The notes beneath the pieces are model-generated. The model searched no databases. It saw only the letters and a list, made by a program, of their open reading frames with translations, and was not told where the DNA came from. This document shows positions 1-64,000 of a stretch of 64,000 nt of DNA, piece after piece (the stretch's first letter is position 1; the number at the start of each line of letters is the position of its first letter). The stretch spans positions 2,480,001-2,544,000 of the forward strand of contig AP014633.1 of assembly GCA_000828835.1 (NCBI GenBank), read 5' to 3'. Origin of the DNA: Thioploca ingrica. GTDB taxonomy: Bacteria > Pseudomonadota > Gammaproteobacteria > Beggiatoales > Beggiatoaceae. A program made the translations under genes and the position numbers.

Positions 1-1895
1 TATTTATTCCTATTTCATTTGGATATGCCAGTGATGATTGGCTGCAACAACGTTGGCATTTTAAAGAAGCTCATCAAGCCATTCTAACCAAAAATTTTGA
101 TACTTTTAAACAATTATTAACCAAATTAACAGATTACCCAATTACACCTTATTTACAATACCTTTATTTAAAAAATACCTTTAATCCAGAAAATAAGCAA
201 ACTATCGCTGATTTTCTAAACCAATACCAAACTAGTCTCATTAGTTCATTATTAAGAACAGAATGGCTAACTTATCTTGCTCAACAGCATGATTGGGAAA
301 CTTTTCTAACCGCCTATCAACCGCAAAAAAGTACTGTTTTACAATGCTATCTTTGGCAAGCACGTATTAATACTAAACAACTGAATGGGGTAGTAGACGC
401 GGTTAAAAAATTATGGTTAGTCGGTCAATCACAGCCACAAGCTTGTGATCCGCTATTTAACTACCTTGTTGACGAAGGTTCCCTCACCGATGAGTTACGT
501 TGGCAACGCATTCACCTCGCTATGGCTAAAGGTAATAATGGGTTAGTTAATTATTTGGCTAAGACTTTAACCTCGGATACCTATAAAAAATGGGTCAGTC
601 GCTGGCAAGCGATGCATAACGATCCCGCTACCACGATTAAAAATTTTGACTATTCTGATTCACCCTTGGCACAAGAAATTTTGCTCTACGGATTGAAAAA
701 GCTAGCGAATCAAGAACTCGATAAAGCTTACCAGACGTGGAGTGAATTGCAGAAGAAATATGCTTTCAAATCATCAGCAAAAGCTGAATTTTCTCGTTAC
801 TTGGCTTTGAGCGGTGCTCAACAAAACCATCCGCAGGCTGGAGTTTGGTTAGCCGCCATTGATAAACATTTTGCTGATAAAACCCTTAATCAAGCGCGGT
901 TACAAATAGCGCTAGTTCATCAAGATTGGTCGGCGGTGCTAAAACTAACCCAAGCTTTACCCAAGTCAGAACCAAGCGAATATCAGTGGCAATATTGGCA
1001 AGCACGTGCCCTAGAACAAAATGGCGAAACTGAGTCAGCGGAGAAATTATTTCAGGACTTATCCCAACATCGTCACTATTATGGTTTTTTAGCAGCAGAA
1101 CGACTTGGTAAACCTTATAACCTCCAGTCGCAATCGTTAGCCGTTGAGCAGCCACTTCAAGATCGGTTGCTGGCGCAAAAAAGCGGTTTGCTACGTGCCC
1201 GGGAATTGTATTTTGTGGGTTTAGCTGCTTATGCTCGAGAAGAATGGCAAGCGGTGTTATCCACTTTGAATACCGAAGAATTAAAAACAGCCGCAGTGCT
1301 AGCCCACCAATGGGGATGGCATGATCGTGCTATTGCTACCATTGCTAAAGCGAATTATGACGATGATCTCAAAATACGCTTTCCTTTACCTTTTTATGAT
1401 ACCGTTTTGACTCATGCCCAAAATCAAAATATTGAATTTGAATGGGTTTATGGCATTATCCGCCAAGAAAGCGCCTTTCAAACGGATGCCGTTTCCAGCG
1501 CCGGTGCTCTAGGACTCATGCAATTAATGCCAGCAACGGCGCAAGAGATCGCTAACCAACAACAAATTGAATTAAAGAATGACGAAGATATTTTAGCCCC
1601 AGATATTAATATTCAACTCGGTACCCGTTACTTAAAAACTTTGCTAGATCGTTTTAATAATAATCATCTATTGGCTACGGTAGCTTATAATGCTGGTCCG
1701 ACTCGGGTTAAACGCTGGCTAGAACAATATCGTTGTTTCCCCCCCGATATTTGGGTAGAGTTAATTCCCTTTAATCAAACTCGTGATTATGTTCAGCGGG
1801 TATTAAGTTACACCCCCATTTTTGAATCCCAGATGGTGAAACATCAAAAAGTCAAACCGATGTTGCTTGAACCCATTCAAGGGGACGGTTGTTAG
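1..1895 (+). CDS. slt: Soluble lytic murein transglycosylase (Slt70 type), 5' end outside window
   Basis: Periplasmic enzyme that cleaves peptidoglycan glycan strands to give 1,6-anhydromuramyl ends. The frame is open from base 3, so the start lies left of the window; the first visible residues look like the end of a signal peptide (cleavage after GYA, then SDDWLQQRW). About 630 residues are visible, close to the roughly 645 of E. coli Slt70. A long helical superhelix region precedes a C-terminal goose-lysozyme-like domain with RQESAF (catalytic Glu codon at 1467-1469), GLMQLMP and AYNAG. No downstream partner: the gene converges on yhaN, with a palindromic repeat between them. Family assignment is firm; the symbol follows overall architecture. 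Confidence 0.9.
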   Translation, partial: FIPISFGYASDDWLQQRWHFKEAHQAILTKNFDTFKQLLTKLTDYPITPYLQYLYLKNTFNPENKQTIADFLNQYQTSLISSLLRTEWLTYLAQQHDWETFLTAYQPQKSTVLQCYLWQARINTKQLNGVVDAVKKLWLVGQSQPQACDPLFNYLVDEGSLTDELRWQRIHLAMAKGNNGLVNYLAKTLTSDTYKKWVSRWQAMHNDPATTIKNFDYSDSPLAQEILLYGLKKLANQELDKAYQTWSELQKKYAFKSSAKAEFSRYLALSGAQQNHPQAGVWLAAIDKHFADKTLNQARLQIALVHQDWSAVLKLTQALPKSEPSEYQWQYWQARALEQNGETESAEKLFQDLSQHRHYYGFLAAERLGKPYNLQSQSLAVEQPLQDRLLAQKSGLLRARELYFVGLAAYAREEWQAVLSTLNTEELKTAAVLAHQWGWHDRAIATIAKANYDDDLKIRFPLPFYDTVLTHAQNQNIEFEWVYGIIRQESAFQTDAVSSAGALGLMQLMPATAQEIANQQQIELKNDEDILAPDINIQLGTRYLKTLLDRFNNNHLLATVAYNAGPTRVKRWLEQYRCFPPDIWVELIPFNQTRDYVQRVLSYTPIFESQMVKHQKVKPMLLEPIQGDGC

Positions 1896-1898
1896 CAA

Positions 1899-1971
1899 GT
1901 GGTTGAAATCTAAAAATCCCCCTCAATCCCCCTTGGTCAAAGGGGGAAGTAACCAGTCTTAACTTAATGGC
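1899..1971. repeat. Dispersed palindromic repeat, G/C-tract hairpin family (copy A)
   Basis: Contains the hairpin CCCCCTTGGTCAAAGGGGG followed by CTTAACTTAATGGCA. Its left part is an inverted copy of sequence at 27009-27062 (TTTTTAGATTTCAA and the GGGGGATTGAG tract), and its right part matches the terminal repeat of the element at 43220-43290. It lies between two convergent genes, so the hairpin may also terminate transcription (inference). Confidence 0.75.
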
Positions 1972-1975
1972 AGTG

Positions 1976-4900
1976 TTACAACCGGTGCATAACTAAACTT
2001 TCATTAGGTAGCGTCGTTTGTGCTAATTCGACTAAATGGGGATGGTGAGTCAAAAACAAAATTTGAGTTTTTTGGCATAATTTACCGAATACTGACAGCG
2101 TTGCTCGCGAGCGTTCATCGTCAAAATTGATCAAAATATCATCTAAAATCAAAGGTAAAGGTGAATTTTTTTCTAAATACCGTTCAATACTGGCTAACCG
2201 CAGTGCCAAATAGAGTTGATCTCGAGTGCCATCACTCATGCCGGTGGTTTGAATAACAGCGTTATCAAAGGTTCGTAATCCCACTAAAATCGGTTGATCG
2301 TTATTACTGTTATAGTCGGTTTTAAGACCATAAAAGCTATTTAAAGTCAATTGTTGAAATAACTCACTCGCTCGGGTTAATAACGGACCTTGATGTTGTT
2401 CACGGTAACGTTCAATGGATTTGCGTAACACCGAAGCGGCTAAATGAATTTGCATGTAACGTTCACTTAATTCTTGCATTTCCGCTAAAGCCAGTTGGGC
2501 TTCATCAGCGGCTTGAGCGGCGGCGGCATTTCCATCCATTTGTTTCAATAAAGTCCGCAATTCTCCAATGTATTGGTCAATTTCGGAGCGTTCTTGTTCT
2601 AATTGTTGAGTTTGTTCAGTGCAGTGGTGTAATTGTCCCGGGAGTTGATCAATGTCGACGGTGGCAACGGCATTGGCTAAGTCGGTTAAAGATAAGCCTT
2701 CACCTTGTTCTAATAATTGTTGTTCTAGTTCAATAAGTTCGCGTTGTACGGTTTTCTTATGAGTCGAGGCTTGTTCAGCCGATTCCAACGCTGCTAGATC
2801 ATGACAGTGGGCTTGTTCTAATAAAGCTTGTAAATGTGCTTGCGCCACTTGAACTTGTTGGGTCGCATTGGTAAGCCGTTGTTGTTCTGCTTGTAAGCGA
2901 TGTTGCAGTTGTTCATAACGCGTAGCCTCTTTTTCAGTTTGGCTCAAGCGATTAGACAGTTCGGGTACCACTTGTTCTGCTGGTTCATTGACCAATTCCG
3001 GGGCCACTTTTTGTGCTAATGTAGCCACATCTTGTCGAAACAATTCAGCATCTCGACACATTAAATCTACCCGTCGCCGGAGACCATTCATCTTATCGAG
3101 TTTATTAACGACTTGGTCCAAATCATTAAGTCCATTACGAGCTGTTTCTGGTGAAGTATCCGCCGGTAAGTGTAAAGGCATTAACGCTTGTGCCCATTCA
3201 GTTTGCCACTGTTTTAACGTGCTGTTAATTTGTTGGCGTGCGGTTTCGATACGGTGTTTTTCTTTAATTAAATTATTGAGTTCTAATTGTAAATTTTCAT
3301 TCTGCCGCTGAATTTGAGTCACCTCATTGACACAAGCTTCTCCCTGGGCAATTAAGTCGGGTAAGTGAGTTAATAATTCTCCTTGGAGAAAGGGTTGTAA
3401 GGGTAACAGGGCTTGCGTTAATTCTCGGCAGAGTTCAGCGATGAGTTGACGTCGATCCTGGAGTTGCTGGCGCCGCTCACGTAATAGACTCGCCTGTTGC
3501 CGTAACCCGAAACATTCACTTAACCAACTGCGCATTTCTGGTGCTGACCACGGTTTTATTCCCAGCGGCTTCCAACATTCTTCCCATTCGGTTTGTAAAT
3601 TAGCCAGTAATTCGTTGGTTGTATGCCACTTTTTGGTTTGTAATTCTTGCTCACGCTGCGCGTTGTGTTGTTCAGCCAGTAATACACTGTATTCCGCAAC
3701 TCGATTGGCTTCTCGGCGCAATCTATCGGCTATTTCATCTGCCTGAGCAAGGGCTTCTTCAAAGGTATGGCATAACTCTGAGGTGATTTGACTTTGTTTA
3801 AGGGTTTGCCAATAAGTTTGGCGAATTTGGCGCGCTTGTAACAGCGCTTCTTCAGTGGGAATTTCTCCTGCCCACCGTAACGCATTAATTTTTTTAGTAG
3901 CTAATTCATTTTGCCGCCGGGCTTCCAGTAACCGCTCCTTAATCCGTTGTTGGTCATTATCAATTTCTTTAAAGCGCCGATCAAAACTATCAATCCGATC
4001 CATTTTCGGTAAAGCAATCCGTTCTAAGGCTTCTAACTGACCGCTCCATAAACCTAATTGTCTTAAATTAATTTCAGTTTGTTCAGTTAAACGCCGGACT
4101 TCTTGTTCATCTTTACTTTGAAGCTCTTCTAAATTACTGTACTTACAAGCTCGAGTTAAAGTGGCTCGCAATAGTGTTAAATCGGGACACAGCGGCAATT
4201 TTTCGAGTAGCTGTTGTTGTTGAATGTGGTGTTCAGTGATTTCTTCTAACCGTTTGGCGGTACTACGTTGGTTTTCATATAACGCTGGGGCTTGTGCCGC
4301 TAATTGCTTAACGCGCTCCCGTTGGGGATTGGTAATCGTCAATTTCGTGGCAATATCAGGTAAATCTAAATCTGGATACAAGCGTTGTAACAAAATACGC
4401 GCTTCACCTTCGACAGTCCGCATTTCCGTCCGCACGCCGGGTAAATCCCGAGCCGCTTTTTGGTGACTCCCTAACCGTCCCCGGAGATCATCAATAATCG
4501 CTTTTTGTATCAATAACGCTTGGGGAATTTGGATAGCCCCAAGTTGGCTTTGTAACTGCGCAATATCTTGAATAGCTTGTTTTTCTTGAGTTTGAGCCGT
4601 GCGTAACGAAAGTTTGGCTTGGAAGTGTTTAGTCGCGGCATCGTCTGGTAACAGAATCGCGTCTTGCAACTGAGCCCATTCAGCTTTCAGTTCCTGATGC
4701 CGTTGTAGTAAAGGGCGAGTGCGTTGAATCCGTTCTAATCGATGTTGTTCAGCGCGCAATTGTTGTAATTGCTGAGTTAAATAAGTATGTTGTTGTTGGG
4801 CTTCGTCTAATTTTTTAGCTTGTTCACTCCATTCATTAACTGAGAGCGAACAATCTTTAATGCGTTTGCAAGCGTCTTTATAAACTTTTATCGTTTGATT

Positions 4901-5449
4901 TAACAGCGGTTTAGTACCCCGCGCTTTAAAGAGTTCTTCTTTTTGTTTATCTAATTCAGTGAGGATATCATGGATTTTCAAACTCCCCGTGCCAGCTTCA
5001 AAAAGGCTTTCACCTACCGCACCACCACCACTGAGTAAATCATTCCCACCTTGGCGTAATTGTTCATGATCAAAGCAAAATAATGCCGTAAATTGCGCTT
5101 CATTCATCCCACCCAGAAAACGGGTTTGAAAATCAGTCTCATCAAGCGGATTATTGTCGGCATCAAGCAAGGTATTTTTACGCCCCTTACGCCGATAACA
5201 GATTAATTCTTCGCCATGACTATTGCGCAGGTGAGCACCGACTCGTAATTGCTCGTTGGCATGAAAGTGGGCATCAAGCGTTCGTTCCGGAATACCAAAT
5301 AAGACATGGCTTAAAGCGCGGCGCATCGTACTTTTGCCGGCTTCATTTGCACCATAGAGAATATGTAACCCAGGATTGCCAGCCGAAAGATCTAAAATTT
5401 TATTGGTAAATAAGCCAAAAGCGGCTAATTCGAGTCGTAAGATTTTCAT
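1976..5449 (-). CDS. YhaN-like AAA/SMC-type ATPase (SbcC-like)
   Basis: Large ABC-type ATPase of 1157 residues that, with the adjacent nuclease, should form an SbcCD/Rad50-Mre11-like DNA end-processing complex. The N-terminus carries Walker A GANEAGKST at residues 33-41, the middle is several hundred residues of Gln/Glu/Leu-rich coiled coil, and the C-terminus has the signature-like SDGTRDQLYLALR followed by Walker B ILDDILINFDD. I chose the ATG at 5449 because the protein then begins MKILRLELAAFG, as this family does; a TTG 21 bases upstream is the alternative. It is the last gene of a leftward operon after yhaO. Family certainty is high; the exact substrate is unknown. Confidence 0.88.
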   Translation of the reverse strand: MKILRLELAAFGLFTNKILDLSAGNPGLHILYGANEAGKSTMRRALSHVLFGIPERTLDAHFHANEQLRVGAHLRNSHGEELICYRRKGRKNTLLDADNNPLDETDFQTRFLGGMNEAQFTALFCFDHEQLRQGGNDLLSGGGAVGESLFEAGTGSLKIHDILTELDKQKEELFKARGTKPLLNQTIKVYKDACKRIKDCSLSVNEWSEQAKKLDEAQQQHTYLTQQLQQLRAEQHRLERIQRTRPLLQRHQELKAEWAQLQDAILLPDDAATKHFQAKLSLRTAQTQEKQAIQDIAQLQSQLGAIQIPQALLIQKAIIDDLRGRLGSHQKAARDLPGVRTEMRTVEGEARILLQRLYPDLDLPDIATKLTITNPQRERVKQLAAQAPALYENQRSTAKRLEEITEHHIQQQQLLEKLPLCPDLTLLRATLTRACKYSNLEELQSKDEQEVRRLTEQTEINLRQLGLWSGQLEALERIALPKMDRIDSFDRRFKEIDNDQQRIKERLLEARRQNELATKKINALRWAGEIPTEEALLQARQIRQTYWQTLKQSQITSELCHTFEEALAQADEIADRLRREANRVAEYSVLLAEQHNAQREQELQTKKWHTTNELLANLQTEWEECWKPLGIKPWSAPEMRSWLSECFGLRQQASLLRERRQQLQDRRQLIAELCRELTQALLPLQPFLQGELLTHLPDLIAQGEACVNEVTQIQRQNENLQLELNNLIKEKHRIETARQQINSTLKQWQTEWAQALMPLHLPADTSPETARNGLNDLDQVVNKLDKMNGLRRRVDLMCRDAELFRQDVATLAQKVAPELVNEPAEQVVPELSNRLSQTEKEATRYEQLQHRLQAEQQRLTNATQQVQVAQAHLQALLEQAHCHDLAALESAEQASTHKKTVQRELIELEQQLLEQGEGLSLTDLANAVATVDIDQLPGQLHHCTEQTQQLEQERSEIDQYIGELRTLLKQMDGNAAAAQAADEAQLALAEMQELSERYMQIHLAASVLRKSIERYREQHQGPLLTRASELFQQLTLNSFYGLKTDYNSNNDQPILVGLRTFDNAVIQTTGMSDGTRDQLYLALRLASIERYLEKNSPLPLILDDILINFDDERSRATLSVFGKLCQKTQILFLTHHPHLVELAQTTLPNESLVMHRL

Positions 5450-5500
5450 GTCATCATTGGCTACACTCAAGCTCGCTTTTTTGCTTATTATTCGTCATCA

Positions 5501-5707
5501 TTAACCTATAACACCACGTAAACTTTCTTCATCAATTGATTTATCAATACTTGCTTGGTTAGGTATCATAATAATTGGTTCTTGTAAAAGAAACTGTTTA
5601 TGAGCTTGGACAGCCTGATAAAAAATTTCATCAAAATTGCAATGACAATCGGTTTCTATTTCCAAGCGAATTTTATGAATTTCTTCTATAATTGGGTCTT
5701 GCCACAT
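5501..5707 (-). CDS. Small partner protein (antitoxin-like) of the PIN-domain gene
   Basis: A 68-residue acidic protein beginning MWQDPIIEEIHKIRLEIE. The ATG lies one base after the reconstructed stop of the PIN gene (stop 5709-5711), so the two are translationally coupled. Short proteins starting with a WxDPIxEEIHKIR-like motif are commonly found beside PIN-domain genes in cyanobacteria and Thiotrichales, which suggests an antitoxin or partner role; the order is toxin first, antitoxin second. No recognisable DNA-binding fold can be named. The function is inferred from context only. Confidence 0.6.
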   Translation of the reverse strand: MWQDPIIEEIHKIRLEIETDCHCNFDEIFYQAVQAHKQFLLQEPIIMIPNQASIDKSIDEESLRGVIG

Positions 5708-5708
5708 G

Positions 5709-6181
5709 TTATACCTCCATTAATTCTTCTGGTGTACAGATAACGGGAGTTTTCATCTGGAGTTGCAGATTAACTTCTGCAAGAATTTTACGCACCCGAC
5801 CACTGGCAATATGTCTACAATTCCAAGTCAATAAATAATCCGTTTTATGCCATACTGCGGTAGCTAGGTGAAAAGCATCCATTTTTGAACCGGCTGAAAT
5901 CTGTAAGGCAGTAAAGTATTGATAGCTAAGGTGCGTATTTCGTCATTCAATTCCAGTACAGTTAGCTGAGCAGCTGCTTCTAGACGCTTTTTAGCCGCAT
6001 CTTGATCGCCTCTGGAAATTTCCTGAATAACTAATCCTGAAATAACGCAGTTTACTTGGTGACGGACTTTTTCCCACCATTCTAAGGTCAATTGTTGATG
6101 AGCTACTACAATTAAGTCTCGGCTCGGTTTTGCAGTAAGATAACTAATGATACTGGTTTCAATATATATGGTTGATTTCAT
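5709..6181 (-). pseudogene. PIN-domain (VapC-like) ribonuclease toxin, frameshifted
   Basis: The N-terminal part (MKSTIYIETSIISYL, then VISGLVIQEISRG) is a typical PIN ribonuclease start. After EIRTLA, near 5925-5930, the frame is lost and would end 20 codons later. A +1 shift there restores QYFTALQISAGSKMDAFHLA and TDYLLTWNCRHIA through to EELMEV and a stop at 5709-5711, giving a full family-length protein. Restoring one A in a GCTATCAA stretch would repair the gene. It sits 16-20 bases after the yhaO stop, inside the yhaO-yhaN operon. It is either a genuinely inactivated toxin or a base-calling error. Confidence 0.8.
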
Positions 6182-6200
6182 CACTTGAAGGACTAAATAT

Positions 6201-7442
6201 TTATGCCAACAATCGCGCTAATAACAATTCTTCCACGCCATTTAATAATCGACGAATGGTATCTAAGTTATCTGGATCAATACTACTTCCCCGGTCACTG
6301 ACCCGCGCTTCTATCGGTAAAGCATTTCTGAGGGAACGAAATTCAGCACTGAGTGTTTGTAAAATTTCACCATCTTGTGGCAAATTCCGTAAGGTATCCA
6401 TGAGTTCACCTAATGGTCCTTCGTCTAAATAATTGGCACGCATGGCTTGGGTTTGGAGATCAATTTTTTCAACCCACACATTACCTAAACCAACATCGGT
6501 TGCTACGGCACGAATTTCGTTAATCCAACGTTCGGCATGATTATGCAATTCTGCATGAACTGGACATTGACCTTGAATAAGAAAGCGTATCGCCAAGGGT
6601 CTGCCTTCAGCCTGTTGGATGGCTTGAATCACCGCCCAGCGCGCTCTATCAACGACCTCTTCCGCTTGCACGACATCACCAACGTCTAGATGACAAACTT
6701 CCCAACGGAATACATCGACTGGTACCTGAGTTAATGTCGTTTTTTGGTCAGTTACTTGCACCAAAGTACAGCCTTTAGCACCGGTTTCCCGGACATGTCG
6801 TCCTTGGAGATTCCCTGCAAAAACTACCCACGGTTTTTCATGTAACACTTCCTGTTTGTGAACATGTCCTAGTGCCCAGTAATCATAACCATGTGAAAAT
6901 AAACCCGGTAAAGTGCAAGGTGCATAATGCGCATGTCCTTGGCGCCCGTTTAAAGCCGTGTGAAGTAACCCAATATTATAGTATCCCGGAATCGCATTCG
7001 GATAGGCGGCACTTAAATCATCCGTTATGGTCTTATTGGCAAAGCTTTGTCCATGAATAGCAACGCCTAAATGTTCTAATACTTTCGTTTCGGGATGATG
7101 GTGATTCAATTTGGTCACATTATCGGGTAACCGTAATTCTCGCGTAATACTATTCCCCGCATCATGATTACCTAATACCATAAAAACGGGAATAGCTGCT
7201 TCTCGTAACCGACTCATTTGTTGGTTAAAAAATAAGCCGGTGTTGTAATCTTTCCAATCCACATCATACAAATCACCTGCTAATAAAACAAAATCCACCG
7301 CTTCATTACAAGCTAAATCGATCATATTCATAAAAGCTTGTCGAGTTGCATTTTGTGCTTGCTCTACCGGTGCCCCTTCATAACGTGCCAAACCACAAAG
7401 TGGGCTATCTAAATGAATGTCAGCAGCATGAATAAATTTCAT
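6201..7442 (-). CDS. YhaO-like DNA repair metallo-exonuclease (SbcD/Mre11 type)
   Basis: Calcineurin-like metallophosphoesterase of 413 residues, the nuclease partner expected for the YhaN-like ATPase downstream. The visible metal-binding motifs, in order, are DIH (residues 8-10), GDLYD (56-60), GNHD (91-94) and GHVH (192-195). Start: ATG at 7442, giving MKFIHAADIHLDSPL, the usual family beginning. It is first in a leftward operon: yhaO, PIN toxin remnant, small partner, yhaN. Separation of the two subunits by a toxin-antitoxin pair is unusual. Family assignment is firm. Confidence 0.9.
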   Translation of the reverse strand: MKFIHAADIHLDSPLCGLARYEGAPVEQAQNATRQAFMNMIDLACNEAVDFVLLAGDLYDVDWKDYNTGLFFNQQMSRLREAAIPVFMVLGNHDAGNSITRELRLPDNVTKLNHHHPETKVLEHLGVAIHGQSFANKTITDDLSAAYPNAIPGYYNIGLLHTALNGRQGHAHYAPCTLPGLFSHGYDYWALGHVHKQEVLHEKPWVVFAGNLQGRHVRETGAKGCTLVQVTDQKTTLTQVPVDVFRWEVCHLDVGDVVQAEEVVDRARWAVIQAIQQAEGRPLAIRFLIQGQCPVHAELHNHAERWINEIRAVATDVGLGNVWVEKIDLQTQAMRANYLDEGPLGELMDTLRNLPQDGEILQTLSAEFRSLRNALPIEARVSDRGSSIDPDNLDTIRRLLNGVEELLLARLLA

Positions 7443-7720
7443 TTTGTTTATCCCTTTAACACGAGCCTTATTTGGTAAGACTATATTAATGATTAATTAA
7501 ATGCAATAACTAGTTGTAAATTATTTTGTTATCGGATCCTATTTCAGAGACTTTGGTGAAATTTTTCTGCTGTTTTTTCGGCATACGCTCGTAGCGAATT
7601 TATATAAATTGAGTTGGTAATTGGAAATTTACACTTAGAAAAAAGATTAACTTTGTTAGTTAACATTTTGAAAATTAAGTATTTTATGAATGTAATGCGA
7701 GGGAGGGTGTGCGGTGCGTA

Positions 7721-7844
7721 CCTGAGCTAATTTCGCAAAAGTGGGTGGAGTGCCGGCTTTGCCGGTCTGTTCGAGCCAGCCAAGCTGGTATTCCAACTAT
7801 TCACTTCTGGCTACCTTTTGGCAGAAATTAAATCGCTGCTCAGG
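7721..7844. repeat. Structured palindromic element in the 711-bp gap between yhaO and the roadblock gene
   Basis: Outer arms CCTGAGC (7721-7727) and GCTCAGG (7838-7844) are extended by imperfect AATTTCGC/GCAGAAATT pairing and enclose small hairpins (CCGGCTTTGCCGG and CCAGCCAAGCTGG). This segment is richer in G and C than its surroundings and has no ORF. It looks like a miniature repeat element or a structured RNA. The rest of 7443-8153 is AT-rich with no gene seen, apart from the promoter at 8054-8062. Confidence 0.4.
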
Positions 7845-8053
7845 TCGCTTTAATCCATTGAGTCATTATCTTTTTCAGGTATTATATAAAGATTATTAAT
7901 TGCACCTTAATATCAAATGGAAAAACCAAAATCTTTTGATCGTGAACTGTTGAAATAATAGAGAGTCTTAAAAATTATTCTAAAATTAAAATCTTAATTA
8001 TTTTTGCTAGAATGAAATTCTTTGAATGAAGTGGATGGCAGCCTTATAAAAAA

Positions 8054-8062
8054 TGCTATAAT
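8054..8062 (+). promoter_or_regulatory. Extended -10 promoter for the roadblock operon
   Basis: TGCTATAAT is a perfect extended -10 (TGnTATAAT). No good -35 lies 17 bases upstream, as is acceptable for extended -10 promoters. It would start transcription near 8069, leaving a leader of about 85 bases before the roadblock gene, which has the ribosome site AAGGAG. Confidence 0.5.
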
Positions 8063-8153
8063 TAAAGTTATTATTCAATTTTAAAGAGAAAAATTTTATT
8101 ATCGATATTTTTAATAGAGAGTAAGACTAAAACTAATTTAAGGAGTAAAACTT

Positions 8154-8516
8154 ATGCGTGAAGAAATGCTGAAATCCATATTGAGTGAACTCAATGGTAC
8201 CTCAGCAGATATACAAGCTTCTGCCGCTATTTCTACTGACGGGTTAGTCATGGCTTCTATTCTTCCCAAAGATATGGATGAAGATCGAATTGGTGCGATG
8301 GCTGCTGCTATGCTTTCCCTCGGAGATCGTACTTCACATGAACTGGGCAGAGGTGATTTAGAACAGGTGCTAGTAAGAGGTCAACATGGCTATGTACTCA
8401 TGGCTCATGCCGGTCCAGATACGGTAGTTACTGTCGTAACCAAATCTTCTGCTAAATTGGGCCTTATCTTTTTAGATATTAAAAGAGCGGCTGAATCTAT
8501 TAGCAAAATAATGTAA
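8154..8516 (+). CDS. Roadblock/LC7 domain protein (MglB-like)
   Basis: 120-residue single-domain roadblock/LC7 protein. The hallmark strand-helix pattern is visible: ADIQASAAISTDGLVMAS, then IGAMAAAMLSLGDRTSHELGRGDLEQVLVRG and a final helix LGLIFLDIKRAAESISK. Such proteins bind Ras-like GTPases and, as MglB, act as GAPs in bacterial polarity and gliding. A small GTPase lies about 1.7 kb downstream on the same strand, which supports a GTPase-regulator role. The start is well supported by TAAGGAG eight bases upstream. The family is clear; the pathway is inferred. Confidence 0.88.
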   Translation: MREEMLKSILSELNGTSADIQASAAISTDGLVMASILPKDMDEDRIGAMAAAMLSLGDRTSHELGRGDLEQVLVRGQHGYVLMAHAGPDTVVTVVTKSSAKLGLIFLDIKRAAESISKIM

Positions 8517-8568
8517 TGTTATTAAATGAGCGGAAGTGGAATACGTTTATTTTATTCTAAGGCAAGGT

Positions 8569-8934
8569 ATGATTATGATAAATAAAGCATTCTTTATGAG
8601 ACGGCTTAATGATCATATTCAGTATTTAAAACAGATAGATACTGCAGTCAATGGCAAGTCAGATTTTCAAGGAACCACTTATCGTGATTGCCAATTAGGG
8701 CAATGGCTTTATAACGAAGCCCCTACTGTCATTGCCAATATGAAAAATAGTCAGGCTAAAGAAGTTTATGAAAGTTTATTGGAACCTCATAAACGGTTTC
8801 ATCTCATGGGAGAAGAAGCTTTGCAAAAAAAGCAAGCTGGTGATGAAGTGGGTGCTAAATCAGCACTAACTCAGCTACATTTACTTTCTAACTTATTAAC
8901 TAAAAAGTTATTAGAATTAGATGCGATGCAATGA
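8569..8934 (+). CDS. CZB (chemoreceptor zinc-binding) domain protein
   Basis: Small soluble stand-alone CZB protein of about 121 residues. The zinc ligand pattern is visible: His in LNDHIQYLKQID, the CQLGQWLYNE signature with its Cys, and two His in EPHKRFHLMGEEAL. CZB domains sense zinc or thiol oxidants such as hypochlorous acid in chemoreceptors and cyclases. The start is the ATG at 8569 or the one at 8575; AAGG at 8559-8562 favours the first. It follows the roadblock gene with a 52-base gap and precedes a receiver-like protein, so it may supply a redox or metal input to the GTPase module (inference). Confidence 0.85.
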   Translation: MIMINKAFFMRRLNDHIQYLKQIDTAVNGKSDFQGTTYRDCQLGQWLYNEAPTVIANMKNSQAKEVYESLLEPHKRFHLMGEEALQKKQAGDEVGAKSALTQLHLLSNLLTKKLLELDAMQ

Positions 8935-9084
8935 ATTAACGCTAATTGGGGACTAACTCAAGATACATTATCTATTTTTTAGTCCTCAATTGTAGAGGAG
9001 GAAGATATATGCCGCTGATGCTAATAAGTCATAGTCCCAAATTCTAGAGGATTAAAGTGCTACTGATCACCATAAATATAATCC

Positions 9085-10236
9085 ATGAAAAATCAAAATG
9101 GTAAGCCTATTAGTATCGCGGCAGTCGGAATGGACCCTAAAACACGACGAATCTTGGAAATGGTGTTTCGTGGTCCAGGTAAAGACGATTATGTTTTAGT
9201 TGAGCAAATTCAGTTAGCTCAAGCCTGCATTTTTGATTTAGATAGCTTAGATGCTGTTCATTGTTGGCAAGATTATCGTACCCAATATCCTCAGATGCCA
9301 ACGATTATTTTATCTCTTCATCATAAGGATATTGCCGGTACTGTCTATGTTAAGAAACCGATTGAAGTTCATTTGCTGTTAACTGCGCTGAGCAAAATAA
9401 GAAAATTGTTAGATAAACTAGCAATTTCGATTACAGCTAATAACCCAACGGATAAAAAGAATACCGCTAACCCCATTTCAGTACCAACCGATACCAAATT
9501 AGCCACCGAAATCGCGGTTGAAGAGGAAGAAGAACTAATACACCAATTTTGTGGTTATAATCAAGATATTAACCTAACTTCTTCACCGGAAATAGAGAAA
9601 ATTTATTACAATCCGGAACAGTATTTACAAGGTTTTTTTGAAAAAGCTTTTACAGCCGGTCAGCGTTTAGAAGAGGGAGGGATTTTGATTGAAGGTCTCT
9701 ATACACCCGTGATACTTTTACCCAGACAAAATCAACTGTTGTGTGGATGTGAATTAGGGAGTAGTAAATTACGAACGATGACTTTGTTGCCGTTGGCTAA
9801 AAATCGATTACATCTGGCGAATTTAAGCGACGCAGAAATAATTCATTATCTTTCTGTTTATCAATTAGGCGGACAACCCCTCGAGAATTTTCTATGGCAG
9901 GTCGCGCTATGGACTGCCCGTGGACGGATACCTAAAGGAACGGATTTACATAAAGATGTTATCTTACTTCATTGGCCCAATTTTACTCGCTTAGTAGTCA
10001 CACCCCACGCTTTAAAAATTTCCGCATTCTGGACAGCACAACCCCATTCTTTACTAGAAACAGCGAATATTTTAAATATCCCCCAGCGTTATGTATTTGC
10101 ATTTTATAGTGCCGCTCATGCTCTCAAATTGGCGTTTGTTGACAGACGAGCGACTCAACGCACGGCTAAATTAACACCCAACGAAAAACGCGGGTTATTT
10201 CAACGAATTCTAGCACGCTTGCGCAATCAAGAATAG
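9085..10236 (+). CDS. Receiver-like signalling protein of unknown function
   Basis: 383 residues. The N-terminal 110 residues look like a degenerate response-regulator receiver: a predicted beta-strand with FDLDS where the phospho-Asp would be, QMPTIILSLHH, and VYVKKPIEVHLLLTALSKI resembling the KP-loop and final helix. After a Thr/Asn-rich linker (about residues 115-150) comes a C-terminal domain I do not recognise, ending in a basic helix. It sits between the CZB gene and the small GTPase gene, so it may be the effector or regulator of that GTPase. The function is not assigned. Confidence 0.6.
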   Translation: MKNQNGKPISIAAVGMDPKTRRILEMVFRGPGKDDYVLVEQIQLAQACIFDLDSLDAVHCWQDYRTQYPQMPTIILSLHHKDIAGTVYVKKPIEVHLLLTALSKIRKLLDKLAISITANNPTDKKNTANPISVPTDTKLATEIAVEEEEELIHQFCGYNQDINLTSSPEIEKIYYNPEQYLQGFFEKAFTAGQRLEEGGILIEGLYTPVILLPRQNQLLCGCELGSSKLRTMTLLPLAKNRLHLANLSDAEIIHYLSVYQLGGQPLENFLWQVALWTARGRIPKGTDLHKDVILLHWPNFTRLVVTPHALKISAFWTAQPHSLLETANILNIPQRYVFAFYSAAHALKLAFVDRRATQRTAKLTPNEKRGLFQRILARLRNQE

Positions 10237-10260
10237 CTAGCCATTTTGACAATCAGTCAG

Positions 10261-10803
10261 ATGAGTAACAATTATAAACTGATTTTTACCGGGCCGACGG
10301 GTGCAGGCAAGACCACGGCTATCTCAACGTTAAGTGATATTCCGGTGCTGATTACCGAGGAAAAATCAACCCATCGTGATCCGAAACATCATGATAAGAA
10401 AACCATTACCGTTGCGCTAGATTATGGTGTTATCAACTTGAAAAACCAAGATAAAATTCATTTATATGGTACACCTGGTCAAGAACGTTTTGATTTCATG
10501 TGGGATATTTTAACCGTTGGCGGATTAGGGTTAATTCTCCTGATAGACAACGCACGTACTGCACCACTAGAAGATATGCATTTTTTTCTCAACGCATTTA
10601 GTCGGCTTATCGAAAAAAACAAAATCGCGATTGGGATTACTCGTATGGATCTGTGTGCTGAACCGAAATTGGTAGATTATCATAAAGAATTAAATAAACT
10701 TAAACTCAAAATACCCTTATTTGAAGTCGATGCGCGGCGCAAACAGGATGTATCCTTATTATTGCAAGCATTGTTGTATGCGTTAGATCCGGGTTTAAAT
10801 TAG
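10261..10803 (+). CDS. Small Ras-like GTPase (MglA / SRP-receptor-beta-like family)
   Basis: 180 residues from the ATG at 10261 (a TTG at 10246 is the alternative). P-loop GPTGAGKTT at residues 11-19, switch II region YGTPGQERFDFMW, and TRMD in place of the NKxD guanine-specificity motif, with DARRKQDV near the end. This is the bacterial GTPase family that pairs with roadblock proteins in gliding and twitching polarity. It is encoded ten to twenty-five bases after the receiver-like gene, and its stop is followed immediately by the ATG of the next gene, so the unit is an operon. The substitution of the usual Asn in NKxD is noteworthy but seen in relatives. Confidence 0.85.
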   Translation: MSNNYKLIFTGPTGAGKTTAISTLSDIPVLITEEKSTHRDPKHHDKKTITVALDYGVINLKNQDKIHLYGTPGQERFDFMWDILTVGGLGLILLIDNARTAPLEDMHFFLNAFSRLIEKNKIAIGITRMDLCAEPKLVDYHKELNKLKLKIPLFEVDARRKQDVSLLLQALLYALDPGLN

Positions 10804-12654
10804 ATGACTAAGTTAATGGCTTTGTTTAAAAAATTTTTATGGATATTAAACTATTTTTTATTCGTGTTTTCACCCATTTATTTTATTATCCACTTAATTT
10901 TTAATCAGTTAAACATTAATAATGGCATTCTATTTTTAGCCGGTGCGCTGGTTATTTCTTTCCGCTTATTCGGTCGTTGGTTCGAAGAATTATATGAAAA
11001 CATTGAAATTTCTGGATTCTCTACGCTCATTTTATTGTGGGGAACAATTTTATTAACCCTAATTAATTTGGTCGTGGGGGTAGATGATTCTCATGATGCT
11101 TATTTTTATCATCTCAATACCGCTATTCCTATCGCTTTGTATCACAATGTATTAAATATTCATTTATATGATTTGATTAGTTATTCGCAAGGCTATCCCA
11201 AATTTGGTGAATTTTTGCAAGCGCTGGGTATTCAGTTAACCGATTATTTTTGGGGCTATGGCTTAATAACCGTTGTTGTTATTCCAGCCAGTTATACAAC
11301 AACTTACCTCTTAGCAAAAAGATTAGGCTTAGAAAGCCAATATGCAGATAAAGTTGCCCTGACTTATGCTTTTAATCCGGTTAATATTGCGCAAGCAACT
11401 ACCGGGTATATTGATAGTGTTCAAGCATTATATGTCTTAACCAATATACTTTTGGCTCTTCGAGTTAACAATTTATTTAAATTGAGTTTATTGTTAATTA
11501 ATTTAATCGCTTTACTGAATATGAAATTAACCGGTGTCGTTATGGGTTCATTGATATTGTTGTGGGCGATTCTTTGGAATAGAGAAGTTATTATCAGTCG
11601 AAATCAATTACTTAATGCCATTGTTTTAACGATAGCCGCTTATTTAGTAGGATTAAGTCATTATTTAATGAATTTTATTCACTTTAAAACGTTGACTTTT
11701 CCCTTTATTGATTTGGAATTTGCCCAATACGTTGCTAATCTATATACTGGCGAAGGCAGTAAACTAGAAAAAATTATTCGGCTGTTTTGGTCACAACCGG
11801 CCGCTTTTGAGCAAATTTCACTTTACGATACGACTAAGGGTGCTTTTAGTATTTTATGGTATCCTTTGCCGGTTTTTATCGGGTTAGCACTGGTTAAAGC
11901 GATCCGGAAAAAAGATAAATTATTCTTATATTTACAATCATTATTTTGGTTGCTGCTTATTCTGGATCCGACGGTATCGATGGGTAGGTATGTGGCTTAC
12001 TTTCAGTTTTTGGGTTTTTTTGCGGTTATTTATTGGCTAAAAGACCTAAACTTGGTTTTCGCAACTAAAAGGATGCTTTGGCTTATAACTATTTTACCTA
12101 TAAGCTATCTTGGTCTAAGTAGTTATATCATTTTCAACCCTAAATTGGGCTTAATAACCAGACGCCTAGCTTATTACGGAGAAAATCGGTTGCTTATAAT
12201 AAGTGCCACGAGTGTAGCAAGGCAAGCTTTTAGTTATTATTATGATATTAATTCCTATTGTTCCGGTTATTATTGGTTTTTAAAATTTAATCAAGTTGAG
12301 GTTAAATTAACTCAAGGTAAACCGCAGAGTGGAAATTACTTTTATATTTACCGAGACGAAAATAAAAAATGTACCTTTGCAATTGCTCACGATCTCAGTA
12401 TTAAAAATCAAATTAATTATGAAAATGGCCGACCTTTTTTTGAAATGAATAACCATAGCTTATTTGCAACAGAATATTGTAAGTGGTGCTTATCAGAATT
12501 TAATTGCTTATATGCACCTTATTATGTCGATAAATATCGTGTCGATCTCTCTCAGTTTCCTTTTAAATCGGCGGGAGAAAAAGTAGCCACGGTTGAGTGC
12601 TTATCACTGGAAGGACAATTATTAAAAGATACGCTTAAGTTTCAAATAGATTGA
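10804..12654 (+). CDS. Polytopic membrane protein, GT-C glycosyltransferase-like
   Basis: 616 residues with roughly ten or more predicted membrane helices in the first 430 residues and a soluble C-terminal part rich in Tyr and Cys. An acidic motif in the first large loop (VGVDDSHDAYFYHLNTAIPIAL) is where GT-C glycosyltransferases carry their catalytic Asp, which suggests transfer from a lipid-linked sugar; this is inference from topology. The ATG directly abuts the stop of the GTPase gene (TAGATG). The gene is more AT-rich than its neighbours. No specific family is recognised. Confidence 0.55.
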   Translation: MTKLMALFKKFLWILNYFLFVFSPIYFIIHLIFNQLNINNGILFLAGALVISFRLFGRWFEELYENIEISGFSTLILLWGTILLTLINLVVGVDDSHDAYFYHLNTAIPIALYHNVLNIHLYDLISYSQGYPKFGEFLQALGIQLTDYFWGYGLITVVVIPASYTTTYLLAKRLGLESQYADKVALTYAFNPVNIAQATTGYIDSVQALYVLTNILLALRVNNLFKLSLLLINLIALLNMKLTGVVMGSLILLWAILWNREVIISRNQLLNAIVLTIAAYLVGLSHYLMNFIHFKTLTFPFIDLEFAQYVANLYTGEGSKLEKIIRLFWSQPAAFEQISLYDTTKGAFSILWYPLPVFIGLALVKAIRKKDKLFLYLQSLFWLLLILDPTVSMGRYVAYFQFLGFFAVIYWLKDLNLVFATKRMLWLITILPISYLGLSSYIIFNPKLGLITRRLAYYGENRLLIISATSVARQAFSYYYDINSYCSGYYWFLKFNQVEVKLTQGKPQSGNYFYIYRDENKKCTFAIAHDLSIKNQINYENGRPFFEMNNHSLFATEYCKWCLSEFNCLYAPYYVDKYRVDLSQFPFKSAGEKVATVECLSLEGQLLKDTLKFQID

Positions 12655-12678
12655 CCAATTGATCTTAGCTGGAATGAT

Positions 12679-13569
12679 ATGCGGGTATTTTTTATTAAAG
12701 GGGTGTTACATTTATTGGCATTACTGCCTTTACCTAGAGTACATGCTATTGCCACCCGGTTAGGAAAGATAATTTTCCAACAAAATCAATTACGAATTAC
12801 CCAAGTGACTCGTACTAATATTCAACTCTGTTTCCCACAATTATCCCCAGTTGAGCAAGATAAGCTCATTAAACAAAGTCTCATTGAAACTTGCAAAACC
12901 GTTACTGAATTAGGGGCGGTATGGTTATGGTCCTATCCACAAGTCCTCAAACAAATACAGGTGGTGAGTAACGAAATTTACTTGCAACAAGCGGTTCAAA
13001 CCGGACAAGGTGTTATCCTGCTGACACCTCATCTGGGTGCTTGGGAAATAGCGGGTTTATATGTTTCTGCGCATTATCCACTGACTGCTTTATATCGTCC
13101 ACCTAAATTGATAGGTTTAGATAACTTTATTCATCAGGCGCGTGAACGTGCCGGTGGATGTTTTGTACCCACTAATCAGAAAGGCATACGAACAGTGTAC
13201 CAAGCCTTACATCGTGGTCAAGTGGTTGGGATTTTACCCGATCAAGTGCCTAATGAAGCAGCGGCTGGTATTTTCTCGCCATTTTTTGGGGTACCGGCTT
13301 ATACGATGATGTTAGTATTTCGGTTAGTACAAAAAACTGGGGCATTAGTCCTGTTTACCTATGCGGAACGTTTATCTCGGGGGAGTGGTTTTCATCTCCA
13401 TTTCCGGCAAGCGCCAGCCATGATAAATTCTGCTCAGGTGGAAATCTCTGTACGTGCATTAAATCAAGGAGTAGAACAATGCGTACAAACCTGTCCTTCT
13501 CAGTATCAATGGAATTATAAACGGTTTAAACGTCATCCTGACGGAGAAAAGTCCAAATCCTTCTATTGA
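12679..13569 (+). CDS. Lysophospholipid / lipid A acyltransferase (LpxL/HtrB family)
   Basis: 296 residues. Inner-membrane acyltransferase of the LpxL/LpxM family, which add secondary acyl chains to lipid A. Catalytic HxxxxE is visible as HLGAWE (H118, E123), followed by YRPPK and ILPDQVPN, the family's substrate-binding signatures; an N-terminal hydrophobic segment serves as anchor. It follows the GT-C-like gene by 24 bases, indicating cotranscription and an envelope-lipid role. Which acyl chain it adds cannot be told. Confidence 0.85.
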   Translation: MRVFFIKGVLHLLALLPLPRVHAIATRLGKIIFQQNQLRITQVTRTNIQLCFPQLSPVEQDKLIKQSLIETCKTVTELGAVWLWSYPQVLKQIQVVSNEIYLQQAVQTGQGVILLTPHLGAWEIAGLYVSAHYPLTALYRPPKLIGLDNFIHQARERAGGCFVPTNQKGIRTVYQALHRGQVVGILPDQVPNEAAAGIFSPFFGVPAYTMMLVFRLVQKTGALVLFTYAERLSRGSGFHLHFRQAPAMINSAQVEISVRALNQGVEQCVQTCPSQYQWNYKRFKRHPDGEKSKSFY

Positions 13570-13606
13570 AAAAAGAATTTCTTAAAAAAGAGGAGACCTT
13601 CAAATT

Positions 13607-13960
13607 ATGGCATTACCCATTATTAAATCAGCCTTCCCCAAACGTCGCTACCAATTTGGTGAATTTTTACTGGTGGTATTAGGAGAGATTGAAAGTGGAG
13701 ATAATATTTCCTACCATTTTTTATTAGGCGTTATTCCTGACGGTGCTAACGCTCCAGAGTTATTTATTAGCGCCGAAAAATATCTGAGTTCCCAAGCGGA
13801 GGAGGGTGTTTATCAAATGCGTATTATTGCTGATAAAATGAGCCAAACACTTAACCAATCCAATCGCTGGTATCATTTAGATGAATTTGTTGATGATGCG
13901 CTCACTGTGGTTGCCAAACTACTTAATTTAGTTGATGAAGAACCCGTACTACTTTGGTAA
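13607..13960 (+). CDS. Conserved small protein of unknown function
   Basis: 117-residue soluble protein starting MALPIIKSAFPKRRYQFGEF, with no signal peptide, no membrane helix and an acidic C-terminus. The ribosome site AGAGGAG lies about a dozen bases before the ATG, and codon use matches the neighbours, supporting a real gene. It follows the acyltransferase by 37 bases. I do not recognise a family; the compact alpha/beta composition is all that can be said. Confidence 0.7.
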   Translation: MALPIIKSAFPKRRYQFGEFLLVVLGEIESGDNISYHFLLGVIPDGANAPELFISAEKYLSSQAEEGVYQMRIIADKMSQTLNQSNRWYHLDEFVDDALTVVAKLLNLVDEEPVLLW

Positions 13961-14076
13961 GCCATAACTAAACCACCGGGTAAGAAAATAAGCCAATCAA
14001 AATATTTCTCCCCGATTCATATCAATTAGTCATTTTTCATTTCTTGTTACCAACCTAATCACAGAATAGAATCAAA

Positions 14077-15315
14077 ATGCCGCAACAATTTTTCTACAAA
14101 GCCATGGATTCACATGGACGTATTGTTCAAGGACAAATTAGTGCTAATAACATTAATGATTTAGAAGTTCGCCTCGATCGCATGGGGTTAGATTTAATTC
14201 ATTGTCGTACCCAAAAATTACGTCATTTGCGTCTGGGTAGGGTAACTCGCCAAGAGTTAATTACCTTTTGTTTTCATATGGAAAATTTAACCCGATCGGG
14301 TGTGCCTTTACTAGAAGGGTTAGGTGATTTACGCGATACCTTACCACAGTCTCGATTTCGTGAAATCATCTCGAGTTTAATTGAAAATATACAAGGTGGT
14401 TCACATTTATCTGAAGCAATGGCCGAATTTCCGGAAACTTTTAACCAGGTATTTATTAGTTTAATTCATACTGGAGAAGAAAGTGGTACTTTAAGCCGCG
14501 TATTTCAACATTTGACCGAAACCTTAAAGTGGCACGATGAAATGATTGCTAAAACGAAGAAATTGTTGACATATCCTACTTTTATGGGAATTATTTTATT
14601 AGGAGTCATGTTCTTTATTATGATGTTTCTAGTGCCCCAGTTAATTACTTTTTTTAAAAGTCTTAATATTGAATTACCTTTACAGACGCGTATATTGTTA
14701 TTTGTTTCTAATCTATTTGTCAATTATTGGTATATTATCTTAACAACACCGGTATTAATATTTTTATCGCTTAAAGCGGCTATCAAAGTGAGTCCCCGCC
14801 TACATTTGACCATTGATCATTTTAAGTTACGAGTATGGATTATTGGACCTATCTTGGAAAAAATTATTTTAGCTCGCTTTGCGACTTTTTTTGCATTACT
14901 TTACAGCGCTGGCATTACTGTCTTAGACAGCTTACAGATTAGTAAAGGATTAGTTGGTAATGTCGTGATTGAAAAGGCATTACAAGATGTGAGTGATCAT
15001 ATTGCTGATGGAGTAAGCATTACTGAAAGCTTTGATCGGGTTAATTTGTTCCCACCATTGGTATTACGGATGGTTAGAGTAGGTGAAAGCACGGGAGAAT
15101 TGGATATTGCTTTAGCCAACGTGAGCTATTTTTATAATCGGGAAGTGAGAGAATCCATTGACAAATTGCAAACGCTAATTGAACCAGTAATGGTCGTGGT
15201 TTTAGGTGTATTACTAGGGTGGGTTATCTTGTCATTCTTCCTACCACTTTATGATGTGATGATTGATATCACTAACGAGGTTGGTTCACAACAACATAAA
15301 ATACCCCGTAATTGA
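14077..15315 (+). CDS. GspF/PilC/MshG-type inner membrane assembly platform protein
   Basis: 412 residues. Polytopic platform protein of type II secretion, type IV pili and MSHA systems, thought to couple the ATPase to pilin extraction. Starts FFYKAMDSHGRIVQGQI, typical of the family, with two duplicated cytoplasmic GspF domains (LTRSGVPLLEGLGDL and LYSAGITVLDSLQI) and three hydrophobic segments, the last ending FFLPLYDVMID. First gene of an apparent nine-gene pseudopilus locus; no cognate GspE-type ATPase is next to it. Its TGA overlaps the ATG of the next gene. Confidence 0.9.
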   Translation: MPQQFFYKAMDSHGRIVQGQISANNINDLEVRLDRMGLDLIHCRTQKLRHLRLGRVTRQELITFCFHMENLTRSGVPLLEGLGDLRDTLPQSRFREIISSLIENIQGGSHLSEAMAEFPETFNQVFISLIHTGEESGTLSRVFQHLTETLKWHDEMIAKTKKLLTYPTFMGIILLGVMFFIMMFLVPQLITFFKSLNIELPLQTRILLFVSNLFVNYWYIILTTPVLIFLSLKAAIKVSPRLHLTIDHFKLRVWIIGPILEKIILARFATFFALLYSAGITVLDSLQISKGLVGNVVIEKALQDVSDHIADGVSITESFDRVNLFPPLVLRMVRVGESTGELDIALANVSYFYNREVRESIDKLQTLIEPVMVVVLGVLLGWVILSFFLPLYDVMIDITNEVGSQQHKIPRN

Positions 15316-16931
15316 TGAATAAACGTATTCTTTATCAATCAGATTATGAGTTATTGGCCTTTTCTGTCAAGGGCAAGACTTTAACTGCGGCGCAACCCTT
15401 TCCAATCAATGATAAAGGCGAAGCCCAATTTGCGCGGTATTTAAGTCAAGATGTTAAGACACCGATTTATTGGTTGCTTGACACGACCCAGGAGGAATAC
15501 CAAATTGCTCTTTTACCTCATGTATGGGGTAAAGATCAACTCGAATTAATGAATCATAAAAAAAGACGGTTGTTTGAAAATGCGATTTATACCTATGCTA
15601 TTATTCAAGGACGTGAGTCACAGGGACGACGTGATGACTTAGGGCTATTTATGGCTTTAAATAATCCTAATCTGTTACAACCTTGGTTAAATTTAATTAT
15701 CACTTTCAAAATCCCTCTCGCCGGTATTTACTCTCTCCCGCTATTAAGTGAAACCTTATTAAAATTTTTGCCTAAAGCACCTTATACTTTATTAGTTGCT
15801 CATACTCCACCAATGGGAACTCATAGTGCGGCTGGATTACGACAAAGTTTTTTTTTCAAACAGAAACTACAATTAAGCCGATTAGTTCCATTAGATATAC
15901 AAAATTCTCAGCAGTATACTGATTATGTATTAAGACAAATTAGTACAACTCACCGTTATTTAGAAAATACGCGGCGCTTATCACAAATGGAACAACCTAG
16001 CCCCTTATCTGTGGTGATTCTAACGGATATTAATTTCCTCAATACGCTAAAGCAGCGGGTTAAGGAAAGTTTACCGGGTCTTACTGTACATCTGATAGAA
16101 AGTCATCAATTTACTCAACAGTTAGGATTACAAATTGAAACAACTACTTTATATTTATACCATTGGGTAGCTTATGCATTAACACGCCGCTGGTACCATA
16201 ACAATCACTACGCTAAACCCAAAGAAAATCGCTATTTTTTTTATCGACAATTACGATTAGGTATCTATTTTACTTCTTTATTGCTGCTATCCGGTGCTAC
16301 CATTACCAGTTGGATGATTGTGGCAAAAGCGGTAGTTGTTAAACAACAAGGTCAGACTGTTGAAGATAAAATTCATAAACGTCAAGAGGAATTAGATAAA
16401 TTAAAAAATAGAATTCCACAATTACCCCTAGATAGTATTGTACTCATTCGCAATGTAGTTGATGTCGGTTCTTACATTAAAGCACACCATATTTCTCCAC
16501 AAGCCGCTTGGGAAAAGCTGAGCCAAAGCTTAAGTCGGCACCCGACTAACCTCGTTCTCGAACGTTTAGAATGGGGTATCGGTGAAGTTAAAGCAGATAT
16601 TTTCCAATCTTATTCTAAATCAACTTCTCCAACTGATACCGAACCTGCAAACCAAACAGAAGCAGATTCAACACCTTACTTTTTAGAAGGGATGAGAATA
16701 TATGGTAAAATAGATAATATTCAAGATAATCTCCACCAAGCTGCTATTATGTTTAGAAAATTTATAGATGATCTTAAGCAAACTGATTCTTGGCAAATTG
16801 AGGAACAACGTTCTCCCTATGATCCTAATCAGGCCTTACAAGGTCGTATTGGTCCTCGTCTTGATACCGACGAAGCAACCTTTGTTATAGATATATTCAT
16901 TAAACACCCTTATGTCAAAACTTCATCCTGA
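15315..16931 (+). CDS. PilM/PilN- or GspL/MshI-like assembly protein
   Basis: 538 residues. An N-terminal cytoplasmic region of about 300 residues, then one membrane helix (about 313-332, GIYFTSLLLLSGATITSW), then a coiled-coil segment and a periplasmic domain. This is the fused PilM-PilN layout of GspL/MshI. The ATG is read from the TGATG that ends the GspF gene, so translation is coupled. Sequence similarity is low and the call rests on layout and gene position between a GspF and a PilO-like gene. Confidence 0.65.
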   Translation: MNKRILYQSDYELLAFSVKGKTLTAAQPFPINDKGEAQFARYLSQDVKTPIYWLLDTTQEEYQIALLPHVWGKDQLELMNHKKRRLFENAIYTYAIIQGRESQGRRDDLGLFMALNNPNLLQPWLNLIITFKIPLAGIYSLPLLSETLLKFLPKAPYTLLVAHTPPMGTHSAAGLRQSFFFKQKLQLSRLVPLDIQNSQQYTDYVLRQISTTHRYLENTRRLSQMEQPSPLSVVILTDINFLNTLKQRVKESLPGLTVHLIESHQFTQQLGLQIETTTLYLYHWVAYALTRRWYHNNHYAKPKENRYFFYRQLRLGIYFTSLLLLSGATITSWMIVAKAVVVKQQGQTVEDKIHKRQEELDKLKNRIPQLPLDSIVLIRNVVDVGSYIKAHHISPQAAWEKLSQSLSRHPTNLVLERLEWGIGEVKADIFQSYSKSTSPTDTEPANQTEADSTPYFLEGMRIYGKIDNIQDNLHQAAIMFRKFIDDLKQTDSWQIEEQRSPYDPNQALQGRIGPRLDTDEATFVIDIFIKHPYVKTSS

Positions 16932-17577
16932 AGCAACGGATACTGCACCACTTGAGTGGTCTGCTATAAGTAATGCTTTAACTGTATTAATTATAAGTCT
17001 CGTCATGGGGGGATTGTTGATTGGTGCGAGTTATCAATACCGCAATCAGATGGACTATTGGCTTCGTCAACAACGGAATGATTTTAACAAAATCGAAACG
17101 GACTATTCACATATCCAAGAAGCTCTAGAAATTGTTGATGATTTATATCTAGACAAATTCTATCAGTTAGAAAAAGAGGGTTTTTTTTTGAATCGAGCGA
17201 ACCTCAATATAGAAGAACCTCATCTGAAAATGTTTAATGAGATCAAAACAGTTCTTTCTCGAGGAGACTTATTTTCAGCGAACTATGAACTTTCCAGTAA
17301 AAAAATTTACCAAATTCCTAATTTAACTGTAGAAGACCAATTTAAAACTTATGAAACACAATTAATTTTAAAATTAACTTTTTTACATGAAGGAGATATG
17401 CTAGACTTAATAGAATCAATAGAAAATCATCAATTTACCGGGTTATTTAATTTGCAAAAATGTGATATTAAGCAATTAAAGAAGATTGTTGATGTCAAAG
17501 ATGTATCTAAAGCTTATTTGGAAGTTACTTGCACTCTTAATTGGTATATATCTAATATCGAAGCAATGGGGGAATAA
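16912..17577 (+). CDS. PilO/GspM/MshJ-like membrane protein
   Basis: 221 residues with one N-terminal membrane helix (about 21-42, LTVLIISLVMGGLLIGASY) followed by a coiled coil and a small periplasmic domain, the layout of PilO/MshJ. It overlaps the preceding gene by 20 bases, indicating coupling. No diagnostic motif; assigned by architecture and position as third gene in the assembly locus. Confidence 0.6.
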   Translation: MSKLHPEATDTAPLEWSAISNALTVLIISLVMGGLLIGASYQYRNQMDYWLRQQRNDFNKIETDYSHIQEALEIVDDLYLDKFYQLEKEGFFLNRANLNIEEPHLKMFNEIKTVLSRGDLFSANYELSSKKIYQIPNLTVEDQFKTYETQLILKLTFLHEGDMLDLIESIENHQFTGLFNLQKCDIKQLKKIVDVKDVSKAYLEVTCTLNWYISNIEAMGE

Positions 17578-17578
17578 G

Positions 17579-18007
17579 GTGCCGAGAGGGTGCCGGTTGT
17601 TACTGTTTTTGTGGTTGTCTAGTTTACCTCAGCTCAGCTTGGGAGCAGATCATTTACAACGATTGTTTACTACCCCCCAACAACGTATTGAACTCAATAA
17701 AGCGCGAGAAAAACCGCCGGAATCAGAACTAAAACCAAAGTTACCAGAGCCACCTCGCTATATTACTTTTAATGGCTTAGTAACCCGTAGTGTGGGGCCA
17801 ACCACGATATGGATGAATAATGAGAGTGGCTCATTTCAAGAAGGTTTTAAAATTGAAGGACAACAGCGACAAGGTCTAATTGTACCGATTCAATTAGCTG
17901 GTCAGAAAAAAGGCTTTACCTTGAAACCGGGACAAACTCTTAATACACTTAATGGTGAGATTCAAGAAAATTTCGAATTGGAGCCAAATAATTATGAACC
18001 ACAATGA
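17579..18007 (+). CDS. Exported PilP/MshK-like periplasmic protein
   Basis: 142 residues from a GTG start at 17579, which sits one base after the preceding stop and has GGGGGA a few bases upstream; a longer in-frame ORF begins at 17486 but overlaps the previous gene by 92 bases and hides the signal peptide. The GTG start gives a clean signal peptide ending LSLGA before DHLQRLF. The C-terminal part (FNGLVTRSVGPTTIWMNN, then LKPGQTLN) resembles the beta-rich MshK/PilP/GspC linker domains that join the platform to the secretin. Call by position and layout. Confidence 0.6.
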   Translation: MPRGCRLLLFLWLSSLPQLSLGADHLQRLFTTPQQRIELNKAREKPPESELKPKLPEPPRYITFNGLVTRSVGPTTIWMNNESGSFQEGFKIEGQQRQGLIVPIQLAGQKKGFTLKPGQTLNTLNGEIQENFELEPNNYEPQ

Positions 18008-18084
18008 CTGTTGGTTGAATTTGTTATTATTAAACTGGCATCTCCTTTGCTGAAAAAATTGTAGTGATAATAAGGGAGCTAGTG

Positions 18085-20109
18085 ATGCGTTACGTCCATA
18101 ATCAATCTGGTGCTGCGCTAATTATTCTATTAACCATTTTTATATTAGGTTCGATTACCTTTTTGTTGTCTCAGTTGAATGAACGCGCACATTACCTGTT
18201 AGACGATCAAGCGCAAACAATACGAGTATTAACGCAAGCAAAAGAATCTTTATTGGGATTCGCTGCAACTTATGCTCAAAACCCAGACCATGAAGTTAAA
18301 CTACAAGGTTACTTACCCTGTCCAGATAAAGATGGTGATGGTAGCGCAGAACCACCTTGTGAATCGGCGGGACAAACTGTAATAGGACGTTTTCCCTGGC
18401 GTACTTTAGGGTTACCTCCCTTACGAGATGGGAGTGGCGAATGTCTATGGTATGCGGTATCCGGTAATTTTAAAGATAATCCGAAACAGGTGCTTACCAG
18501 TGATAGCAATGGCCTGTTAGTGATTAAAAATGCTAAAGATGAAATTATTACCGGTCAAACGGTTCCAGACCGAGCGATTGCGGTAATCTTTGCACCCGGT
18601 CGATTTACTAAAAATCAAAATCGAGAGGTAACGGGTACTCTCACTGAATGTGGTAGTATAATCGAAGGTACTCTTATTGAACCCATTAACCGAGTTAGAA
18701 ATTATCTTGATAAATATAATTTTGATGGAGTTGTAGTCGATAATGCTACTGCCAACAATGCTATCTTTATTTCAGATAGTGGTTTCTTTGCAAGTTCTCC
18801 ACTGATACCGAATGCTACCCCCGTATTTATCAATGCACCTCCCGTTTATGAAACCTACCTTCATCCACAGGATGACACCGAGCGATTAGACCGGGCCAAT
18901 CCGACGTTTAACGATACTTTAATCACTATCGCACCGGAAGATTTTAAGCCGGTCTATCGAATGATGGATTATCAAGTAGCGACTCAAGTCAGAGCGTGTC
19001 TTGATAGATATGCTCAGAAAAGTTTGTATAATTTTATGAATTCGTTACAAACAGATATTGGTTCTACAGATGGATCTTTTATATTTGTGGAAAAGTTTTT
19101 AGAAATAACCAATCTACCTAAAATTAATGCCACGGTTGAAGAAAAGCAACAGGAAAAAATTCGGATCTTAACGGAAATAAAGAAAAATATAGCTAATAAA
19201 AATATTACTTATCCTAAATATCCTTGGCCTTCTTATGTTAATCCCTCCGATTATAGTGATGATGAAAACAACTATTTTGGTAGAATTCCTACCCAGATCT
19301 TAAAAAATTCATCTTTTAAAACCACTGGGCAGCCACATTTATTGAAAACGAGGGATTCTATAATTAACTTATTTAAAGATAACATAATAAATATCAATAG
19401 TCTCCTCTCTGAGTCTGAGTATATAGATAAATTTAAAAAACCGTTGGAAATTTTATGGAGCGACTTTGAAAATCATTTTACTATTCTTAAACAATGGCCA
19501 GTCGATCCTCAGACTCCGTTTTTAATCCTTAATTTACATGATCTGGAATATGAAACCCTCAAAAATGATCCCCAAGTATCCAAAGAAGAACTGATAACTA
19601 AAGTGCTGGATACTTTTAAAGATAAAGATATCGAAAAAGAATTTTTTGACTTTTATCAAGGGAATGATCCCACAACACGAATAAAAAACATTTCTACTAA
19701 AGTAGATCTTATTGAGGATCTTAAAACCTTCTCTACAAGAGAGAGTGTTCTACAGAAACTTCAAAGATATCAATGTTTTTTCTTTGATGAAACCAACCCA
19801 ACCCCAAGTAAATCAAAATGGTGGTGGTGGCAGGGTTGGCAAGACAAAGTATTTTTTGCTATTCATTCTGATTATAGTCTCAATAACAACATTGGAAGTA
19901 GCTTAACTTTTAATACACCGGCAGATAAAGATACTATCAATGCAGAAATGCTGGTATTAGTAGCCGGGCGTCCATTAAATGGACAACAACGGTCCCAACC
20001 AGAACAACAGATCAAGATAACCAATTACCTTGAAGGTCAGAACAGTGATGGAGATACTCGTTTTGTGCATGCACCAGTAACATCTATATTTAATGATGTG
20101 GTATTATGA
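18085..20109 (+). CDS. Large PilX/MshP/GspK-like prepilin-type protein
   Basis: 674 residues from the ATG at 18085, preceded by AAGGGA seven bases upstream. The N-terminus is short and basic followed by QSGAALIILLTIFILGSITFLL, a PilX/MshP-like hydrophobic helix lacking the usual Glu5. Residues around 55-150 carry LTQAKESLLGFAATYA, GYLPCPD and RFPWRTLGLPPL, the same module seen in the three downstream pseudopilins. The remaining roughly 450 residues are unique. It may form the tip of the pseudopilus, as GspK does (inference). It lies 54 bases before the first pseudopilin. Confidence 0.65.
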   Translation: MRYVHNQSGAALIILLTIFILGSITFLLSQLNERAHYLLDDQAQTIRVLTQAKESLLGFAATYAQNPDHEVKLQGYLPCPDKDGDGSAEPPCESAGQTVIGRFPWRTLGLPPLRDGSGECLWYAVSGNFKDNPKQVLTSDSNGLLVIKNAKDEIITGQTVPDRAIAVIFAPGRFTKNQNREVTGTLTECGSIIEGTLIEPINRVRNYLDKYNFDGVVVDNATANNAIFISDSGFFASSPLIPNATPVFINAPPVYETYLHPQDDTERLDRANPTFNDTLITIAPEDFKPVYRMMDYQVATQVRACLDRYAQKSLYNFMNSLQTDIGSTDGSFIFVEKFLEITNLPKINATVEEKQQEKIRILTEIKKNIANKNITYPKYPWPSYVNPSDYSDDENNYFGRIPTQILKNSSFKTTGQPHLLKTRDSIINLFKDNIININSLLSESEYIDKFKKPLEILWSDFENHFTILKQWPVDPQTPFLILNLHDLEYETLKNDPQVSKEELITKVLDTFKDKDIEKEFFDFYQGNDPTTRIKNISTKVDLIEDLKTFSTRESVLQKLQRYQCFFFDETNPTPSKSKWWWWQGWQDKVFFAIHSDYSLNNNIGSSLTFNTPADKDTINAEMLVLVAGRPLNGQQRSQPEQQIKITNYLEGQNSDGDTRFVHAPVTSIFNDVVL

Positions 20110-20162
20110 GGTTTTTATTTTATGTTAGTTAAATTTATCCCATACTGCGGAGGTAGATAACT

Positions 20163-21005
20163 ATGAAAATGCAAAAAGGCTTAACTTTAATTGAGTTAGC
20201 TGTTGTACTAACCATTATTGGTTTAGTAATGGGTAGTTTATTAATTCCGCTGACGACTCAAATTGATGTGACCAACATCCAGCGTACTGATGTGACTTTG
20301 GAACAAATCAAAGAAGCATTAGTTAATTATGCAACCCTGTATAGCCGATTGCCGTGTCCGGCTTCAGATGGAAATACCGGTAGAGAGGATCCAACCCTTT
20401 GCCATAAAGAATGTAATGGAGGCACTAATGGAATTGGACTTTGCCTACAAGGTACACCGAGTGAAGAAGGTTTTTTACCCTGGGCTAACTTAGGTGTAGG
20501 TCAATATGATGCCTGGGGTAATCTGTTAAAATACCGAGTAGATATTAACTATGTAGCGGGTATTACTAAAGAATTGCTAGAATTGGTAGCGAGTAATTAC
20601 TCTAATAATATTGTTATTCAAGACAATTGGGGTACTTCTGATGTCGTTGCGGTTATTGTTTCCGATGGTAAAAAGGGACCGCAAGTGACAGCAGCGTTAA
20701 GTGAACTACTTGTTCCGGCTGCTGTTGCGGCGATGACCTGCGGGCCAAGCCAAGTTTGCTATACCCAAGGTGATTATATTTATAATACCACTGTTTTGAA
20801 AAGTGTATCGACTACAGAATTATTCCATCAGTTGGTAACCGCAGGTAAGTTGCCCCGTAATACAGCCGCTATCTTGACACCTTTACTTTACGGTATTAAA
20901 GAAAAACAACAATCCCAGGTTGGTGGACAACAAACCTTGCCTAGTGGTCCTGGAGGAAGTTTCATAACAACACCTACGAATAACAACAAGTGGTATAGTC
21001 AATAA
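20163..21005 (+). CDS. Pseudopilin 1 (type IV prepilin signal)
   Basis: 280 residues. Class III signal KG|LTLIELAVVLTIIG with Glu at mature position 5, processed by prepilin peptidase and methylated. After the hydrophobic helix comes LEQIKEALVNYATLYSRLPCPA, GFLPWANLGVGQYDAWGNLLKYRV and a VVAVIVSDG strand shared with the next two genes; a Cys-containing loop follows. It has GGAGG-like spacing upstream. Part of a tandem set of three paralogues. Pilin-like fold is certain; whether it is the major or a minor subunit is not. Confidence 0.85.
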   Translation: MKMQKGLTLIELAVVLTIIGLVMGSLLIPLTTQIDVTNIQRTDVTLEQIKEALVNYATLYSRLPCPASDGNTGREDPTLCHKECNGGTNGIGLCLQGTPSEEGFLPWANLGVGQYDAWGNLLKYRVDINYVAGITKELLELVASNYSNNIVIQDNWGTSDVVAVIVSDGKKGPQVTAALSELLVPAAVAAMTCGPSQVCYTQGDYIYNTTVLKSVSTTELFHQLVTAGKLPRNTAAILTPLLYGIKEKQQSQVGGQQTLPSGPGGSFITTPTNNNKWYSQ

Positions 21006-21103
21006 TCAATTAAAAATAATAGCCCTCTTTCCTGACCGGGGTAATGGTATTATGGTAAAACGAGAGAAGATAAAGTACACCAAATATAAATCAATTTTTT
21101 TAT

Positions 21104-21135
21104 TTTAACTGCGTGTGAATTGACACGCAGTTAAA
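21104..21135. promoter_or_regulatory. Perfect 13-bp-arm hairpin immediately before the pseudopilin 2 ribosome site
   Basis: TTTAACTGCGTGT (21104-21116) pairs perfectly with ACACGCAGTTAAA (21123-21135) around a six-base loop. No T-run follows on either strand, so it is not a standard terminator. The ribosome site GGTGGGG starts directly after the right arm. It may protect or process the mRNA, or be an operator; this would let the three pilin genes be expressed at different levels (inference). Confidence 0.6.
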
Positions 21136-21151
21136 GGTGGGGTTGTGTTTT

Positions 21152-21856
21152 ATGAAACAAGGTCAAGGATTTAGTTTAGTTGAAATTGCTATCGTATTAG
21201 TTATCTTAGGATTTTTAATTGGCAGTCTGTTGCGTCCGCTGGCTAAAAAAGTAGAACACGATAAGATCAAATTGACTCAACACTCTTTAGAAGAAATTAA
21301 ACAAGCTTTATTAGGGTATGCGGTTCTTCATGGTTGTTTGCCATGTCCAGTTCTTGCGGCAAATAAAGCCGAAGGTAAAGAAAACCGAGGAGTAAACATC
21401 GATGTTTGTAGCCAACCGTGTAGTAATCCGATTAAAGAAGGATTTCTTCCGTGGTTAGATTTGGGCGTGGGAAAATACGATGCTTGGGGAAATATGTTCC
21501 GTTATCGAGTGAAAGAAGAGTATACCGATTACCGATTAGCACCACAACTAACCAGTTCGTTAAACATAGTCAATTATGAAGGAAGCAACCTAACTGTCAG
21601 CGGAGACTCTCGGGTAGCCGCTATCATTTTTTCTTATGGTCAGAATGGACAACCCGATAATGCTAACCAACCAGAAGATCAACTTTATATCCAAGATGGA
21701 TACCTAGAAAACCAATTTGACGATATCTTGACATGGCTATCTAAAAATACCGTCAATGATTATTTAATAACCGCCGGTAAAAAAAATTATGCTTTGGCAA
21801 CAGCGAACAATGAATGGACTAATAAAATTATGACGTCTTATTATCTAACTCCTTAA
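21152..21856 (+). CDS. Pseudopilin 2 (type IV prepilin signal)
   Basis: 234 residues from the ATG at 21152, chosen because it puts the prepilin leader at six residues (MKQGQG|FSLVEIAIVLVILG); an upstream in-frame TTG/ATG at 21137 would lengthen the leader. Glu5 is present. The body repeats the locus module: LEEIKQALLGYAVLHGCLPCPV, GFLPWLDLGVGKYDAWGNMFRYRV, AAIIFSYGQNG, and the C-terminal YIQDGYLENQFDDILTWLSKN. Paralogue of the genes on both sides. Confidence 0.85.
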   Translation: MKQGQGFSLVEIAIVLVILGFLIGSLLRPLAKKVEHDKIKLTQHSLEEIKQALLGYAVLHGCLPCPVLAANKAEGKENRGVNIDVCSQPCSNPIKEGFLPWLDLGVGKYDAWGNMFRYRVKEEYTDYRLAPQLTSSLNIVNYEGSNLTVSGDSRVAAIIFSYGQNGQPDNANQPEDQLYIQDGYLENQFDDILTWLSKNTVNDYLITAGKKNYALATANNEWTNKIMTSYYLTP

Positions 21857-21925
21857 TTAATATTTAAGATATGAGCAGGAATTTTTAATGATTCCTCCAC
21901 ACGATTAACTAAAGGAGGGTCTAAA

Positions 21926-22801
21926 ATGAATAAAATAGCTGGTTTTTCTCTTATTGAAATGGCTATCGGTTTAGTCATTATTGGATTACTCATCGGGAGT
22001 TTATTAGCGCCCGGGTTTGAACAAAACACCCAACAAAAAATTAAAACTACCCAACAAACTTTGGAAGAAATAAAAGAAGCGTTATTAGGATTTGCAGAAG
22101 TAAATGGCCGCTTACCTTGTCCGGCAATTGATTTAACCGGTAAAGAACCGGCTAATTTTGCTGATGCAGCAAAACAAAGATGTGATACTTATGATGATGC
22201 CGATGGTTATTTACCGTGGGCTGTTTTAGGTGTAGGAAAATATGATGCTTGGGGACGCCCCTTTCGTTATCGAGTAGATGGTTGGTTCAACAATGGCCCG
22301 GGGATTTTTGATCCGAGGACCATGCAACCCAAACCACTAACACATCCAATCGGCGCTTCTAGAGCTTCTTTAGTGGTTACCAATAGGCAAAATTCCCCCC
22401 TAAATAGAGCCGCTTCTCCTTATGATAAGGTTAAACAAGCATTAAATTATCAATTAGATGCTGCAAAACTTAATTATCCTTATGTTTCTAATGTGGTCGC
22501 TATTATCTTTTCTTGCGGTAAAAACGGTCGCCCAGATGGTCGCCCAGATGCTTCCCAACCAGATCGCCTGGATTTGAATATTAGTAATGATATAGATGGT
22601 ATAATTAATTCTGATGCATTATGCACCAATCCCTTTATCAATGGAGTTCAACCGACTTGGGATAATAATCCTAAAAATAGTTATGTTCAGGATGGTTATG
22701 TAGAAGATCAATTTGATGACATCCTGGTTTGGTTACCTAAAGATATTTTAATCGCTCGGTTAACTGCTGCTGGTAAATGGCCGCCTTTTCCCATTTATTA
22801 A
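21926..22801 (+). CDS. Pseudopilin 3 (type IV prepilin signal)
   Basis: 291 residues. Leader MNKIAG|FSLIEMAIGLVIIG with Glu5; strong ribosome site AAAGGAGGG. The shared module appears as LEEIKEALLGFAEVNGRLPCPA, GYLPWAVLGVGKYDAWGRPFRYRV, VVAIIFSCGKNG and YVQDGYVEDQFDDILVWLPKD. Larger than pseudopilin 2 by a loop after YRV and one before YVQDGY. Last gene of the locus; the glycosyltransferase gene begins 22 bases later, raising the possibility of pilin glycosylation (inference). Confidence 0.86.
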   Translation: MNKIAGFSLIEMAIGLVIIGLLIGSLLAPGFEQNTQQKIKTTQQTLEEIKEALLGFAEVNGRLPCPAIDLTGKEPANFADAAKQRCDTYDDADGYLPWAVLGVGKYDAWGRPFRYRVDGWFNNGPGIFDPRTMQPKPLTHPIGASRASLVVTNRQNSPLNRAASPYDKVKQALNYQLDAAKLNYPYVSNVVAIIFSCGKNGRPDGRPDASQPDRLDLNISNDIDGIINSDALCTNPFINGVQPTWDNNPKNSYVQDGYVEDQFDDILVWLPKDILIARLTAAGKWPPFPIY

Positions 22802-22822
22802 TTTAACTGAATTATCAAGTCA

Positions 22823-24010
22823 GTGCCTAGAGTTCTTCATCTCGGCAAGTTTTTTCCGCCTTTTGCCGGTGGAATTGAAAATTTCCTCGCTGATCTGATG
22901 CCGGCTCAACTGCAACAAGGCGATACCGTTGCAGCATTAGTTCATGATCACCAGCGACAGTGGTCACGTTTTTTTGCCACGACGACCGCAGAGATTTGGA
23001 ACAATCTGAGTATTTATCGGGTTCCTACTTACGGTCGATTACTCTACGCACCAATAAGTCCTCAGTTCCCAGTTTGGTTTAATCAAGTGTTGAGTCAGTT
23101 TCAACCACAATTACTCCATTTACATTTACCCAATACTTCTGCCTTATTTGCGCTAGGATTACCTCGGGCGAAACGCTTGCCTTGGATTGTTCATTGGCAT
23201 GCCGATGTTACTTCGGCTTTAAATTCTAAATTATCAATCGCTTATCATGCTTATCGTCCTTTAGAACAACGAGTACTTGCCCGTGCTCATACTATTATAG
23301 TAACTTCTGAACCCTATTTGGCTTCTAGCATCCCGTTACGTCCTTGGCAAAATAAATGTCAAATTATTCCGCTGGGAATCGCATTATCGCGTTTATCAGA
23401 CCCACCCGAGCAAACTCAACGCTGGGCAGAACAACAGTGGAACAACCCGGCAGTAAAAATCTTAACGGTGGGACGTCTCACTTACTATAAAGGCCATGAA
23501 ATATTAATACGGGCGATGCAGCAAGTAAAAGGTGCACATTTACTTATTATCGGTCAGGGAGAACAACAACGATACCTGCAAACCCTGATTACCCAACTGA
23601 ATCTAGCTCACCAAGTCAAATTATTAGGTTATTGTACCGATACTGAACTGAATGCGTTATTAGCAACTTGTGATTATTTTTGCTTGCCTTCTCTAGAACG
23701 CACTGAAGCATTTGGAGTGGTTCTGTTAGAAGCCATGCGTTATAGCAAAGCTATCGTTGCCAGCGCCATTCCAGGATCAGGAGTGACTTGGGTCGTCGTA
23801 GATAACCAGACTGGTTTATTAGTACCCCCTCAAGATGAAGTTGCCTTAGCTCAAGCCTTACAACAATTGATTAATAATCCCCAATGGCGGATTGCGCTTG
23901 GAAAAGCGGGACAACAGCGGTTTGAACAACTCTTTAATATTCAAAACATTGCCGAAAAAATTTCCGTTTTATATCAGCAAGTTTTCACTTCAATGAATAC
24001 CACCGGTTAA
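22823..24010 (+). CDS. Glycosyltransferase family 4 protein
   Basis: 395 residues from a GTG start. GT-B-fold retaining glycosyltransferase: N-terminal LGKFFPPFAGGIENF donor/acceptor loop, middle ILTVGRLTYYKGHEILI, and the C-terminal EX7E motif ERTEAFGVVLLEAM with nucleotide-sugar-binding residues. It follows pseudopilin 3 by 22 bases with no terminator, so it may be cotranscribed with the pilus locus or may serve exopolysaccharide or LPS synthesis. Sugar specificity cannot be read from sequence. Confidence 0.85.
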   Translation: MPRVLHLGKFFPPFAGGIENFLADLMPAQLQQGDTVAALVHDHQRQWSRFFATTTAEIWNNLSIYRVPTYGRLLYAPISPQFPVWFNQVLSQFQPQLLHLHLPNTSALFALGLPRAKRLPWIVHWHADVTSALNSKLSIAYHAYRPLEQRVLARAHTIIVTSEPYLASSIPLRPWQNKCQIIPLGIALSRLSDPPEQTQRWAEQQWNNPAVKILTVGRLTYYKGHEILIRAMQQVKGAHLLIIGQGEQQRYLQTLITQLNLAHQVKLLGYCTDTELNALLATCDYFCLPSLERTEAFGVVLLEAMRYSKAIVASAIPGSGVTWVVVDNQTGLLVPPQDEVALAQALQQLINNPQWRIALGKAGQQRFEQLFNIQNIAEKISVLYQQVFTSMNTTG

Positions 24011-24241
24011 ATGCGACATCCCTTTTATAACATCCTGACCTGATTTTGAATCTTTAAACCGCTATGGAGCGACTAGCATTACGTAAATTTTTCTGAACGA
24101 TTGATTATTTAAATAGAAGTGATAGTTTTAAACTAAAATCTTACCCTCCTCCTTCAGGTAGGATGGAACACTAAAGCAATGGGATAAGCATTTCTGCTTA
24201 TAGGCTTCTCTTACTCAAAACCATTCAGGAACTCAGTCACT

Positions 24242-26134
24242 GTGAATTTAATTAAAAATTCCACTCAAGAACATCATAAATTAGTCGGTCTCATTCTCGG
24301 TACCATTGGAGTTGTTTATGGTGATATTGGCACCAGTCCTCTTTACACCATGAAAGAGGTATTTGGCGGTTCACATTCGGTGCCGCTGACTCCAGCTAAC
24401 ATCCTGGGAGTTCTCTCGCTGGTATTTTGGGCATTGATTATCGTTGTTTCTGTCAAATATGTTGTTTTTATCATGCGTGCTGATAATCAGGGAGAAGGCG
24501 GTATTATGGCGATGTTGGCCTTATTACAACGCGCTACTACCGATACACCTCGACTGGGGTTATTTTTGACCGTGCTGGGTATTTTTGGCGCCGCTTTGTT
24601 TTACGGTGATGGCATGATTACCCCGGCTATTTCAGTATTATCGGCGGTAGAAGGATTGAAAGTAGCTGCCCCGTCCTTAAATCCCATGATTGTCCCACTT
24701 TCTCTGATTATATTAGTGGCTTTGTTTAGCTTGCAAAGTAAAGGTACAACCAGTGTAGGTAACCTATTTGGTCCAATTATGGTGCTCTGGTTCATCATCA
24801 TCGCCTTACTGGGCATACTCAGCATTATTCAATCACCAGAGGTGTTACAAGCGTTTAATCCGTTCTATGCGCTTAATTTTTTCATCATTAATAAAACAGA
24901 GGGGTTTTTAGCGTTAGGAGCAGTGGTATTAGCCATTACCGGTGCGGAGGCATTGTATGCAGATATGGGACACTTTGGCAAATATCCCATTCGGTTAAGT
25001 TGGTTTTTATTGGTGCTACCAGCCTTATTACTTAATTACTTTGGTCAAGGTGCTTTATTACTTCGTGAGCCGCAAAGTGTACAAAATCCTTTTTATCTTT
25101 TAGCCCCCACTTGGGCAATTTACCCCATGATATTATTAGCTACAGCTGCCACCATCATTGCTTCTCAAGCCGTTATTTCGGGTGCTTTTTCGATTACTCG
25201 CCAAGCTATCCAACTGGGCTATTTGCCACGCATGGAAATTCGCCATACCTCTTCACAGGAAAGAGGCCAAATTTATATTCCGTTTATTAATTGGACCTTG
25301 CTTTTAGGTATCATTACCTTAGTGCTAGGATTTCAATCTTCTAGTCAATTGGCCTCTGCTTATGGAATTGCAGTAACCGGCACCATGGTGATTGACACCA
25401 TTTTAGGTTTTGTGGTGGTGCAGCGACTGTGGCAATGGAATCCAGTGGTAATTATTTTCGGACTCATTTGTTTTTTAACGGTCGAACTCGCCTTTCTGGG
25501 TGCTAATTCGGTTAAGATTATTCATGGTGGTTGGTTTCCTTTAGTGATAGGTCTCGTTGTATTCACTTTGCTAGCGACTTGGAAAAAAGGCCGCAAACTG
25601 TTGAGAGACCGATTACAAGCGGAAGCGATTGTTCTAGAACCATTTTTGGCTAATTTAGAAAGTGATTATCTGTTACGTGTACCTGGCACAGCGGTCTTTT
25701 TGAATGCTCAGATCGATATGGTTCCTCATGCTTTACTACATAATTTGGCGCATAATAAAGTTCTTCACGAGCGAGTGATTTTTCTAACCGTGGTGATTGA
25801 AGAGATTCCTTATGTACCGGTTAAAAACCGTATTGAAATGAATAATTTAGACAAAGATTTCTTTCGTATTATCATTCATTATGGCTTTAAAGAAGAGCCA
25901 AGTATTCCTAAAGCATTGAGTCTATGGTCAACCTATAATAATTATCCTTTCAATATGTTGGAAACTTCATTCTTTCTGAATCGAGAAACCTTGATCCCAA
26001 CTAGCCTTGAACAGATGCCTTTATGGCAAAAAAAACTCTTTGTGTGGATGTCACGTAATGCCCAAAGTGCTATGCGGTTTTTCAGAATTCCAACTAATCG
26101 AGTAATCGAACTGGGGTCACAAGTTGAACTCTAA
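24242..26134 (+). CDS. kup: Low-affinity potassium transporter Kup
   Basis: 630 residues, the usual size for Kup/TrkD (about 622-630). H+/K+ symporter of the inner membrane. The signature GTIGVVYGDIGTSPLYTMKEVFGG is at the N-terminus, followed by about twelve membrane helices and a cytoplasmic C-terminal domain of about 170 residues (LRVPGTAVFLN, VPHALLHNLAHNKVLHERVIFLTV). Start is GTG at 24242. The last eleven bases overlap the next ORF. The 231-bp upstream gap shows no riboswitch I recognise. Confidence 0.93.
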   Translation: MNLIKNSTQEHHKLVGLILGTIGVVYGDIGTSPLYTMKEVFGGSHSVPLTPANILGVLSLVFWALIIVVSVKYVVFIMRADNQGEGGIMAMLALLQRATTDTPRLGLFLTVLGIFGAALFYGDGMITPAISVLSAVEGLKVAAPSLNPMIVPLSLIILVALFSLQSKGTTSVGNLFGPIMVLWFIIIALLGILSIIQSPEVLQAFNPFYALNFFIINKTEGFLALGAVVLAITGAEALYADMGHFGKYPIRLSWFLLVLPALLLNYFGQGALLLREPQSVQNPFYLLAPTWAIYPMILLATAATIIASQAVISGAFSITRQAIQLGYLPRMEIRHTSSQERGQIYIPFINWTLLLGIITLVLGFQSSSQLASAYGIAVTGTMVIDTILGFVVVQRLWQWNPVVIIFGLICFLTVELAFLGANSVKIIHGGWFPLVIGLVVFTLLATWKKGRKLLRDRLQAEAIVLEPFLANLESDYLLRVPGTAVFLNAQIDMVPHALLHNLAHNKVLHERVIFLTVVIEEIPYVPVKNRIEMNNLDKDFFRIIIHYGFKEEPSIPKALSLWSTYNNYPFNMLETSFFLNRETLIPTSLEQMPLWQKKLFVWMSRNAQSAMRFFRIPTNRVIELGSQVEL

Positions 26135-26966
26135 AATCTTGGTGGTAAGATTGTTACAATCTCCTATTATAGTGGGCGTATTGATAGCGATTCCTCTCTT
26201 GTCCTATTCTATCCTTTACTTGTTGCAGGAAAGATTATTATTTCCGCTAACTAAGGCTTCAACAGAGGTACTACAGTGGGCTAGACAAACTTGGCCGGAT
26301 AGTGAAATCTGGCTAACGACACCGGATGGGGTTTTGCTGCATGGTTGGTACCTAAAAACAAATCAACGAAATAAATTTCCCTTGTTAATCTATTTTGGGG
26401 GCAACGCTGAGGAAAGCACTGGTTTTTTAACTTACCGTGACTATTTTTCTGCTTGGGGAATTTTGGCAGTGGATTACCGCGGATATGGATTGAGTGGTGG
26501 CAAACCCGGTGAAAAACAATTATTCGCCGATGCCATTTTTCTTTATGACCATTTTGCCAACCAGCCGGAAGTTGATTCCCATCATATTGTCGCGATGGGA
26601 AGAAGTCTCGGCAGTGGGGTAGCGGTTTATTTAGCCAACCAGCGAAAATTAGCGGGAGTCATTCTCATTTCTCCCTACGATAGCATCACTGCTGTTGCAC
26701 AAGAATTTTATCCCTACGTGCCAGTTCCTTGGTTATTAAAACACCCATTTGATTCACTTGCCCTCGCACCACAGATTAATACGCCAGTATTGGGATTGAT
26801 TGCAGAAAACGACGACCTTATTTCTCCGGAACGTTCTAAAACATTATTATCCGCTTGGAAAGGTCCTTCTCGTTGGGTACTGATTCCGGACAGAAATCAT
26901 GTTGATATTACTGAAGGAAAATATTATTGGGAAAGTATCCAAAAATTTTTAGCTCAGTTTCTATAG
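26124..26966 (+). CDS. Membrane-anchored alpha/beta hydrolase
   Basis: About 280 residues. N-terminal membrane anchor (residues about 13-32), then an alpha/beta hydrolase domain with oxyanion region YFGGNAEES, nucleophile elbow GRSLGSG (catalytic Ser), acid in AENDDLI and His in DRNHVDI: a complete triad. Resembles the BEM46/YfhR-type esterases of unknown substrate. The most upstream start, TTG at 26124, overlaps kup by 11 bases; TTG 26139 or GTG 26142 are alternatives. Likely cotranscribed with kup; no functional link is evident. Confidence 0.82.
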   Translation: MNSKILVVRLLQSPIIVGVLIAIPLLSYSILYLLQERLLFPLTKASTEVLQWARQTWPDSEIWLTTPDGVLLHGWYLKTNQRNKFPLLIYFGGNAEESTGFLTYRDYFSAWGILAVDYRGYGLSGGKPGEKQLFADAIFLYDHFANQPEVDSHHIVAMGRSLGSGVAVYLANQRKLAGVILISPYDSITAVAQEFYPYVPVPWLLKHPFDSLALAPQINTPVLGLIAENDDLISPERSKTLLSAWKGPSRWVLIPDRNHVDITEGKYYWESIQKFLAQFL

Positions 26967-27008
26967 GCGCCTTAAATGAAGGGTAAGGTACGTTTTACGC
27001 ACCAATCA

Positions 27009-27095
27009 TCTCCCTCTTTGAAAAAGGGGGATTGAGGAGGATTTTTAGATTTCAACTACTTAAATCCCCCCTACCCCCCTTTTTCAAAGGGGAGA
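27009..27095. repeat. Dispersed palindromic repeat, G/C-tract hairpin family (copies B and C, inverted)
   Basis: Two inverted arms, TCTCCCTCTTTGAAAAAGGG and its near-complement ending TTTTTCAAAGGGGAGA, with the GGGGGATTGAG...TTTTTAGATTTCAAC segment between them. The left 54 bases match 1899-1948 in inverse orientation. It would form a long hairpin after the hydrolase gene and could terminate transcription. Confidence 0.75.
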
Positions 27096-27215
27096 ACTCT
27101 TAGTGACAGTGAATCAACCGGTGCGTAAGACGTGTCCTGCTCAGTTTAGTGTTAAAATATTTTAATACCAAGCAACTGACCGGTTTCTTGGTAGGAAAAA
27201 TCGGTTAATTTAAAT

Positions 27216-29216
27216 ATGCCCACAATAACAACTCTTCCGCTACCAGATAAACCTAAATGGTGGGAAACCCTGGAACAGGGGTATTATGCGATCTTGAAGT
27301 TGCTTATAGCACTGCTATTCTTGTTGCTATTTTTAAATACAGTTATAGAACTATTTCGTTATGATATGGTCATTCAACCATTTGAAATACCGGCTTCACT
27401 CGCCAAAGCCGGTTATACCGGTACCGTAGTTGCTCATCGACTCCAAGATGATATGCAAGTGGTACGAGAAGAAATGACTCGATCTTCAACGCAAGGTGGT
27501 TCTGAGCAAGGCGTTGCTGCAGTCCAGTTTACCGATTTAGAAAAACAACAGAAAATTAACATTCCCATCATTGGTCTTTCTCTCAATACCCTCATTTATC
27601 ATCTCAGAAACTTATTAGGGTTTAAACCACGTAGTATCAGTGGGGATCTGGTGACTCAAGGAGAAACAGAACTTCACCTGACTTTACGAATGACTAATAA
27701 ACCGATTGTTAAACTGGTTGGTCAAGATATCAATAATCCAGAATCTCTGCTTAAGCAAGCGGCTGAACAGATTCTCAAAACAGTTGAACCCTTGATTTTC
27801 GGTCAAAATTATTGTCTTAATCATAAAAATGCTTTACTCGCTGATTTAATAAAAAATTTGCAACATAGCCCGATATCTCAGCAAGAACAGGCGATTATCC
27901 TTATCTTAGAAGGATGTCTTTTAAAAAACCAAGCTGATTACTCCAACGCCCTAAATAAGCTAAAAAAAGCTCAATCTTTCGATCCGAATAATCCGGTTAT
28001 TTTGCGAATGCAAGGTGATACTTTACTCAGTGCCGGTGATGCTAATCAAGCCATGGTGGAATATGATAAAGCGAGACAACTGAATCCACGTGATGGTGGT
28101 ATTTATACCCAATGGGCACGTGCTTTGATCCAGTTGGGTAAGATCACCACTGCTTGGGCTAAATATCAGGAAGCAGCGCAAAAAGATTCGCAAAATCCTT
28201 GGGTCTACACGGATTGGGGCGATCAACTCGCCAAATTGAACCAATTTACTGAAGCCGAGGCAAAATTTAATCAGGCTTTACAGGTCGATCCGAATTATGC
28301 TTTAGCTTATGCGCTATGGGGAAATATGCTCCTTAAGCAAGGTCATTTTAAACGAGCTATAAAAAAATATCAGGCAGCGGTCGCTTTAGATCCGAATATT
28401 GCTTGGATTTATGGCAATTGGGGAGTTGCTTTAGCTAAGCAGGGTCAATATAAACAAGCTATAATTCAATATGCCCAAGCGATTAAACTGAAACCACTGG
28501 CTTGGATTTACAAAGATTGGGGATTTGCTCTGAGCGCGCTGGGTCAATTTGAACAAGCCATTACCAAATATAAACAGGCGGTTAAATTAGAACCCGGCAA
28601 ACGCCTTTACCATTACGCTTGGGGTAATGCCTTGATGGCGTTAAAGCAATACGAACCGGCTATTGAGCAATATCAACAAGCCTTGGACATTGAACCTACT
28701 CACAGTTGGAGTCGTGTTAAACTGAGTTACGCTTTATTGCAACTTCACCGCTACCGTGAAGTTTTACCGCATTGTGAAACGCTCTTAGAATTAGCAACCA
28801 CTGCTCATAAAACTCAAGCAACCGCCTATGCTCTGTGTGGTTTAGCATGGCTAGGACTCCAGCAACCGCAAGTAGCACTGGAAAAATGTCAACTGGCTCT
28901 AAAACTGAATGAACAAGAAGATTGGGCTTATTTATGTTTAGGAGATGTTCAGCGCCAATTGAACCAACTGCCCGCAGCGGCAACTCAATATCAAGCCGCC
29001 GCCACCTTAAAACCCAACAACGCGCTTTACCACTTCAAATGGGGGCAAACTTTAGCAGAATTGAAACAATATCCGGAAGCGGTATCGCGTTATCAACAAG
29101 CTATCTTGCTGGATAAAACCGGTGATATTGCTAAACAAGCTGAACTGGACTTAAAGCAGGTGCAAGAAAATCTCACGAACACCACCGAATCTGCTCGTGT
29201 TCCCCTAACCCATTAA
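27216..29216 (+). CDS. Membrane-anchored TPR-repeat protein
   Basis: 666 residues. A single N-terminal membrane helix (about 25-47, AILKLLIALLFLLLFLNTVIE), a periplasmic or cytoplasmic region of about 150 residues, then some eleven to twelve tandem TPR units from about residue 225 to 650, with recurring GNALMALKQYEPAIEQYQQAL-type spacing and an unusual repeated WxYxxWGxxLA variant. TPR arrays are protein-binding scaffolds; the partner is unknown. It precedes gshB by 14 bases but without functional link. The repeat number is approximate. Confidence 0.82.
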   Translation: MPTITTLPLPDKPKWWETLEQGYYAILKLLIALLFLLLFLNTVIELFRYDMVIQPFEIPASLAKAGYTGTVVAHRLQDDMQVVREEMTRSSTQGGSEQGVAAVQFTDLEKQQKINIPIIGLSLNTLIYHLRNLLGFKPRSISGDLVTQGETELHLTLRMTNKPIVKLVGQDINNPESLLKQAAEQILKTVEPLIFGQNYCLNHKNALLADLIKNLQHSPISQQEQAIILILEGCLLKNQADYSNALNKLKKAQSFDPNNPVILRMQGDTLLSAGDANQAMVEYDKARQLNPRDGGIYTQWARALIQLGKITTAWAKYQEAAQKDSQNPWVYTDWGDQLAKLNQFTEAEAKFNQALQVDPNYALAYALWGNMLLKQGHFKRAIKKYQAAVALDPNIAWIYGNWGVALAKQGQYKQAIIQYAQAIKLKPLAWIYKDWGFALSALGQFEQAITKYKQAVKLEPGKRLYHYAWGNALMALKQYEPAIEQYQQALDIEPTHSWSRVKLSYALLQLHRYREVLPHCETLLELATTAHKTQATAYALCGLAWLGLQQPQVALEKCQLALKLNEQEDWAYLCLGDVQRQLNQLPAAATQYQAAATLKPNNALYHFKWGQTLAELKQYPEAVSRYQQAILLDKTGDIAKQAELDLKQVQENLTNTTESARVPLTH

Positions 29217-29230
29217 TTTCAGGAAATCTT

Positions 29231-30211
29231 ATGTCTATCTCGCTTGGCATCGTCATGGATCCTATTGCTACCATCAAAGTATCCAAAGACAGCAGTTTTG
29301 CGATGCTGCTAGCGGCACAAGCCCGCGGTTGGAAATTGTGGTATATGGAAATAAACGATTTATGGCTGCGCGATGGTAAAGCCTACGCGACGATGCGCCC
29401 ACTACAAGTACGTGATGATCCACAAGATTGGTTTACTCTAGGAACACCCCAATCAACGCCACTGCATCAACTTGCGGTCATCCTCATGCGTAAAGATCCG
29501 CCTTTTGATCTGGAATATATCATCGCAACTTATCTGCTTGAACAAGCTGAAGCCGCCGGTACTTTAGTGGTAAACAAACCACAAAGCCTGCGCGATGCCA
29601 ATGAAAAACTTTACACTGCTTGGTTTCCTCAGTGCTGTGTTCCCACCCTAGTTACCCGACGTGCTACTGAACTGCGTGCTTTCCTTCAAGAACAAGGTGA
29701 AATTATCCTCAAACCGTTAGATAGCATGGGTGGTACGGCTATCTTTCGGATAACTCAAGGCGATCTAAATACCTCCGTCATTATCGAAACCTTAACTCAA
29801 CAGGAACATCGCTTTGTGATGGCACAACGTTTTATTCCGGCTATCACGACTCAAGGAGATAAACGCATTTTATTGGTCAACGGTGAACCCATCCCTTATG
29901 CACTGGCTCGGATTCCGGCAGCAGGTGAACTTCGAGGCAATTTAGCGGCGGGTGGACGTGGTGAAGGCGTGCCGCTGAGCGAACGAGATCATTGGATTTG
30001 TACCCAAGTTGGGCCAACTTTACGTGACAAAGGATTATTATTTGTGGGATTGGATGTCATTGGCGACTATTTAACTGAAATCAATGTGACCAGTCCAACT
30101 TGCATCCGCCAATTAGATAAACTTTACGGGTTGGACATTGCCGGGCAATTGATGACGGTCATTGAGGCTAAATTAAAAGAGATTAAAATCCATGAGCGTA
30201 ATTGGAATTAG
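29231..30211 (+). CDS. gshB: Glutathione synthetase
   Basis: 326 residues; E. coli GshB has 316. ATP-grasp ligase joining gamma-glutamylcysteine and glycine in the cytoplasm. Visible family signatures: VMDPIATIKVSKDSSFAML at the start, VNKPQSLRDANEKLY, EIILKPLDSMGGTAIF, the glycine-rich loop RGNLAAGGRGEGVPLSERD and FVGLDVIGDYLTEINVTSPTC. AGGAAA lies just before the ATG. gshA is not in the window. Confidence 0.95.
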   Translation: MSISLGIVMDPIATIKVSKDSSFAMLLAAQARGWKLWYMEINDLWLRDGKAYATMRPLQVRDDPQDWFTLGTPQSTPLHQLAVILMRKDPPFDLEYIIATYLLEQAEAAGTLVVNKPQSLRDANEKLYTAWFPQCCVPTLVTRRATELRAFLQEQGEIILKPLDSMGGTAIFRITQGDLNTSVIIETLTQQEHRFVMAQRFIPAITTQGDKRILLVNGEPIPYALARIPAAGELRGNLAAGGRGEGVPLSERDHWICTQVGPTLRDKGLLFVGLDVIGDYLTEINVTSPTCIRQLDKLYGLDIAGQLMTVIEAKLKEIKIHERNWN

Positions 30212-30214
30212 CGA

Positions 30215-30303
30215 GCGTAGGATGCGCTTCGTTCCTCAGCGCATCAATCGAGACTATAGAATATCCAGGTTAATGCGGTTCGCAAGCTCACCGCATCCTA
30301 CGC
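30215..30303. repeat. Inverted repeat of the GCGTAGGATGCG type
   Basis: Perfect 12-base arms GCGTAGGATGCG (30215-30226) and CGCATCCTACGC (30292-30303), extended by GCGAGC/GCGAGC-like flanks, with an inner GCGGTTCGCAAGC hairpin. It is related in style to the GCGTAGGGTG... repeat at 43209-43380. The rest of the 386-base gap before gcvT (30304-30597) shows no gene and no glycine-riboswitch consensus. Confidence 0.65.
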
Positions 30304-30597
30304 GAGCTAGTCGTAACGCACCAACCATTTGATTTTACATTATCGTAATAGTCAAAAACCGAATACTTTTACAGCCTATCATTGACGCCAATACTTGTAC
30401 CAGCAACGCTGGATCGTCGCTAAAAGCATTCCCAAAAATTTCCGCCCTTTGTCAACTAAGGGAATTCTTCAGTTGATGACAGTGACCTGATGCTCCATTG
30501 AAGTTAATAGCAGTAACACCTAATATTGAAACGAAAAAAATGAGAAAATAAAGTAAAATAACGAAGTAATCAATTAAGATACAAGGTTGCAATAGCG

Positions 30598-31695
30598 ATG
30601 GGAAAAAAAACCTTTTTATATGAACAGCATCGACAAGCGGGTGCTAAAATTATTGATTTTCATGGTTGGGATATGCCGCTGCATTACGGTTCACAACTCA
30701 ATGAACATCATCAAGTGCGGCGGGATGCCGGTGTATTTGATATTTCACATATGACGGTGATCGATTTAACCGGGCAACGGGTACGAGAATTTTTACGTTA
30801 TTTGCTCGCCAATGATATAGCGCGATTAACCACGCCAGGTAAAGCACTTTATAGTTGCATGTTGAATGAACAAGGTGGTATTCTTGATGATTTAATCGTT
30901 TATTATCAAAATGATAACCAATTTCGTTTGGTCGTGAATGCCGCTACCCGAGATAAAGATCTCAGTTGGATTAATCAGCAAGCCGAACCTTTTGCAGTGC
31001 AAGTGAAAGAACGTGATGATTTAGCGATGTTAGCTATACAAGGACCACAGGCTAGAGAGAAGCTTAAACCTGGGTTACCCGCCAATTTACAACCGACCGT
31101 TATGGCACTTGCACCTTTTTATGCAGCTTGGAATAATGATGAGGTTTTTGTTGGGCGCACCGGTTATACTGGGGAAGATGGTTTTGAAGTCATTTTACCC
31201 GAACAACTGGCCGTAACCTTGTGGGAAGCTTTATTGGCTGCGGGTGTTAAGCCAATTGGTCTTGGGGCACGTGATACTTTGCGTTTGGAAGCGGGTATGA
31301 ATTTGTATGGAGCGGATATGGACGAAAATTATACGCCGCTAGAATCAGGCTTAGCTTGGACAGTCGCTTGGTCACCGACTGATCGAGATTTTATTGGACG
31401 CCATGCTTTGGAAGAACAACGAGAGCAAGGTGAACTGAGGGTGATGGTGGGTTTAATTTTACGCAATCAAGGGGTATTACGAGCACAGCAAACGGTACAG
31501 GTTGAAGGCGGTGGTACCGGCTATATCACCAGTGGAACCTTTTCGCCGACATTAGGGATCTCAATTGGGTTAGCTCGGTTACCCGCTGGCATTTATGAAA
31601 AAGTAATGGTGGTCATACGTAACAAATCGCTGTTCGCCCAAATCGTTAAACCACCCTTTGTGCGACGGGGTAAAGCCTGTATTGAATTGAATTGA
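30598..31695 (+). CDS. gcvT: Glycine cleavage system T protein (aminomethyltransferase)
   Basis: 365 residues, usual family length. Tetrahydrofolate-dependent transfer of the aminomethyl group from H protein. Visible: LYEQHRQAGAKIIDFHGWDMPLHYG start, FDISHMTVIDLTG, YTGEDGFEVILP, GLGARDTLRLEAGMNLYGADMDE and FIGRHAL. First of gcvT-gcvH-gcvPA on the same strand; 18 bases separate it from gcvH. Confidence 0.95.
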   Translation: MGKKTFLYEQHRQAGAKIIDFHGWDMPLHYGSQLNEHHQVRRDAGVFDISHMTVIDLTGQRVREFLRYLLANDIARLTTPGKALYSCMLNEQGGILDDLIVYYQNDNQFRLVVNAATRDKDLSWINQQAEPFAVQVKERDDLAMLAIQGPQAREKLKPGLPANLQPTVMALAPFYAAWNNDEVFVGRTGYTGEDGFEVILPEQLAVTLWEALLAAGVKPIGLGARDTLRLEAGMNLYGADMDENYTPLESGLAWTVAWSPTDRDFIGRHALEEQREQGELRVMVGLILRNQGVLRAQQTVQVEGGGTGYITSGTFSPTLGISIGLARLPAGIYEKVMVVIRNKSLFAQIVKPPFVRRGKACIELN

Positions 31696-31713
31696 TATTG
31701 AAGGATAAACAGA

Positions 31714-32109
31714 ATGAGTGAAGAACTACCTGACGATTTAAAATATACTAAAACTCATGAATGGGTTCGTGTTGAAGAAGATGGCACAGTCACTATTGGT
31801 ATTACTGATCACGCTCAGGAAACTTTAGGTGATTTAGTATTTGTGGAATTGCCTACTTTAGGTCAACTCGTAGCGGTTGAAGAACCGTGTGGTTTGGTTG
31901 AATCAGTTAAAGCCGCCGCCGATATTTTTAGTCCGATTTCCGGCGAAATCATCGCTTGTAATAACAAGTTAATTAATGAACCCGAATTAATTAATAGTAG
32001 TCCTTATGAAGAGGGTTGGTTATTTAAACTCAAACCCGATGGAGATAGCCAGTTAATTGATTTATTAACGGCTGAAGAATATACTGAAGTTCTTGAAACT
32101 GAAGGCTAA
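31714..32109 (+). CDS. gcvH: Glycine cleavage system H protein (lipoyl carrier)
   Basis: 131 residues. Lipoylated carrier that shuttles the aminomethyl group between P, T and L proteins. Lipoylation site is Lys66 in GLVESVKAAADIF; the N-terminal YTKTHEWVRVEEDGTVTIGITDHAQ is diagnostic. AAGGATAA precedes the ATG. It is separated from gcvPA by 198 bases holding a palindromic repeat. Confidence 0.96.
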   Translation: MSEELPDDLKYTKTHEWVRVEEDGTVTIGITDHAQETLGDLVFVELPTLGQLVAVEEPCGLVESVKAAADIFSPISGEIIACNNKLINEPELINSSPYEEGWLFKLKPDGDSQLIDLLTAEEYTEVLETEG

Positions 32110-32188
32110 TATTTTTCTTCTGCGCACAGAGTTTGTGGTAAGTACTGAAGTATAAATTTTCTAGTATTTTAAGTTTGCACTTCCCGTT

Positions 32189-32209
32189 CCCCCCTTGGTC
32201 AAAGGGGGG
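32189..32209. repeat. Dispersed G/C-tract hairpin (copy D) between gcvH and gcvPA
   Basis: CCCCCCTT (32189-32196) pairs with AAGGGGGG (32202-32209); the core CCTTGGTCAAAGG is identical to that in the repeat after slt. It could attenuate read-through from gcvH to gcvPA. Confidence 0.7.
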
Positions 32210-32307
32210 ACTTTTCGGCAAAATGCCGGTTTATTTGTGCTTAAGCAATTAATAACAATTCGATACTTACTTAGCCAACATCACCATATTGAGTTAACAA
32301 TCTAACT

Positions 32308-33666
32308 ATGCCCTATATTCCACATACAGCAGATGATATTGCTGCCATGCTCGCCACGATTGGTATTGGCAGTATTGAAGATTTATTTGATGAAATTCCT
32401 CAATCGCTACGGTGCGGTTATTTAGAGGAAATTCCCCCGGCGCTCACTGAAATGGAAGTGGCCCAATTGATGCGGCAACGTGCTGCTCAAAATAAAGGTG
32501 GAATTTGCTTTATTGGTGCAGGTGCTTATGAACACTACATTCCCGCTGCCGTTTGGGAAATAACGACTCGCGGTGAATTTTACTCCGCTTATACCCCTTA
32601 CCAAGCCGAAGCCAGCCAAGGCACGTTACAAGTGTTGTATGAATTTCAGACCATGATGGCTAATTTAACCGCCATGGAAGTTTCCAATGCGTCATTATAT
32701 GATGGCGCCTCTGCTTTGGCAGAAGCGGTATTGATGGCAGTACGTCTTAACAAAAATAAATCCAAACGGATTTTAATGCCAACGACGGTCTCTCCCATTT
32801 ATCGTCAAGTGGTACATACTATCGTTAAAAATCAATTGATTACTCTAACAGATCTCCCGTTTGATCCGAAAAGCGGTACGATCAATCTGCAGCGGTTAAC
32901 GGATTATACGAACGAATCCTATGCCGCTATAGTTATTCCTCAACCGAATTTTTTTGGCCATTTAGAAGAAGTCGACGAATTAACGAACTGGGCACAGGCA
33001 CAAGGAATGTTAGTCATTGCGCTAATCAATCCCACCGCCTTAGCGATACTTTCACCACCAGGTGAATGGGGAACGAACGGTGCAGATATCGCCTGTGGAG
33101 AAGGTCAACCTTTAGGGATTCCACTGGCTGCTGGCGGACCTTATTTTGGCTTGATGTGTTGTAAAAAAAGTTATGTTCGCCAAATGCCGGGTCGGATTGT
33201 GGGACGTACGGTTGACCGACAAGGTAAAACGGGTTACACCTTAACTTTACAAGCACGTGAACAACACATTCGCCGCTCCAAAGCGACTTCTAATATTTGT
33301 ACCAATCAAGGTTTAATGGTAACGGCTGCGACCATTCATACCGCTTTATTAGGCGTAACCGGTTTAGAACGAGTCGCTTCAACTTGTCATGCCAATCTCA
33401 TTGAGTTAGTTAAGCAATTAACGCTTATCCCCGGTGTTAAGCAAGTTTTTCCGGGTCCTTGTTTTCATGAGACGGTATTGCAATTGGACCAACCCGTCAA
33501 TGAAGTACTACAAAAATTAGCTGCTTATCCTATTCTCGGTGGATATGACCTCACTCGCCTTTATCCCTCATTGGGGAATAGTTTATTAGTTTGTGCTACT
33601 GAGATGCGTACTTCGGCGGATATCAATAATTATGCTGAGCAATTACGAAAAATCATGACCAATTGA
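32308..33666 (+). CDS. gcvPA: Glycine dehydrogenase (decarboxylating) subunit 1
   Basis: 452 residues: the N-terminal-half subunit of the two-subunit P protein (aminomethyl-transferring glycine decarboxylase). Recognised by [57 protein letters not shown] and [11 protein letters not shown]. The PLP-lysine lies on the other subunit, GcvPB, which should follow directly but does not; the next gene is on the other strand. gcvPB must be elsewhere in the genome. Confidence 0.94.
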
Positions 33667-33762
33667 AACATTTTCTCCTTAACCGAGTTGAAATAATTAT
33701 AATGATTCAATGGGTTACTTTTGCTAGGTATTCATTTAAATAACCGCCACATCTCATCATGG

Positions 33763-33786
33763 GGTGGGCAAAACGCCTTTGCCCAA
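33763..33786. repeat. GGTGGGCAAA...TTTGCCCA inverted repeat
   Basis: Short palindrome in the 248-base gap between gcvPA and the response regulator. The same GGTGGGCAAAC core recurs at 43158-43187 where it truncates a toxin gene, so it is a dispersed repeat. No ORF that looks real is present in 33667-33914. Confidence 0.5.
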
Positions 33787-33914
33787 CACAGATTTTGCCC
33801 AGATAAACACCATAATATTCGACTTTTGGGGAAAGATTGTTTGAAGTCAGATAGTCGTTCACTGAAGTCAAATAGAGGGGTGTTAAATTTATTCATCCTA
33901 CCGCAGCAATAGAA

Positions 33915-34280
33915 CTATTTAAATTTATTGATTTGTTCAATAATTTGTGCTGGCGTATAAGGTTTTTGCACAAATCCTTTACCCCCGGTCATTTCAGCCC
34001 ACATCCGATCAGCTCGCTGACCTTTACAAGTCACAAAGACGACCGGGATATCTTTAGTGACTTCGTTATGAGTCAATTCTCGGCACGCCTGGTAACCATC
34101 CATTTTATGCATTACCACATCCATGAAGATCAAATCTGGATGTTCAGTTGTAGCTTTTTCAATAGCCTCTTGACCGGAAGTAGCTGTAATCACTTTATAT
34201 CCGGCTTCGGCAATAATATTTTGGATATTAGTTAGGTCAACTCTTGAATCATCAACAGCTAGGATTTTATTGATAGTCAT
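33915..34280 (-). CDS. Single-domain response regulator (PilH/CheY-like)
   Basis: 121 residues, receiver only. Acidic pocket DD (10-11), phospho-acceptor Asp54 in IFMDVVM, Thr84 in VFVTCK and Lys106 in VQKPYTP are all present, so it should be phosphorylatable. The sequence MTINKILAVDDSRVDLTNIQ and the MDGYQACRELT segment resemble PilH, the twitching-motility regulator. AGGAG lies about eight bases before the ATG. No kinase gene is next to it; the gene stands alone. Confidence 0.88.
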   Translation of the reverse strand: MTINKILAVDDSRVDLTNIQNIIAEAGYKVITATSGQEAIEKATTEHPDLIFMDVVMHKMDGYQACRELTHNEVTKDIPVVFVTCKGQRADRMWAEMTGGKGFVQKPYTPAQIIEQINKFK

Positions 34281-34585
34281 TGTTGAAAACTCCTATTTAA
34301 TTAAATAGTATAGGGTGAACGAATTTTAATGCTATTGAGTCTTTATGGAATCTTTTCCCCAAATAAATTTTACTCTACTTTGGTTAAAGTCGCCCAAATT
34401 AACCAGACTGCAAGAAAAACACCACTATTCACAAAATCGATTTTATTAGTATATTAATTTTCGTATCAGTTAGTTAAATTAACATGTTACTAAATTAATT
34501 TAACTTAATATGTTATCCTATTCATTCATCAGCCACAACCAAGTTGCACCTCCAGTACCGGTTCCAAAATTACATCCAACGCGAT

Positions 34586-35032
34586 ATGCTCACATCCACT
34601 TTTACCCGCAGTCGGGTGACTTACTTTATCATGATACTGATTGTCACTGGATTAGGCTTAGCTTCACGGCGTTATCCAGAAGTATTACCTGATTTTATTA
34701 GCCGCTATGCCGGGGATACTTTATGGGCATTGATGGTATTTTTGGTCAGCGGTTTTCTATTCCCTTCACTCTCAACTTGGAAAGTAGCTGTTATTGCTTT
34801 ACTGTTTTCATTATTAATCGAAACGAGTCAATTGTATCATGCACCTTGGCTTGAGGAGATTCGTCGCTATCGACTAGCGGCTTTAATACTGGGACGCGGT
34901 TTTTTATGGAGTGATTTAGTGTGTTATAGTGTGGGAGTTACGCTGGGTGTCCTTATTGAAAGGTTAATTATAAATATGAACTATAGGATTAATGCCATTA
35001 AGTTAAGGATAAAGTCGAATCCTTTAAGTTAG
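34586..35032 (+). CDS. DUF2809 family membrane protein (VanZ-like)
   Basis: 148 residues from the ATG at 34586; a TTG start at 34544 would add 14. Four or so membrane helices with the family pattern YAGDTLWALMVFLVSGFLFP, ETSQLYHAPWLEEIRRYRLA and LGRGFLWSDLVCYSVGV. Function of DUF2809 is not known. The last dozen codons (from INAIKLR) are encoded by a fragment of the AATGCCATTAAGTTAAG repeat, so the native C-terminus has been replaced or extended by repeat sequence. Confidence 0.8.
   Translation: MLTSTFTRSRVTYFIMILIVTGLGLASRRYPEVLPDFISRYAGDTLWALMVFLVSGFLFPSLSTWKVAVIALLFSLLIETSQLYHAPWLEEIRRYRLAALILGRGFLWSDLVCYSVGVTLGVLIERLIINMNYRINAIKLRIKSNPLS
34989..35010. repeat. Partial copy of the AATGCCATTAAGTTAAG terminal repeat
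   Basis: Matches the left terminal inverted repeat of the element at 43220-43290 and, inverted, the end of the repeat at 1899-1971. Here it codes the C-terminal tail of the DUF2809 protein. Confidence 0.65.
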
Positions 35033-35088
35033 GTGAGTTGAGCTTCCCTCACCCCTAACCTCTCTCCCAGCAGGAGAGAGGAACTTTT

Positions 35089-35123
35089 CCTTGATGATGA
35101 CGAATGATCGGTATCATCACGTC
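35089..35123. repeat. 35-bp exact duplicate of an internal adenylate cyclase gene segment
   Basis: Bases 35089-35123 are identical, in the same orientation, to 36941-36975 within the cyclase gene, where the complement encodes DVMIPIIRHHQG. It ends abruptly at GTC in both directions of comparison. It lies in the 169-base gap before the orphan gene pair and is best read as a scar of duplication or recombination. Confidence 0.85.
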
Positions 35124-35201
35124 GCACCTGTCTTGACATAGCACGGTGTGTGTTGTTAGGGTAATTAACTAATTACGAAGTATTCATATGATAGATTACA
35201 C

Positions 35202-35816
35202 ATGACACAATTTATTCGTTCATGCCATAGAGCGAAAATAAGTTCAGGAGAATTAATTCGCTTGACCGGAATTATCGAAGCCTACAGAGATAAGTACGGC
35301 AATATAGCATTGACTGATCAAAATGAACGCTTGTTTGATTATGGTGATCAGAGAATTACATCTGAGCAGAGGGTAGCCATTATGCGTGGAGATCGTAAAT
35401 CTTTTTGGACCGCTAGAAAAAAAGTTGGTGATCCTATTGCGGATGTCGCTATTCCGATATTAAACAATACGGGAATAAATGGGAAATTTGCCAATTGGTT
35501 AACCGGCTTGAAAAATGATCCAGTTAGGCTTAATCAATTAGGTGTTGCGTTGATGCTTGAACATGCAAAGGCTGTAACATATGACCTTAAAACATGTATT
35601 GGAAACATTCCTGGATTGCTAAGTCCAGAGCAAGTCGCCGAATACCATCATGCCGTTTTCAACAACTTTGGCATAGGTTCATTTTTACTTGGTTCTGATG
35701 GCTCATGGTTGTTTGGAGGTACCTTGTTTAATTTACCGGCCAACCTCTATCGTCCTATCTGGTGCAAGGCTTGTGATTTCATTGGCCCCTGGGTTGGTAT
35801 TCGAGAGGACAATTAA
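35202..35816 (+). CDS. Orphan protein of unknown function (possible effector/toxin)
   Basis: 204 residues, no signal peptide and no membrane helix; contains FWTARKKVGDPIADVAIPIL, ALMLEHAKAVTYDLKTCIGNIPGLLSPEQVAEYHH and a hydrophobic Gly/Trp-rich C-terminus. I recognise no family. It is followed four bases later by a gene for an exported protein, an arrangement common for interbacterial effectors and their periplasmic immunity proteins, but nothing in the sequence proves this. There is no strong ribosome site. Confidence 0.6.
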   Translation: MTQFIRSCHRAKISSGELIRLTGIIEAYRDKYGNIALTDQNERLFDYGDQRITSEQRVAIMRGDRKSFWTARKKVGDPIADVAIPILNNTGINGKFANWLTGLKNDPVRLNQLGVALMLEHAKAVTYDLKTCIGNIPGLLSPEQVAEYHHAVFNNFGIGSFLLGSDGSWLFGGTLFNLPANLYRPIWCKACDFIGPWVGIREDN

Positions 35817-35820
35817 TACT

Positions 35821-36531
35821 ATGAAAAAAATATTATTGGCATTATCAGTCTTATTTTGTGTCATTCTTTCATACATAGCATTAGCGGATAATGTACAAAT
35901 TACACTGGGTAAAAGTACTTTCTGCATACCTAAGCGCTACAGTATATTAAATCAAGTCTTAGGCCCTTTATTCAATATAAAGGGGGCTGATACTGGCCCT
36001 TATGGTGGATCTTTTCAAGTGGCGATAGACCCTCCTGAAGTTAAGCAAAGTATACCAGGCTATTTACTTAACCATGGTGACCTACCAGCTGTCTATTTTA
36101 TTAATGTCAGACAGGCGCCCGCCGAGGAATTGAAAAGGGCACTCAATCCCCAGTCATTTGCAAATATCTTACAATTAGCGAATGATTATGAGAATGCTTA
36201 CGTTGAATACGATGAGCGTAATAATTTCTATAGAGTAAGTGATTTTGGTTTCCCGCCTCCTTTTGTTTGGTGGGAAGTAGTAAAAATAAAACCCGATAAA
36301 AAGGCCATTGTCCCTAAAAATATAAATGACTACTACCTTGCATCTTGCCTTAGGTATGGTGGTACCACTGGTATTAATGGCAATAGCAGCAGTTGCGATT
36401 ACTCATTAGAGATGGATGGTTATTTGGTAGAAATCAAAACCACAGAAAATAATCTTCATTTGAAAGAACAAATCACCGAATTTTCTAAAAAGCTATTAGT
36501 ATTATGGCAGCAATATTGTAAGACCGGCTAA
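35821..36531 (+). CDS. Exported protein of unknown function (possible immunity partner)
   Basis: 236 residues from the ATG at 35821, which gives a clean signal peptide MKKILLALSVLFCVILSYIALA before DNVQITLG. GAGAGG lies about ten bases upstream, inside the end of the preceding gene; the stop-to-start gap is four bases, so the two are coupled. The mature protein is beta-rich with four cysteines that could form two disulfides (CIP, ASCLRYGG, SSSCDY, QQYCKTG). No family recognised. Periplasmic location and coupling fit an immunity role, as inference only. Confidence 0.65.
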   Translation: MKKILLALSVLFCVILSYIALADNVQITLGKSTFCIPKRYSILNQVLGPLFNIKGADTGPYGGSFQVAIDPPEVKQSIPGYLLNHGDLPAVYFINVRQAPAEELKRALNPQSFANILQLANDYENAYVEYDERNNFYRVSDFGFPPPFVWWEVVKIKPDKKAIVPKNINDYYLASCLRYGGTTGINGNSSSCDYSLEMDGYLVEIKTTENNLHLKEQITEFSKKLLVLWQQYCKTG

Positions 36532-36546
36532 CCTCTCTTAGCTCGG

Positions 36547-38394
36547 CTAAACCAGCCAAAGTCTATAAAGATTAGTGGTATCTTTAATTCCTTTCAACTC
36601 AGCCAGGAATGAAACGGTTTTGAGCGCTGGATAGTGAGCCAGTAAGGGCTGAATCTCTTGAAACAAAGTCTCTGATATGACAATATCAGAGCCTTGACTT
36701 AGACCTTGGATACGAGCAGCACGGTTGACGGTATTACCAAAGTAATCCAACCGTTCATTTAAATTGAGTACAATACAAGGACCTCTATGTAGCCCTAACT
36801 TAATGATAATCTGATCTTCGGGTGGATACTGGGCATTGCGTTGGGCAAAAGTTTGCAAAATGGCTAAACTAGCCTGGAAAGCGGCTTCACTCTCGGTAAA
36901 TACGGCCATAACCGCATCGCCGATAGTTTTCACCACCCCGCCTTGATGATGACGAATGATCGGTATCATCACGTCAAAATGTTCTTGCACCAACCGAAAA
37001 GCATTAGCATCCCCTTTTCTTTCATAAAGTTGAGTTGAACCAACCAAATCACTAAACAAAATAACGATATTGGAGATTCCTAAATGCTGATTGGGGCGCA
37101 ATACTTCAGTAGAGCTAAAGAGATCGCGAAAATCTTGCAGTGAGGTAACCAGGGCAGCGGTGGCTACCCGGGTGTAGGAGTGAAGTTTTTCAATTTTTAG
37201 CGTGATCCAATGCTCAGTTGGATTATGTAGTGTCAGTTTGGTTAATTCTGCCAGTTGTAAATTGGGCTGTTGAGCGAAACGGTGATCTAAATATAACTGT
37301 AAGGTCTGTAAGCTCGATTCTTTAGTAACCTGAGCTACGATTTCGTCAGCGAGCGATAAACTCCGCCAACGGTATTTGCCGCTGGGTAAGTCCAATGTTA
37401 AGTGACGGGTTTCGCCAGGATCGAGGCAAATTTGCGTCCAAATATGACCGGTTGCCGCTGGGTTAGCAATACAATAGTGTTGGGTATCTAATTGACGAAT
37501 ATTGGCTCGCGGTGTGAAGGTGACTTCCACGTTGTGATCAAATTGAGCATCATATTGAATATTACAGGTGTCACAATGCACTTGAGTATCCAGTTGCCCT
37601 AATCGTTGGGTGCGTGATTGAGCACCACGGCAACTGGGACAGAGGACATTCCAGTTTAAATCTAAAAAACCTTCTTTGGCTGCCAATAAACAAAAGGTGA
37701 GTACGTCTAAGCGAGGTAACTGAAAATAATCAGCCACTTCAAATGGACGCAGTTGGTAAACATATTTATCCGGTGCGGTGTAAATAAATTCTGCGACTTG
37801 TCGAGGAATATCGCTGTTAGGTATTAAATGCTGCCAAGCTTGGGTTAAGTGGTTGATCTGCTTATCAAGGGTTGAATTGCGTTCAAAAAAAGCTTCAAAA
37901 TCAAATCGCGGTTGTTCAGGGACGGCAGCATCAATGCGGGTGAACCAAGCCAACATTTTATTGAGAATATGTTGCGCTGATTGCTTAAGTGGGAGAAAGG
38001 GATAACGAGGCACATAGTGAAAATGCACCGTTATGAGGCATCCTCCGGTGGTTAAATCTTGCAAATGCCATTGAGCGGCAAAATAACGCAACCAGCCGCT
38101 GTGAAAAAATCTTTCTACGGCAAACCAGTGGGGAGGTAACCATTGATAAGGTAATTCTGTGTAGGTCATGGTTAATAAATTCAAGTGCGTCTTAGCAAAA
38201 ATTTGGCTACCGCCGTGGCGTTGTGGTTCAAACTGATAATCGACCGCTGCAAGACCGATTTTTTTATCTAACAAATCCATATTAGATATATATGGCCACA
38301 GGATGTGAGCTGGGTGTTGTAGTTGAACTTGTCCTTGTAACGTTTTAGCCTTGGATCTTAACGCCTTAAGTTGATTAAGCTGAAGAAAATGCAT
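36547..38394 (-). CDS. Class III adenylate cyclase with DUF5939/zinc-ribbon N-terminal region
   Basis: 615 residues from the ATG at 38394. The N-terminal 350 residues resemble the SRPBCC-like and DUF5939 regions seen in bacterial cyclases, including a zinc ribbon CPSCRGA...CDTCNIQ. The C-terminal catalytic domain starts at about 435 with ILFSDLVGSTQLYERKGD (metal Asp), then GGVVKTIGDAVMAVF (second metal Asp; Lys typical of ATP specificity) and YFGNTVNRAARIQG. It should make cAMP in the cytoplasm. A 35-bp copy of its catalytic region lies at 35089-35123. Convergent with the orphan pair. Confidence 0.88.
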   Translation of the reverse strand: MHFLQLNQLKALRSKAKTLQGQVQLQHPAHILWPYISNMDLLDKKIGLAAVDYQFEPQRHGGSQIFAKTHLNLLTMTYTELPYQWLPPHWFAVERFFHSGWLRYFAAQWHLQDLTTGGCLITVHFHYVPRYPFLPLKQSAQHILNKMLAWFTRIDAAVPEQPRFDFEAFFERNSTLDKQINHLTQAWQHLIPNSDIPRQVAEFIYTAPDKYVYQLRPFEVADYFQLPRLDVLTFCLLAAKEGFLDLNWNVLCPSCRGAQSRTQRLGQLDTQVHCDTCNIQYDAQFDHNVEVTFTPRANIRQLDTQHYCIANPAATGHIWTQICLDPGETRHLTLDLPSGKYRWRSLSLADEIVAQVTKESSLQTLQLYLDHRFAQQPNLQLAELTKLTLHNPTEHWITLKIEKLHSYTRVATAALVTSLQDFRDLFSSTEVLRPNQHLGISNIVILFSDLVGSTQLYERKGDANAFRLVQEHFDVMIPIIRHHQGGVVKTIGDAVMAVFTESEAAFQASLAILQTFAQRNAQYPPEDQIIIKLGLHRGPCIVLNLNERLDYFGNTVNRAARIQGLSQGSDIVISETLFQEIQPLLAHYPALKTVSFLAELKGIKDTTNLYRLWLV

Positions 38395-38683
38395 AGTGAG
38401 CACCTGAGAGTTTACACCGGAGTTAAATGCTATCTAGAATAAGGCCTCACAGCAATAAATATTCCAGAAAAATACTCGGTTATAGGAGTTGAGCTGACCC
38501 ACTTCCGGCTTTAGCAAAAGTTTATGATTCACCTAACGCAACCACCCTGCTCCTCCTTCGATTTGGCGTTAACGAAATGTAATACACTGGGTTAAATTTA
38601 ATGTCAAAGCTAAATAGTTGCCCATTTTTTTGATATGATTTAACCAATCAAGCAAACATTTTAACAATAACTAATTGGTACCT

Positions 38684-39808
38684 ATGAATACACGCCAGAA
38701 AATTGGACAATCTAAGCGTTGGGTTATCAAAATCGGCAGCGCCCTGCTAACTAATGATGGCCGCGGTCTGGATAAAACGGCCATCAAACAATGGGTTGCT
38801 CAAATGATCACCTTGCACCAACGAGGTGTAGAAATCATACTCGTTTCTTCCGGGGCAGTTGCCGAAGGCATGACACGGTTAAAGTGGACTCAACGTCCCA
38901 CCGCTTTATATAAGCTACAAGCGGCAGCCGCTGTGGGGCAAATGGGGATGGTGCAAACTTATGAATCTTTTTTTCAGCACTATGCCATGCACACCGCGCA
39001 AATTCTGCTTACTCACGATGATTTAGCCAATCGCCAACGTTATCTTAATGCCCGTAGTACGCTTCGTACTCTGATTAGTTTAGATGTTATCCCGGTGATT
39101 AATGAAAATGATACGGTAACGACTGAAGAAATTCGCTTGGGTGATAACGATACTTTAGCCGGATTAGTGGCTAATCTGATTGAAGCGGAATTACTGGTTA
39201 TCCTCACCGATCAACAAGGCTTATATGAACGCGATCCCCGTCTGGATCCGACCGCTCCTTTAGTTAAGGAAGGCTATGCTGGTGATCCACAGTTAGAAGC
39301 CATGGCTAGCGGTACTGGCGGTAAATTGGGACGTGGTGGAATGTTAACTAAACTCAAAGCCGCTAGCCGGGCAGCACGTTCTGGTACCACCACTTGGATT
39401 GCCTCGGGGAGAATACCAGAGGTGCTATTAAAAATAGCTGATGGAGAAGAAATTGGCACGGTGTTATTACCCGTTCAAGCGCCTTTAGTCGCACGCAAAC
39501 GTTGGTTAGCTTCTCATCTTAAAATGCGAGGCCATTTGTATTTAGATGAAGGTGCTGTTAAGGTATTACGCCATTCCGGTAAAAGTTTATTAGCCATCGG
39601 CGTAACCCGCGCTGAAGGCCAATTTAGCCGAGGTGACATGGTCGTTTGCTTGAGTCCCACTGGCGAAGAAATCGCACGTGGATTAATCAATTACAACACG
39701 GAAGAAACCCATAAAATTTTAGGTCGTCCCAGTGAAAAAATTGAAGAAATTCTTGGCTATGTTGATGAACCCGAATTGATCCATCGAGATAATTTAATAT
39801 TGGTCTAG
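38684..39808 (+). CDS. proB: Glutamate 5-kinase
   Basis: 374 residues, usual for the kinase plus C-terminal PUA domain. First step of proline synthesis. Visible: [75 protein letters not shown], and the PUA region starting near [18 protein letters not shown]. Start ATG 38684. tonB-like follows after two bases. The 270-base gap upstream shows no feature I can name. Confidence 0.95.
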
Positions 39809-39810
39809 TT

Positions 39811-40761
39811 ATGGTAAGCCGGTTGGTGAAAACACCAACCTTTACAAGTAACGATAAAATCTCAATGTTTTTTAAAGTAGTCTATTCGGTTACCGTTTTA
39901 CTTATCGTCTTACTTAGCCATCTCTTCATATTGCAACAATTATCTGTTCCAATGGTTATTAATCACGCTACTTTTTCACCGCAACCGCTTATGGTAAACC
40001 TGATTGTGGCAACGCCTAACTCATCGACAATCGCTAAAACAACGTTGATTGCTAGCCAATCAATGTCTCCATCCAAAATCAAGAGCTTACCTTCCAAACT
40101 GAAAAATACCATTAATCAATTGAAAAATAAAGAAATTAATAAAACAAGTCCAGCAGTTAAAAAAAAAGTTGGCCAATCTAAAAAAATGGTTCAGCAACCG
40201 GTAAAAAAAATTAAACTCAATCAGCGCTCGCCTAAATCTCAGCTCATTCTACCGGTAAAAATTAAAACCCATGCGGTAAAACCACCACGGCCACCCGTTC
40301 AATTTAAACCCCAAATAACAACCTCGGCGGAAGTTAATAACTCCTCAGCGCAACCGGTAATTAGAAAGACCGCTGTTGGAAAGACAATGCCGGCGGCGCT
40401 CAACCAAAATTATTCATTAGGAAAAACCATTGCGACCAACTCAGTAAAACCAATCATTCAACCACCGATTATTAAAAATATGGCGAGTAGCAAAACGCTT
40501 GCCCCCGTGTTTTTAGGCGGTAAACCGTCTTACCCTTGGCTGTCGAGACGACATAACGAAACCGGAAAGGTATTACTTAAAGTACAGGTGAATGCCCAGG
40601 GAAAGGCGACTATTATTCAAATTAAACAATCAAGTGGCTCTTCTCGATTAGATAACGCTGCGGTGAATCACGTTCAGAATAGTGTTTTTATTCCTGCTCA
40701 ACATGACGGTAACCCAATCATGGGTTGGAAAGAACTCCGTTTTGTTTTTCAATTAAATTAG
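39811..40761 (+). CDS. TonB-like energy transducer
   Basis: 316 residues. An N-terminal cytoplasmic tail, one membrane helix (about 24-43, VVYSVTVLLIVLLSHLFILQ), a Lys/Pro-rich periplasmic spacer (about 80-235) and a C-terminal TonB fold: KPSYPWLSRRHNETGKVLLKVQVNAQGKATIIQIKQSSGSSRLDNAAV. It links the proton-motive force to outer-membrane receptors. It begins two bases after proB and is followed by exbB seven bases on; no exbD follows. Confidence 0.87.
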   Translation: MVSRLVKTPTFTSNDKISMFFKVVYSVTVLLIVLLSHLFILQQLSVPMVINHATFSPQPLMVNLIVATPNSSTIAKTTLIASQSMSPSKIKSLPSKLKNTINQLKNKEINKTSPAVKKKVGQSKKMVQQPVKKIKLNQRSPKSQLILPVKIKTHAVKPPRPPVQFKPQITTSAEVNNSSAQPVIRKTAVGKTMPAALNQNYSLGKTIATNSVKPIIQPPIIKNMASSKTLAPVFLGGKPSYPWLSRRHNETGKVLLKVQVNAQGKATIIQIKQSSGSSRLDNAAVNHVQNSVFIPAQHDGNPIMGWKELRFVFQLN

Positions 40762-40768
40762 GTCAATT

Positions 40769-41515
40769 ATGGCAGAAACCGGGTTGCAAGCGATTAAAAT
40801 CACTGCCTTTCTCCACCACCTGAATAGTATTTCTTTAACTATTCTGCTTATCCTCTTATTCATGTCAATACTCACGTGGTATTTAATTATTATTAAAACC
40901 CTGCAATTAGGATTTATCTATTGGCAAGCTAAAAAAGTTTCCAACTTATTTTGGAATAACGCCTCTTTAGCGCCGCTCATGATTTATCTGAGTCAAACTC
41001 AACTTCATGATCCTTTTACTCATCTCACCCTTCAAGTTCTTAATGCCGCTATTTATTACGAAAAACGCTTAGCAAAAAACTTAACCACGCTTTGTAATCA
41101 AAATGAATTTCTGTCACGTCAGCTACGTCGAGCCATGATCGAGGAAACTGCCCGTTTAGAATCGGGTTTGAGCATACTAGCTACCATCAGCAGTACCGCG
41201 CCGTTTATCGGTTTGTTGGGTACTGTTTTGGGTATTTATAACGCCCTCATGACTATCAGTGTCAAAGGAACGGCTTCTTTAGAAACAGTGGCAGCCCCGG
41301 TTGGGGAAGCCCTGATTATGACTGCGGGTGGATTAGCCGTCGCTATCCCAGCGGTGTTAGGTTATAACGCCTTAATTCGGGGTCAAAAGGCATTTTTAAA
41401 TAAACTCAATAGTTTCGCCCATGATCTGCAGACTTGTCTCAACACCGGTGCACGGATGGACATGAAAAATATCGCTTATATCAAGCAGCATCTGCAACTT
41501 CATCAAGTTGGATAA
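40769..41515 (+). CDS. exbB: ExbB/TolQ-type proton channel
   Basis: 248 residues with three membrane helices and the family core LESGLSILATISSTAPFIGLLGTVLGIYNALMTIS, then EALIMTAGGLAVAIPAVLGYNAL. Partner of TonB, encoded directly upstream. The ExbD subunit expected next is absent; one is encoded alone at 57957-58373. Whether these two act together cannot be told from sequence. Confidence 0.9.
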   Translation: MAETGLQAIKITAFLHHLNSISLTILLILLFMSILTWYLIIIKTLQLGFIYWQAKKVSNLFWNNASLAPLMIYLSQTQLHDPFTHLTLQVLNAAIYYEKRLAKNLTTLCNQNEFLSRQLRRAMIEETARLESGLSILATISSTAPFIGLLGTVLGIYNALMTISVKGTASLETVAAPVGEALIMTAGGLAVAIPAVLGYNALIRGQKAFLNKLNSFAHDLQTCLNTGARMDMKNIAYIKQHLQLHQVG

Positions 41516-41556
41516 GCTATAATACTTAACACCGGAAAAATTTACCTAACTAACCG

Positions 41557-42378
41557 ATGGGAGAACCTCAAATGCTATCAATCCCCCCTAAAAAATGGAT
41601 ACCCCCCACTGATTTGCAATTATCGAAAGCACAATTACCAACCAGGTATGATTTACCTAGCGAAGACCCCGAGGAACCTGGTTTGCCCGATGACTTTCAT
41701 TATTATCAACCCCAACTGTTACGTGAAACCTTTTGCCCACCCGATTATCCACCTGAGCAAATTTATGTCGCGACTGATTTAAACCTCTACTATGACCTTC
41801 AGCATTCTACCTGGTACAAACGACCCGATTGGTTTGCGGTCTTGGGCGTACCTCGTTTTTATGAAGGGCGAGAATTACGCTACAGTTATGTGATTTGGCA
41901 AGAAGAAGTGGCACCTTTCCTTGTGGTTGAGTTACTGTCCGAAGGAACAGAATCAGAAGATTTGGGTCAAACCGTGCGAGATATCAAGCAACCGCCAACT
42001 AAATGGCAAGTTTATGAACAAATTTTACAAATTCCCTATTATATCGTCTTTAGCCGTATTTCTAATGAGTTACGCGTGTTTCACTGGCAAGCGGGACGTT
42101 ATCAAGCCTTACCTCCCCATGAAGGCCGAGTGTGGTTGCCTGAAATTCAATTAGGTATTGGACTGTGGTTGGGTGATTACCAGGGTTTAGAACGCCAATG
42201 GCTACGGTGGTATAATGCGCAACATCAATGGATACCCACACCGGTAGAACGAGAACAACAACGAACTCAACAGGAACGTCAACGTGCCGAGCAAGAACAT
42301 CAGCGTGCGGAGCAGGAATATCAGCGTGCGGAACAATTAGCGGCCCAATTAAGAGCGTTAGGGATTGAACCTAAGTGA
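41557..42378 (+). CDS. Uma2 family (DUF820) endonuclease-like protein with charged coiled-coil tail
   Basis: 273 residues. PD-(D/E)xK restriction-endonuclease-like fold: DVxxL-type strand is present as YVATDLNLYYD, followed by RPDWFAVLGVPRF, VVELLSEGTESEDL and KWQVYEQILQIPYYIVFSR. The tail from about residue 228 is a Glu/Arg/Gln repeat (QQERQRAEQEHQRAEQEYQRAEQ) forming a coiled coil and ending ALGIEPK. Typical of expanded families in cyanobacteria and Beggiatoaceae; the biological role is unknown. Confidence 0.85.
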   Translation: MGEPQMLSIPPKKWIPPTDLQLSKAQLPTRYDLPSEDPEEPGLPDDFHYYQPQLLRETFCPPDYPPEQIYVATDLNLYYDLQHSTWYKRPDWFAVLGVPRFYEGRELRYSYVIWQEEVAPFLVVELLSEGTESEDLGQTVRDIKQPPTKWQVYEQILQIPYYIVFSRISNELRVFHWQAGRYQALPPHEGRVWLPEIQLGIGLWLGDYQGLERQWLRWYNAQHQWIPTPVEREQQRTQQERQRAEQEHQRAEQEYQRAEQLAAQLRALGIEPK

Positions 42379-42422
42379 TAAAAAGCGAGGTAGCTAAAGA
42401 TTGACGTAAAGAAAAAATGATG

Positions 42423-42495
42423 CGCTCCCTAGGGGACTCGAACCCCTGTTACCGCCGTGAGAGGGCGATGTCCTAGGCCACTAGACGAAGGGAGC
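42423..42495 (-). tRNA. tRNA-Glu (CTC)
   Basis: Acceptor stem GCTCCCT/AGGGAGC is perfect; D arm TCGTCTAGTGGCCTAGGAC, anticodon loop CCCTCTCAC with anticodon CTC, T arm AGGGGTTCGAGTCCCCT. CCA is not encoded. Very close to E. coli tRNA-Glu except for the anticodon first base. The 183 bases after it up to the next gene hold nothing I can identify. Confidence 0.95.
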
Positions 42496-42678
42496 AATTA
42501 ACTGAATGCTAGGTATTATATGCTTATTTTTGCTTTTATGGGTAGAGGGTAATTGAAAAAAATTTAGCGCAAGCGAACTCCAACATCCAAAGAGTACCGG
42601 TGGCAACTTAGGTATTACCCAACAAAAAAATAAACCTTTCACCGGCGAGTGCTTCCCGGTAAAACTTGAGGATTTATT

Positions 42679-42909
42679 ATGCTCACTATCGACCTTGAAC
42701 CCGAATTAGAAACCCTCTTAAATAAGATAGCGCAACAAGCGCATTGCTCACCGAATGAAATCATTAAACAACTCCTTCGTCATTACCTTGAACAACAACA
42801 GGCATCCGAATTATTAACTAATATTATTAATGAATTACCGATATTCCCCAGTTTTGCAAATCAAGACCCTTTAATATTGCAAAGTGCCTTACGTGATGAA
42901 TGGCATTAA
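42679..42909 (+). CDS. Ribbon-helix-helix-like antitoxin (VapB type)
   Basis: 76 residues. MLTIDLEPELETLLNKIAQQAHCSPNEIIKQLLRHYLEQ has the strand-helix-helix pattern of ribbon-helix-helix DNA-binding antitoxins; the C-terminal half would bind the toxin. Its stop overlaps the start of the PIN gene by 14 bases, the usual coupled antitoxin-toxin layout. GAGGATTT lies before the ATG. Confidence 0.8.
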   Translation: MLTIDLEPELETLLNKIAQQAHCSPNEIIKQLLRHYLEQQQASELLTNIINELPIFPSFANQDPLILQSALRDEWH

Positions 42910-43153
42910 TTATTTGTTAGATACCAATATTCTGATTGGATTTTTACAGCGCAATCCAATCATCCTGGATTTATTTAAAACCCAGCAAATTACCATTGGC
43001 GAATGCGCTTATAGTTCAATCACCCGGATGGAATTGTTAAGTTTTTCAAGCCTCACGATACTTGAAAAGCAAGCGATTGAATCTTTACTAAATCGCATGA
43101 CTTATTTAGCGATTACGCCCGCCATTGAAAATGAAACCATTGATTTTAGCTAA
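42896..43153 (+). pseudogene. PIN-domain toxin (VapC-like), C-terminus truncated by a repeat
   Basis: 85 codons from the ATG at 42896, against about 130 for complete VapC proteins. The first catalytic Asp is in LLDTNILIGFL and the Glu in ITRMELLSF; the second half with the remaining acidic residues (the usual DAxIAAT-like stretch) is missing. The reading frame ends exactly where a GGTGGGCAAAC palindrome begins (43158), so the 3' part has been replaced by repeat sequence. Probably inactive. Confidence 0.75.
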
Positions 43154-43157
43154 GTAG

Positions 43158-43187
43158 GGTGGGCAAACGTCCTTTTGTTTGCCCACC
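43158..43187. repeat. Perfect inverted repeat GGTGGGCAAAC / GTTTGCCCACC
   Basis: Arms of 11 bases (43158-43168 and 43177-43187) with an eight-base loop. A related copy is at 33763-33786. It lies directly after the truncated PIN gene. Confidence 0.75.
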
Positions 43188-43208
43188 ATTTTGGGGTTAA
43201 CTGGAAGC

Positions 43209-43380
43209 AAGCGTAGGGTCAATGCCATTAAGTTAAGACATTTTACTTCCCCCTTTGAAAAAGGGGGGAATCCTTAACTTAATGGCATTGAAGCGTAGGG
43301 TGTATAAACGCAGTGTCATACACCAAACCGGCAAAGGTGCATGACGCTTCGCTTATGCACCCTACACTCGCTGGATTACG
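43209..43380. repeat. GCGTAGGGTG palindromic repeat, interrupted by a miniature element
   Basis: An outer palindrome running from AAGCGTAGGGT to ACCCTACACTCGC with internal CATAC/ GTATG-like and ATGACGCTTCGC segments. It has been split by the 71-bp element at 43220-43290, which is flanked by direct copies of AAGCGTAGGGT. Confidence 0.6.
43220..43290. mobile_element. 71-bp MITE-like element with 18-bp perfect terminal inverted repeats and 11-bp target duplication
   Basis: Terminal repeats CAATGCCATTAAGTTAAG and CTTAACTTAATGGCATTG are perfect complements; the centre is the hairpin CCCCCTTTGAAAAAGGGGG. Direct repeats AAGCGTAGGGT occur at 43209-43219 and 43291-43301, as expected for a target-site duplication. 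Related termini and cores are found at 1899-1971, 34989-35010, 27009-27095 and 32189-32209. Too short to encode anything, so it would need a transposase in trans. Confidence 0.75.
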
Positions 43381-43391
43381 CTGACTTGTCG

Positions 43392-43745
43392 TTATTCAGC
43401 CATCTTCTTACGCACCGGCCGTTTACGTTCGCTCTTGCGAACCCCGCCCGCCATTTCATATTGTGTGCTATCCTTGCCGAATTTAACGCCTACGCCTAAT
43501 AACATGCGTTCACTTAAATCTTTCAAGCTTTTCTCGGCACCCACAAAGGCATTCGATGCACCATCTGTTTGGGAAAGCAGGGTATTATAAGCATCTAACA
43601 ATGCCTGTGCTTTAACAATTTCGGCTCTATAAGCGGCGGACGTTAAATCATTACCTAAGTCGAGATTGGTATCAATGGAGAGTAATGCAGAGAGGCGCTG
43701 TTGTGCTTTTTCAATGGCGGGAGAAGTTTTCTTTGGGCGTGCCAT
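43392..43745 (-). CDS. Small basic-tailed conserved protein of unknown function
   Basis: 117 residues starting MARPKKTSPAIEKAQQRLSALLSID, helical, with a basic tail KSERKRPVRKKMAE. Similar small proteins recur in filamentous cyanobacteria and Thiotrichales genomes without known function. The basic ends suggest nucleic-acid binding (inference). Directly upstream of its start lies the 21-bp-period array at 43776-44069, which may control it or be bound by it. Confidence 0.7.
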   Translation of the reverse strand: MARPKKTSPAIEKAQQRLSALLSIDTNLDLGNDLTSAAYRAEIVKAQALLDAYNTLLSQTDGASNAFVGAEKSLKDLSERMLLGVGVKFGKDSTQYEMAGGVRKSERKRPVRKKMAE

Positions 43746-43775
43746 GACTATTTCCTCATTTTATGAATAATCCAA

Positions 43776-44069
43776 GTTAATTTAAGTAACCGGAAAGCAT
43801 TATCACATAACATCTTGCCATTATTAAGTAATCGCTCCCTCTTATTTAGATAAAGGTTGCTGTTATTAAGTTATACCTTGTTGGTATCGATTAACAGGTT
43901 CCTATTATCAAGTAATATCTTCCTATTATTAGATAATAGCGGCTTCTTATCAAGATAAAGGTTTTTATTATTAGGAAATTGCCGATTGTTATCAACTAAC
44001 AGGATCCTATTATCAAATGATATTTGCATCATATCAATAAATCACTTCTTATTGTCAAACTAGTAAGCG
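43776..44069. repeat. Degenerate tandem array, 14 units of exactly 21 bp
   Basis: Units start at 43776, 43797, 43818 and so on every 21 bases to 44049 with no insertion or deletion, although individual sequences have diverged. The core in each is close to TTATCAAGTAATA, an imperfect dyad (TTAT...ATAA); for example 43902-43922, 43923-43943 and 44007-44027. 21 bp is two helical turns, so sites face the same side of DNA. On the minus strand 43871-44032 reads as a 53-codon ORF with heptads such as NNRKILLDNRNLL. It accounts for most of the 375-base gap between the flanking genes. Confidence 0.75.
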
Positions 44070-44120
44070 TAGCCAGGTAGGATAGGCACCGGTGCTCACC
44101 CTACCTGGCTTTTCAGTAAC

Positions 44121-46091
44121 TTATATAACTCGATCATTTCCCCCATCAATCGGAATTTGGGCGCCGGTAATTTTGGCAAAAACGGGACCCGCCATAGTAC
44201 AGACCAATGCCGCAACATCTTTCGTCGTGACTTCAGTCTTTAATATATTGTTGGTTTTGTATCCCTCTACGCTCATACCATAATGTTTAGCTCGTTTTTC
44301 CAAGATTTCCGGGGTCCAAATAGCCGTATCAAAAACTGCATTCGGATGAATCACATTGACACGGATACTCAGTGAACCTAATTCTAATGCAGCAACTCGT
44401 GCTAATTGTGTTAAACCGGCCTTAGCCACAGAGTAGGCCGAAACGCCCGGCCCAGGCGCGGCTACATTTTTGGATGCAATGATAATGACAGTGGCATCAA
44501 TACCTACGGTTAAATAGGGAATACAAGCTTGTAACAATCTTTGATGACTGGTTAAATTCACGACTAAACTGGCATCCCAAGTGCTTGGTCTGATGTCAGC
44601 AATCTTTTCACTAGCTGGAAAAGTGCCGGCATTACTCACTAAGATATCCAAACCACCAAAGTGGCGAACACAGGTTTTAACTGCTGATTGGATATCCTGC
44701 TCAATAGTGACATCGGTTACAATTCCCAGAATTTCTGGTTGATTAAATAAAGTGGTGATGTTGGGATTCATATCGATAGCAGCAACCGCCGCACCTTGTG
44801 CTTGCAACATTTTTACACAAGCTCGTCCGATTCCACTCGCCGCCCCGGTTACCAAGGCAATTCGACCTTGTAAAGGCAAAGTCGTGCTGCGTTTTTTCAG
44901 TTTGGCTTGTTCGAGTTCCCAGTATTCCATTGCAAAAATATCGGCTTCCGGTAAAGCTTGCCAACCACCTAATTGTTCAGCCAACTGAATCGCTTGAATC
45001 GTGTGATCTTTTATCTCAGAAATAACGGTCGCTTCTTCAATACTCGTTCCGAAGCTCAGCAACCCAAATCCTGGCCATACCGCCCAACACGGTGCCGGAT
45101 TTAAACTGGTTAATTGACCATTGGTATGGCGGGCAAAATATTCATGGTAGGCTTGGACATATTGAGTAATATCTTCTAGGGGATTGTTGCCGAGGATAAC
45201 TGGTTTAGGTTTGGTGCGAATAACGTGATCTGGGGTTAAAGGCCCGCGGGTGGCTATAGCAGCAACATTCGGCAAATGAGCAAAACTGAGCGCTTCCGAG
45301 CGAGTATCTAATTGTACAATCATGGCGGTGCCTCTGACTTCACTCACTTTTTTGCGGATGCGGGCCAGTTGTAGCCAATCTTCCTTCGCTTCCGGATAGG
45401 AAATAACTACAGATGTTCCTTGCGCTTGGAGATAATGTTCTGCTGCTGAGGTTAACTGTATCATGCACTCATAACTCGTTTTAGCATCATCAGCAAAACT
45501 AAATACCCCATGATTGAGCAAAATCATGCCTTCTAACCGAGACCAATCAATGGCTTGAGTCAACTCAGCAATCTTTTTAGCCAGAACAAAACCGGGCATC
45601 ACATAAGGGACGATCAAGACTTGATCACCATACAGTTGACGAATTCGTTCTGCGCCTTTATCGGTATTGGTTATGGTGATGACCGCATCGGCATGCGTAT
45701 GATCAACATATTTAAAAGGAATAAGGGCATGTAAAATGGCTTCGACTGAGGGATTAGGCGCATTCGGATCGATCATAGCAGCCCGTTGCAACTTAACCAT
45801 TTCGGCATCGGTCAACTGCTCGAGTTGAGCCATTTTTTGCAAAACAGCTAATCTGACTGGGGCAAAGCCAGCCGCTTCAATCGTGGCTAAATCCCAACCA
45901 CTGCCTTTGACATACAGTAACTCTTCTGTTTCCCCAAACCGGTTAGTTGTGTTAATCTTAACCGAAGTATTACCACCCCCATGCAACACTAAAGTGGGAT
46001 CTTGTCCTAATAGTCTTGACGTGTATACGCGCAATGCGAGTGGATCAGAGTGGTATTTAGCCGCTTGTGCATCATTCCATAAACTTTTCAT
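44121..46091 (-). CDS. Bifunctional class II aldolase / short-chain dehydrogenase (RhaD/RhaE-like)
   Basis: 656 residues. The N-terminal class II aldolase domain has LVLHGGGNTSVK, YVKGSGWDLA, YVDHTHADAVI (metal His) and ILLNHGVFSF. The C-terminal SDR domain starts near 410 with LVTGAASGIGRACV and has the NAG strand (LVSNAGTFP) and catalytic SAYSVAKAGL. Fusions of this kind act on rhamnulose-1-phosphate and lactaldehyde in rhamnose use, but here no rhamnose genes are nearby, so the substrate is open. Monocistronic as far as seen. Confidence 0.88.
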   Translation of the reverse strand: MKSLWNDAQAAKYHSDPLALRVYTSRLLGQDPTLVLHGGGNTSVKINTTNRFGETEELLYVKGSGWDLATIEAAGFAPVRLAVLQKMAQLEQLTDAEMVKLQRAAMIDPNAPNPSVEAILHALIPFKYVDHTHADAVITITNTDKGAERIRQLYGDQVLIVPYVMPGFVLAKKIAELTQAIDWSRLEGMILLNHGVFSFADDAKTSYECMIQLTSAAEHYLQAQGTSVVISYPEAKEDWLQLARIRKKVSEVRGTAMIVQLDTRSEALSFAHLPNVAAIATRGPLTPDHVIRTKPKPVILGNNPLEDITQYVQAYHEYFARHTNGQLTSLNPAPCWAVWPGFGLLSFGTSIEEATVISEIKDHTIQAIQLAEQLGGWQALPEADIFAMEYWELEQAKLKKRSTTLPLQGRIALVTGAASGIGRACVKMLQAQGAAVAAIDMNPNITTLFNQPEILGIVTDVTIEQDIQSAVKTCVRHFGGLDILVSNAGTFPASEKIADIRPSTWDASLVVNLTSHQRLLQACIPYLTVGIDATVIIIASKNVAAPGPGVSAYSVAKAGLTQLARVAALELGSLSIRVNVIHPNAVFDTAIWTPEILEKRAKHYGMSVEGYKTNNILKTEVTTKDVAALVCTMAGPVFAKITGAQIPIDGGNDRVI

Positions 46092-46173
46092 CAGTTAATT
46101 CCTGGCTTAAAAACGATTATCACTTCATTTTTTATTGTATCATTAATTTTTTAATTACCGACTCAATTGAGTG

Positions 46174-46578
46174 ATGAAAATACAACTTCTTTTTCGGCAA
46201 ATGGCGATTTGGGCGATTAATGGTTATCAGTGCTACCTTTCTCCTTACAAAGGATTTCGTTGTGCTTATGCTCAAGTTTATGGTGATCGGAGTTGTTCCG
46301 TTTATGGCAAAGCCGTTATCCAACAATATGGGTTAAGAACAGGAATTAAGTTACTCAATAATCGGTTTCAAGCTTGTCATGAAGCGATGCTTATTCTCAA
46401 AATCAAAGCCGATCAGTATTCAGATAATTGCGGTGAAACTTGCGGAAGAAAAATGGGATCTTGTGGCCATGACTGTGGAGATGCTAGCCATTCTTGTGGA
46501 AGCCATTGTGGTAGTCAGGCGACCGATGCTTGTATCAATTTCAGTGGTGGTTTTATCCAGGGATGTTGTGGTGGGTAG
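46174..46578 (+). CDS. yidD: YidD family membrane protein insertion factor with Cys/Gly-rich tail
   Basis: 134 residues; ordinary YidD is about 70-90. The YidD domain is clear: AIWAINGYQCYLSPYKGFRCAYAQVYGDRSCSVYGKAVIQQYGL. After about residue 85 comes a tail with about ten cysteines in GxxCG and HxCG-type spacings (DNCGETCGRKMGSCGHDCGD, then SHSCGSHCG, ending GGCCGG-like), suggesting metal binding. YidD normally assists YidC but here no rnpA, rpmH or yidC is adjacent. Its stop nearly meets the convergent ExeA-like gene. Confidence 0.85.
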   Translation: MKIQLLFRQMAIWAINGYQCYLSPYKGFRCAYAQVYGDRSCSVYGKAVIQQYGLRTGIKLLNNRFQACHEAMLILKIKADQYSDNCGETCGRKMGSCGHDCGDASHSCGSHCGSQATDACINFSGGFIQGCCGG

Positions 46579-46580
46579 TT

Positions 46581-48281
46581 TTAAGGAGATACGGTTTCTA
46601 CTAGTCCAGAAACCGGCGTGGACCAAAGAACAGGCGCTTGAGCAGAAAGTGCTTGTAATGCTAATAAAGTTTGTTCCCCCACAACGCCATCGGGTGATAA
46701 TTGATATTTACGTTGAAAGGCAATAATCCGTTGTTTAAGTGCTTGATCAAAGCGTGGCGAGGGAATTTTCGGTTCACTTCGCACTCCTTCAATGATATCC
46801 AAACGTTTTCTAACCCAAATAACGGCATCATTAACAATGCCGGCTTTAATCACCGGTATCGGTAACAACGGTGGTTTCCACAGGAGTAAAAATTGTCCTA
46901 GCCAGTATTCATTAACTTCATCCAGCGTAAAATCGGAAATTTGTCCAGAGAAATCTAAAGACACTTTCTTATCTTGTAGGTGACTGACGACGACATGGTG
47001 TTGAGTCCCATTATCGGTTACTAATTCAATGACAACGGGTTTATTGAAGTAACGGATATCTTCCCAAGTTCCGGTTCTTAACAAGCAAGCGAGTCCTTGA
47101 GTTGCGGCTCGTTGACAAGCTTTCTCTCCGGTTAAACTCAGATAATCTAGATTCCAATACTTAAATAGGGTAATAAAAGCCGCTTGAGTATTATTCGGTA
47201 GCGTTGCTGTTTGGAGCAACTCCAGTAAAGTATGTGGCTGTGGTGGGGTAGGTAATGGTGATATGGACACCGGTGGTTCTTCAGCCGCTGTGATTTTTTT
47301 GGTATTCGTAGTAAGAGCCAAAGCGTCAGATTGAGGAGTAGGAACTGTTTGAATCGCTAACGAAGAAAAATGGAAATGGGTACGCCACCATATCACACTT
47401 CCCACTAATATTAACAAGGCGGTGATAATACCCATACTCATTAACCAGCCAAAAGCGGTTGACTGATTAATATTTTCACCACGAACTTCTTGTACCGCTT
47501 TACGCACAATGGGAACATCTATTTGAGTATGATTATTAACATATCCACCCAATAAAGCACGATCGCAAATAATATTGATTAAACGAGGGACGCCACCAGA
47601 ATATCGATAGACAACCCGCGTTGCGGCTGATGCGAATAAGGGATTACGTGCCCCACTAACTGCCAGGCGATGGTTGATATAAGCTTGAGTATCCTTTAAA
47701 GATAAAGGTAATAAATGATAACGTGCGGTAATCCGTTGAGCTAATTGACGCAAATTATTCCGCTTTAATAAGGTGTTTAATTCGGGTTGCCCAACTAAAA
47801 TGATTTGCAATAATTTATGGTTAGCGGTTTCTAGATTGGTTAACAACCGGACTTGTTCTAATACTTCAGTGGAAAGATTTTGCGCTTCATCGAGAATCAA
47901 TACCGTACGCCGACCAACAGCATGGGCAGTGAGTAAATAGCTGTTGAGTACATCAACATAGTCTTTATGGGTAAAAGTGTGCGGTTCATAGCTGATTCTT
48001 AATTCGTCAAATAACGCCGCTAATAATTCCATGGGCGATACGCGAGGATTAAGTAACAATGCGACATCCACTGTATCGGGTAATTGTTCTATTAAACACC
48101 GACAAAGTGTCGTTTTCCCGGTACCAACTTCACCGGTCAATAAGACAAACCCCGGCCCTTCATTGACGCCATATAATAAATGCGCTAACGCTTCTCGGTG
48201 GCGTCCACTTAAATAAAGATAATGGGGATCAGGCGTGATAGAAAACGGTGCAGCATTTAACCCAAAATGTGCTGTATACAT
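46581..48281 (-). CDS. ExeA/GspA/MshM-like AAA+ ATPase with peptidoglycan-binding domain
   Basis: 566 residues. Cytoplasmic AAA+ module with start YTAHFGLNAAPFSITPDPHYLYLS, Walker A GEVGTGKTT (50-58) and Walker B TVLILDEAQNLS; a single membrane helix at about 275-295 (LMSMGIITALLILVGSVIWW); a periplasmic middle region resembling a degenerate C39-peptidase-like fold; and a C-terminal peptidoglycan-binding domain (QRIIAFQRKYQLSPDGVVGEQTLLAL). ExeA-type proteins open peptidoglycan for secretin or pilus assembly, so it may serve the 14-22.8 kb locus (inference). Confidence 0.88.
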   Translation of the reverse strand: MYTAHFGLNAAPFSITPDPHYLYLSGRHREALAHLLYGVNEGPGFVLLTGEVGTGKTTLCRCLIEQLPDTVDVALLLNPRVSPMELLAALFDELRISYEPHTFTHKDYVDVLNSYLLTAHAVGRRTVLILDEAQNLSTEVLEQVRLLTNLETANHKLLQIILVGQPELNTLLKRNNLRQLAQRITARYHLLPLSLKDTQAYINHRLAVSGARNPLFASAATRVVYRYSGGVPRLINIICDRALLGGYVNNHTQIDVPIVRKAVQEVRGENINQSTAFGWLMSMGIITALLILVGSVIWWRTHFHFSSLAIQTVPTPQSDALALTTNTKKITAAEEPPVSISPLPTPPQPHTLLELLQTATLPNNTQAAFITLFKYWNLDYLSLTGEKACQRAATQGLACLLRTGTWEDIRYFNKPVVIELVTDNGTQHHVVVSHLQDKKVSLDFSGQISDFTLDEVNEYWLGQFLLLWKPPLLPIPVIKAGIVNDAVIWVRKRLDIIEGVRSEPKIPSPRFDQALKQRIIAFQRKYQLSPDGVVGEQTLLALQALSAQAPVLWSTPVSGLVETVSP

Positions 48282-48343
48282 GGAAATTTATTGACCGTTA
48301 TTAATCTATCGTCCCTAATTAACAATAAAGTAGGAAGGAAATA

Positions 48344-48666
48344 TGGTGCCCGAGACCGGACTCGAACCGGTACGGTTTATAAAACCGAGGGATTTTCTTA
48401 CCAACTACAGCTTTCGCTGCCACCTAAACTTTAATTTTTTTAGATGTTTGTGGTCTGGACCCTATCTTTGCCTTTTACTTAATTTAAGCAGTCAGGCAGG
48501 AGCCGTATGGTCTCTACACTTTCTTAATGTTTATTGACACTAAGCTTAGCTCGGGGTTGCCATTTAACAGGTTTCACCGAATTAGACTCCATTCACCCTA
48601 AGATTTCGCCTAAGGTGCTCAATTTAATTTAAGTCCCTTGCGTCTACCAAATTCCGCCACCCGGGC
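48344..48666 (-). tRNA. tRNA-Leu (TAA) interrupted by a group I intron
   Basis: The 5' half GCCCGGGTGGCGGAATTTGG and 3' half (variable arm CTCGGTTTTATAAACCGT, T arm CCGGTTCGAGTCCGG, acceptor CTCGGGC, A, CCA) form a type II leucine tRNA. The anticodon stem AGGGA/TCCCT closes a loop CTTAAAA, anticodon TAA, but the two halves are separated by 234 bases inserted between the first and second anticodon bases. CCA is encoded. Confidence 0.92.
48397..48630 (-). ncRNA. Group I intron in the tRNA-Leu(TAA) anticodon
   Basis: On the minus strand it begins AAATTAAATTGAGC directly after U34 and ends with G before the 3' exon AAAATCCC. Conserved core elements of cyanobacterial and plastid tRNA-Leu introns are visible: the 5' TTAAATTAAATTGAGC run, GGCAACCCCGAGC in the P4-P6/P7 region and AAAGATAGGGTCC near P7/P9. 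No ORF is inside. Size (234) is within the range of the smaller bacterial tRNA-Leu introns. Confidence 0.85.
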
Positions 48667-48715
48667 ACTAAGGATTACACTCTTGATATAATAGCAAACT
48701 GGTAAAAATGTGCAA

Positions 48716-48790
48716 TGGAGGCTGAGGCCGGATTTGAACCGACGTGAAACGAATTTGCAATCCGCTGCATAGCCACTCTGCCACTCAGCC
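48716..48790 (-). tRNA. tRNA-Cys (GCA)
   Basis: Acceptor GGCTGAG/CTCAGCC, anticodon loop ATTGCAAAT with anticodon GCA, T arm GTCGGTTCAAATCCGGC, discriminator T and encoded CCA. Second of three leftward tRNAs. Confidence 0.93.
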
Positions 48791-48845
48791 TAAGCTAAAT
48801 ACTGAATCCTAAAATTTGCTTTATATATCGAAAAAAACAAAAGAT

Positions 48846-48921
<76 letters not shown>

Positions 48922-49105
48922 TTTTAGAAAGGTGGTTATTGTAACAACTTTAAATAGTGTGTCAAGGGGAACAACTAAATTTTTAATTTTAAGCTAAACT
49001 CGTTCTTCTTTTCGCGCTATTTAGCGAACGAATAATGTGGTTATGTTAACTAAATTAAGTTTACTTGACAAGTATTTTTGCTAAAAAATTGATAGTTTTA
49101 AACCG

Positions 49106-49167
49106 GTAGTGATATTAGCTCTGTCGTAACAAGGGGTTGCTATTCTTTGTTACCCTAAAATCACTAC
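49106..49167. repeat. GTAGTGATAT ... AAAATCACTAC inverted repeat (copy 1)
   Basis: GTAGTGAT (49106-49113) pairs with ATCACTAC (49160-49167); inner GTAACAA/TTGTTAC arms strengthen the hairpin. The same flanks (GGTAGTGATAT and AAAATCACTACTT) around different inner sequence are at 58418-58467. The rest of 48922-49597 is AT-rich with no gene that I can support. Confidence 0.65.
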
Positions 49168-49597
49168 TTCTTTAACACTATCCAAAATTTAATTTTGGAT
49201 CGACCAAAGATTGCTAACCAACAATCTCTGCTGAAATATTTCTACTCAACTTAATGTCAGCAAAGAATATTTTCTAAGAAAAAATGTTTTTGCTTTATTA
49301 ATAAGGAATATCCGGTCAATTTTTGTAATCAATGTGCATACAGAAACGGGTGCGATTATGATAATATTTCTTTTATTTTTATCATTAGATGGTGATAATA
49401 GTTAGTGATAAGAAAGTGATAGGAATATTTTTATCGGGGGTATGGGGTAGTAGACGAAATTTTTGTTAACAATGTCATTGGAGCATGACCCATGCTTGGT
49501 ATTAAAACTACCCTTATCTATCATGTATGATACTTGTTCTCGCTTATATGGTAAAAAAGATATCCAAACCAGCTTACCGGATAGGAACTCATTATTT

Positions 49598-49876
49598 ATG
49601 AAGCGGAAGATTCCCATCACCTTAAGCCGATTTTTTGGGGTTATCATCTCCATGCACTATAATGATTCATCTCCTCCACCTCATTTTCATGTTCATTATG
49701 ATAATCAGAATGCGATTATTGATATTCAATCATTAACTATCTTGCAGGGAAAATTAACTCCCCGATTGCGAGGATTAATTACCGAATGGGCTGCTCTTCA
49801 TCAAAATGAGTTATTCAGAAATTGGGAACTCGCCCAGAAAAATGCACCTTTAGAAAAGATAAAACCACTCGAATAA
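49598..49876 (+). CDS. DUF4160 domain protein
   Basis: 92 residues from the ATG at 49598, which gives ITLSRFFGVIISMHYNDSSPPPHFHVHYDNQNAIIDIQSL, the DUF4160 signature, followed by RLRGLITEWAALHQNELFRNWELA and the closing PLEKIKPLE. A longer frame open from 49463 has no family similarity. DUF4160 genes are often paired with DUF2442 genes in a toxin-antitoxin-like unit; no DUF2442 partner follows here, so it stands alone. Role unknown. Confidence 0.82.
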   Translation: MKRKIPITLSRFFGVIISMHYNDSSPPPHFHVHYDNQNAIIDIQSLTILQGKLTPRLRGLITEWAALHQNELFRNWELAQKNAPLEKIKPLE

Positions 49877-49944
49877 GAGTCATTGTTTTAGATAAGATGC
49901 CGTCTCTATCTCTATTGAAAATAATAGATTGATAACGTTTGAAG

Positions 49945-51075
49945 TTATCGCAATAGCTTTTCAATAATGCGCTGATAAATCGTCGCCAGTGTTTCCAGAT
50001 CTTCAACCCGAACACACTCATTAACTTTATGAATCGTCGCGTTAAGGGGACCCAGTTCGATGACTTGAGCACCGGTAGGCGCAATAAAGCGTCCGTCTGA
50101 AGTTCCACCGGCGGTTGAGAGAGTGGCTTGGTAACTACAGACTTCTAAAATGGCTTGCTGAGTAACCTCAACTAAAGTTCCCGCTGGCGTAAGAAAAGGC
50201 AAACCGGAATGCCGCCAGGTTAACTTAGAGTTAAGTTGATATTGTTCTAATAAGCGAGTAACCACTGCTTGTAATTGAGTGTGAGTGACTTCGGTACTGT
50301 AACGAAAATTGAATAAGACTTCCAACTCACCTGGAATCACGTTATCTACTTTTTCGCCCGCATTAAGATGAGTGATTTGAAAACCGGTAGGCGGAAAAAA
50401 TTCATTTCCTTGATCCCATTGAGTCTCACATAAAGTTTTTAACAACGGAGCAAAGCGATGAATCGGATTATCCGCTTGGTGTGGATAAGCCACATGACCT
50501 TGCACACCCTGAATAATTAAATGACCATTTAATGAACCACGGCGTCCATTTTTTATCGTATCGCCTAATCGATTCACGCTAGAAGGTTCGCCAACTAAAC
50601 ACCAAGTTATCCTATCGCCTTTGGCTTGTAAGTAATCGATAACTTTAACGGTGCCATTGATAGCAACACCTTCTTCGTCACTCGTTAATAATAAGCCGAT
50701 TGAACCGGGGTGATCCGGGTAAGCTTGAACAAAACGCTCACCGGCAACCACCATAGCAGCTAAGCTGCCTTTCATATCAGCAGCACCTCGTCCGTACAAT
50801 AAACCTTCATGAACAGTCGGTGTAAAGGGTGGAAATTGCCATTGCTTAAGTAAACCCGGGGGTACGACATCGGTATGTCCGGCAAATACGAGTAGCGGTT
50901 CGGTTTGACCATGTCGTACCCAGAGATTATCTACTTCACCAAATCGAAGTGTTTCAACTATAAAACCTATCGATTGTAAGTGGTTAGCAATTAATGATTG
51001 GCAACCGGCATCATGGGGTGTTATTGAAGGACGGCTAATGAGTTCAATAGCAAGTTCTAATGTAGATAACATCAT
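49945..51075 (-). CDS. dapE: Succinyl-diaminopimelate desuccinylase
   Basis: 376 residues, the expected size. Dinuclear zinc amidohydrolase of lysine/diaminopimelate synthesis. Visible: SRPSITPHDAGCQSLI, the metal motifs FAGHTDVVPPG, GRGAADMKGSLAAM and TSDEEGVAINGT, and C-terminal TSDGRFIAPTGAQVIELGPLNATIHKVNE. Last gene of the leftward yciB operon, 28 bases after the parvulin gene. Confidence 0.95.
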   Translation of the reverse strand: MMLSTLELAIELISRPSITPHDAGCQSLIANHLQSIGFIVETLRFGEVDNLWVRHGQTEPLLVFAGHTDVVPPGLLKQWQFPPFTPTVHEGLLYGRGAADMKGSLAAMVVAGERFVQAYPDHPGSIGLLLTSDEEGVAINGTVKVIDYLQAKGDRITWCLVGEPSSVNRLGDTIKNGRRGSLNGHLIIQGVQGHVAYPHQADNPIHRFAPLLKTLCETQWDQGNEFFPPTGFQITHLNAGEKVDNVIPGELEVLFNFRYSTEVTHTQLQAVVTRLLEQYQLNSKLTWRHSGLPFLTPAGTLVEVTQQAILEVCSYQATLSTAGGTSDGRFIAPTGAQVIELGPLNATIHKVNECVRVEDLETLATIYQRIIEKLLR

Positions 51076-51102
51076 GCGAAGAAGCTACTTTTAAATTATT
51101 CC

Positions 51103-51987
51103 TTATTCCGGCGCGGCTGGTTTTTCAGCGGCTGGTTTTTCAGTTGCGGTCGCTTTATCTTTACCACTGACTTCTGGTTCTGTCTTTTTGATGATCTCAA
51201 TTTTAGCTTGCTTCTTGAGTTCATCCATATATTTTTGCATTTGTTGCCCTTGTAAACTGGCTTTAATTTTTTCTTTAACATTGTCAAAGGGGGGTAAAGG
51301 GACTTCACGAAGATCATCTATCTGGATAATATGCCAGCCAAACTTGGTTTTAACTGGGGTAGTGGTATATTGTCCTTTTTTCAGTTGTTCAAGCGCTTTA
51401 CCAAATTCGGGTTCCACTGTTTTTGGGGTAACCCAACCTAAATCACCTTCTTTGTTAGCTGAATCCGAATCGATCGATTTACTCTTAGCTAATTCAGCTA
51501 AGGTTTTACCGGCTTGTAATTCAGCAATAATCGCTTTCGCTGTTTCTTCCTTTTCTACCAGGATATGCCTCACTTTATATTCTGAAGGCATTTTGATTTT
51601 GGTCACTTGGGTATCATATTCTTGTTTCAGTTTAGCATCGTCAAGCGGATGCTTATCTAAATAATCCTGCATGACCATAGCCATGAGCAGATTGTCTTGC
51701 ATTTGCTTAATTTTTTCTTGGAATTTGGGAGCTTGTTCCAATTTTTGCTCCAAAGCGGCTTGTCGAAGCAACTCACGGTCCACTAATTCATCAATGAGCG
51801 TTCGAGTATCGGGCATAACATTAGTCCGCGTTTGTTCCATTCGCGCCTTAGCATAATCATCATACGTTTGTTGGGTAATGGTTGTGTCATTTATTTTCAC
51901 CACCGGATCAGTTGGATTAGCATAGCTAACTGCAAGTAGTGATAATATACAGAATAACATACTTATTTTAAGCAAAAAGTTAAACAT
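51103..51987 (-). CDS. Exported parvulin-type peptidyl-prolyl isomerase
   Basis: 294 residues. Signal peptide ending AVSYA before NPTDP; an N-terminal SurA-like chaperone region; a parvulin domain at about 130-230 with YKVRHILVEKEETAKAI, SANKEGDLGWVTPKTVEPEFGKAL and TKFGWHIIQIDD. The tail is rich in Lys, Pro, Ala and Glu. Assists folding of exported proteins in the periplasm. Conserved position after bolA, as in related gammaproteobacteria. Confidence 0.9.
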   Translation of the reverse strand: MFNFLLKISMLFCILSLLAVSYANPTDPVVKINDTTITQQTYDDYAKARMEQTRTNVMPDTRTLIDELVDRELLRQAALEQKLEQAPKFQEKIKQMQDNLLMAMVMQDYLDKHPLDDAKLKQEYDTQVTKIKMPSEYKVRHILVEKEETAKAIIAELQAGKTLAELAKSKSIDSDSANKEGDLGWVTPKTVEPEFGKALEQLKKGQYTTTPVKTKFGWHIIQIDDLREVPLPPFDNVKEKIKASLQGQQMQKYMDELKKQAKIEIIKKTEPEVSGKDKATATEKPAAEKPAAPE

Positions 51988-52015
51988 GTTGGATTCTCCG
52001 ATATAACTATTTATT

Positions 52016-52297
52016 TCATTTAGAAAATTCTTCTGGGGTTTGTGCTTGAATACTTAAGGCATGGATAACGGTATTCATTAATTCATTTAAAGCAGCATAA
52101 ACCATACGATGACGTTGTATCAAGGGTTGATTACTAAATTGGGGGCTCACAATAGTAACAGCAAAGTGTCCACCACCTTCACGTGCTCCACTGTGTCCCA
52201 CATGTTGATGACTTTCATCAATTACTTCTAAGTAAGTTGTGGTGAAAGCAGTTTGGAGTTTTTCCTTAATTAGCAGGGTATAATCAGTATTGAGCAT
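52016..52297 (-). CDS. bolA: BolA family protein
   Basis: 93 residues. The BolA fold motif ESHQHVGHSGAREGGGHFAVTIVSPQF and HRMVYAALNELMNTVIHALSIQAQTPEE are clear; His and a glutaredoxin partner usually ligate an Fe-S cluster. Start ATG three bases after the yciI stop indicates coupling. Monothiol glutaredoxin is not in the window. BolA versus IbaG subtype cannot be separated with certainty. Confidence 0.9.
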   Translation of the reverse strand: MLNTDYTLLIKEKLQTAFTTTYLEVIDESHQHVGHSGAREGGGHFAVTIVSPQFSNQPLIQRHRMVYAALNELMNTVIHALSIQAQTPEEFSK

Positions 52298-52299
52298 GG

Positions 52300-52599
52300 T
52301 TAAGGTAAAACTTTTTTGAATGGTTTAACAATGACTTGAGCATATACCCCGGCTTGGTGGTAAGGGTCAGCTTCTGCCCAAGCACAAGCTTCTTCTAGAG
52401 ATGAAAATTCAGCCACCACTAAACTCCCCGTAAAGCCAACATGACCTGGATCCGGTGAATCAATCGCTGGGTGTGGTCCGGCTAACACTAAGCGACCTTG
52501 AGCTTTTAGAGTTTCTAACCGTGATAAATGAGCTGGGCGAGTTTTGAAACGGGCTTCTAAACTATTGGGTACATCTTCACTGATAATCGCATAAAGCAT
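52300..52599 (-). CDS. yciI: YciI family protein
   Basis: 99 residues from the ATG at 52599, which has GAGGAAT ten bases upstream; an upstream TTG at 52623 is unlikely. Ferredoxin-like dimeric fold: [44 protein letters not shown], then [23 protein letters not shown]. Contains the conserved His/Asp pair of the family. Function unknown in spite of wide conservation; position between yciB and bolA is the standard one. Confidence 0.92.
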
Positions 52600-52633
52600 A
52601 ATTAGTTTTTTATTCCTCTGCAAGTAAAACGGG

Positions 52634-53233
52634 TTAAGTCATTGTCATTACTTGTTTTCTGTCATCGCCAGACAAAGTTTGTTGCAGCGCCAAGGTTTGT
52701 TTGGCTGCTGCTAGAATAGTGTCATAATAAGATTCTAACGCGGGATTAATCCCCCGTAGCTTAGCGACCACTTGTTCTGACCATTCTAAATATTCCTGAC
52801 GGCGCTTTAATGACCAAGCTTGAGGTGGTGAATGGGTGATATCATAGACATTACAAATTTTGTCGGCGAGTTTAACTTGTTTAGCACGAATTGATTTATG
52901 GGAAGCCAATTCAATTTGCAAGCGCTTGCGTTGTAGTTTCGGTAAACTTTTATCATCGGTTACTTCTTGTACTAAGGCTAATACTTCTGCACCAAATAAT
53001 TCATTTATTTCTTCAGGGGTTGCATTAGTATCTTCTAAAGTATCATGCAACAAAGCACCCACTATGGTTACTATATCTCGAATTTCCCCTTGTTGCCATA
53101 ATAATTCGGCTACTTGAATCGGATGATTAATGTAGGGAGAAGCTTCTTGATCTTTTCTCCGCTGGAGACGGTGTTTTTCAGCAGAAAATTTAAGAGCGGT
53201 TAATAATAAGGTCACCTCTTCTATACTAAACAT
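52634..53233 (-). CDS. HD-domain hydrolase (small alarmone hydrolase / MESH1-like)
   Basis: 199 residues. Stand-alone HD domain similar to the (p)ppGpp hydrolase domain of SpoT and to MESH1: [67 protein letters not shown] and [12 protein letters not shown] give all expected metal and substrate residues. It probably removes alarmone pyrophosphate. It is inserted between yciB and yciI, which are usually adjacent. Confidence 0.85.
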
Positions 53234-53257
53234 GGATGCTTAATTATCAACAATCGG

Positions 53258-53815
53258 TTAGGATTTTTCAGTTTTAGATTCTTCTTCCACAACCATGTAT
53301 TGAGCCAGATAAAAACTTTGGCCAATAACAAATACTAAAGTGAGTCCCATCATACCAAATAATTTGAAATTAACCCAGGTATTGGTATCAAAATGAAAAG
53401 CAACATACCAATTGACTAAGCCCATTACCACGAAGAAAGTTATCCAGGCCATATTCAAATAATTCCAAACCTGAGGAACGGTAACACTGATCTGGCTTTC
53501 TAACATGCGTTGGATTAAATTTTTCTTCCCGACGAATTGACTCCCAAAAAAGGCGAGCGCAAAGGCCCAATTGACAATCGTTGGTTTCCATTTAATAAAC
53601 GTCTCATCATGCAGTAGCAAGGTGGCTCCACCTAAGACGACGACCAGAACCAACGTCACTAAGTGCATGTTTTCTATGCGGTGGTGTTTTAACCAAACCC
53701 AACTCACTTGTCCTAGTGAGGCAATAATTATTACTGCGGTGGCGACATATATATCGTAGAGTTTATAAGCGATAAAAAAGAGTAAAATAGGAAAAAAGTC
53801 AACCAGAAATTTCAT
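53258..53815 (-). CDS. yciB: Septation protein A homologue (inner membrane protein YciB)
   Basis: 185 residues with about five membrane helices. Diagnostic start MKFLVDFFPILLFFIAYKLYDIYVATAV, then WKPTIVNWAFALAFFGSQF and NYLNMAWITFFVVMGLVNWYVAF. Inner membrane protein linked to cell-envelope synthesis and septation. First gene of the leftward operon; 193 bases of divergent promoter region separate it from the YiiX-like gene, with nothing further identified. Confidence 0.94.
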   Translation of the reverse strand: MKFLVDFFPILLFFIAYKLYDIYVATAVIIIASLGQVSWVWLKHHRIENMHLVTLVLVVVLGGATLLLHDETFIKWKPTIVNWAFALAFFGSQFVGKKNLIQRMLESQISVTVPQVWNYLNMAWITFFVVMGLVNWYVAFHFDTNTWVNFKLFGMMGLTLVFVIGQSFYLAQYMVVEEESKTEKS

Positions 53816-54008
53816 AACAGATTATCAATCTTAAGTTAAGATTAAAGTGAATAGAATAGAAGCATTATAACGAATTTCTTTAATAAGTGTAGTTATTCTC
53901 TCTTTCAATCTCAATAAAAGTCTAAAAGTCTTTTAATAGGGTAAATGGCACACTTTTAGCCTATTTTCTAAAAGGTACCTTCTATATGACCTTTTAAGGA
54001 GTTGTTCC

Positions 54009-54911
54009 ATGCGAATCAATCAAGCCAATTTTACTCAACGGGTATTGAAATTAAGTAATGCGACTCAGGTGGTTAAACGTCCCCCTTTTATTATCTATCG
54101 CCCACATCATTTTGCCCTCAACGGTACGCATACCCGAGAAATTATGGAACTCGTTGAACCTGGCGATATTTTAGTCCGTTATTTTAACCATTATTTAAGC
54201 CGTCTATTGATACGAGGTACTTTTACACACGTTGGTTTTTATCTGGGTGAAGTCAATGAAACTCATTTAAAACAATTAGCTAAAATTGACAACCCCGATC
54301 AATTTAAGTTGAGTAAGCAAATGGTTATTCACACGAGCGGAGATCAAGTTTATCTTGAAGATATCATCGATTTTTGTCGTTGTGATGGATTGGCCGTGAT
54401 GCGTTTTCCTCGGCAATTAAAACCCTTAACATCTCAGTCACTACCCGAAAACTTACAAGCCTACTTTGCTAATCCAACTCAAGTAATTCAGGAGGCAATC
54501 CCAATCCACTTACAACCCACCACTGAGGATAATAAAGGTCACTCAGCAAAACCAGAATCATCTCTCCCAGCGCCTCACCTAGACGCCGCTGTGCTTGCCC
54601 TCATTAAAGCCGAAAAAGATATTGCGCACTATTTGGTTCAAGGGAAAGGCATTGAATTTGAAAAGATCTTCAAAATTTTATATCGCCTCGCTTTAAGAGA
54701 ATTGACCGCACCTCACCCCTATCGGTTTAACATTGAACCTTTTTATTTAACCGCTTGTACAGAATTAGTCTATTTTATTACTAAAAGCATTGCTTGGAAT
54801 TATGGAATTGAACCGCAACTAGCCCGTCTATTTTTCAAACAGCGATATGTTATTATGCCCGATGTGTTTGTCGACAGCAATCTGGAAGAGATTTGGAAAG
54901 TAGTCGGTTAA
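54009..54911 (+). CDS. YiiX/YebB-like permuted NlpC/P60 papain-fold hydrolase
   Basis: 300 residues. Circularly permuted NlpC/P60-like pattern: EPGDILVRYF (about 50-59), catalytic His74 in TFTHVGFYLG, and Cys250 in LTACTELVYF near the end. A Pro/Ser-rich insertion lies at about 165-190. Such enzymes act on peptidoglycan or lipids; the substrate is unknown. AAGGAG is about eight bases before the ATG. It precedes mlaFE on the same strand by 61 bases. Confidence 0.78.
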   Translation: MRINQANFTQRVLKLSNATQVVKRPPFIIYRPHHFALNGTHTREIMELVEPGDILVRYFNHYLSRLLIRGTFTHVGFYLGEVNETHLKQLAKIDNPDQFKLSKQMVIHTSGDQVYLEDIIDFCRCDGLAVMRFPRQLKPLTSQSLPENLQAYFANPTQVIQEAIPIHLQPTTEDNKGHSAKPESSLPAPHLDAAVLALIKAEKDIAHYLVQGKGIEFEKIFKILYRLALRELTAPHPYRFNIEPFYLTACTELVYFITKSIAWNYGIEPQLARLFFKQRYVIMPDVFVDSNLEEIWKVVG

Positions 54912-54972
54912 AATAAATTTTAAGAACAAAAAAATAACGTCATGTGCAACACCTTATTCAAAATGGTGAATA

Positions 54973-55797
54973 ATGATTAATCAACTCAATGAGATAGAAC
55001 CACTTATCAAAATTCGCGGTCTGCGGTTTGCGCGTGGCAACCGCTGGATTTTTGATGGCATCGATATGGATATACCCCGTGGTCAAGTGACAGCCATTAT
55101 GGGACCCAGTGGTACCGGCAAAACCACTCTATTACGTTTACTTGGCGGACAATTAAAGCCTCATGCCGGTCGCATTGAAGTAGACGGTTTAGAAGTACCC
55201 AATTTATCTACGACTGCCCTTTACCAACTTCGGAAACGCATGGGCATGTTATTTCAAAGCGGTGCTTTACTTACCGATTTAAATGTGTTTGAAAATGTGG
55301 CTTTTCCAGTCCGCGAACATACTCAATTACCCGAATCATTAATTCGTCATCTGGTGTTGATGAAATTACACGCCGTAGGGTTACGGGGTGCACGCGATTT
55401 AATGCCCAGTCAACTTTCGGGTGGGATGGCACGACGAGTAGCTTTAGCGCGGGCTTTAGCTTTGGATCCGATGATGATCATGTATGATGAACCTTTTACC
55501 GGCCAAGATCCGATTTCAATGGGGGTGTTAGTCCGGCTGATTCGATCTTTTAATGACGCGTTGAATTTGACCAGTATTATTGTTTCCCATGATGTCCATG
55601 AAACCGCTGAAATTGCCGACCTGATCTATATCATTGCGGAGGGCAAAATTGTCGGTCAGGGGACACCAGCCGATTTAAAGACATCAGAATCCGCTTGGGC
55701 TAGACAATTCATCAATGCTCAAGCAGACGGACCGGTACCATTTCACTATCCAGCCCCCGATTATATGGCAGATTTGCTTAGAGGTCATTTATGTTAG
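54973..55797 (+). CDS. mlaF: Mla-type phospholipid ABC transporter ATP-binding protein
   Basis: 274 residues. Walker A GPSGTGKTT (44-52), signature QLSGGMARRVALARALALDP, Walker B MIMYDEPFTG and SHDVHETAEIAD. The pattern IRGLRFARGNRWIFDGIDMDIPRGQ is typical of MlaF/Ttg2A. Powers lipid movement between the membranes to keep outer-membrane asymmetry. It overlaps mlaE by seven bases. Confidence 0.92.
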   Translation: MINQLNEIEPLIKIRGLRFARGNRWIFDGIDMDIPRGQVTAIMGPSGTGKTTLLRLLGGQLKPHAGRIEVDGLEVPNLSTTALYQLRKRMGMLFQSGALLTDLNVFENVAFPVREHTQLPESLIRHLVLMKLHAVGLRGARDLMPSQLSGGMARRVALARALALDPMMIMYDEPFTGQDPISMGVLVRLIRSFNDALNLTSIIVSHDVHETAEIADLIYIIAEGKIVGQGTPADLKTSESAWARQFINAQADGPVPFHYPAPDYMADLLRGHLC

Positions 55798-56573
55798 AAC
55801 ACTTCCAACGTCTTGGTAATACGGTTTTTGATAGCCTGGAAAAAATCGGCCGTGGACATATTTTCTTCGCCCAAGTACTGGCCGGAGTACCCAGTTTATT
55901 TTGGCGTCCTTATCTGGTTATCGTACAACTTTATGCTGTTGGCGTATTGTCACTGACTATTATCATCGTATCTGGCTTGTTTGTGGGGATGGTGTTAGGT
56001 TTGCAAGGATATAATACGTTGATCGATTTTGGTGCGACTGAAGCATTAGGTGCAGTGGTTTCTTTATCTTTAGTACGCGAACTTGGACCGGTATTAACTT
56101 CATTACTGTTCGCTGGTCGGGCGGGTTCGGCTTTGACAGCAGAGATTGGTTTAATGAAAGCAACTGAACAGCTTGCCGGGATGGAAATGATGGCGGTTAA
56201 TCCACTGAAACGTATCATTGCACCTCGTTTAATTGCTGGCGTAATAGCGATGCCACTCCTGGCTGCTATTTTCAGCGCGGTTGGTATTTTAGGGGGTTAC
56301 TTAGTGGTCGTGGAATTATTAGGAGTAGACGCAGGTTCCTATTGGTCCCAAATGCAAGATAAAACGGATTTTATAGAAGATGTGAGCAATGGAATTATCA
56401 AAAGTATTGTATTTGGTATTGTAGTGACTTGGATTGCCGTGTTTGAGGGTTATGATTGTATTCCCACTTCAGAGGGTGTTAGCCGTGCCACCACACGGAC
56501 AGTGGTCCATTCTTCGCTAGCCACACTCGGATTAGATTTTATCCTAACAACAATCATGTTTAGTGACTTATAG
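55791..56573 (+). CDS. mlaE: Mla-type phospholipid ABC transporter permease
   Basis: 260 residues, polytopic. Family hallmarks GLFVGMVLGLQGYNTLIDFGATEALG, SLVRELGPVLTSLLFAGRAGSALTAEIGLMKATEQLAGMEMMAVNPLKRI and the closing TTRTVVHSSLATLGLDFILTTIMF. The usual next gene, mlaD (MCE substrate-binding protein), does not follow, nor do mlaC or mlaB; a secreted duplicated-domain protein takes that position. Confidence 0.93.
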   Translation: MLEHFQRLGNTVFDSLEKIGRGHIFFAQVLAGVPSLFWRPYLVIVQLYAVGVLSLTIIIVSGLFVGMVLGLQGYNTLIDFGATEALGAVVSLSLVRELGPVLTSLLFAGRAGSALTAEIGLMKATEQLAGMEMMAVNPLKRIIAPRLIAGVIAMPLLAAIFSAVGILGGYLVVVELLGVDAGSYWSQMQDKTDFIEDVSNGIIKSIVFGIVVTWIAVFEGYDCIPTSEGVSRATTRTVVHSSLATLGLDFILTTIMFSDL

Positions 56574-56637
56574 TCTAGCTGTTTCTCGTTGCTGAAGCGA
56601 GCTATTGTTCCAATTTATAATAGGAGATTTTTTCAAT

Positions 56638-57690
56638 ATGCAGAGAAAATATTTGTTTAACGCATTAATTTGGCTCAATGCGATAAATATGACATTGCCA
56701 CTGTCGACAAAAGCCAATAAGGAAGAACCTCTTCCGCTGTCATCACCGCCCTCAATGGAATTAACTGAACCGGTTTTAACCGTTCCAAATATCGCCGTGA
56801 AAATAGTCGGTACGGCAAAAGAACAAGCCGAGTTAGAACCGGTACAAGCCATCGTTAAGAATATTCTTAACAATTCTAAATTAGGGGTAGTCAAATTACC
56901 CGTATCAGATGGTTGTTCCGTAACCCCGGCTATGAAAGTTGCCCAACATTTAGAAATTGTTATTGGTGAGAAAGCCTTTCTAGAATCACCACGCAGTTAT
57001 CAAGTCAGTATTTCTTTACAAGAGAAAGGTTTGCAAAGCACTGCTAAATTGTTTGACTATTTTCTTAATGATCCAGACAAGCTATATCAAAACTTAAAGA
57101 ATTATTTAACTGAATATTTGAACTTGCAACCGAAAGCCACCACTGCTCAGGTAGTAACTGTTCAATCTGCGCAATCCCAATCCGTTGCGCCATTATTAAC
57201 CCCCTCTCCCCCAGATCAGTTAGCCGCCAATCCACCTTCGGTGCCTTCATCGCCAGCTAACCCAAAGTCTGGCACTGTTTTTCCCCAACAAGAAATTCAA
57301 CTTAAAAATATGAGTCCAACCGTCAAACATATTGCCATTAAATTGCAAGGTACCGAAAGAGAAAAGGAGGAACTTGAGGAGGTACAAACGATGATTAACC
57401 AGATTCTGAATTCTTCCAAATTAGATGTAGTAAGAATACCCGTGCCCAATGAACCCGTAACCACACCGGCTATTAAAGTTTACGAAAATTTAGAAATTGT
57501 TATCGGTATCAAATCACCAGATCAAGTGAATCAAGCTTATCAAGTGAATATCACCTTACAAGAACAAGGTTCTCCAGTAGAAGCACGGTTGTTTGAATAT
57601 TATCCGCATGATAATCAAAAATTTTTTAATGAACTAAAAGCTTACTTGACTGAACACTTAAATTTGCAACCTCGAATTTCGGTTAATTAA
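56638..57690 (+). CDS. Exported protein with two tandem copies of an unnamed ~115-residue domain
   Basis: 350 residues from the ATG at 56638, which follows AGGAG by ten bases and gives a signal-like N-terminus (hydrophobic NALIWLNAINMTLPLS). Repeat 1 (about 50-165) and repeat 2 (about 235-345) share IAVKIVGT/IAIKLQGT, AELEPVQAIVKNILNNSKLGVV/EELEEVQTMINQILNSSK, LEIVIG, YQVSISLQEKG/YQVNITLQEQG, and LKNYLTEYLNLQP/LKAYLTEHLNLQP. A Pro/Ser/Gln-rich linker joins them. No family recognised. It lies 64 bases after mlaE. Confidence 0.7.
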   Translation: MQRKYLFNALIWLNAINMTLPLSTKANKEEPLPLSSPPSMELTEPVLTVPNIAVKIVGTAKEQAELEPVQAIVKNILNNSKLGVVKLPVSDGCSVTPAMKVAQHLEIVIGEKAFLESPRSYQVSISLQEKGLQSTAKLFDYFLNDPDKLYQNLKNYLTEYLNLQPKATTAQVVTVQSAQSQSVAPLLTPSPPDQLAANPPSVPSSPANPKSGTVFPQQEIQLKNMSPTVKHIAIKLQGTEREKEELEEVQTMINQILNSSKLDVVRIPVPNEPVTTPAIKVYENLEIVIGIKSPDQVNQAYQVNITLQEQGSPVEARLFEYYPHDNQKFFNELKAYLTEHLNLQPRISVN

Positions 57691-57956
57691 GTAACTCAGC
57701 CAAAATTTTTTAACTTTGATAAGCAATTCAAATGAGCTTAAATTCGGGATAATAAGATAAAGTTTGCTACGAGATCCTTTTCCTTCTTCCATCTAGAACA
57801 ATTCTGCATCACTTCCTCAGCGGAAGGAACCGAGTACTATCAATAAAAAGATAAGATCGATCTTTCCAAAATCACATTTTCCAACTTTATGGCATAATTA
57901 ACCAACCCAACTTAAAATTGTTAGGATCACCATAACTCCTGAGAGGAATTTAAATA

Positions 57957-58373
57957 ATGAATTATGATGAACCTAAAGATTATTTGGACAATCAGCCGCT
58001 ATCAGAAATCAATATTATTCCCCTGGTTGACGTCATGTTAGTGTTATTGATTTTATTTATGATCACAGCCCCTTTATTTACACCACATGCCATTAAAATT
58101 GACTTACCGCAAGCGTCAAGTGAAATCAATGTCAGTAAACCGAATATCATCACCTTAAGCATTGATGCCAAAGGCCGTTTATTTTGGAATAAAGAACCCA
58201 TTGATCAGCCAGAATTTAATAAGCGATTAACTCACGCAGCACAACAACCACCCACCCCAGAATTACAGCTATGGGCTGATAAAATTACTCCTTATCAAAA
58301 AATTGCGGAGGTGATGTCAATAGCACATCAAGCGGGCATAACTCGTTTGGGTTTTATTACTCAACCAGATTAA
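57957..58373 (+). CDS. exbD: ExbD/TolR-type proton channel subunit
   Basis: 138 residues. A cytoplasmic N-terminus, one membrane helix with the essential Asp25 (NIIPLVDVMLVLLILFMI), then a periplasmic domain LFTPHAIKIDLPQASSEIN and IAEVMSIAHQAGITRLGFIT. It stands alone: no exbB/tolQ neighbour, while tonB-exbB at 39.8-41.5 kb lacks an exbD. The 266 bases upstream hold no other gene. Confidence 0.92.
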   Translation: MNYDEPKDYLDNQPLSEINIIPLVDVMLVLLILFMITAPLFTPHAIKIDLPQASSEINVSKPNIITLSIDAKGRLFWNKEPIDQPEFNKRLTHAAQQPPTPELQLWADKITPYQKIAEVMSIAHQAGITRLGFITQPD

Positions 58374-58417
58374 ATTTAGTTTCGCGGGCGTGATAATTCT
58401 ATGGTGGTGCTATATAG

Positions 58418-58467
58418 GTAGTGATATGAACGCCACCCAGTAGTGCCTTGTCTAAGAAAATCACTAC
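58418..58467. repeat. GTAGTGATAT ... AAAATCACTAC inverted repeat (copy 2)
   Basis: GTAGTGAT (58418-58425) and ATCACTAC (58460-58467) with the same outer bases as the copy at 49106-49167 but a different, shorter inner part. It lies just upstream of the rplM promoter; a further half-site AATCACTAC is at 58546-58554. Confidence 0.6.
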
Positions 58468-58505
58468 TTGTACAGATACAGAATTACTGTTGTACCAAAA
58501 TAACC

Positions 58506-58537
58506 TTGACAGATAATGAGCGAATCCGTAGTATAAT
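58506..58537 (+). promoter_or_regulatory. Sigma-70 promoter of rplM-rpsI
   Basis: A perfect -35 TTGACA (58506-58511) is followed at 17 bases by TAGTAT (58529-58534) and at 20 bases by a perfect TATAAT (58532-58537); one of these is the -10. It leaves a leader of about 40 bases before the rplM ATG, which could hold an L13 autoregulatory structure, though I see no consensus. Confidence 0.65.
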
Positions 58538-58580
58538 TTGTTTTGTTAATCACTACCGAATAGTTGGGAGAATTGAATTG

Positions 58581-59015
58581 ATGAAAACCTTTAGCGCCAG
58601 ACCGTTAACGGTTAAGCGAGACTGGTATGTAATTGATGCCGATAATCTAGTGTTAGGTCGACTGGCGAGTGAAATTGCGAAACGCTTGCGGGGCAAACAT
58701 AAAGCGGAATATACCCCCCACGTGGACACTGGAGATTACATCGTGGTCATCAATGCGGACAAGCTGCGGGTAACCGGGCGCAAACGCACCGCTAAAGTGT
58801 ATTATCACCATAGTGGATATCCGGGTGGAATTAAAGCGATTCCCTTTGATAAACTGCTGGAGAAAGCCCCGGAACGAATCCTGCAGATCGCGGTGAAAGG
58901 GATGTTACCCAAAGGCCCCTTAGGTCGGGCTATGTTTCGGAAACTGAAAGTCTATGCGGGCCCCCAACATAACCATTTAGCTCAACAACCACTCTCCTGG
59001 AGTTTAACACACTAA
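58581..59015 (+). CDS. rplM: 50S ribosomal protein L13
   Basis: 144 residues from the ATG at 58581 ([20 protein letters not shown]), with GGGAG a dozen bases upstream; the longer frame from 58443 includes the promoter region and is not coding. Visible: [47 protein letters not shown] and [19 protein letters not shown]. Forms the standard operon with rpsI seven bases on. These two genes are visibly more GC-rich than their neighbours, typical of highly expressed codon choice. Confidence 0.98.
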
Positions 59016-59022
59016 GATTCTT

Positions 59023-59412
59023 ATGGCAGAACAACATTACGCAACGGGACGACGTAAAAGTGCTTCCGCGCGGGTCTTTCTACGACCTGGTGAAGGTCAA
59101 GTCACGGTCAACGGTCTCCCCCTGGAAGAATACTTTGGTCGGGAAACCGCACGGATGGTCGTGCGCCAACCGCTACAAGTGGTTGATAGAGAAGAGACTT
59201 TTAATATTTATGCCACCGTCAGTGGGGGTGGGAACACCGGTCAAGCCGGGGCGATTCGGCATGGCTTAGCTCGGGCCTTAGTGGCTTATGATGAAAGTTT
59301 TCGGGCCGCTTTGCGTCAAGCGGGTTTCTTGACGCGGGATGCGCGGGAAGTGGAACGGAAAAAGGTGGGTTTACATAAGGCGCGCAAACGCCCGCAATAC
59401 TCGAAACGGTAA
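59023..59412 (+). CDS. rpsI: 30S ribosomal protein S9
   Basis: 129 residues, the usual 128-130. [51 protein letters not shown], and the C-terminal tRNA-contacting tail [11 protein letters not shown] are diagnostic. Cotranscribed with rplM. No hairpin terminator is obvious until 59561-59591. Confidence 0.98.
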
Positions 59413-59560
59413 GGGTCTCAACTCAGGGTCAATCCTTATTTTTGGATAACTTTGGGGGATCGTCTAGCTTTATCTCATTCGCCCCACCTTGGTGGTTAAA
59501 AAGCCCTGAGAAATAGGTTACTTTAGATTGAGTTGAATACGCTTTAGCTTAAAGTTGTTC

Positions 59561-59591
59561 GCCTTCATGAGGAAAGTGATTTCATGAAGGC
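59561..59591. terminator. Hairpin between convergent rpsI and glgB
   Basis: GCCTTCATGA (59561-59570) pairs with TCATGAAGGC (59582-59591). It lies between convergent genes, 24 bases beyond the glgB stop, so may end transcription from both sides, although the flanking T-runs are weak. Confidence 0.5.
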
Positions 59592-59614
59592 TTTAGGTAA
59601 GGCAACCCGTTTAT

Positions 59615-61963
59615 TTATTCTTGCTCAGGTTTTTTGCGAGTAGCAGAACGTTTTTTACGAGAAGTGGATTGCGTTTTTGTGGTTGCAGAAATTGTTGCCG
59701 AATCTGCCTGAGTCATCTTGGTTTCAGTGGACTGGGTCAACTCTTCATTATTAGTGTCGTCTTCTATTTCGTCTTCCTCTTCTTCCTCTTCTTGAGTGGG
59801 CTTCAGAATAATACCAGCGAGCGGTGGCAGGGTAATTGGCATAGAATAGGGTCTATCCATCCAAGGATATTTTTCAGCCATGAGTATATTGCCACCATTG
59901 CCTACATTGCTACCACCATAGCATTGAGCATCAGAATTAAAAATTTCATCATAACGACCTGGCTTGGGCACACCAATGCGGTAATTATGACGGGGTACCG
60001 GCGTGAAGTTAAGGGCGATAATCAACATTTCTTTATCACTTTTACGCAAAGCAATCAGTATGGATTGTTCCGCGTCGTGACAATCAATCCATTCAAAACC
60101 TTGCCATTCAAATTCGTATTTATACAACGCTTCCAATTGGAAATAAATTTTATTTAAATCTCTGACCAATGCTTGTATACCTTGATGAAATGGGTATTGC
60201 AGTACGTACCAATCCAAGATTTGAGCACTGTTCCATTCGGTACCTTGACCAAATTCGGTTCCCATAAACAGCAATTTTTTGCCAGGGTGAGTAAACATAT
60301 AAGTGTAAATTAAGCGCAAATTGGCAAAGCGTTGCCATTCATCACCGGGCATTTTATGGAGCATCGATTGTTTGCCATGCACCACTTCATCATGAGAAAA
60401 AGGTAACAAAAAATTCTCCGTAAACGCATATAACATACTAAAAGTCAGCATGTTTTGATGATATTTACGATGAACTGATTCTTTAGACATGTAACTTAAG
60501 GTATCGTTCATCCACCCCATATTCCATTTTAGGCTAAAACCCAATCCTCCCGTTTCTACAGGACGAGTCACTTGAGGCCAAGAAGTGGATTCTTCTGCCA
60601 TAATTAATACGCCAGGATGTTCACCATGAGCTACGGTATTCAATTCTCTTAAAAAAGCGATAGCTTCTAAATTTTCCCGTCCGCCATATTGGTTAGGAAT
60701 CCATTCGCTACGAGAATAATCTAAATAAAGCATCGAAGCAACGGCATCGACCCGTAAGCCATCCAGATGAAATTCTTCGAGCCAATACAAGGCACTAGAC
60801 AGGAGGAAGTTTTTCACTTCATAACGACTGTAATTATAAATCAAGGTTGCCCAGTCTAGATGTTCTCCTTTCCGTGGATCTTCATGTTCGTAAACGGGAG
60901 TACCATCAAAACGAGCGAGTCCATGCGCATCTTTAGGAAAATGGGCGGGAACCCAATCTAAGAATACGCCCACCTTATGTTGGTGACAATAATCGACAAA
61001 ATAGCGAAAATCATCTGGACTACCATAGCGGCTAGTGGGTGCATAGTAACCGACCGTTTGATATCCCCAAGAGGCATCATAGGGATGTTCAGTAATCGGT
61101 AATAGTTCAATATGGCTAAAACCGAGATCAGTAACATAGTCTACTAAGCGATGTGCCAATTCGCGATAATTGAGCAATTCTCCTTCTGGTCCACGTTGCC
61201 AAGAACCTAAGTGAACTTCATAAATTGACATTGGTTCATGAAGCCAATCTCTCTGTTGACGTTGTTCTAGCCATTGGGTATCACTCCAACCGTAAGCGGT
61301 ATCATTGACTACAATAGAGGCTGTTTTAGGACGTACTTCAAAATATTGTCCATAGGGATCCGATTTATAAAAAACATTACCCGTTTGACGATTGCGAATT
61401 TCATATTTGTAAAATGTTCCTGGACCAACATCAGGAATGAACAATTCCCAAATACCATTACTGCCATGGCTGCGCATGGTGTGACTTCGCCCGTCCCACC
61501 GATTAAAGTCGCCAACCACACTCACTCGCTCAGCATTGGGTGCCCAGACCGCAAATAAGACACCGCCAATGCCATCGGCTTCATGGACGTGTGCCCCTAA
61601 AAATCGGTAAGTATGCCAATGTTTACCTTCGCTAAATAAGTGCATATCAAAATCAGATAATTGCGGTAAAAAGCAATAAGGATCGTGGGTAATGTGTTCA
61701 CGGTGATCTTTATCTCGCCAAATAAAGCGATAATGATTAGGTATTTTGATGGTTGCTTCACCTTCCCATTCAAATAAATCAGTATTAGGGATACGTTGCA
61801 TCTGGAGATTACCCTCAGTAATAGCTACTTCTTCGGCATAAGGAATATAAGCCCGGATAATCGTGCGATTGCCCACGGTATGCTTGCCTAGCACCGAAAA
61901 GGGATCATGATGACGAGCTTCGATAACTTTTTGTAATTCGAGATCCAAATGTGTGGTTGTCAT
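59615..61963 (-). CDS. glgB: 1,4-alpha-glucan branching enzyme with an added acidic/basic tail
   Basis: 782 residues from the ATG at 61963 ([13 protein letters not shown]); usual GlgB is about 730. Introduces alpha-1,6 branches in glycogen. N-terminal CBM48 ([34 protein letters not shown]), GH13 barrel with catalytic Asp in [20 protein letters not shown], Glu in [10 protein letters not shown] and Asp in [10 protein letters not shown]. After the normal end ([11 protein letters not shown]) comes a tail of about 55 residues with an all-acidic stretch and then Thr/Ser/Lys-rich sequence ending [14 protein letters not shown]. No other glg genes are in the window. Confidence 0.95.
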
Positions 61964-62178
61964 GTGCTTCCTCTGCTCGGTTGGGAGAAAATTCATTATT
62001 TGAGAACGGTAAATATTAAACTAAGTTGCTTATTATATGCAACCAACTGTTTTTATTATTTTTATATAAATTAACTTGCGGAAATTCAATCCGGATGGTG
62101 ACAAACCGGTTAAGTAAAAGCTAAAATTAATCGTTAAAAATGTAGACACTCAATTTGGCAAAAGCAAGGTAAATTTGT

Positions 62179-62485
62179 CAACTACCCCGCCCTCAAGGGC
62201 GGAGCTTGGAAAAGCTAGGTTGACCAGACTAAGCCGCTAGCAATAGTGGCTACGCCACCCCGAGGTCGTTAAGACTTACCAGCAGATGCTTCCTAAGTCT
62301 GCTGCCCTAAAAGGCTTTAATCAAGCTGGGGAAAGGTAAAGCCCCGCAGGTTTTAGTCGTTACTGGTAACAGTAAGAGCCGCGGGGTGGCCTTGTCGAAG
62401 GGAGATGGCAGGAAACTGCCGCGTCACTAGCCCCGTAAGGGGAGGGCTTAACCGCCGGACCGCTGGGAAAGACCAGCACCCCATT
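62179..62485 (+). ncRNA. Probable IscB omega RNA (HEARO-type), without its nuclease gene
   Basis: About 300 bases, far more GC-rich than the flanks, with no long ORF and dense pairing: CCGCCC/GGGCGG (62187-62202), AGCAGA...TCTGCT, GTTACTG/CAGTAA, CCCCG(C)...CGGGG joining 62342 to 62386, CCCC-GTAA-GGGG and GCTGG/CCAGC. The opening CAACTACCCCGCCCTCAAGG, the CTAAGCCGCTAGCAATAGTG and CGCCACCCCGAGGT segments match what I recall of HEARO/omega RNAs that lie 5' of IscB genes. Here no IscB follows. Recognition is from memory and needs a covariance-model search. Confidence 0.62.
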
Positions 62486-62587
62486 TTTACTTACACAGAT
62501 AGCCTAACCACCAGAGGAGCGAGAACTGGGTCGGCTTGAGCCGACGCGCTATCCCTCCCCGTCCTTAAGGACGAGGTTTCTCGCGCA
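62179..62587 (+). mobile_element. Short non-autonomous element with IS605-like hairpin ends carrying the omega-like RNA
   Basis: Left-end hairpin CCGCCC-TCAA-GGGCGG (62187-62202) and right-end hairpins GTCGGC-TTGA-GCCGAC (62530-62545) and CGTCC-TTAA-GGACG (62560-62573) are what IS200/IS605-type ends look like. TCAAC precedes the left hairpin and TTGATGA follows the right end. At about 410 bp there is no room for TnpA or IscB. Exact borders are uncertain by several bases. The flanks 61964-62178 show no gene. Confidence 0.6.
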
Positions 62588-62592
62588 ATTTG

Positions 62593-63087
62593 ATGAATTT
62601 ACTTACTCTAAATGAAACTGCATCTCTTTCTTCCAACTCTATTTTTCACTCTGAATGGCAAGAGGAATATCCGGCGCTTTCCTACAATCACGGTTATATT
62701 CAAACTAATTTAGCGGTCGCTTTACATAAACTACAAAAATACTCTATCGTAACCGCCGTTACCATTGAAATTAAAGGTAAGCCCTATATTCCTGATATTT
62801 TAGTTTATCCCAAACGTCCTCTTGATTTAGTGCATGATATGATTCAAATGACTGAAATGCCTTTATTAGCAATAGAAATTCTGTCGCCAACGCAAGGGGT
62901 AAAAGAAATGGCAGATAAATTTGAAATTTACTTTCAAGCCGGAATCCAATCCTGTTGGTTAGTGGTACCTTTTATCGCCTCAGTAACCGTGTATGCCCAG
63001 TTAACTCAGTCAAAGACCTTTACTGAACAACAACTTATTGATAAGAAATTAGATATTCATTTATCCATAGCGGAAATTTTTAGCTAA
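62593..63087 (+). CDS. Uma2 family (DUF820) endonuclease-like protein
   Basis: 164 residues from the ATG at 62593. PD-(D/E)xK-like core: EYPALSYNHGYIQTNLAVALHKL, then KGKPYIPDILVYPKRPLDLVHDM (catalytic Asp), MPLLAIEILSPTQGVKEMADKFEIYFQAGIQSCWLVVP (Glu and following strand). The start lies about six bases beyond the right end of the omega-RNA element, so its native promoter and ribosome site have been displaced; no ribosome site is visible now. Role of the family is unknown. Confidence 0.82.
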   Translation: MNLLTLNETASLSSNSIFHSEWQEEYPALSYNHGYIQTNLAVALHKLQKYSIVTAVTIEIKGKPYIPDILVYPKRPLDLVHDMIQMTEMPLLAIEILSPTQGVKEMADKFEIYFQAGIQSCWLVVPFIASVTVYAQLTQSKTFTEQQLIDKKLDIHLSIAEIFS

Positions 63088-63181
63088 CCTAACTCAACTT
63101 GACAGTGAAAAATTAACCAGCGAGGCGACAACCTTTAATTGCCGACCTACCTTTTGCCAAGGAAAACCACCAGGGCTACTT

Positions 63182-64000
63182 CTACCGACTATCAAGAACT
63201 TCCTGTCGCCGATCTTTTAAGCGACGCAGTATTAGATTAAGATGCATACGTAAAGTATAAAATTCACTCATATAACCGAGTGGCACGGAAACAACGTCCA
63301 GCAATTCTCTTTGAAGCTGTTTCATTTGTTCAATCTTTTTATCAATCACTTCCAAATCTTTCATGCTTTCAATATCGTGATCAATTTCCCGTAAGACCCG
63401 ATACCAGCGGAAAATCTTAAACCGGATCCCCCATTTATAAATAGGTACAACGCCCTTAATCAGTGGGATAATAACCGCAATTAAGGGTATTAACATCACT
63501 TTTAATCTATCGAGTGTAGCAGCAAGCCCAAAAGGAAAAACATTTTCTAACCAATTCTGTCCATGTTCTAAATAATGACGCGCTTCAGCATTCAATGGAA
63601 ATTCAACAAATTGCTCAGAAGGAAATTGATTTTTCTTTTCAAGAAACCCTCCTTTGCTATGAACATTCGTTGCTGCCATCAGTAACAAGCGAACTAAGCT
63701 GTGAGGTAAATCACGACGAGCAACTAGACTAGCAGTAGTTGCCAATAAGGTTTTGTCGGTTTTAGGAATGTTTTTCTCTAAATTAATCATGCCCTCGCCA
63801 ATCTTTATAGTCGTTAAAAACGGATAGCGACTCGTATAAGCAAGGTCACGTTTAAAATTTAAGAGTTCTAAATCAGGATTATTAAGTAATTGAGAGATAG
63901 TATCAGCCGTTGGAGACATCACAAAAAAAGCGACATCAATTTCCTTAGTGGCTAATTGTTGAGCAGCGGCTTCTTTGGGAAGAGCTAAAAAAGTAGTATT
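63182..64000 (-). CDS. TAXI-type TRAP solute receptor-like protein, 5' end outside window
   Basis: The frame is open to the right edge, so the gene begins beyond 64000; 272 codons are visible. The visible part starts within a type 2 periplasmic-binding fold (ALPKEAAAQQLATKEIDVAFFVMSPTADTISQLLN, YTSRYPFLTTIKIGEGMI) as in TAXI receptors, then continues into a membrane helix (about LKVMLIPLIAVIIPLIKGVVPIY) and a charged helical C-terminus (MKDLEVIDKKIEQMKQLQREL). This membrane-tethered version occurs in several gammaproteobacteria. The ligand is unknown and no TRAP permease is visible. Confidence 0.75.
   Translation of the reverse strand, partial: NTTFLALPKEAAAQQLATKEIDVAFFVMSPTADTISQLLNNPDLELLNFKRDLAYTSRYPFLTTIKIGEGMINLEKNIPKTDKTLLATTASLVARRDLPHSLVRLLLMAATNVHSKGGFLEKKNQFPSEQFVEFPLNAEARHYLEHGQNWLENVFPFGLAATLDRLKVMLIPLIAVIIPLIKGVVPIYKWGIRFKIFRWYRVLREIDHDIESMKDLEVIDKKIEQMKQLQRELLDVVSVPLGYMSEFYTLRMHLNLILRRLKDRRQEVLDSR

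Follow-up and report, generated by a model that had tools for sequence, protein, structure and literature searches.

The tRNA-Leu(UAA) gene of Thioploca ingrica is interrupted by a group I intron, which lies in a 64,000-nucleotide stretch of the genome (contig AP014633.1, positions 2,480,001 to 2,544,000 of the forward strand; hereafter the window). Our reading of this locus, to which we assign a probability of about 0.85, is that an intron without an HNH endonuclease reading frame splits what is apparently the sole tRNA-Leu(UAA) gene of the genome, within a Gly-Cys-Leu tRNA cluster, and that this intron would belong to a widespread, non-cyanobacterial lineage of the intron inserted between U34 and A35. 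Some members of that lineage carry an HNH reading frame, placed by its position in the P6 region, a few retain remnants of one, and some reside in the tRNA genes of phages. The feature in the window is real, is of a known kind and has already been noted in the family Beggiatoaceae.

The split gene and its surroundings

The gene occupies positions 48344-48666 of the minus strand, with 234 nt between U34 and A35 (Table 1). ARAGORN run without introns misses it; with introns of up to 3000 nt allowed, the program reports a tRNA-Leu(taa) whose intron, of 234 nt, follows GACTT and has the same ends, which bears out the host gene and insertion site named by the first-pass annotation. The joined exons make an 89-nt tRNA that folds as tRNA-Leu(taa) with its CCA. 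The insert had been called a group I intron, and the Infernal search recommended as a check upholds this: cmscan with the Rfam model RF00028 scores it at 61.8 bits against a cut-off of 50 (E 2.9e-13), its P1-P9 fold covaries, its 3'-terminal base is the G characteristic of group I introns (48397), and U34/A35 of tRNA-Leu(UAA) is the insertion site of the class of introns to which it was assigned. The sequence motifs quoted earlier are all present, but the intron itself starts with AAATTAAATTGAGC, the preceding TT being the end of the exon (U33-U34). The likeness to the cyanobacterial and plastid intron that had been pointed out is plainly recognizable, in the shared site and in the common TTGAGC and GGCAA..GAGC pieces.

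The genome is a single contig of 4,810,005 bases (4.81 Mb). One exact pattern found no intact tRNA-Leu(UAA) gene in it, and BLAST of the joined exons against the genome returned, apart from the two exon pieces, a single 74% match elsewhere; the split gene thus appears to be the only one. Since no intact copy was found, splicing of this RNA should be essential to the cell for the reading of UUA codons. In the wider family, 24 of 42 genomes carry the split gene (L150-L173), 13 an intact gene and 5 neither, and no genome is in both lists. By the standard group I mechanism, the P1 helix with its U.G pair would set the 5' splice site just behind U34, that site would be attacked by a P7-bound guanosine, and the freed U34 would then attack after the last G of the intron, joining U34 to A35 and restoring the UAA anticodon.

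Table 1. Features of the split tRNA-Leu(UAA) gene, its intron and the neighboring tRNA genes, in window coordinates.
Feature	Position	Strand	Basis and remarks
tRNA-Leu(UAA) 5' exon, through U34	48631..48666	minus	36 nt; ends GGGACUU; ARAGORN -i3000; exon piece matched by BLAST at 100%
Group I intron without HNH ORF	48397..48630	minus	234 nt; last base G
tRNA-Leu(UAA) 3' exon, A35 to CCA	48344..48396	minus	53 nt; begins AAAAUCCC; ARAGORN and BLAST
P1, exon CUU + AA paired with UUGAG	48618..48633	minus	5/5 pairs identical in 39/39 introns
P2 hairpin	48594..48617	minus	least conserved helix, 71.8% of cells paired
P3 5' strand GGAGUC	48585..48590	minus	100% of cells paired; both-side changes in 4/6 pairs
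P3 3' strand GGCUCC	48499..48504	minus	hand-drawn fold and covariation count
P4 5' strand	48576..48581	minus	outermost pair U-C, unpaired in window
P4 3' strand	48550..48555	minus	hand-drawn fold and covariation count
P7 5' strand GACC	48509..48512	minus	98.7% of cells paired; last pair UA:28 CG:10 GC:1
P7 3' strand GGUC	48458..48461	minus	hand-drawn fold and covariation count
P8 hairpin	48469..48498	minus	hand-drawn fold and covariation count
P9.1 hairpin with GAAA loop	48408..48419	minus	100% paired; double changes in 4/4 pairs
tRNA-Cys(GCA), upstream neighbor of tRNA-Leu	48716..48790	minus	ARAGORN, Rfam
tRNA-Gly(GCC), first of Gly-Cys-Leu cluster	48846..48921	minus	ARAGORN, Rfam

The Gly-Cys-Leu order of the cluster is that of glyW-cysT-leuZ in E. 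coli. Among the introns compared in this study, tRNA-Gly(GCC) and tRNA-Cys(GCA) lie within 900 nt upstream in all 15 Beggiatoaceae loci with enough upstream sequence (18 in all), one of which has extra tRNA-Gly copies in the cluster; the same holds for 12 of the 32 other gammaproteobacterial loci with enough upstream sequence (33 in all) and for none of 50 such cyanobacterial loci (51 in all). The order is also kept at 11 of the 13 intact tRNA-Leu loci of the family, the remaining two being a Cys-Leu pair on a short contig and a gene beside tRNA-Leu(CAA). Given this cluster context, the split gene is most simply the native leuZ. A search of plasmids with the neighborhood matched 38 records, none over 80% of the query, and the five shown cover 2-3% of it. 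Elsewhere in the window, at 62177-62409 of the plus strand, lies a HEARO RNA (RF02033, 104.4 bits); visual inspection of the surrounding ORFs of 80 aa or more showed no evident HNH- or IscB-like reading frame, and a 165-aa ORF downstream looks to us like a member of the Uma2 family.

Fold and covariation of the intron

The intron is more stable than its shuffled versions (z-score -3.29), none of 200 shuffles reaching an equal stability. Helices P1-P9 were drawn by hand on the window sequence and then counted on an alignment of 39 introns no longer than 300 nt, which come from Beggiatoaceae and other Gammaproteobacteria, from Acidobacteriota and from a single unassigned proteobacterium. In this alignment 90.9% of the helix cells are paired, against 78.1% in shuffled alignments, and double changes occur in 350 cells, against 123.6; both sides have changed in 37 of the 59 pairs, and on none of five covariation measures did any of 500 shuffles come as high as the observed value. 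The U.G pair of P1, which marks the 5' splice site, is UG in all 39 introns. The catalytic core is present throughout, with P3, P4, P5, P7 and P8 paired in 96-100% of cells and P6 in 86.5%, and compensatory changes are seen in P3, P4, P6, P7, P8 and P9.1. The small size, the lack of a P5abc-like insertion and the kinship with tRNA-Leu introns would fit a tentative placement in subgroup IC3. From the fold, the covariation and the intact exons, the gene is predicted to be competent for splicing.

The groups differ in their P3 helix. The GGAGUC/GGCUCC pairing of the window is shared by 11 of the 18 Beggiatoaceae, 26 of the 33 other gammaproteobacterial and all three acidobacterial introns; 14 of 18 cyanobacterial or plastid-like introns have GCUCUC/GGGAGC instead, and six phage introns have six different pairings.

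Distribution of the split gene

RF00028 has matches in 28 of 57 relatives, and scanning named genomes for split copies returned at least 118 stretches, of which 116 can be read as split tRNA-Leu; the exceptions are L133 and L142, and some wrong ARAGORN labels were corrected from the letters of the exons. After four duplicates of the relatives' loci had been dropped and the relatives' loci added, the set used for trees held 126 introns: 51 cyanobacterial, 33 from Gammaproteobacteria outside the family, 18 from Beggiatoaceae, 6 from Betaproteobacteria, 5 from other proteobacteria, 3 from Acidobacteriota, 2 each from Chloroflexota and Planctomycetota, 2 plastid-like and 4 others. In an even sample of the class, 59 of 369 genomes match our model R1; 30 loci were returned for these, the other 29 genomes being without a locus and unclassified. 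Among the 26 loci from outside the family, 21 are split tRNA-Leu genes (L185 and L192 after label correction), so that with four family genomes the split gene is present in at least 25 of the 369. The rarity in proteobacteria suggested by the first-pass annotation is not borne out by these counts from the family, the class and other phyla.

The RF00028 cut-off is reached in none of eight other loci scanned (L035, L060, L252, L253, L254, L256, L257 and L258). With E of up to 1 allowed, L060, from the cultured Thiohalophilus thiocyanatoxydans DSM 16326, scores 36.3, L035 32.3, L252 28.0 and L254 21.8 bits, and L253, L256, L257 and L258 give no match. Model R1 finds all ten sources given to it, L035, L060 and the window intron having been in its training set. 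Failure to reach the RF00028 cut-off may be a reason why such split genes go unannotated; a tRNA that should be essential is hidden from default gene finding, the gene in the window being missed by ARAGORN without introns and the intron in the eight other loci by that cut-off. The split tRNA-Leu genes L090 and L091, which group with cyanobacteria, come from metagenome-assembled genomes (MAGs) labeled Lactobacillus and Clostridia, and are probably mis-binned plastid DNA.

Intron phylogeny and the cyanobacterial introns

Our core tree was built from an E-INS-i alignment reduced to columns with letters in 80% or more of the rows (125 rows, 208 columns); the long rows L051 and L064 and three tRNA-Gln or tRNA-Lys introns were left out, and the tRNA-Arg row L018 was kept. 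A branch with support 97/99 divides this tree into 54 rows, consisting of all 51 cyanobacterial introns, the 2 plastid-like ones and one labeled Gracilibacteria, and 71 others. The 18 Beggiatoaceae rows, the window among them, form a clade (99/93), which is adjoined by an Acidobacteriota row (99/87); the nearest rows outside the family are thus acidobacterial. In a second tree, with 15 hand-chosen rows of the 51 cyanobacterial ones and without L018, the 18 cyanobacterial or plastid-like rows stand together at 100/99. Nesting of the Beggiatoaceae intron among cyanobacterial introns is seen in neither of these trees. A first tree from a poorer alignment (MAFFT auto) did not recover the cyanobacteria as one clade, needing 4 changes, and its four AU tests rejected nothing (p 0.215-0.338).

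On the core alignment, the AU test rejects a grouping of Beggiatoaceae with 23 Nostocales-like rows (p 7.5e-5) or with four Microcoleus-like rows (p 0.0047), and of the window's genus with the Nostocales-like rows (p 3e-43), these cyanobacterial clades having been picked after the trees were seen. It does not reject cyanobacteria plus Beggiatoaceae as one side of the tree (p 0.328), nor cyanobacteria plus the window's genus (p 0.334). A recent cyanobacterial origin is accordingly rejected for two named cyanobacterial groups and not for a deep placement; an ancient exchange between cyanobacteria and Beggiatoaceae may have taken place. Mean core identity to the window intron is 0.82 for Beggiatoaceae, 0.71 for Acidobacteriota, 0.68 for other Gammaproteobacteria and 0.59 for cyanobacteria.

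Inheritance within Beggiatoaceae

The host tree available for comparison is a weak one, derived from RpoB only by a quick search and covering the 30 of 42 family genomes that gave an RpoB locus. Presence of the intron requires 8 changes on it over 28 labeled genomes; with two unlabeled rows counted as others, 9 changes are needed, and 176 of 500 shuffles are as low, which shows no clustering beyond chance. Close pairs, G010 and G028 among them, differ in intron presence. When the introns of 17 carriers are set against the RpoB topology, the AU test rejects it (p 0.003) and the SH test does not (p 0.367); the AU value is 0.004 without G004 and 0.013 without both G004 and G019, which are long rows. 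The likelihood cost of the RpoB topology (deltaL 22) is small beside the 140-220 of 20 label-shuffled versions, and intron distances correlate with RpoB distances (Mantel r 0.45, equaled or exceeded in 3 of 5000 permutations). These data are best fitted by descent that is mostly vertical, the intron being lost repeatedly and perhaps at times transferred within the family; the Beggiatoaceae introns form a single clade and would have been lost, or regained, many times. The RpoB searches also showed that in nine genomes (G002, G007, G008, G011, G015, G021, G022, G026 and G035) the RpoB match is broken into two or three separate stretches, which are mostly in one long open frame of up to 2115 aa, as in-frame insertions, for example inteins, would give.

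HNH endonuclease genes and phage carriers

Eleven of the 116 named introns are longer than 600 nt, at 681-712, and all contain an ORF of some 154 codons, which is antisense in ten and sense in the Chloroflexota row L103; L187 of the class sample is a twelfth, in a count that leaves aside introns L188 (698 nt) and L192 (594 nt). PHROGs identifies all three ORFs scanned as HNH endonuclease (7.9e-48 and 2.1e-46 for the two bacterial intron proteins, 7.7e-51 for the third), and the Pfam HNH models give matches below their curated cut-offs only. By position the ORF lies in the P6 region; remnants of it are found in introns L075, L134 and L086. The Beggiatoaceae copies examined have no ORF, and tblastn with two HNH proteins gave no match at E 1 in the 234 nt of the window intron. 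A search for relatives of the HNH ORF in the 57 related genomes, the window's genome included, found none; it was run without a positive control.

The intron is also carried by phages. A pattern search of IMG/VR yielded four stretches, each with a split tRNA-Leu(UAA) among other tRNA genes. L253 and L255 are one phage type, being identical over the at least 8.2 kb compared and in the intron, and the 160-kb contig of L255 has genes for ribonucleotide reductase subunits and for a primase, all belonging to phage families; for L254, two of three proteins match unnamed phage families, and for L252 the assignment to phage rests on the IMG/VR collection. Phage records searched with the L254 gene gave a list of ten, several being duplicates or records matched solely in the ORF or the tRNA part. 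The three that we fetched, from two uncultured phages (735 and 595 kb) and the cultured Agrobacterium phage Atu_ph07, all contain a split tRNA-Leu(taa), the introns being 205, 700 and 278 nt long. The gene of Atu_ph07 is at L258:1753-2114 (NC_042013 112890-113251) and has the 278-nt intron; the phage record annotates no tRNA in this stretch, and a hypothetical protein overlaps the 3' part of the gene.

Built without the phage loci, model R1 scores the seven phage loci at 68.9-92.1 bits; the RF00028 cut-off is reached by none of the six scanned. In the second tree the phage introns are scattered among the non-cyanobacterial rows, and four of the six distinct ones fall, with weak support (91/64), in a group with Beggiatoaceae and Acidobacteriota. 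Three of the six (L252, L254 and L257) hold the HNH ORF, and L257 is 81.6% identical over 163 nt to the Chloroflexota intron L103, the ORF being in sense orientation in both.

Origin of the intron

The first-pass annotation proposed horizontal transfer from cyanobacteria, which share mats with Beggiatoaceae, and named grouping with vertically inherited gammaproteobacterial introns as the result that would speak against it. Such a grouping is largely what we find, with the reservations that the nearest rows outside the family are acidobacterial, that presence is patchy and that strict co-descent with RpoB is rejected by the AU test. The common site and core pieces, together with the two deep placements that the AU test leaves standing on the core alignment and the lack of any rejection on the first, poorer one, are what a transfer from mat-forming cyanobacteria has in its favor. 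As a recent event we nevertheless consider it very improbable, in view of the separation of the cyanobacterial and plastid-like rows in both later trees, the Beggiatoaceae clade, the rejection of nesting in either the Nostocales-like or the Microcoleus-like rows, the identity to the window intron, which is lowest for cyanobacteria, the P3 pairing that the window shares with most other Gammaproteobacteria, and the position of the gene inside the Gly-Cys-Leu cluster. We give almost no credence to the view that the intron is dead and the gene a pseudogene: the outermost P4 pair is indeed lacking in the window, but P1 is invariant, P3, P7 and P9.1 have compensatory changes across relatives, and the exons are intact with no second copy found.

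Two older or more mobile histories deserve more weight. It is possible, if doubtful, that the Beggiatoaceae lineage of the intron goes back to a homing copy, carried by a phage or driven by an HNH endonuclease, whose endonuclease gene was lost afterwards: the phage introns lie within the non-cyanobacterial part of the tree and partly with Beggiatoaceae and Acidobacteriota, HNH ORFs occur in bacterial and phage introns alike, and carriers include Fermentibacteria and Chloroflexota rows, the latter with its close likeness to a phage copy; set against this are the lack of an HNH relative in the 57 genomes searched, the weak support for the joint group and the chance that single cross-phylum rows reflect mis-binning of MAGs. 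An intron that occupied the site before the cyanobacterial and proteobacterial lineages parted, and has mostly been lost since, would account for the exact site and core common to all groups, for the one long branch between cyanobacterial and other introns and for the intron distances that track RpoB within the family. We think this unlikely in light of the sparse presence in the class sample (where 29 more matching genomes are unclassified) and the easy route of spread offered by HNH-bearing and phage copies; the tree on which it is judged is unrooted. With confidence a little short of even, we propose that outside cyanobacteria the U34/A35 intron is a mobile element, spread across species and phyla by a mostly antisense HNH endonuclease gene in P6 and by phages, and that copies without the gene, such as those of Beggiatoaceae, are its domesticated or decaying descendants. 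If the non-cyanobacterial lineage is common and partly mobile, arguments for great age that rest on the shared site need to be tested again.

Relation to known introns

Small group I introns in proteobacterial tRNA genes are known from Azoarcus, in tRNA-Ile, and Agrobacterium, in tRNA-Arg; they sit in different tRNAs and are outside the present alignments. Both go back to Reinhold-Hurek and Shub (1992), as cited in a 2014 review (PMC4033280), which in its accessible part lists group I tRNA introns in cyanobacteria, alpha- and betaproteobacteria and plastids and cites the tRNA-Leu(UAA) intron as an ancestral intron of cyanobacteria and plastids. The window's intron is like that cyanobacterial and plastid trnL intron in gene, U34/A35 site, the P1-making CUUAA..UUGAG and core motifs; it differs in its separate branch and in the P3 helix, which is mostly different in the cyanobacterial and plastid copies, and the cyanobacterial copies that we examined have no tRNA-Gly-Cys neighbors. 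Within the family, split tRNA-Leu(TAA) genes were noted by Flood et al. (2016; PMC4853749), citing MacGregor et al. (2013): in Ca. Maribeggiatoa (BOGUAY) and Ca. Thiomargarita nelsonii Bud S10, the genes for tRNA-Leu-TAA and tRNA-Arg-TCT have putative group I introns. These concern the same tRNA-Leu gene and family, and our tree row L123 is a Ca. Thiomargarita nelsonii contig; the accessible part of that paper gives no subtype, structure or phylogeny, and its pairing of tRNA-Leu with tRNA-Arg introns contrasts with the window's genome, where RF00028 matches tRNA-Leu and tmRNA only.

The tRNAscan-SE 2.0 paper (PMC8450103) mentions, in the portion available, 36 genomes in which group I introns hide genes for fMet or Ile2 tRNAs, and a review of bacterial group I introns (PMC3984707) states in its accessible part that phage introns then known were all in protein genes. 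Introns in the tRNAs of Lak megaphages were called enigmatic by Devoto et al. (2019; PMC6784885), tRNA-Tyr and tRNA-Thr being named in the part at hand, and the term 'group I' is absent from the main text; the introns described here likewise lie in phage tRNAs, and differ in that the gene is tRNA-Leu(UAA), the core is of group I and an HNH ORF is present in part. By a term search, the word intron is absent from the main text of the Atu_ph07 paper (PMC6102473). A literature search, conducted mostly at abstract level and with thin coverage of subscription papers, yielded no report that we recognized of HNH-bearing or phage tRNA-Leu(UAA) introns; the HNH ORFs in non-cyanobacterial relatives and the phage carriers, Atu_ph07 included, may therefore be new. 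A 2025 collection described as holding 42,459 group I introns in the accessible part of its report (PMC11835236) may already contain these sequences.

Other putatively split RNA genes

The scans also returned further tRNAs, from the class or the family, that ARAGORN reads as split by introns in the anticodon loop, with putative labels: tRNA-Gln(ctg) in L007, L009 and L205, tRNA-Lys(ctt) in L011, tRNA-Arg(cct) in L018 and L174, tRNA-Arg(tct) in L176, a tRNA with anticodon cat in L023 and tRNA-Ser(tga) in L201. In the window's own genome the second RF00028 match, at 29.6 bits and below the cut-off, falls in the T-loop of tmRNA (L002:1226-1806; C1:3265753-3266333), where the tmRNA itself scores 177.9 bits; introns at this position are already known, with 883 sequences given in the accessible part of a published survey (PMC11915505).
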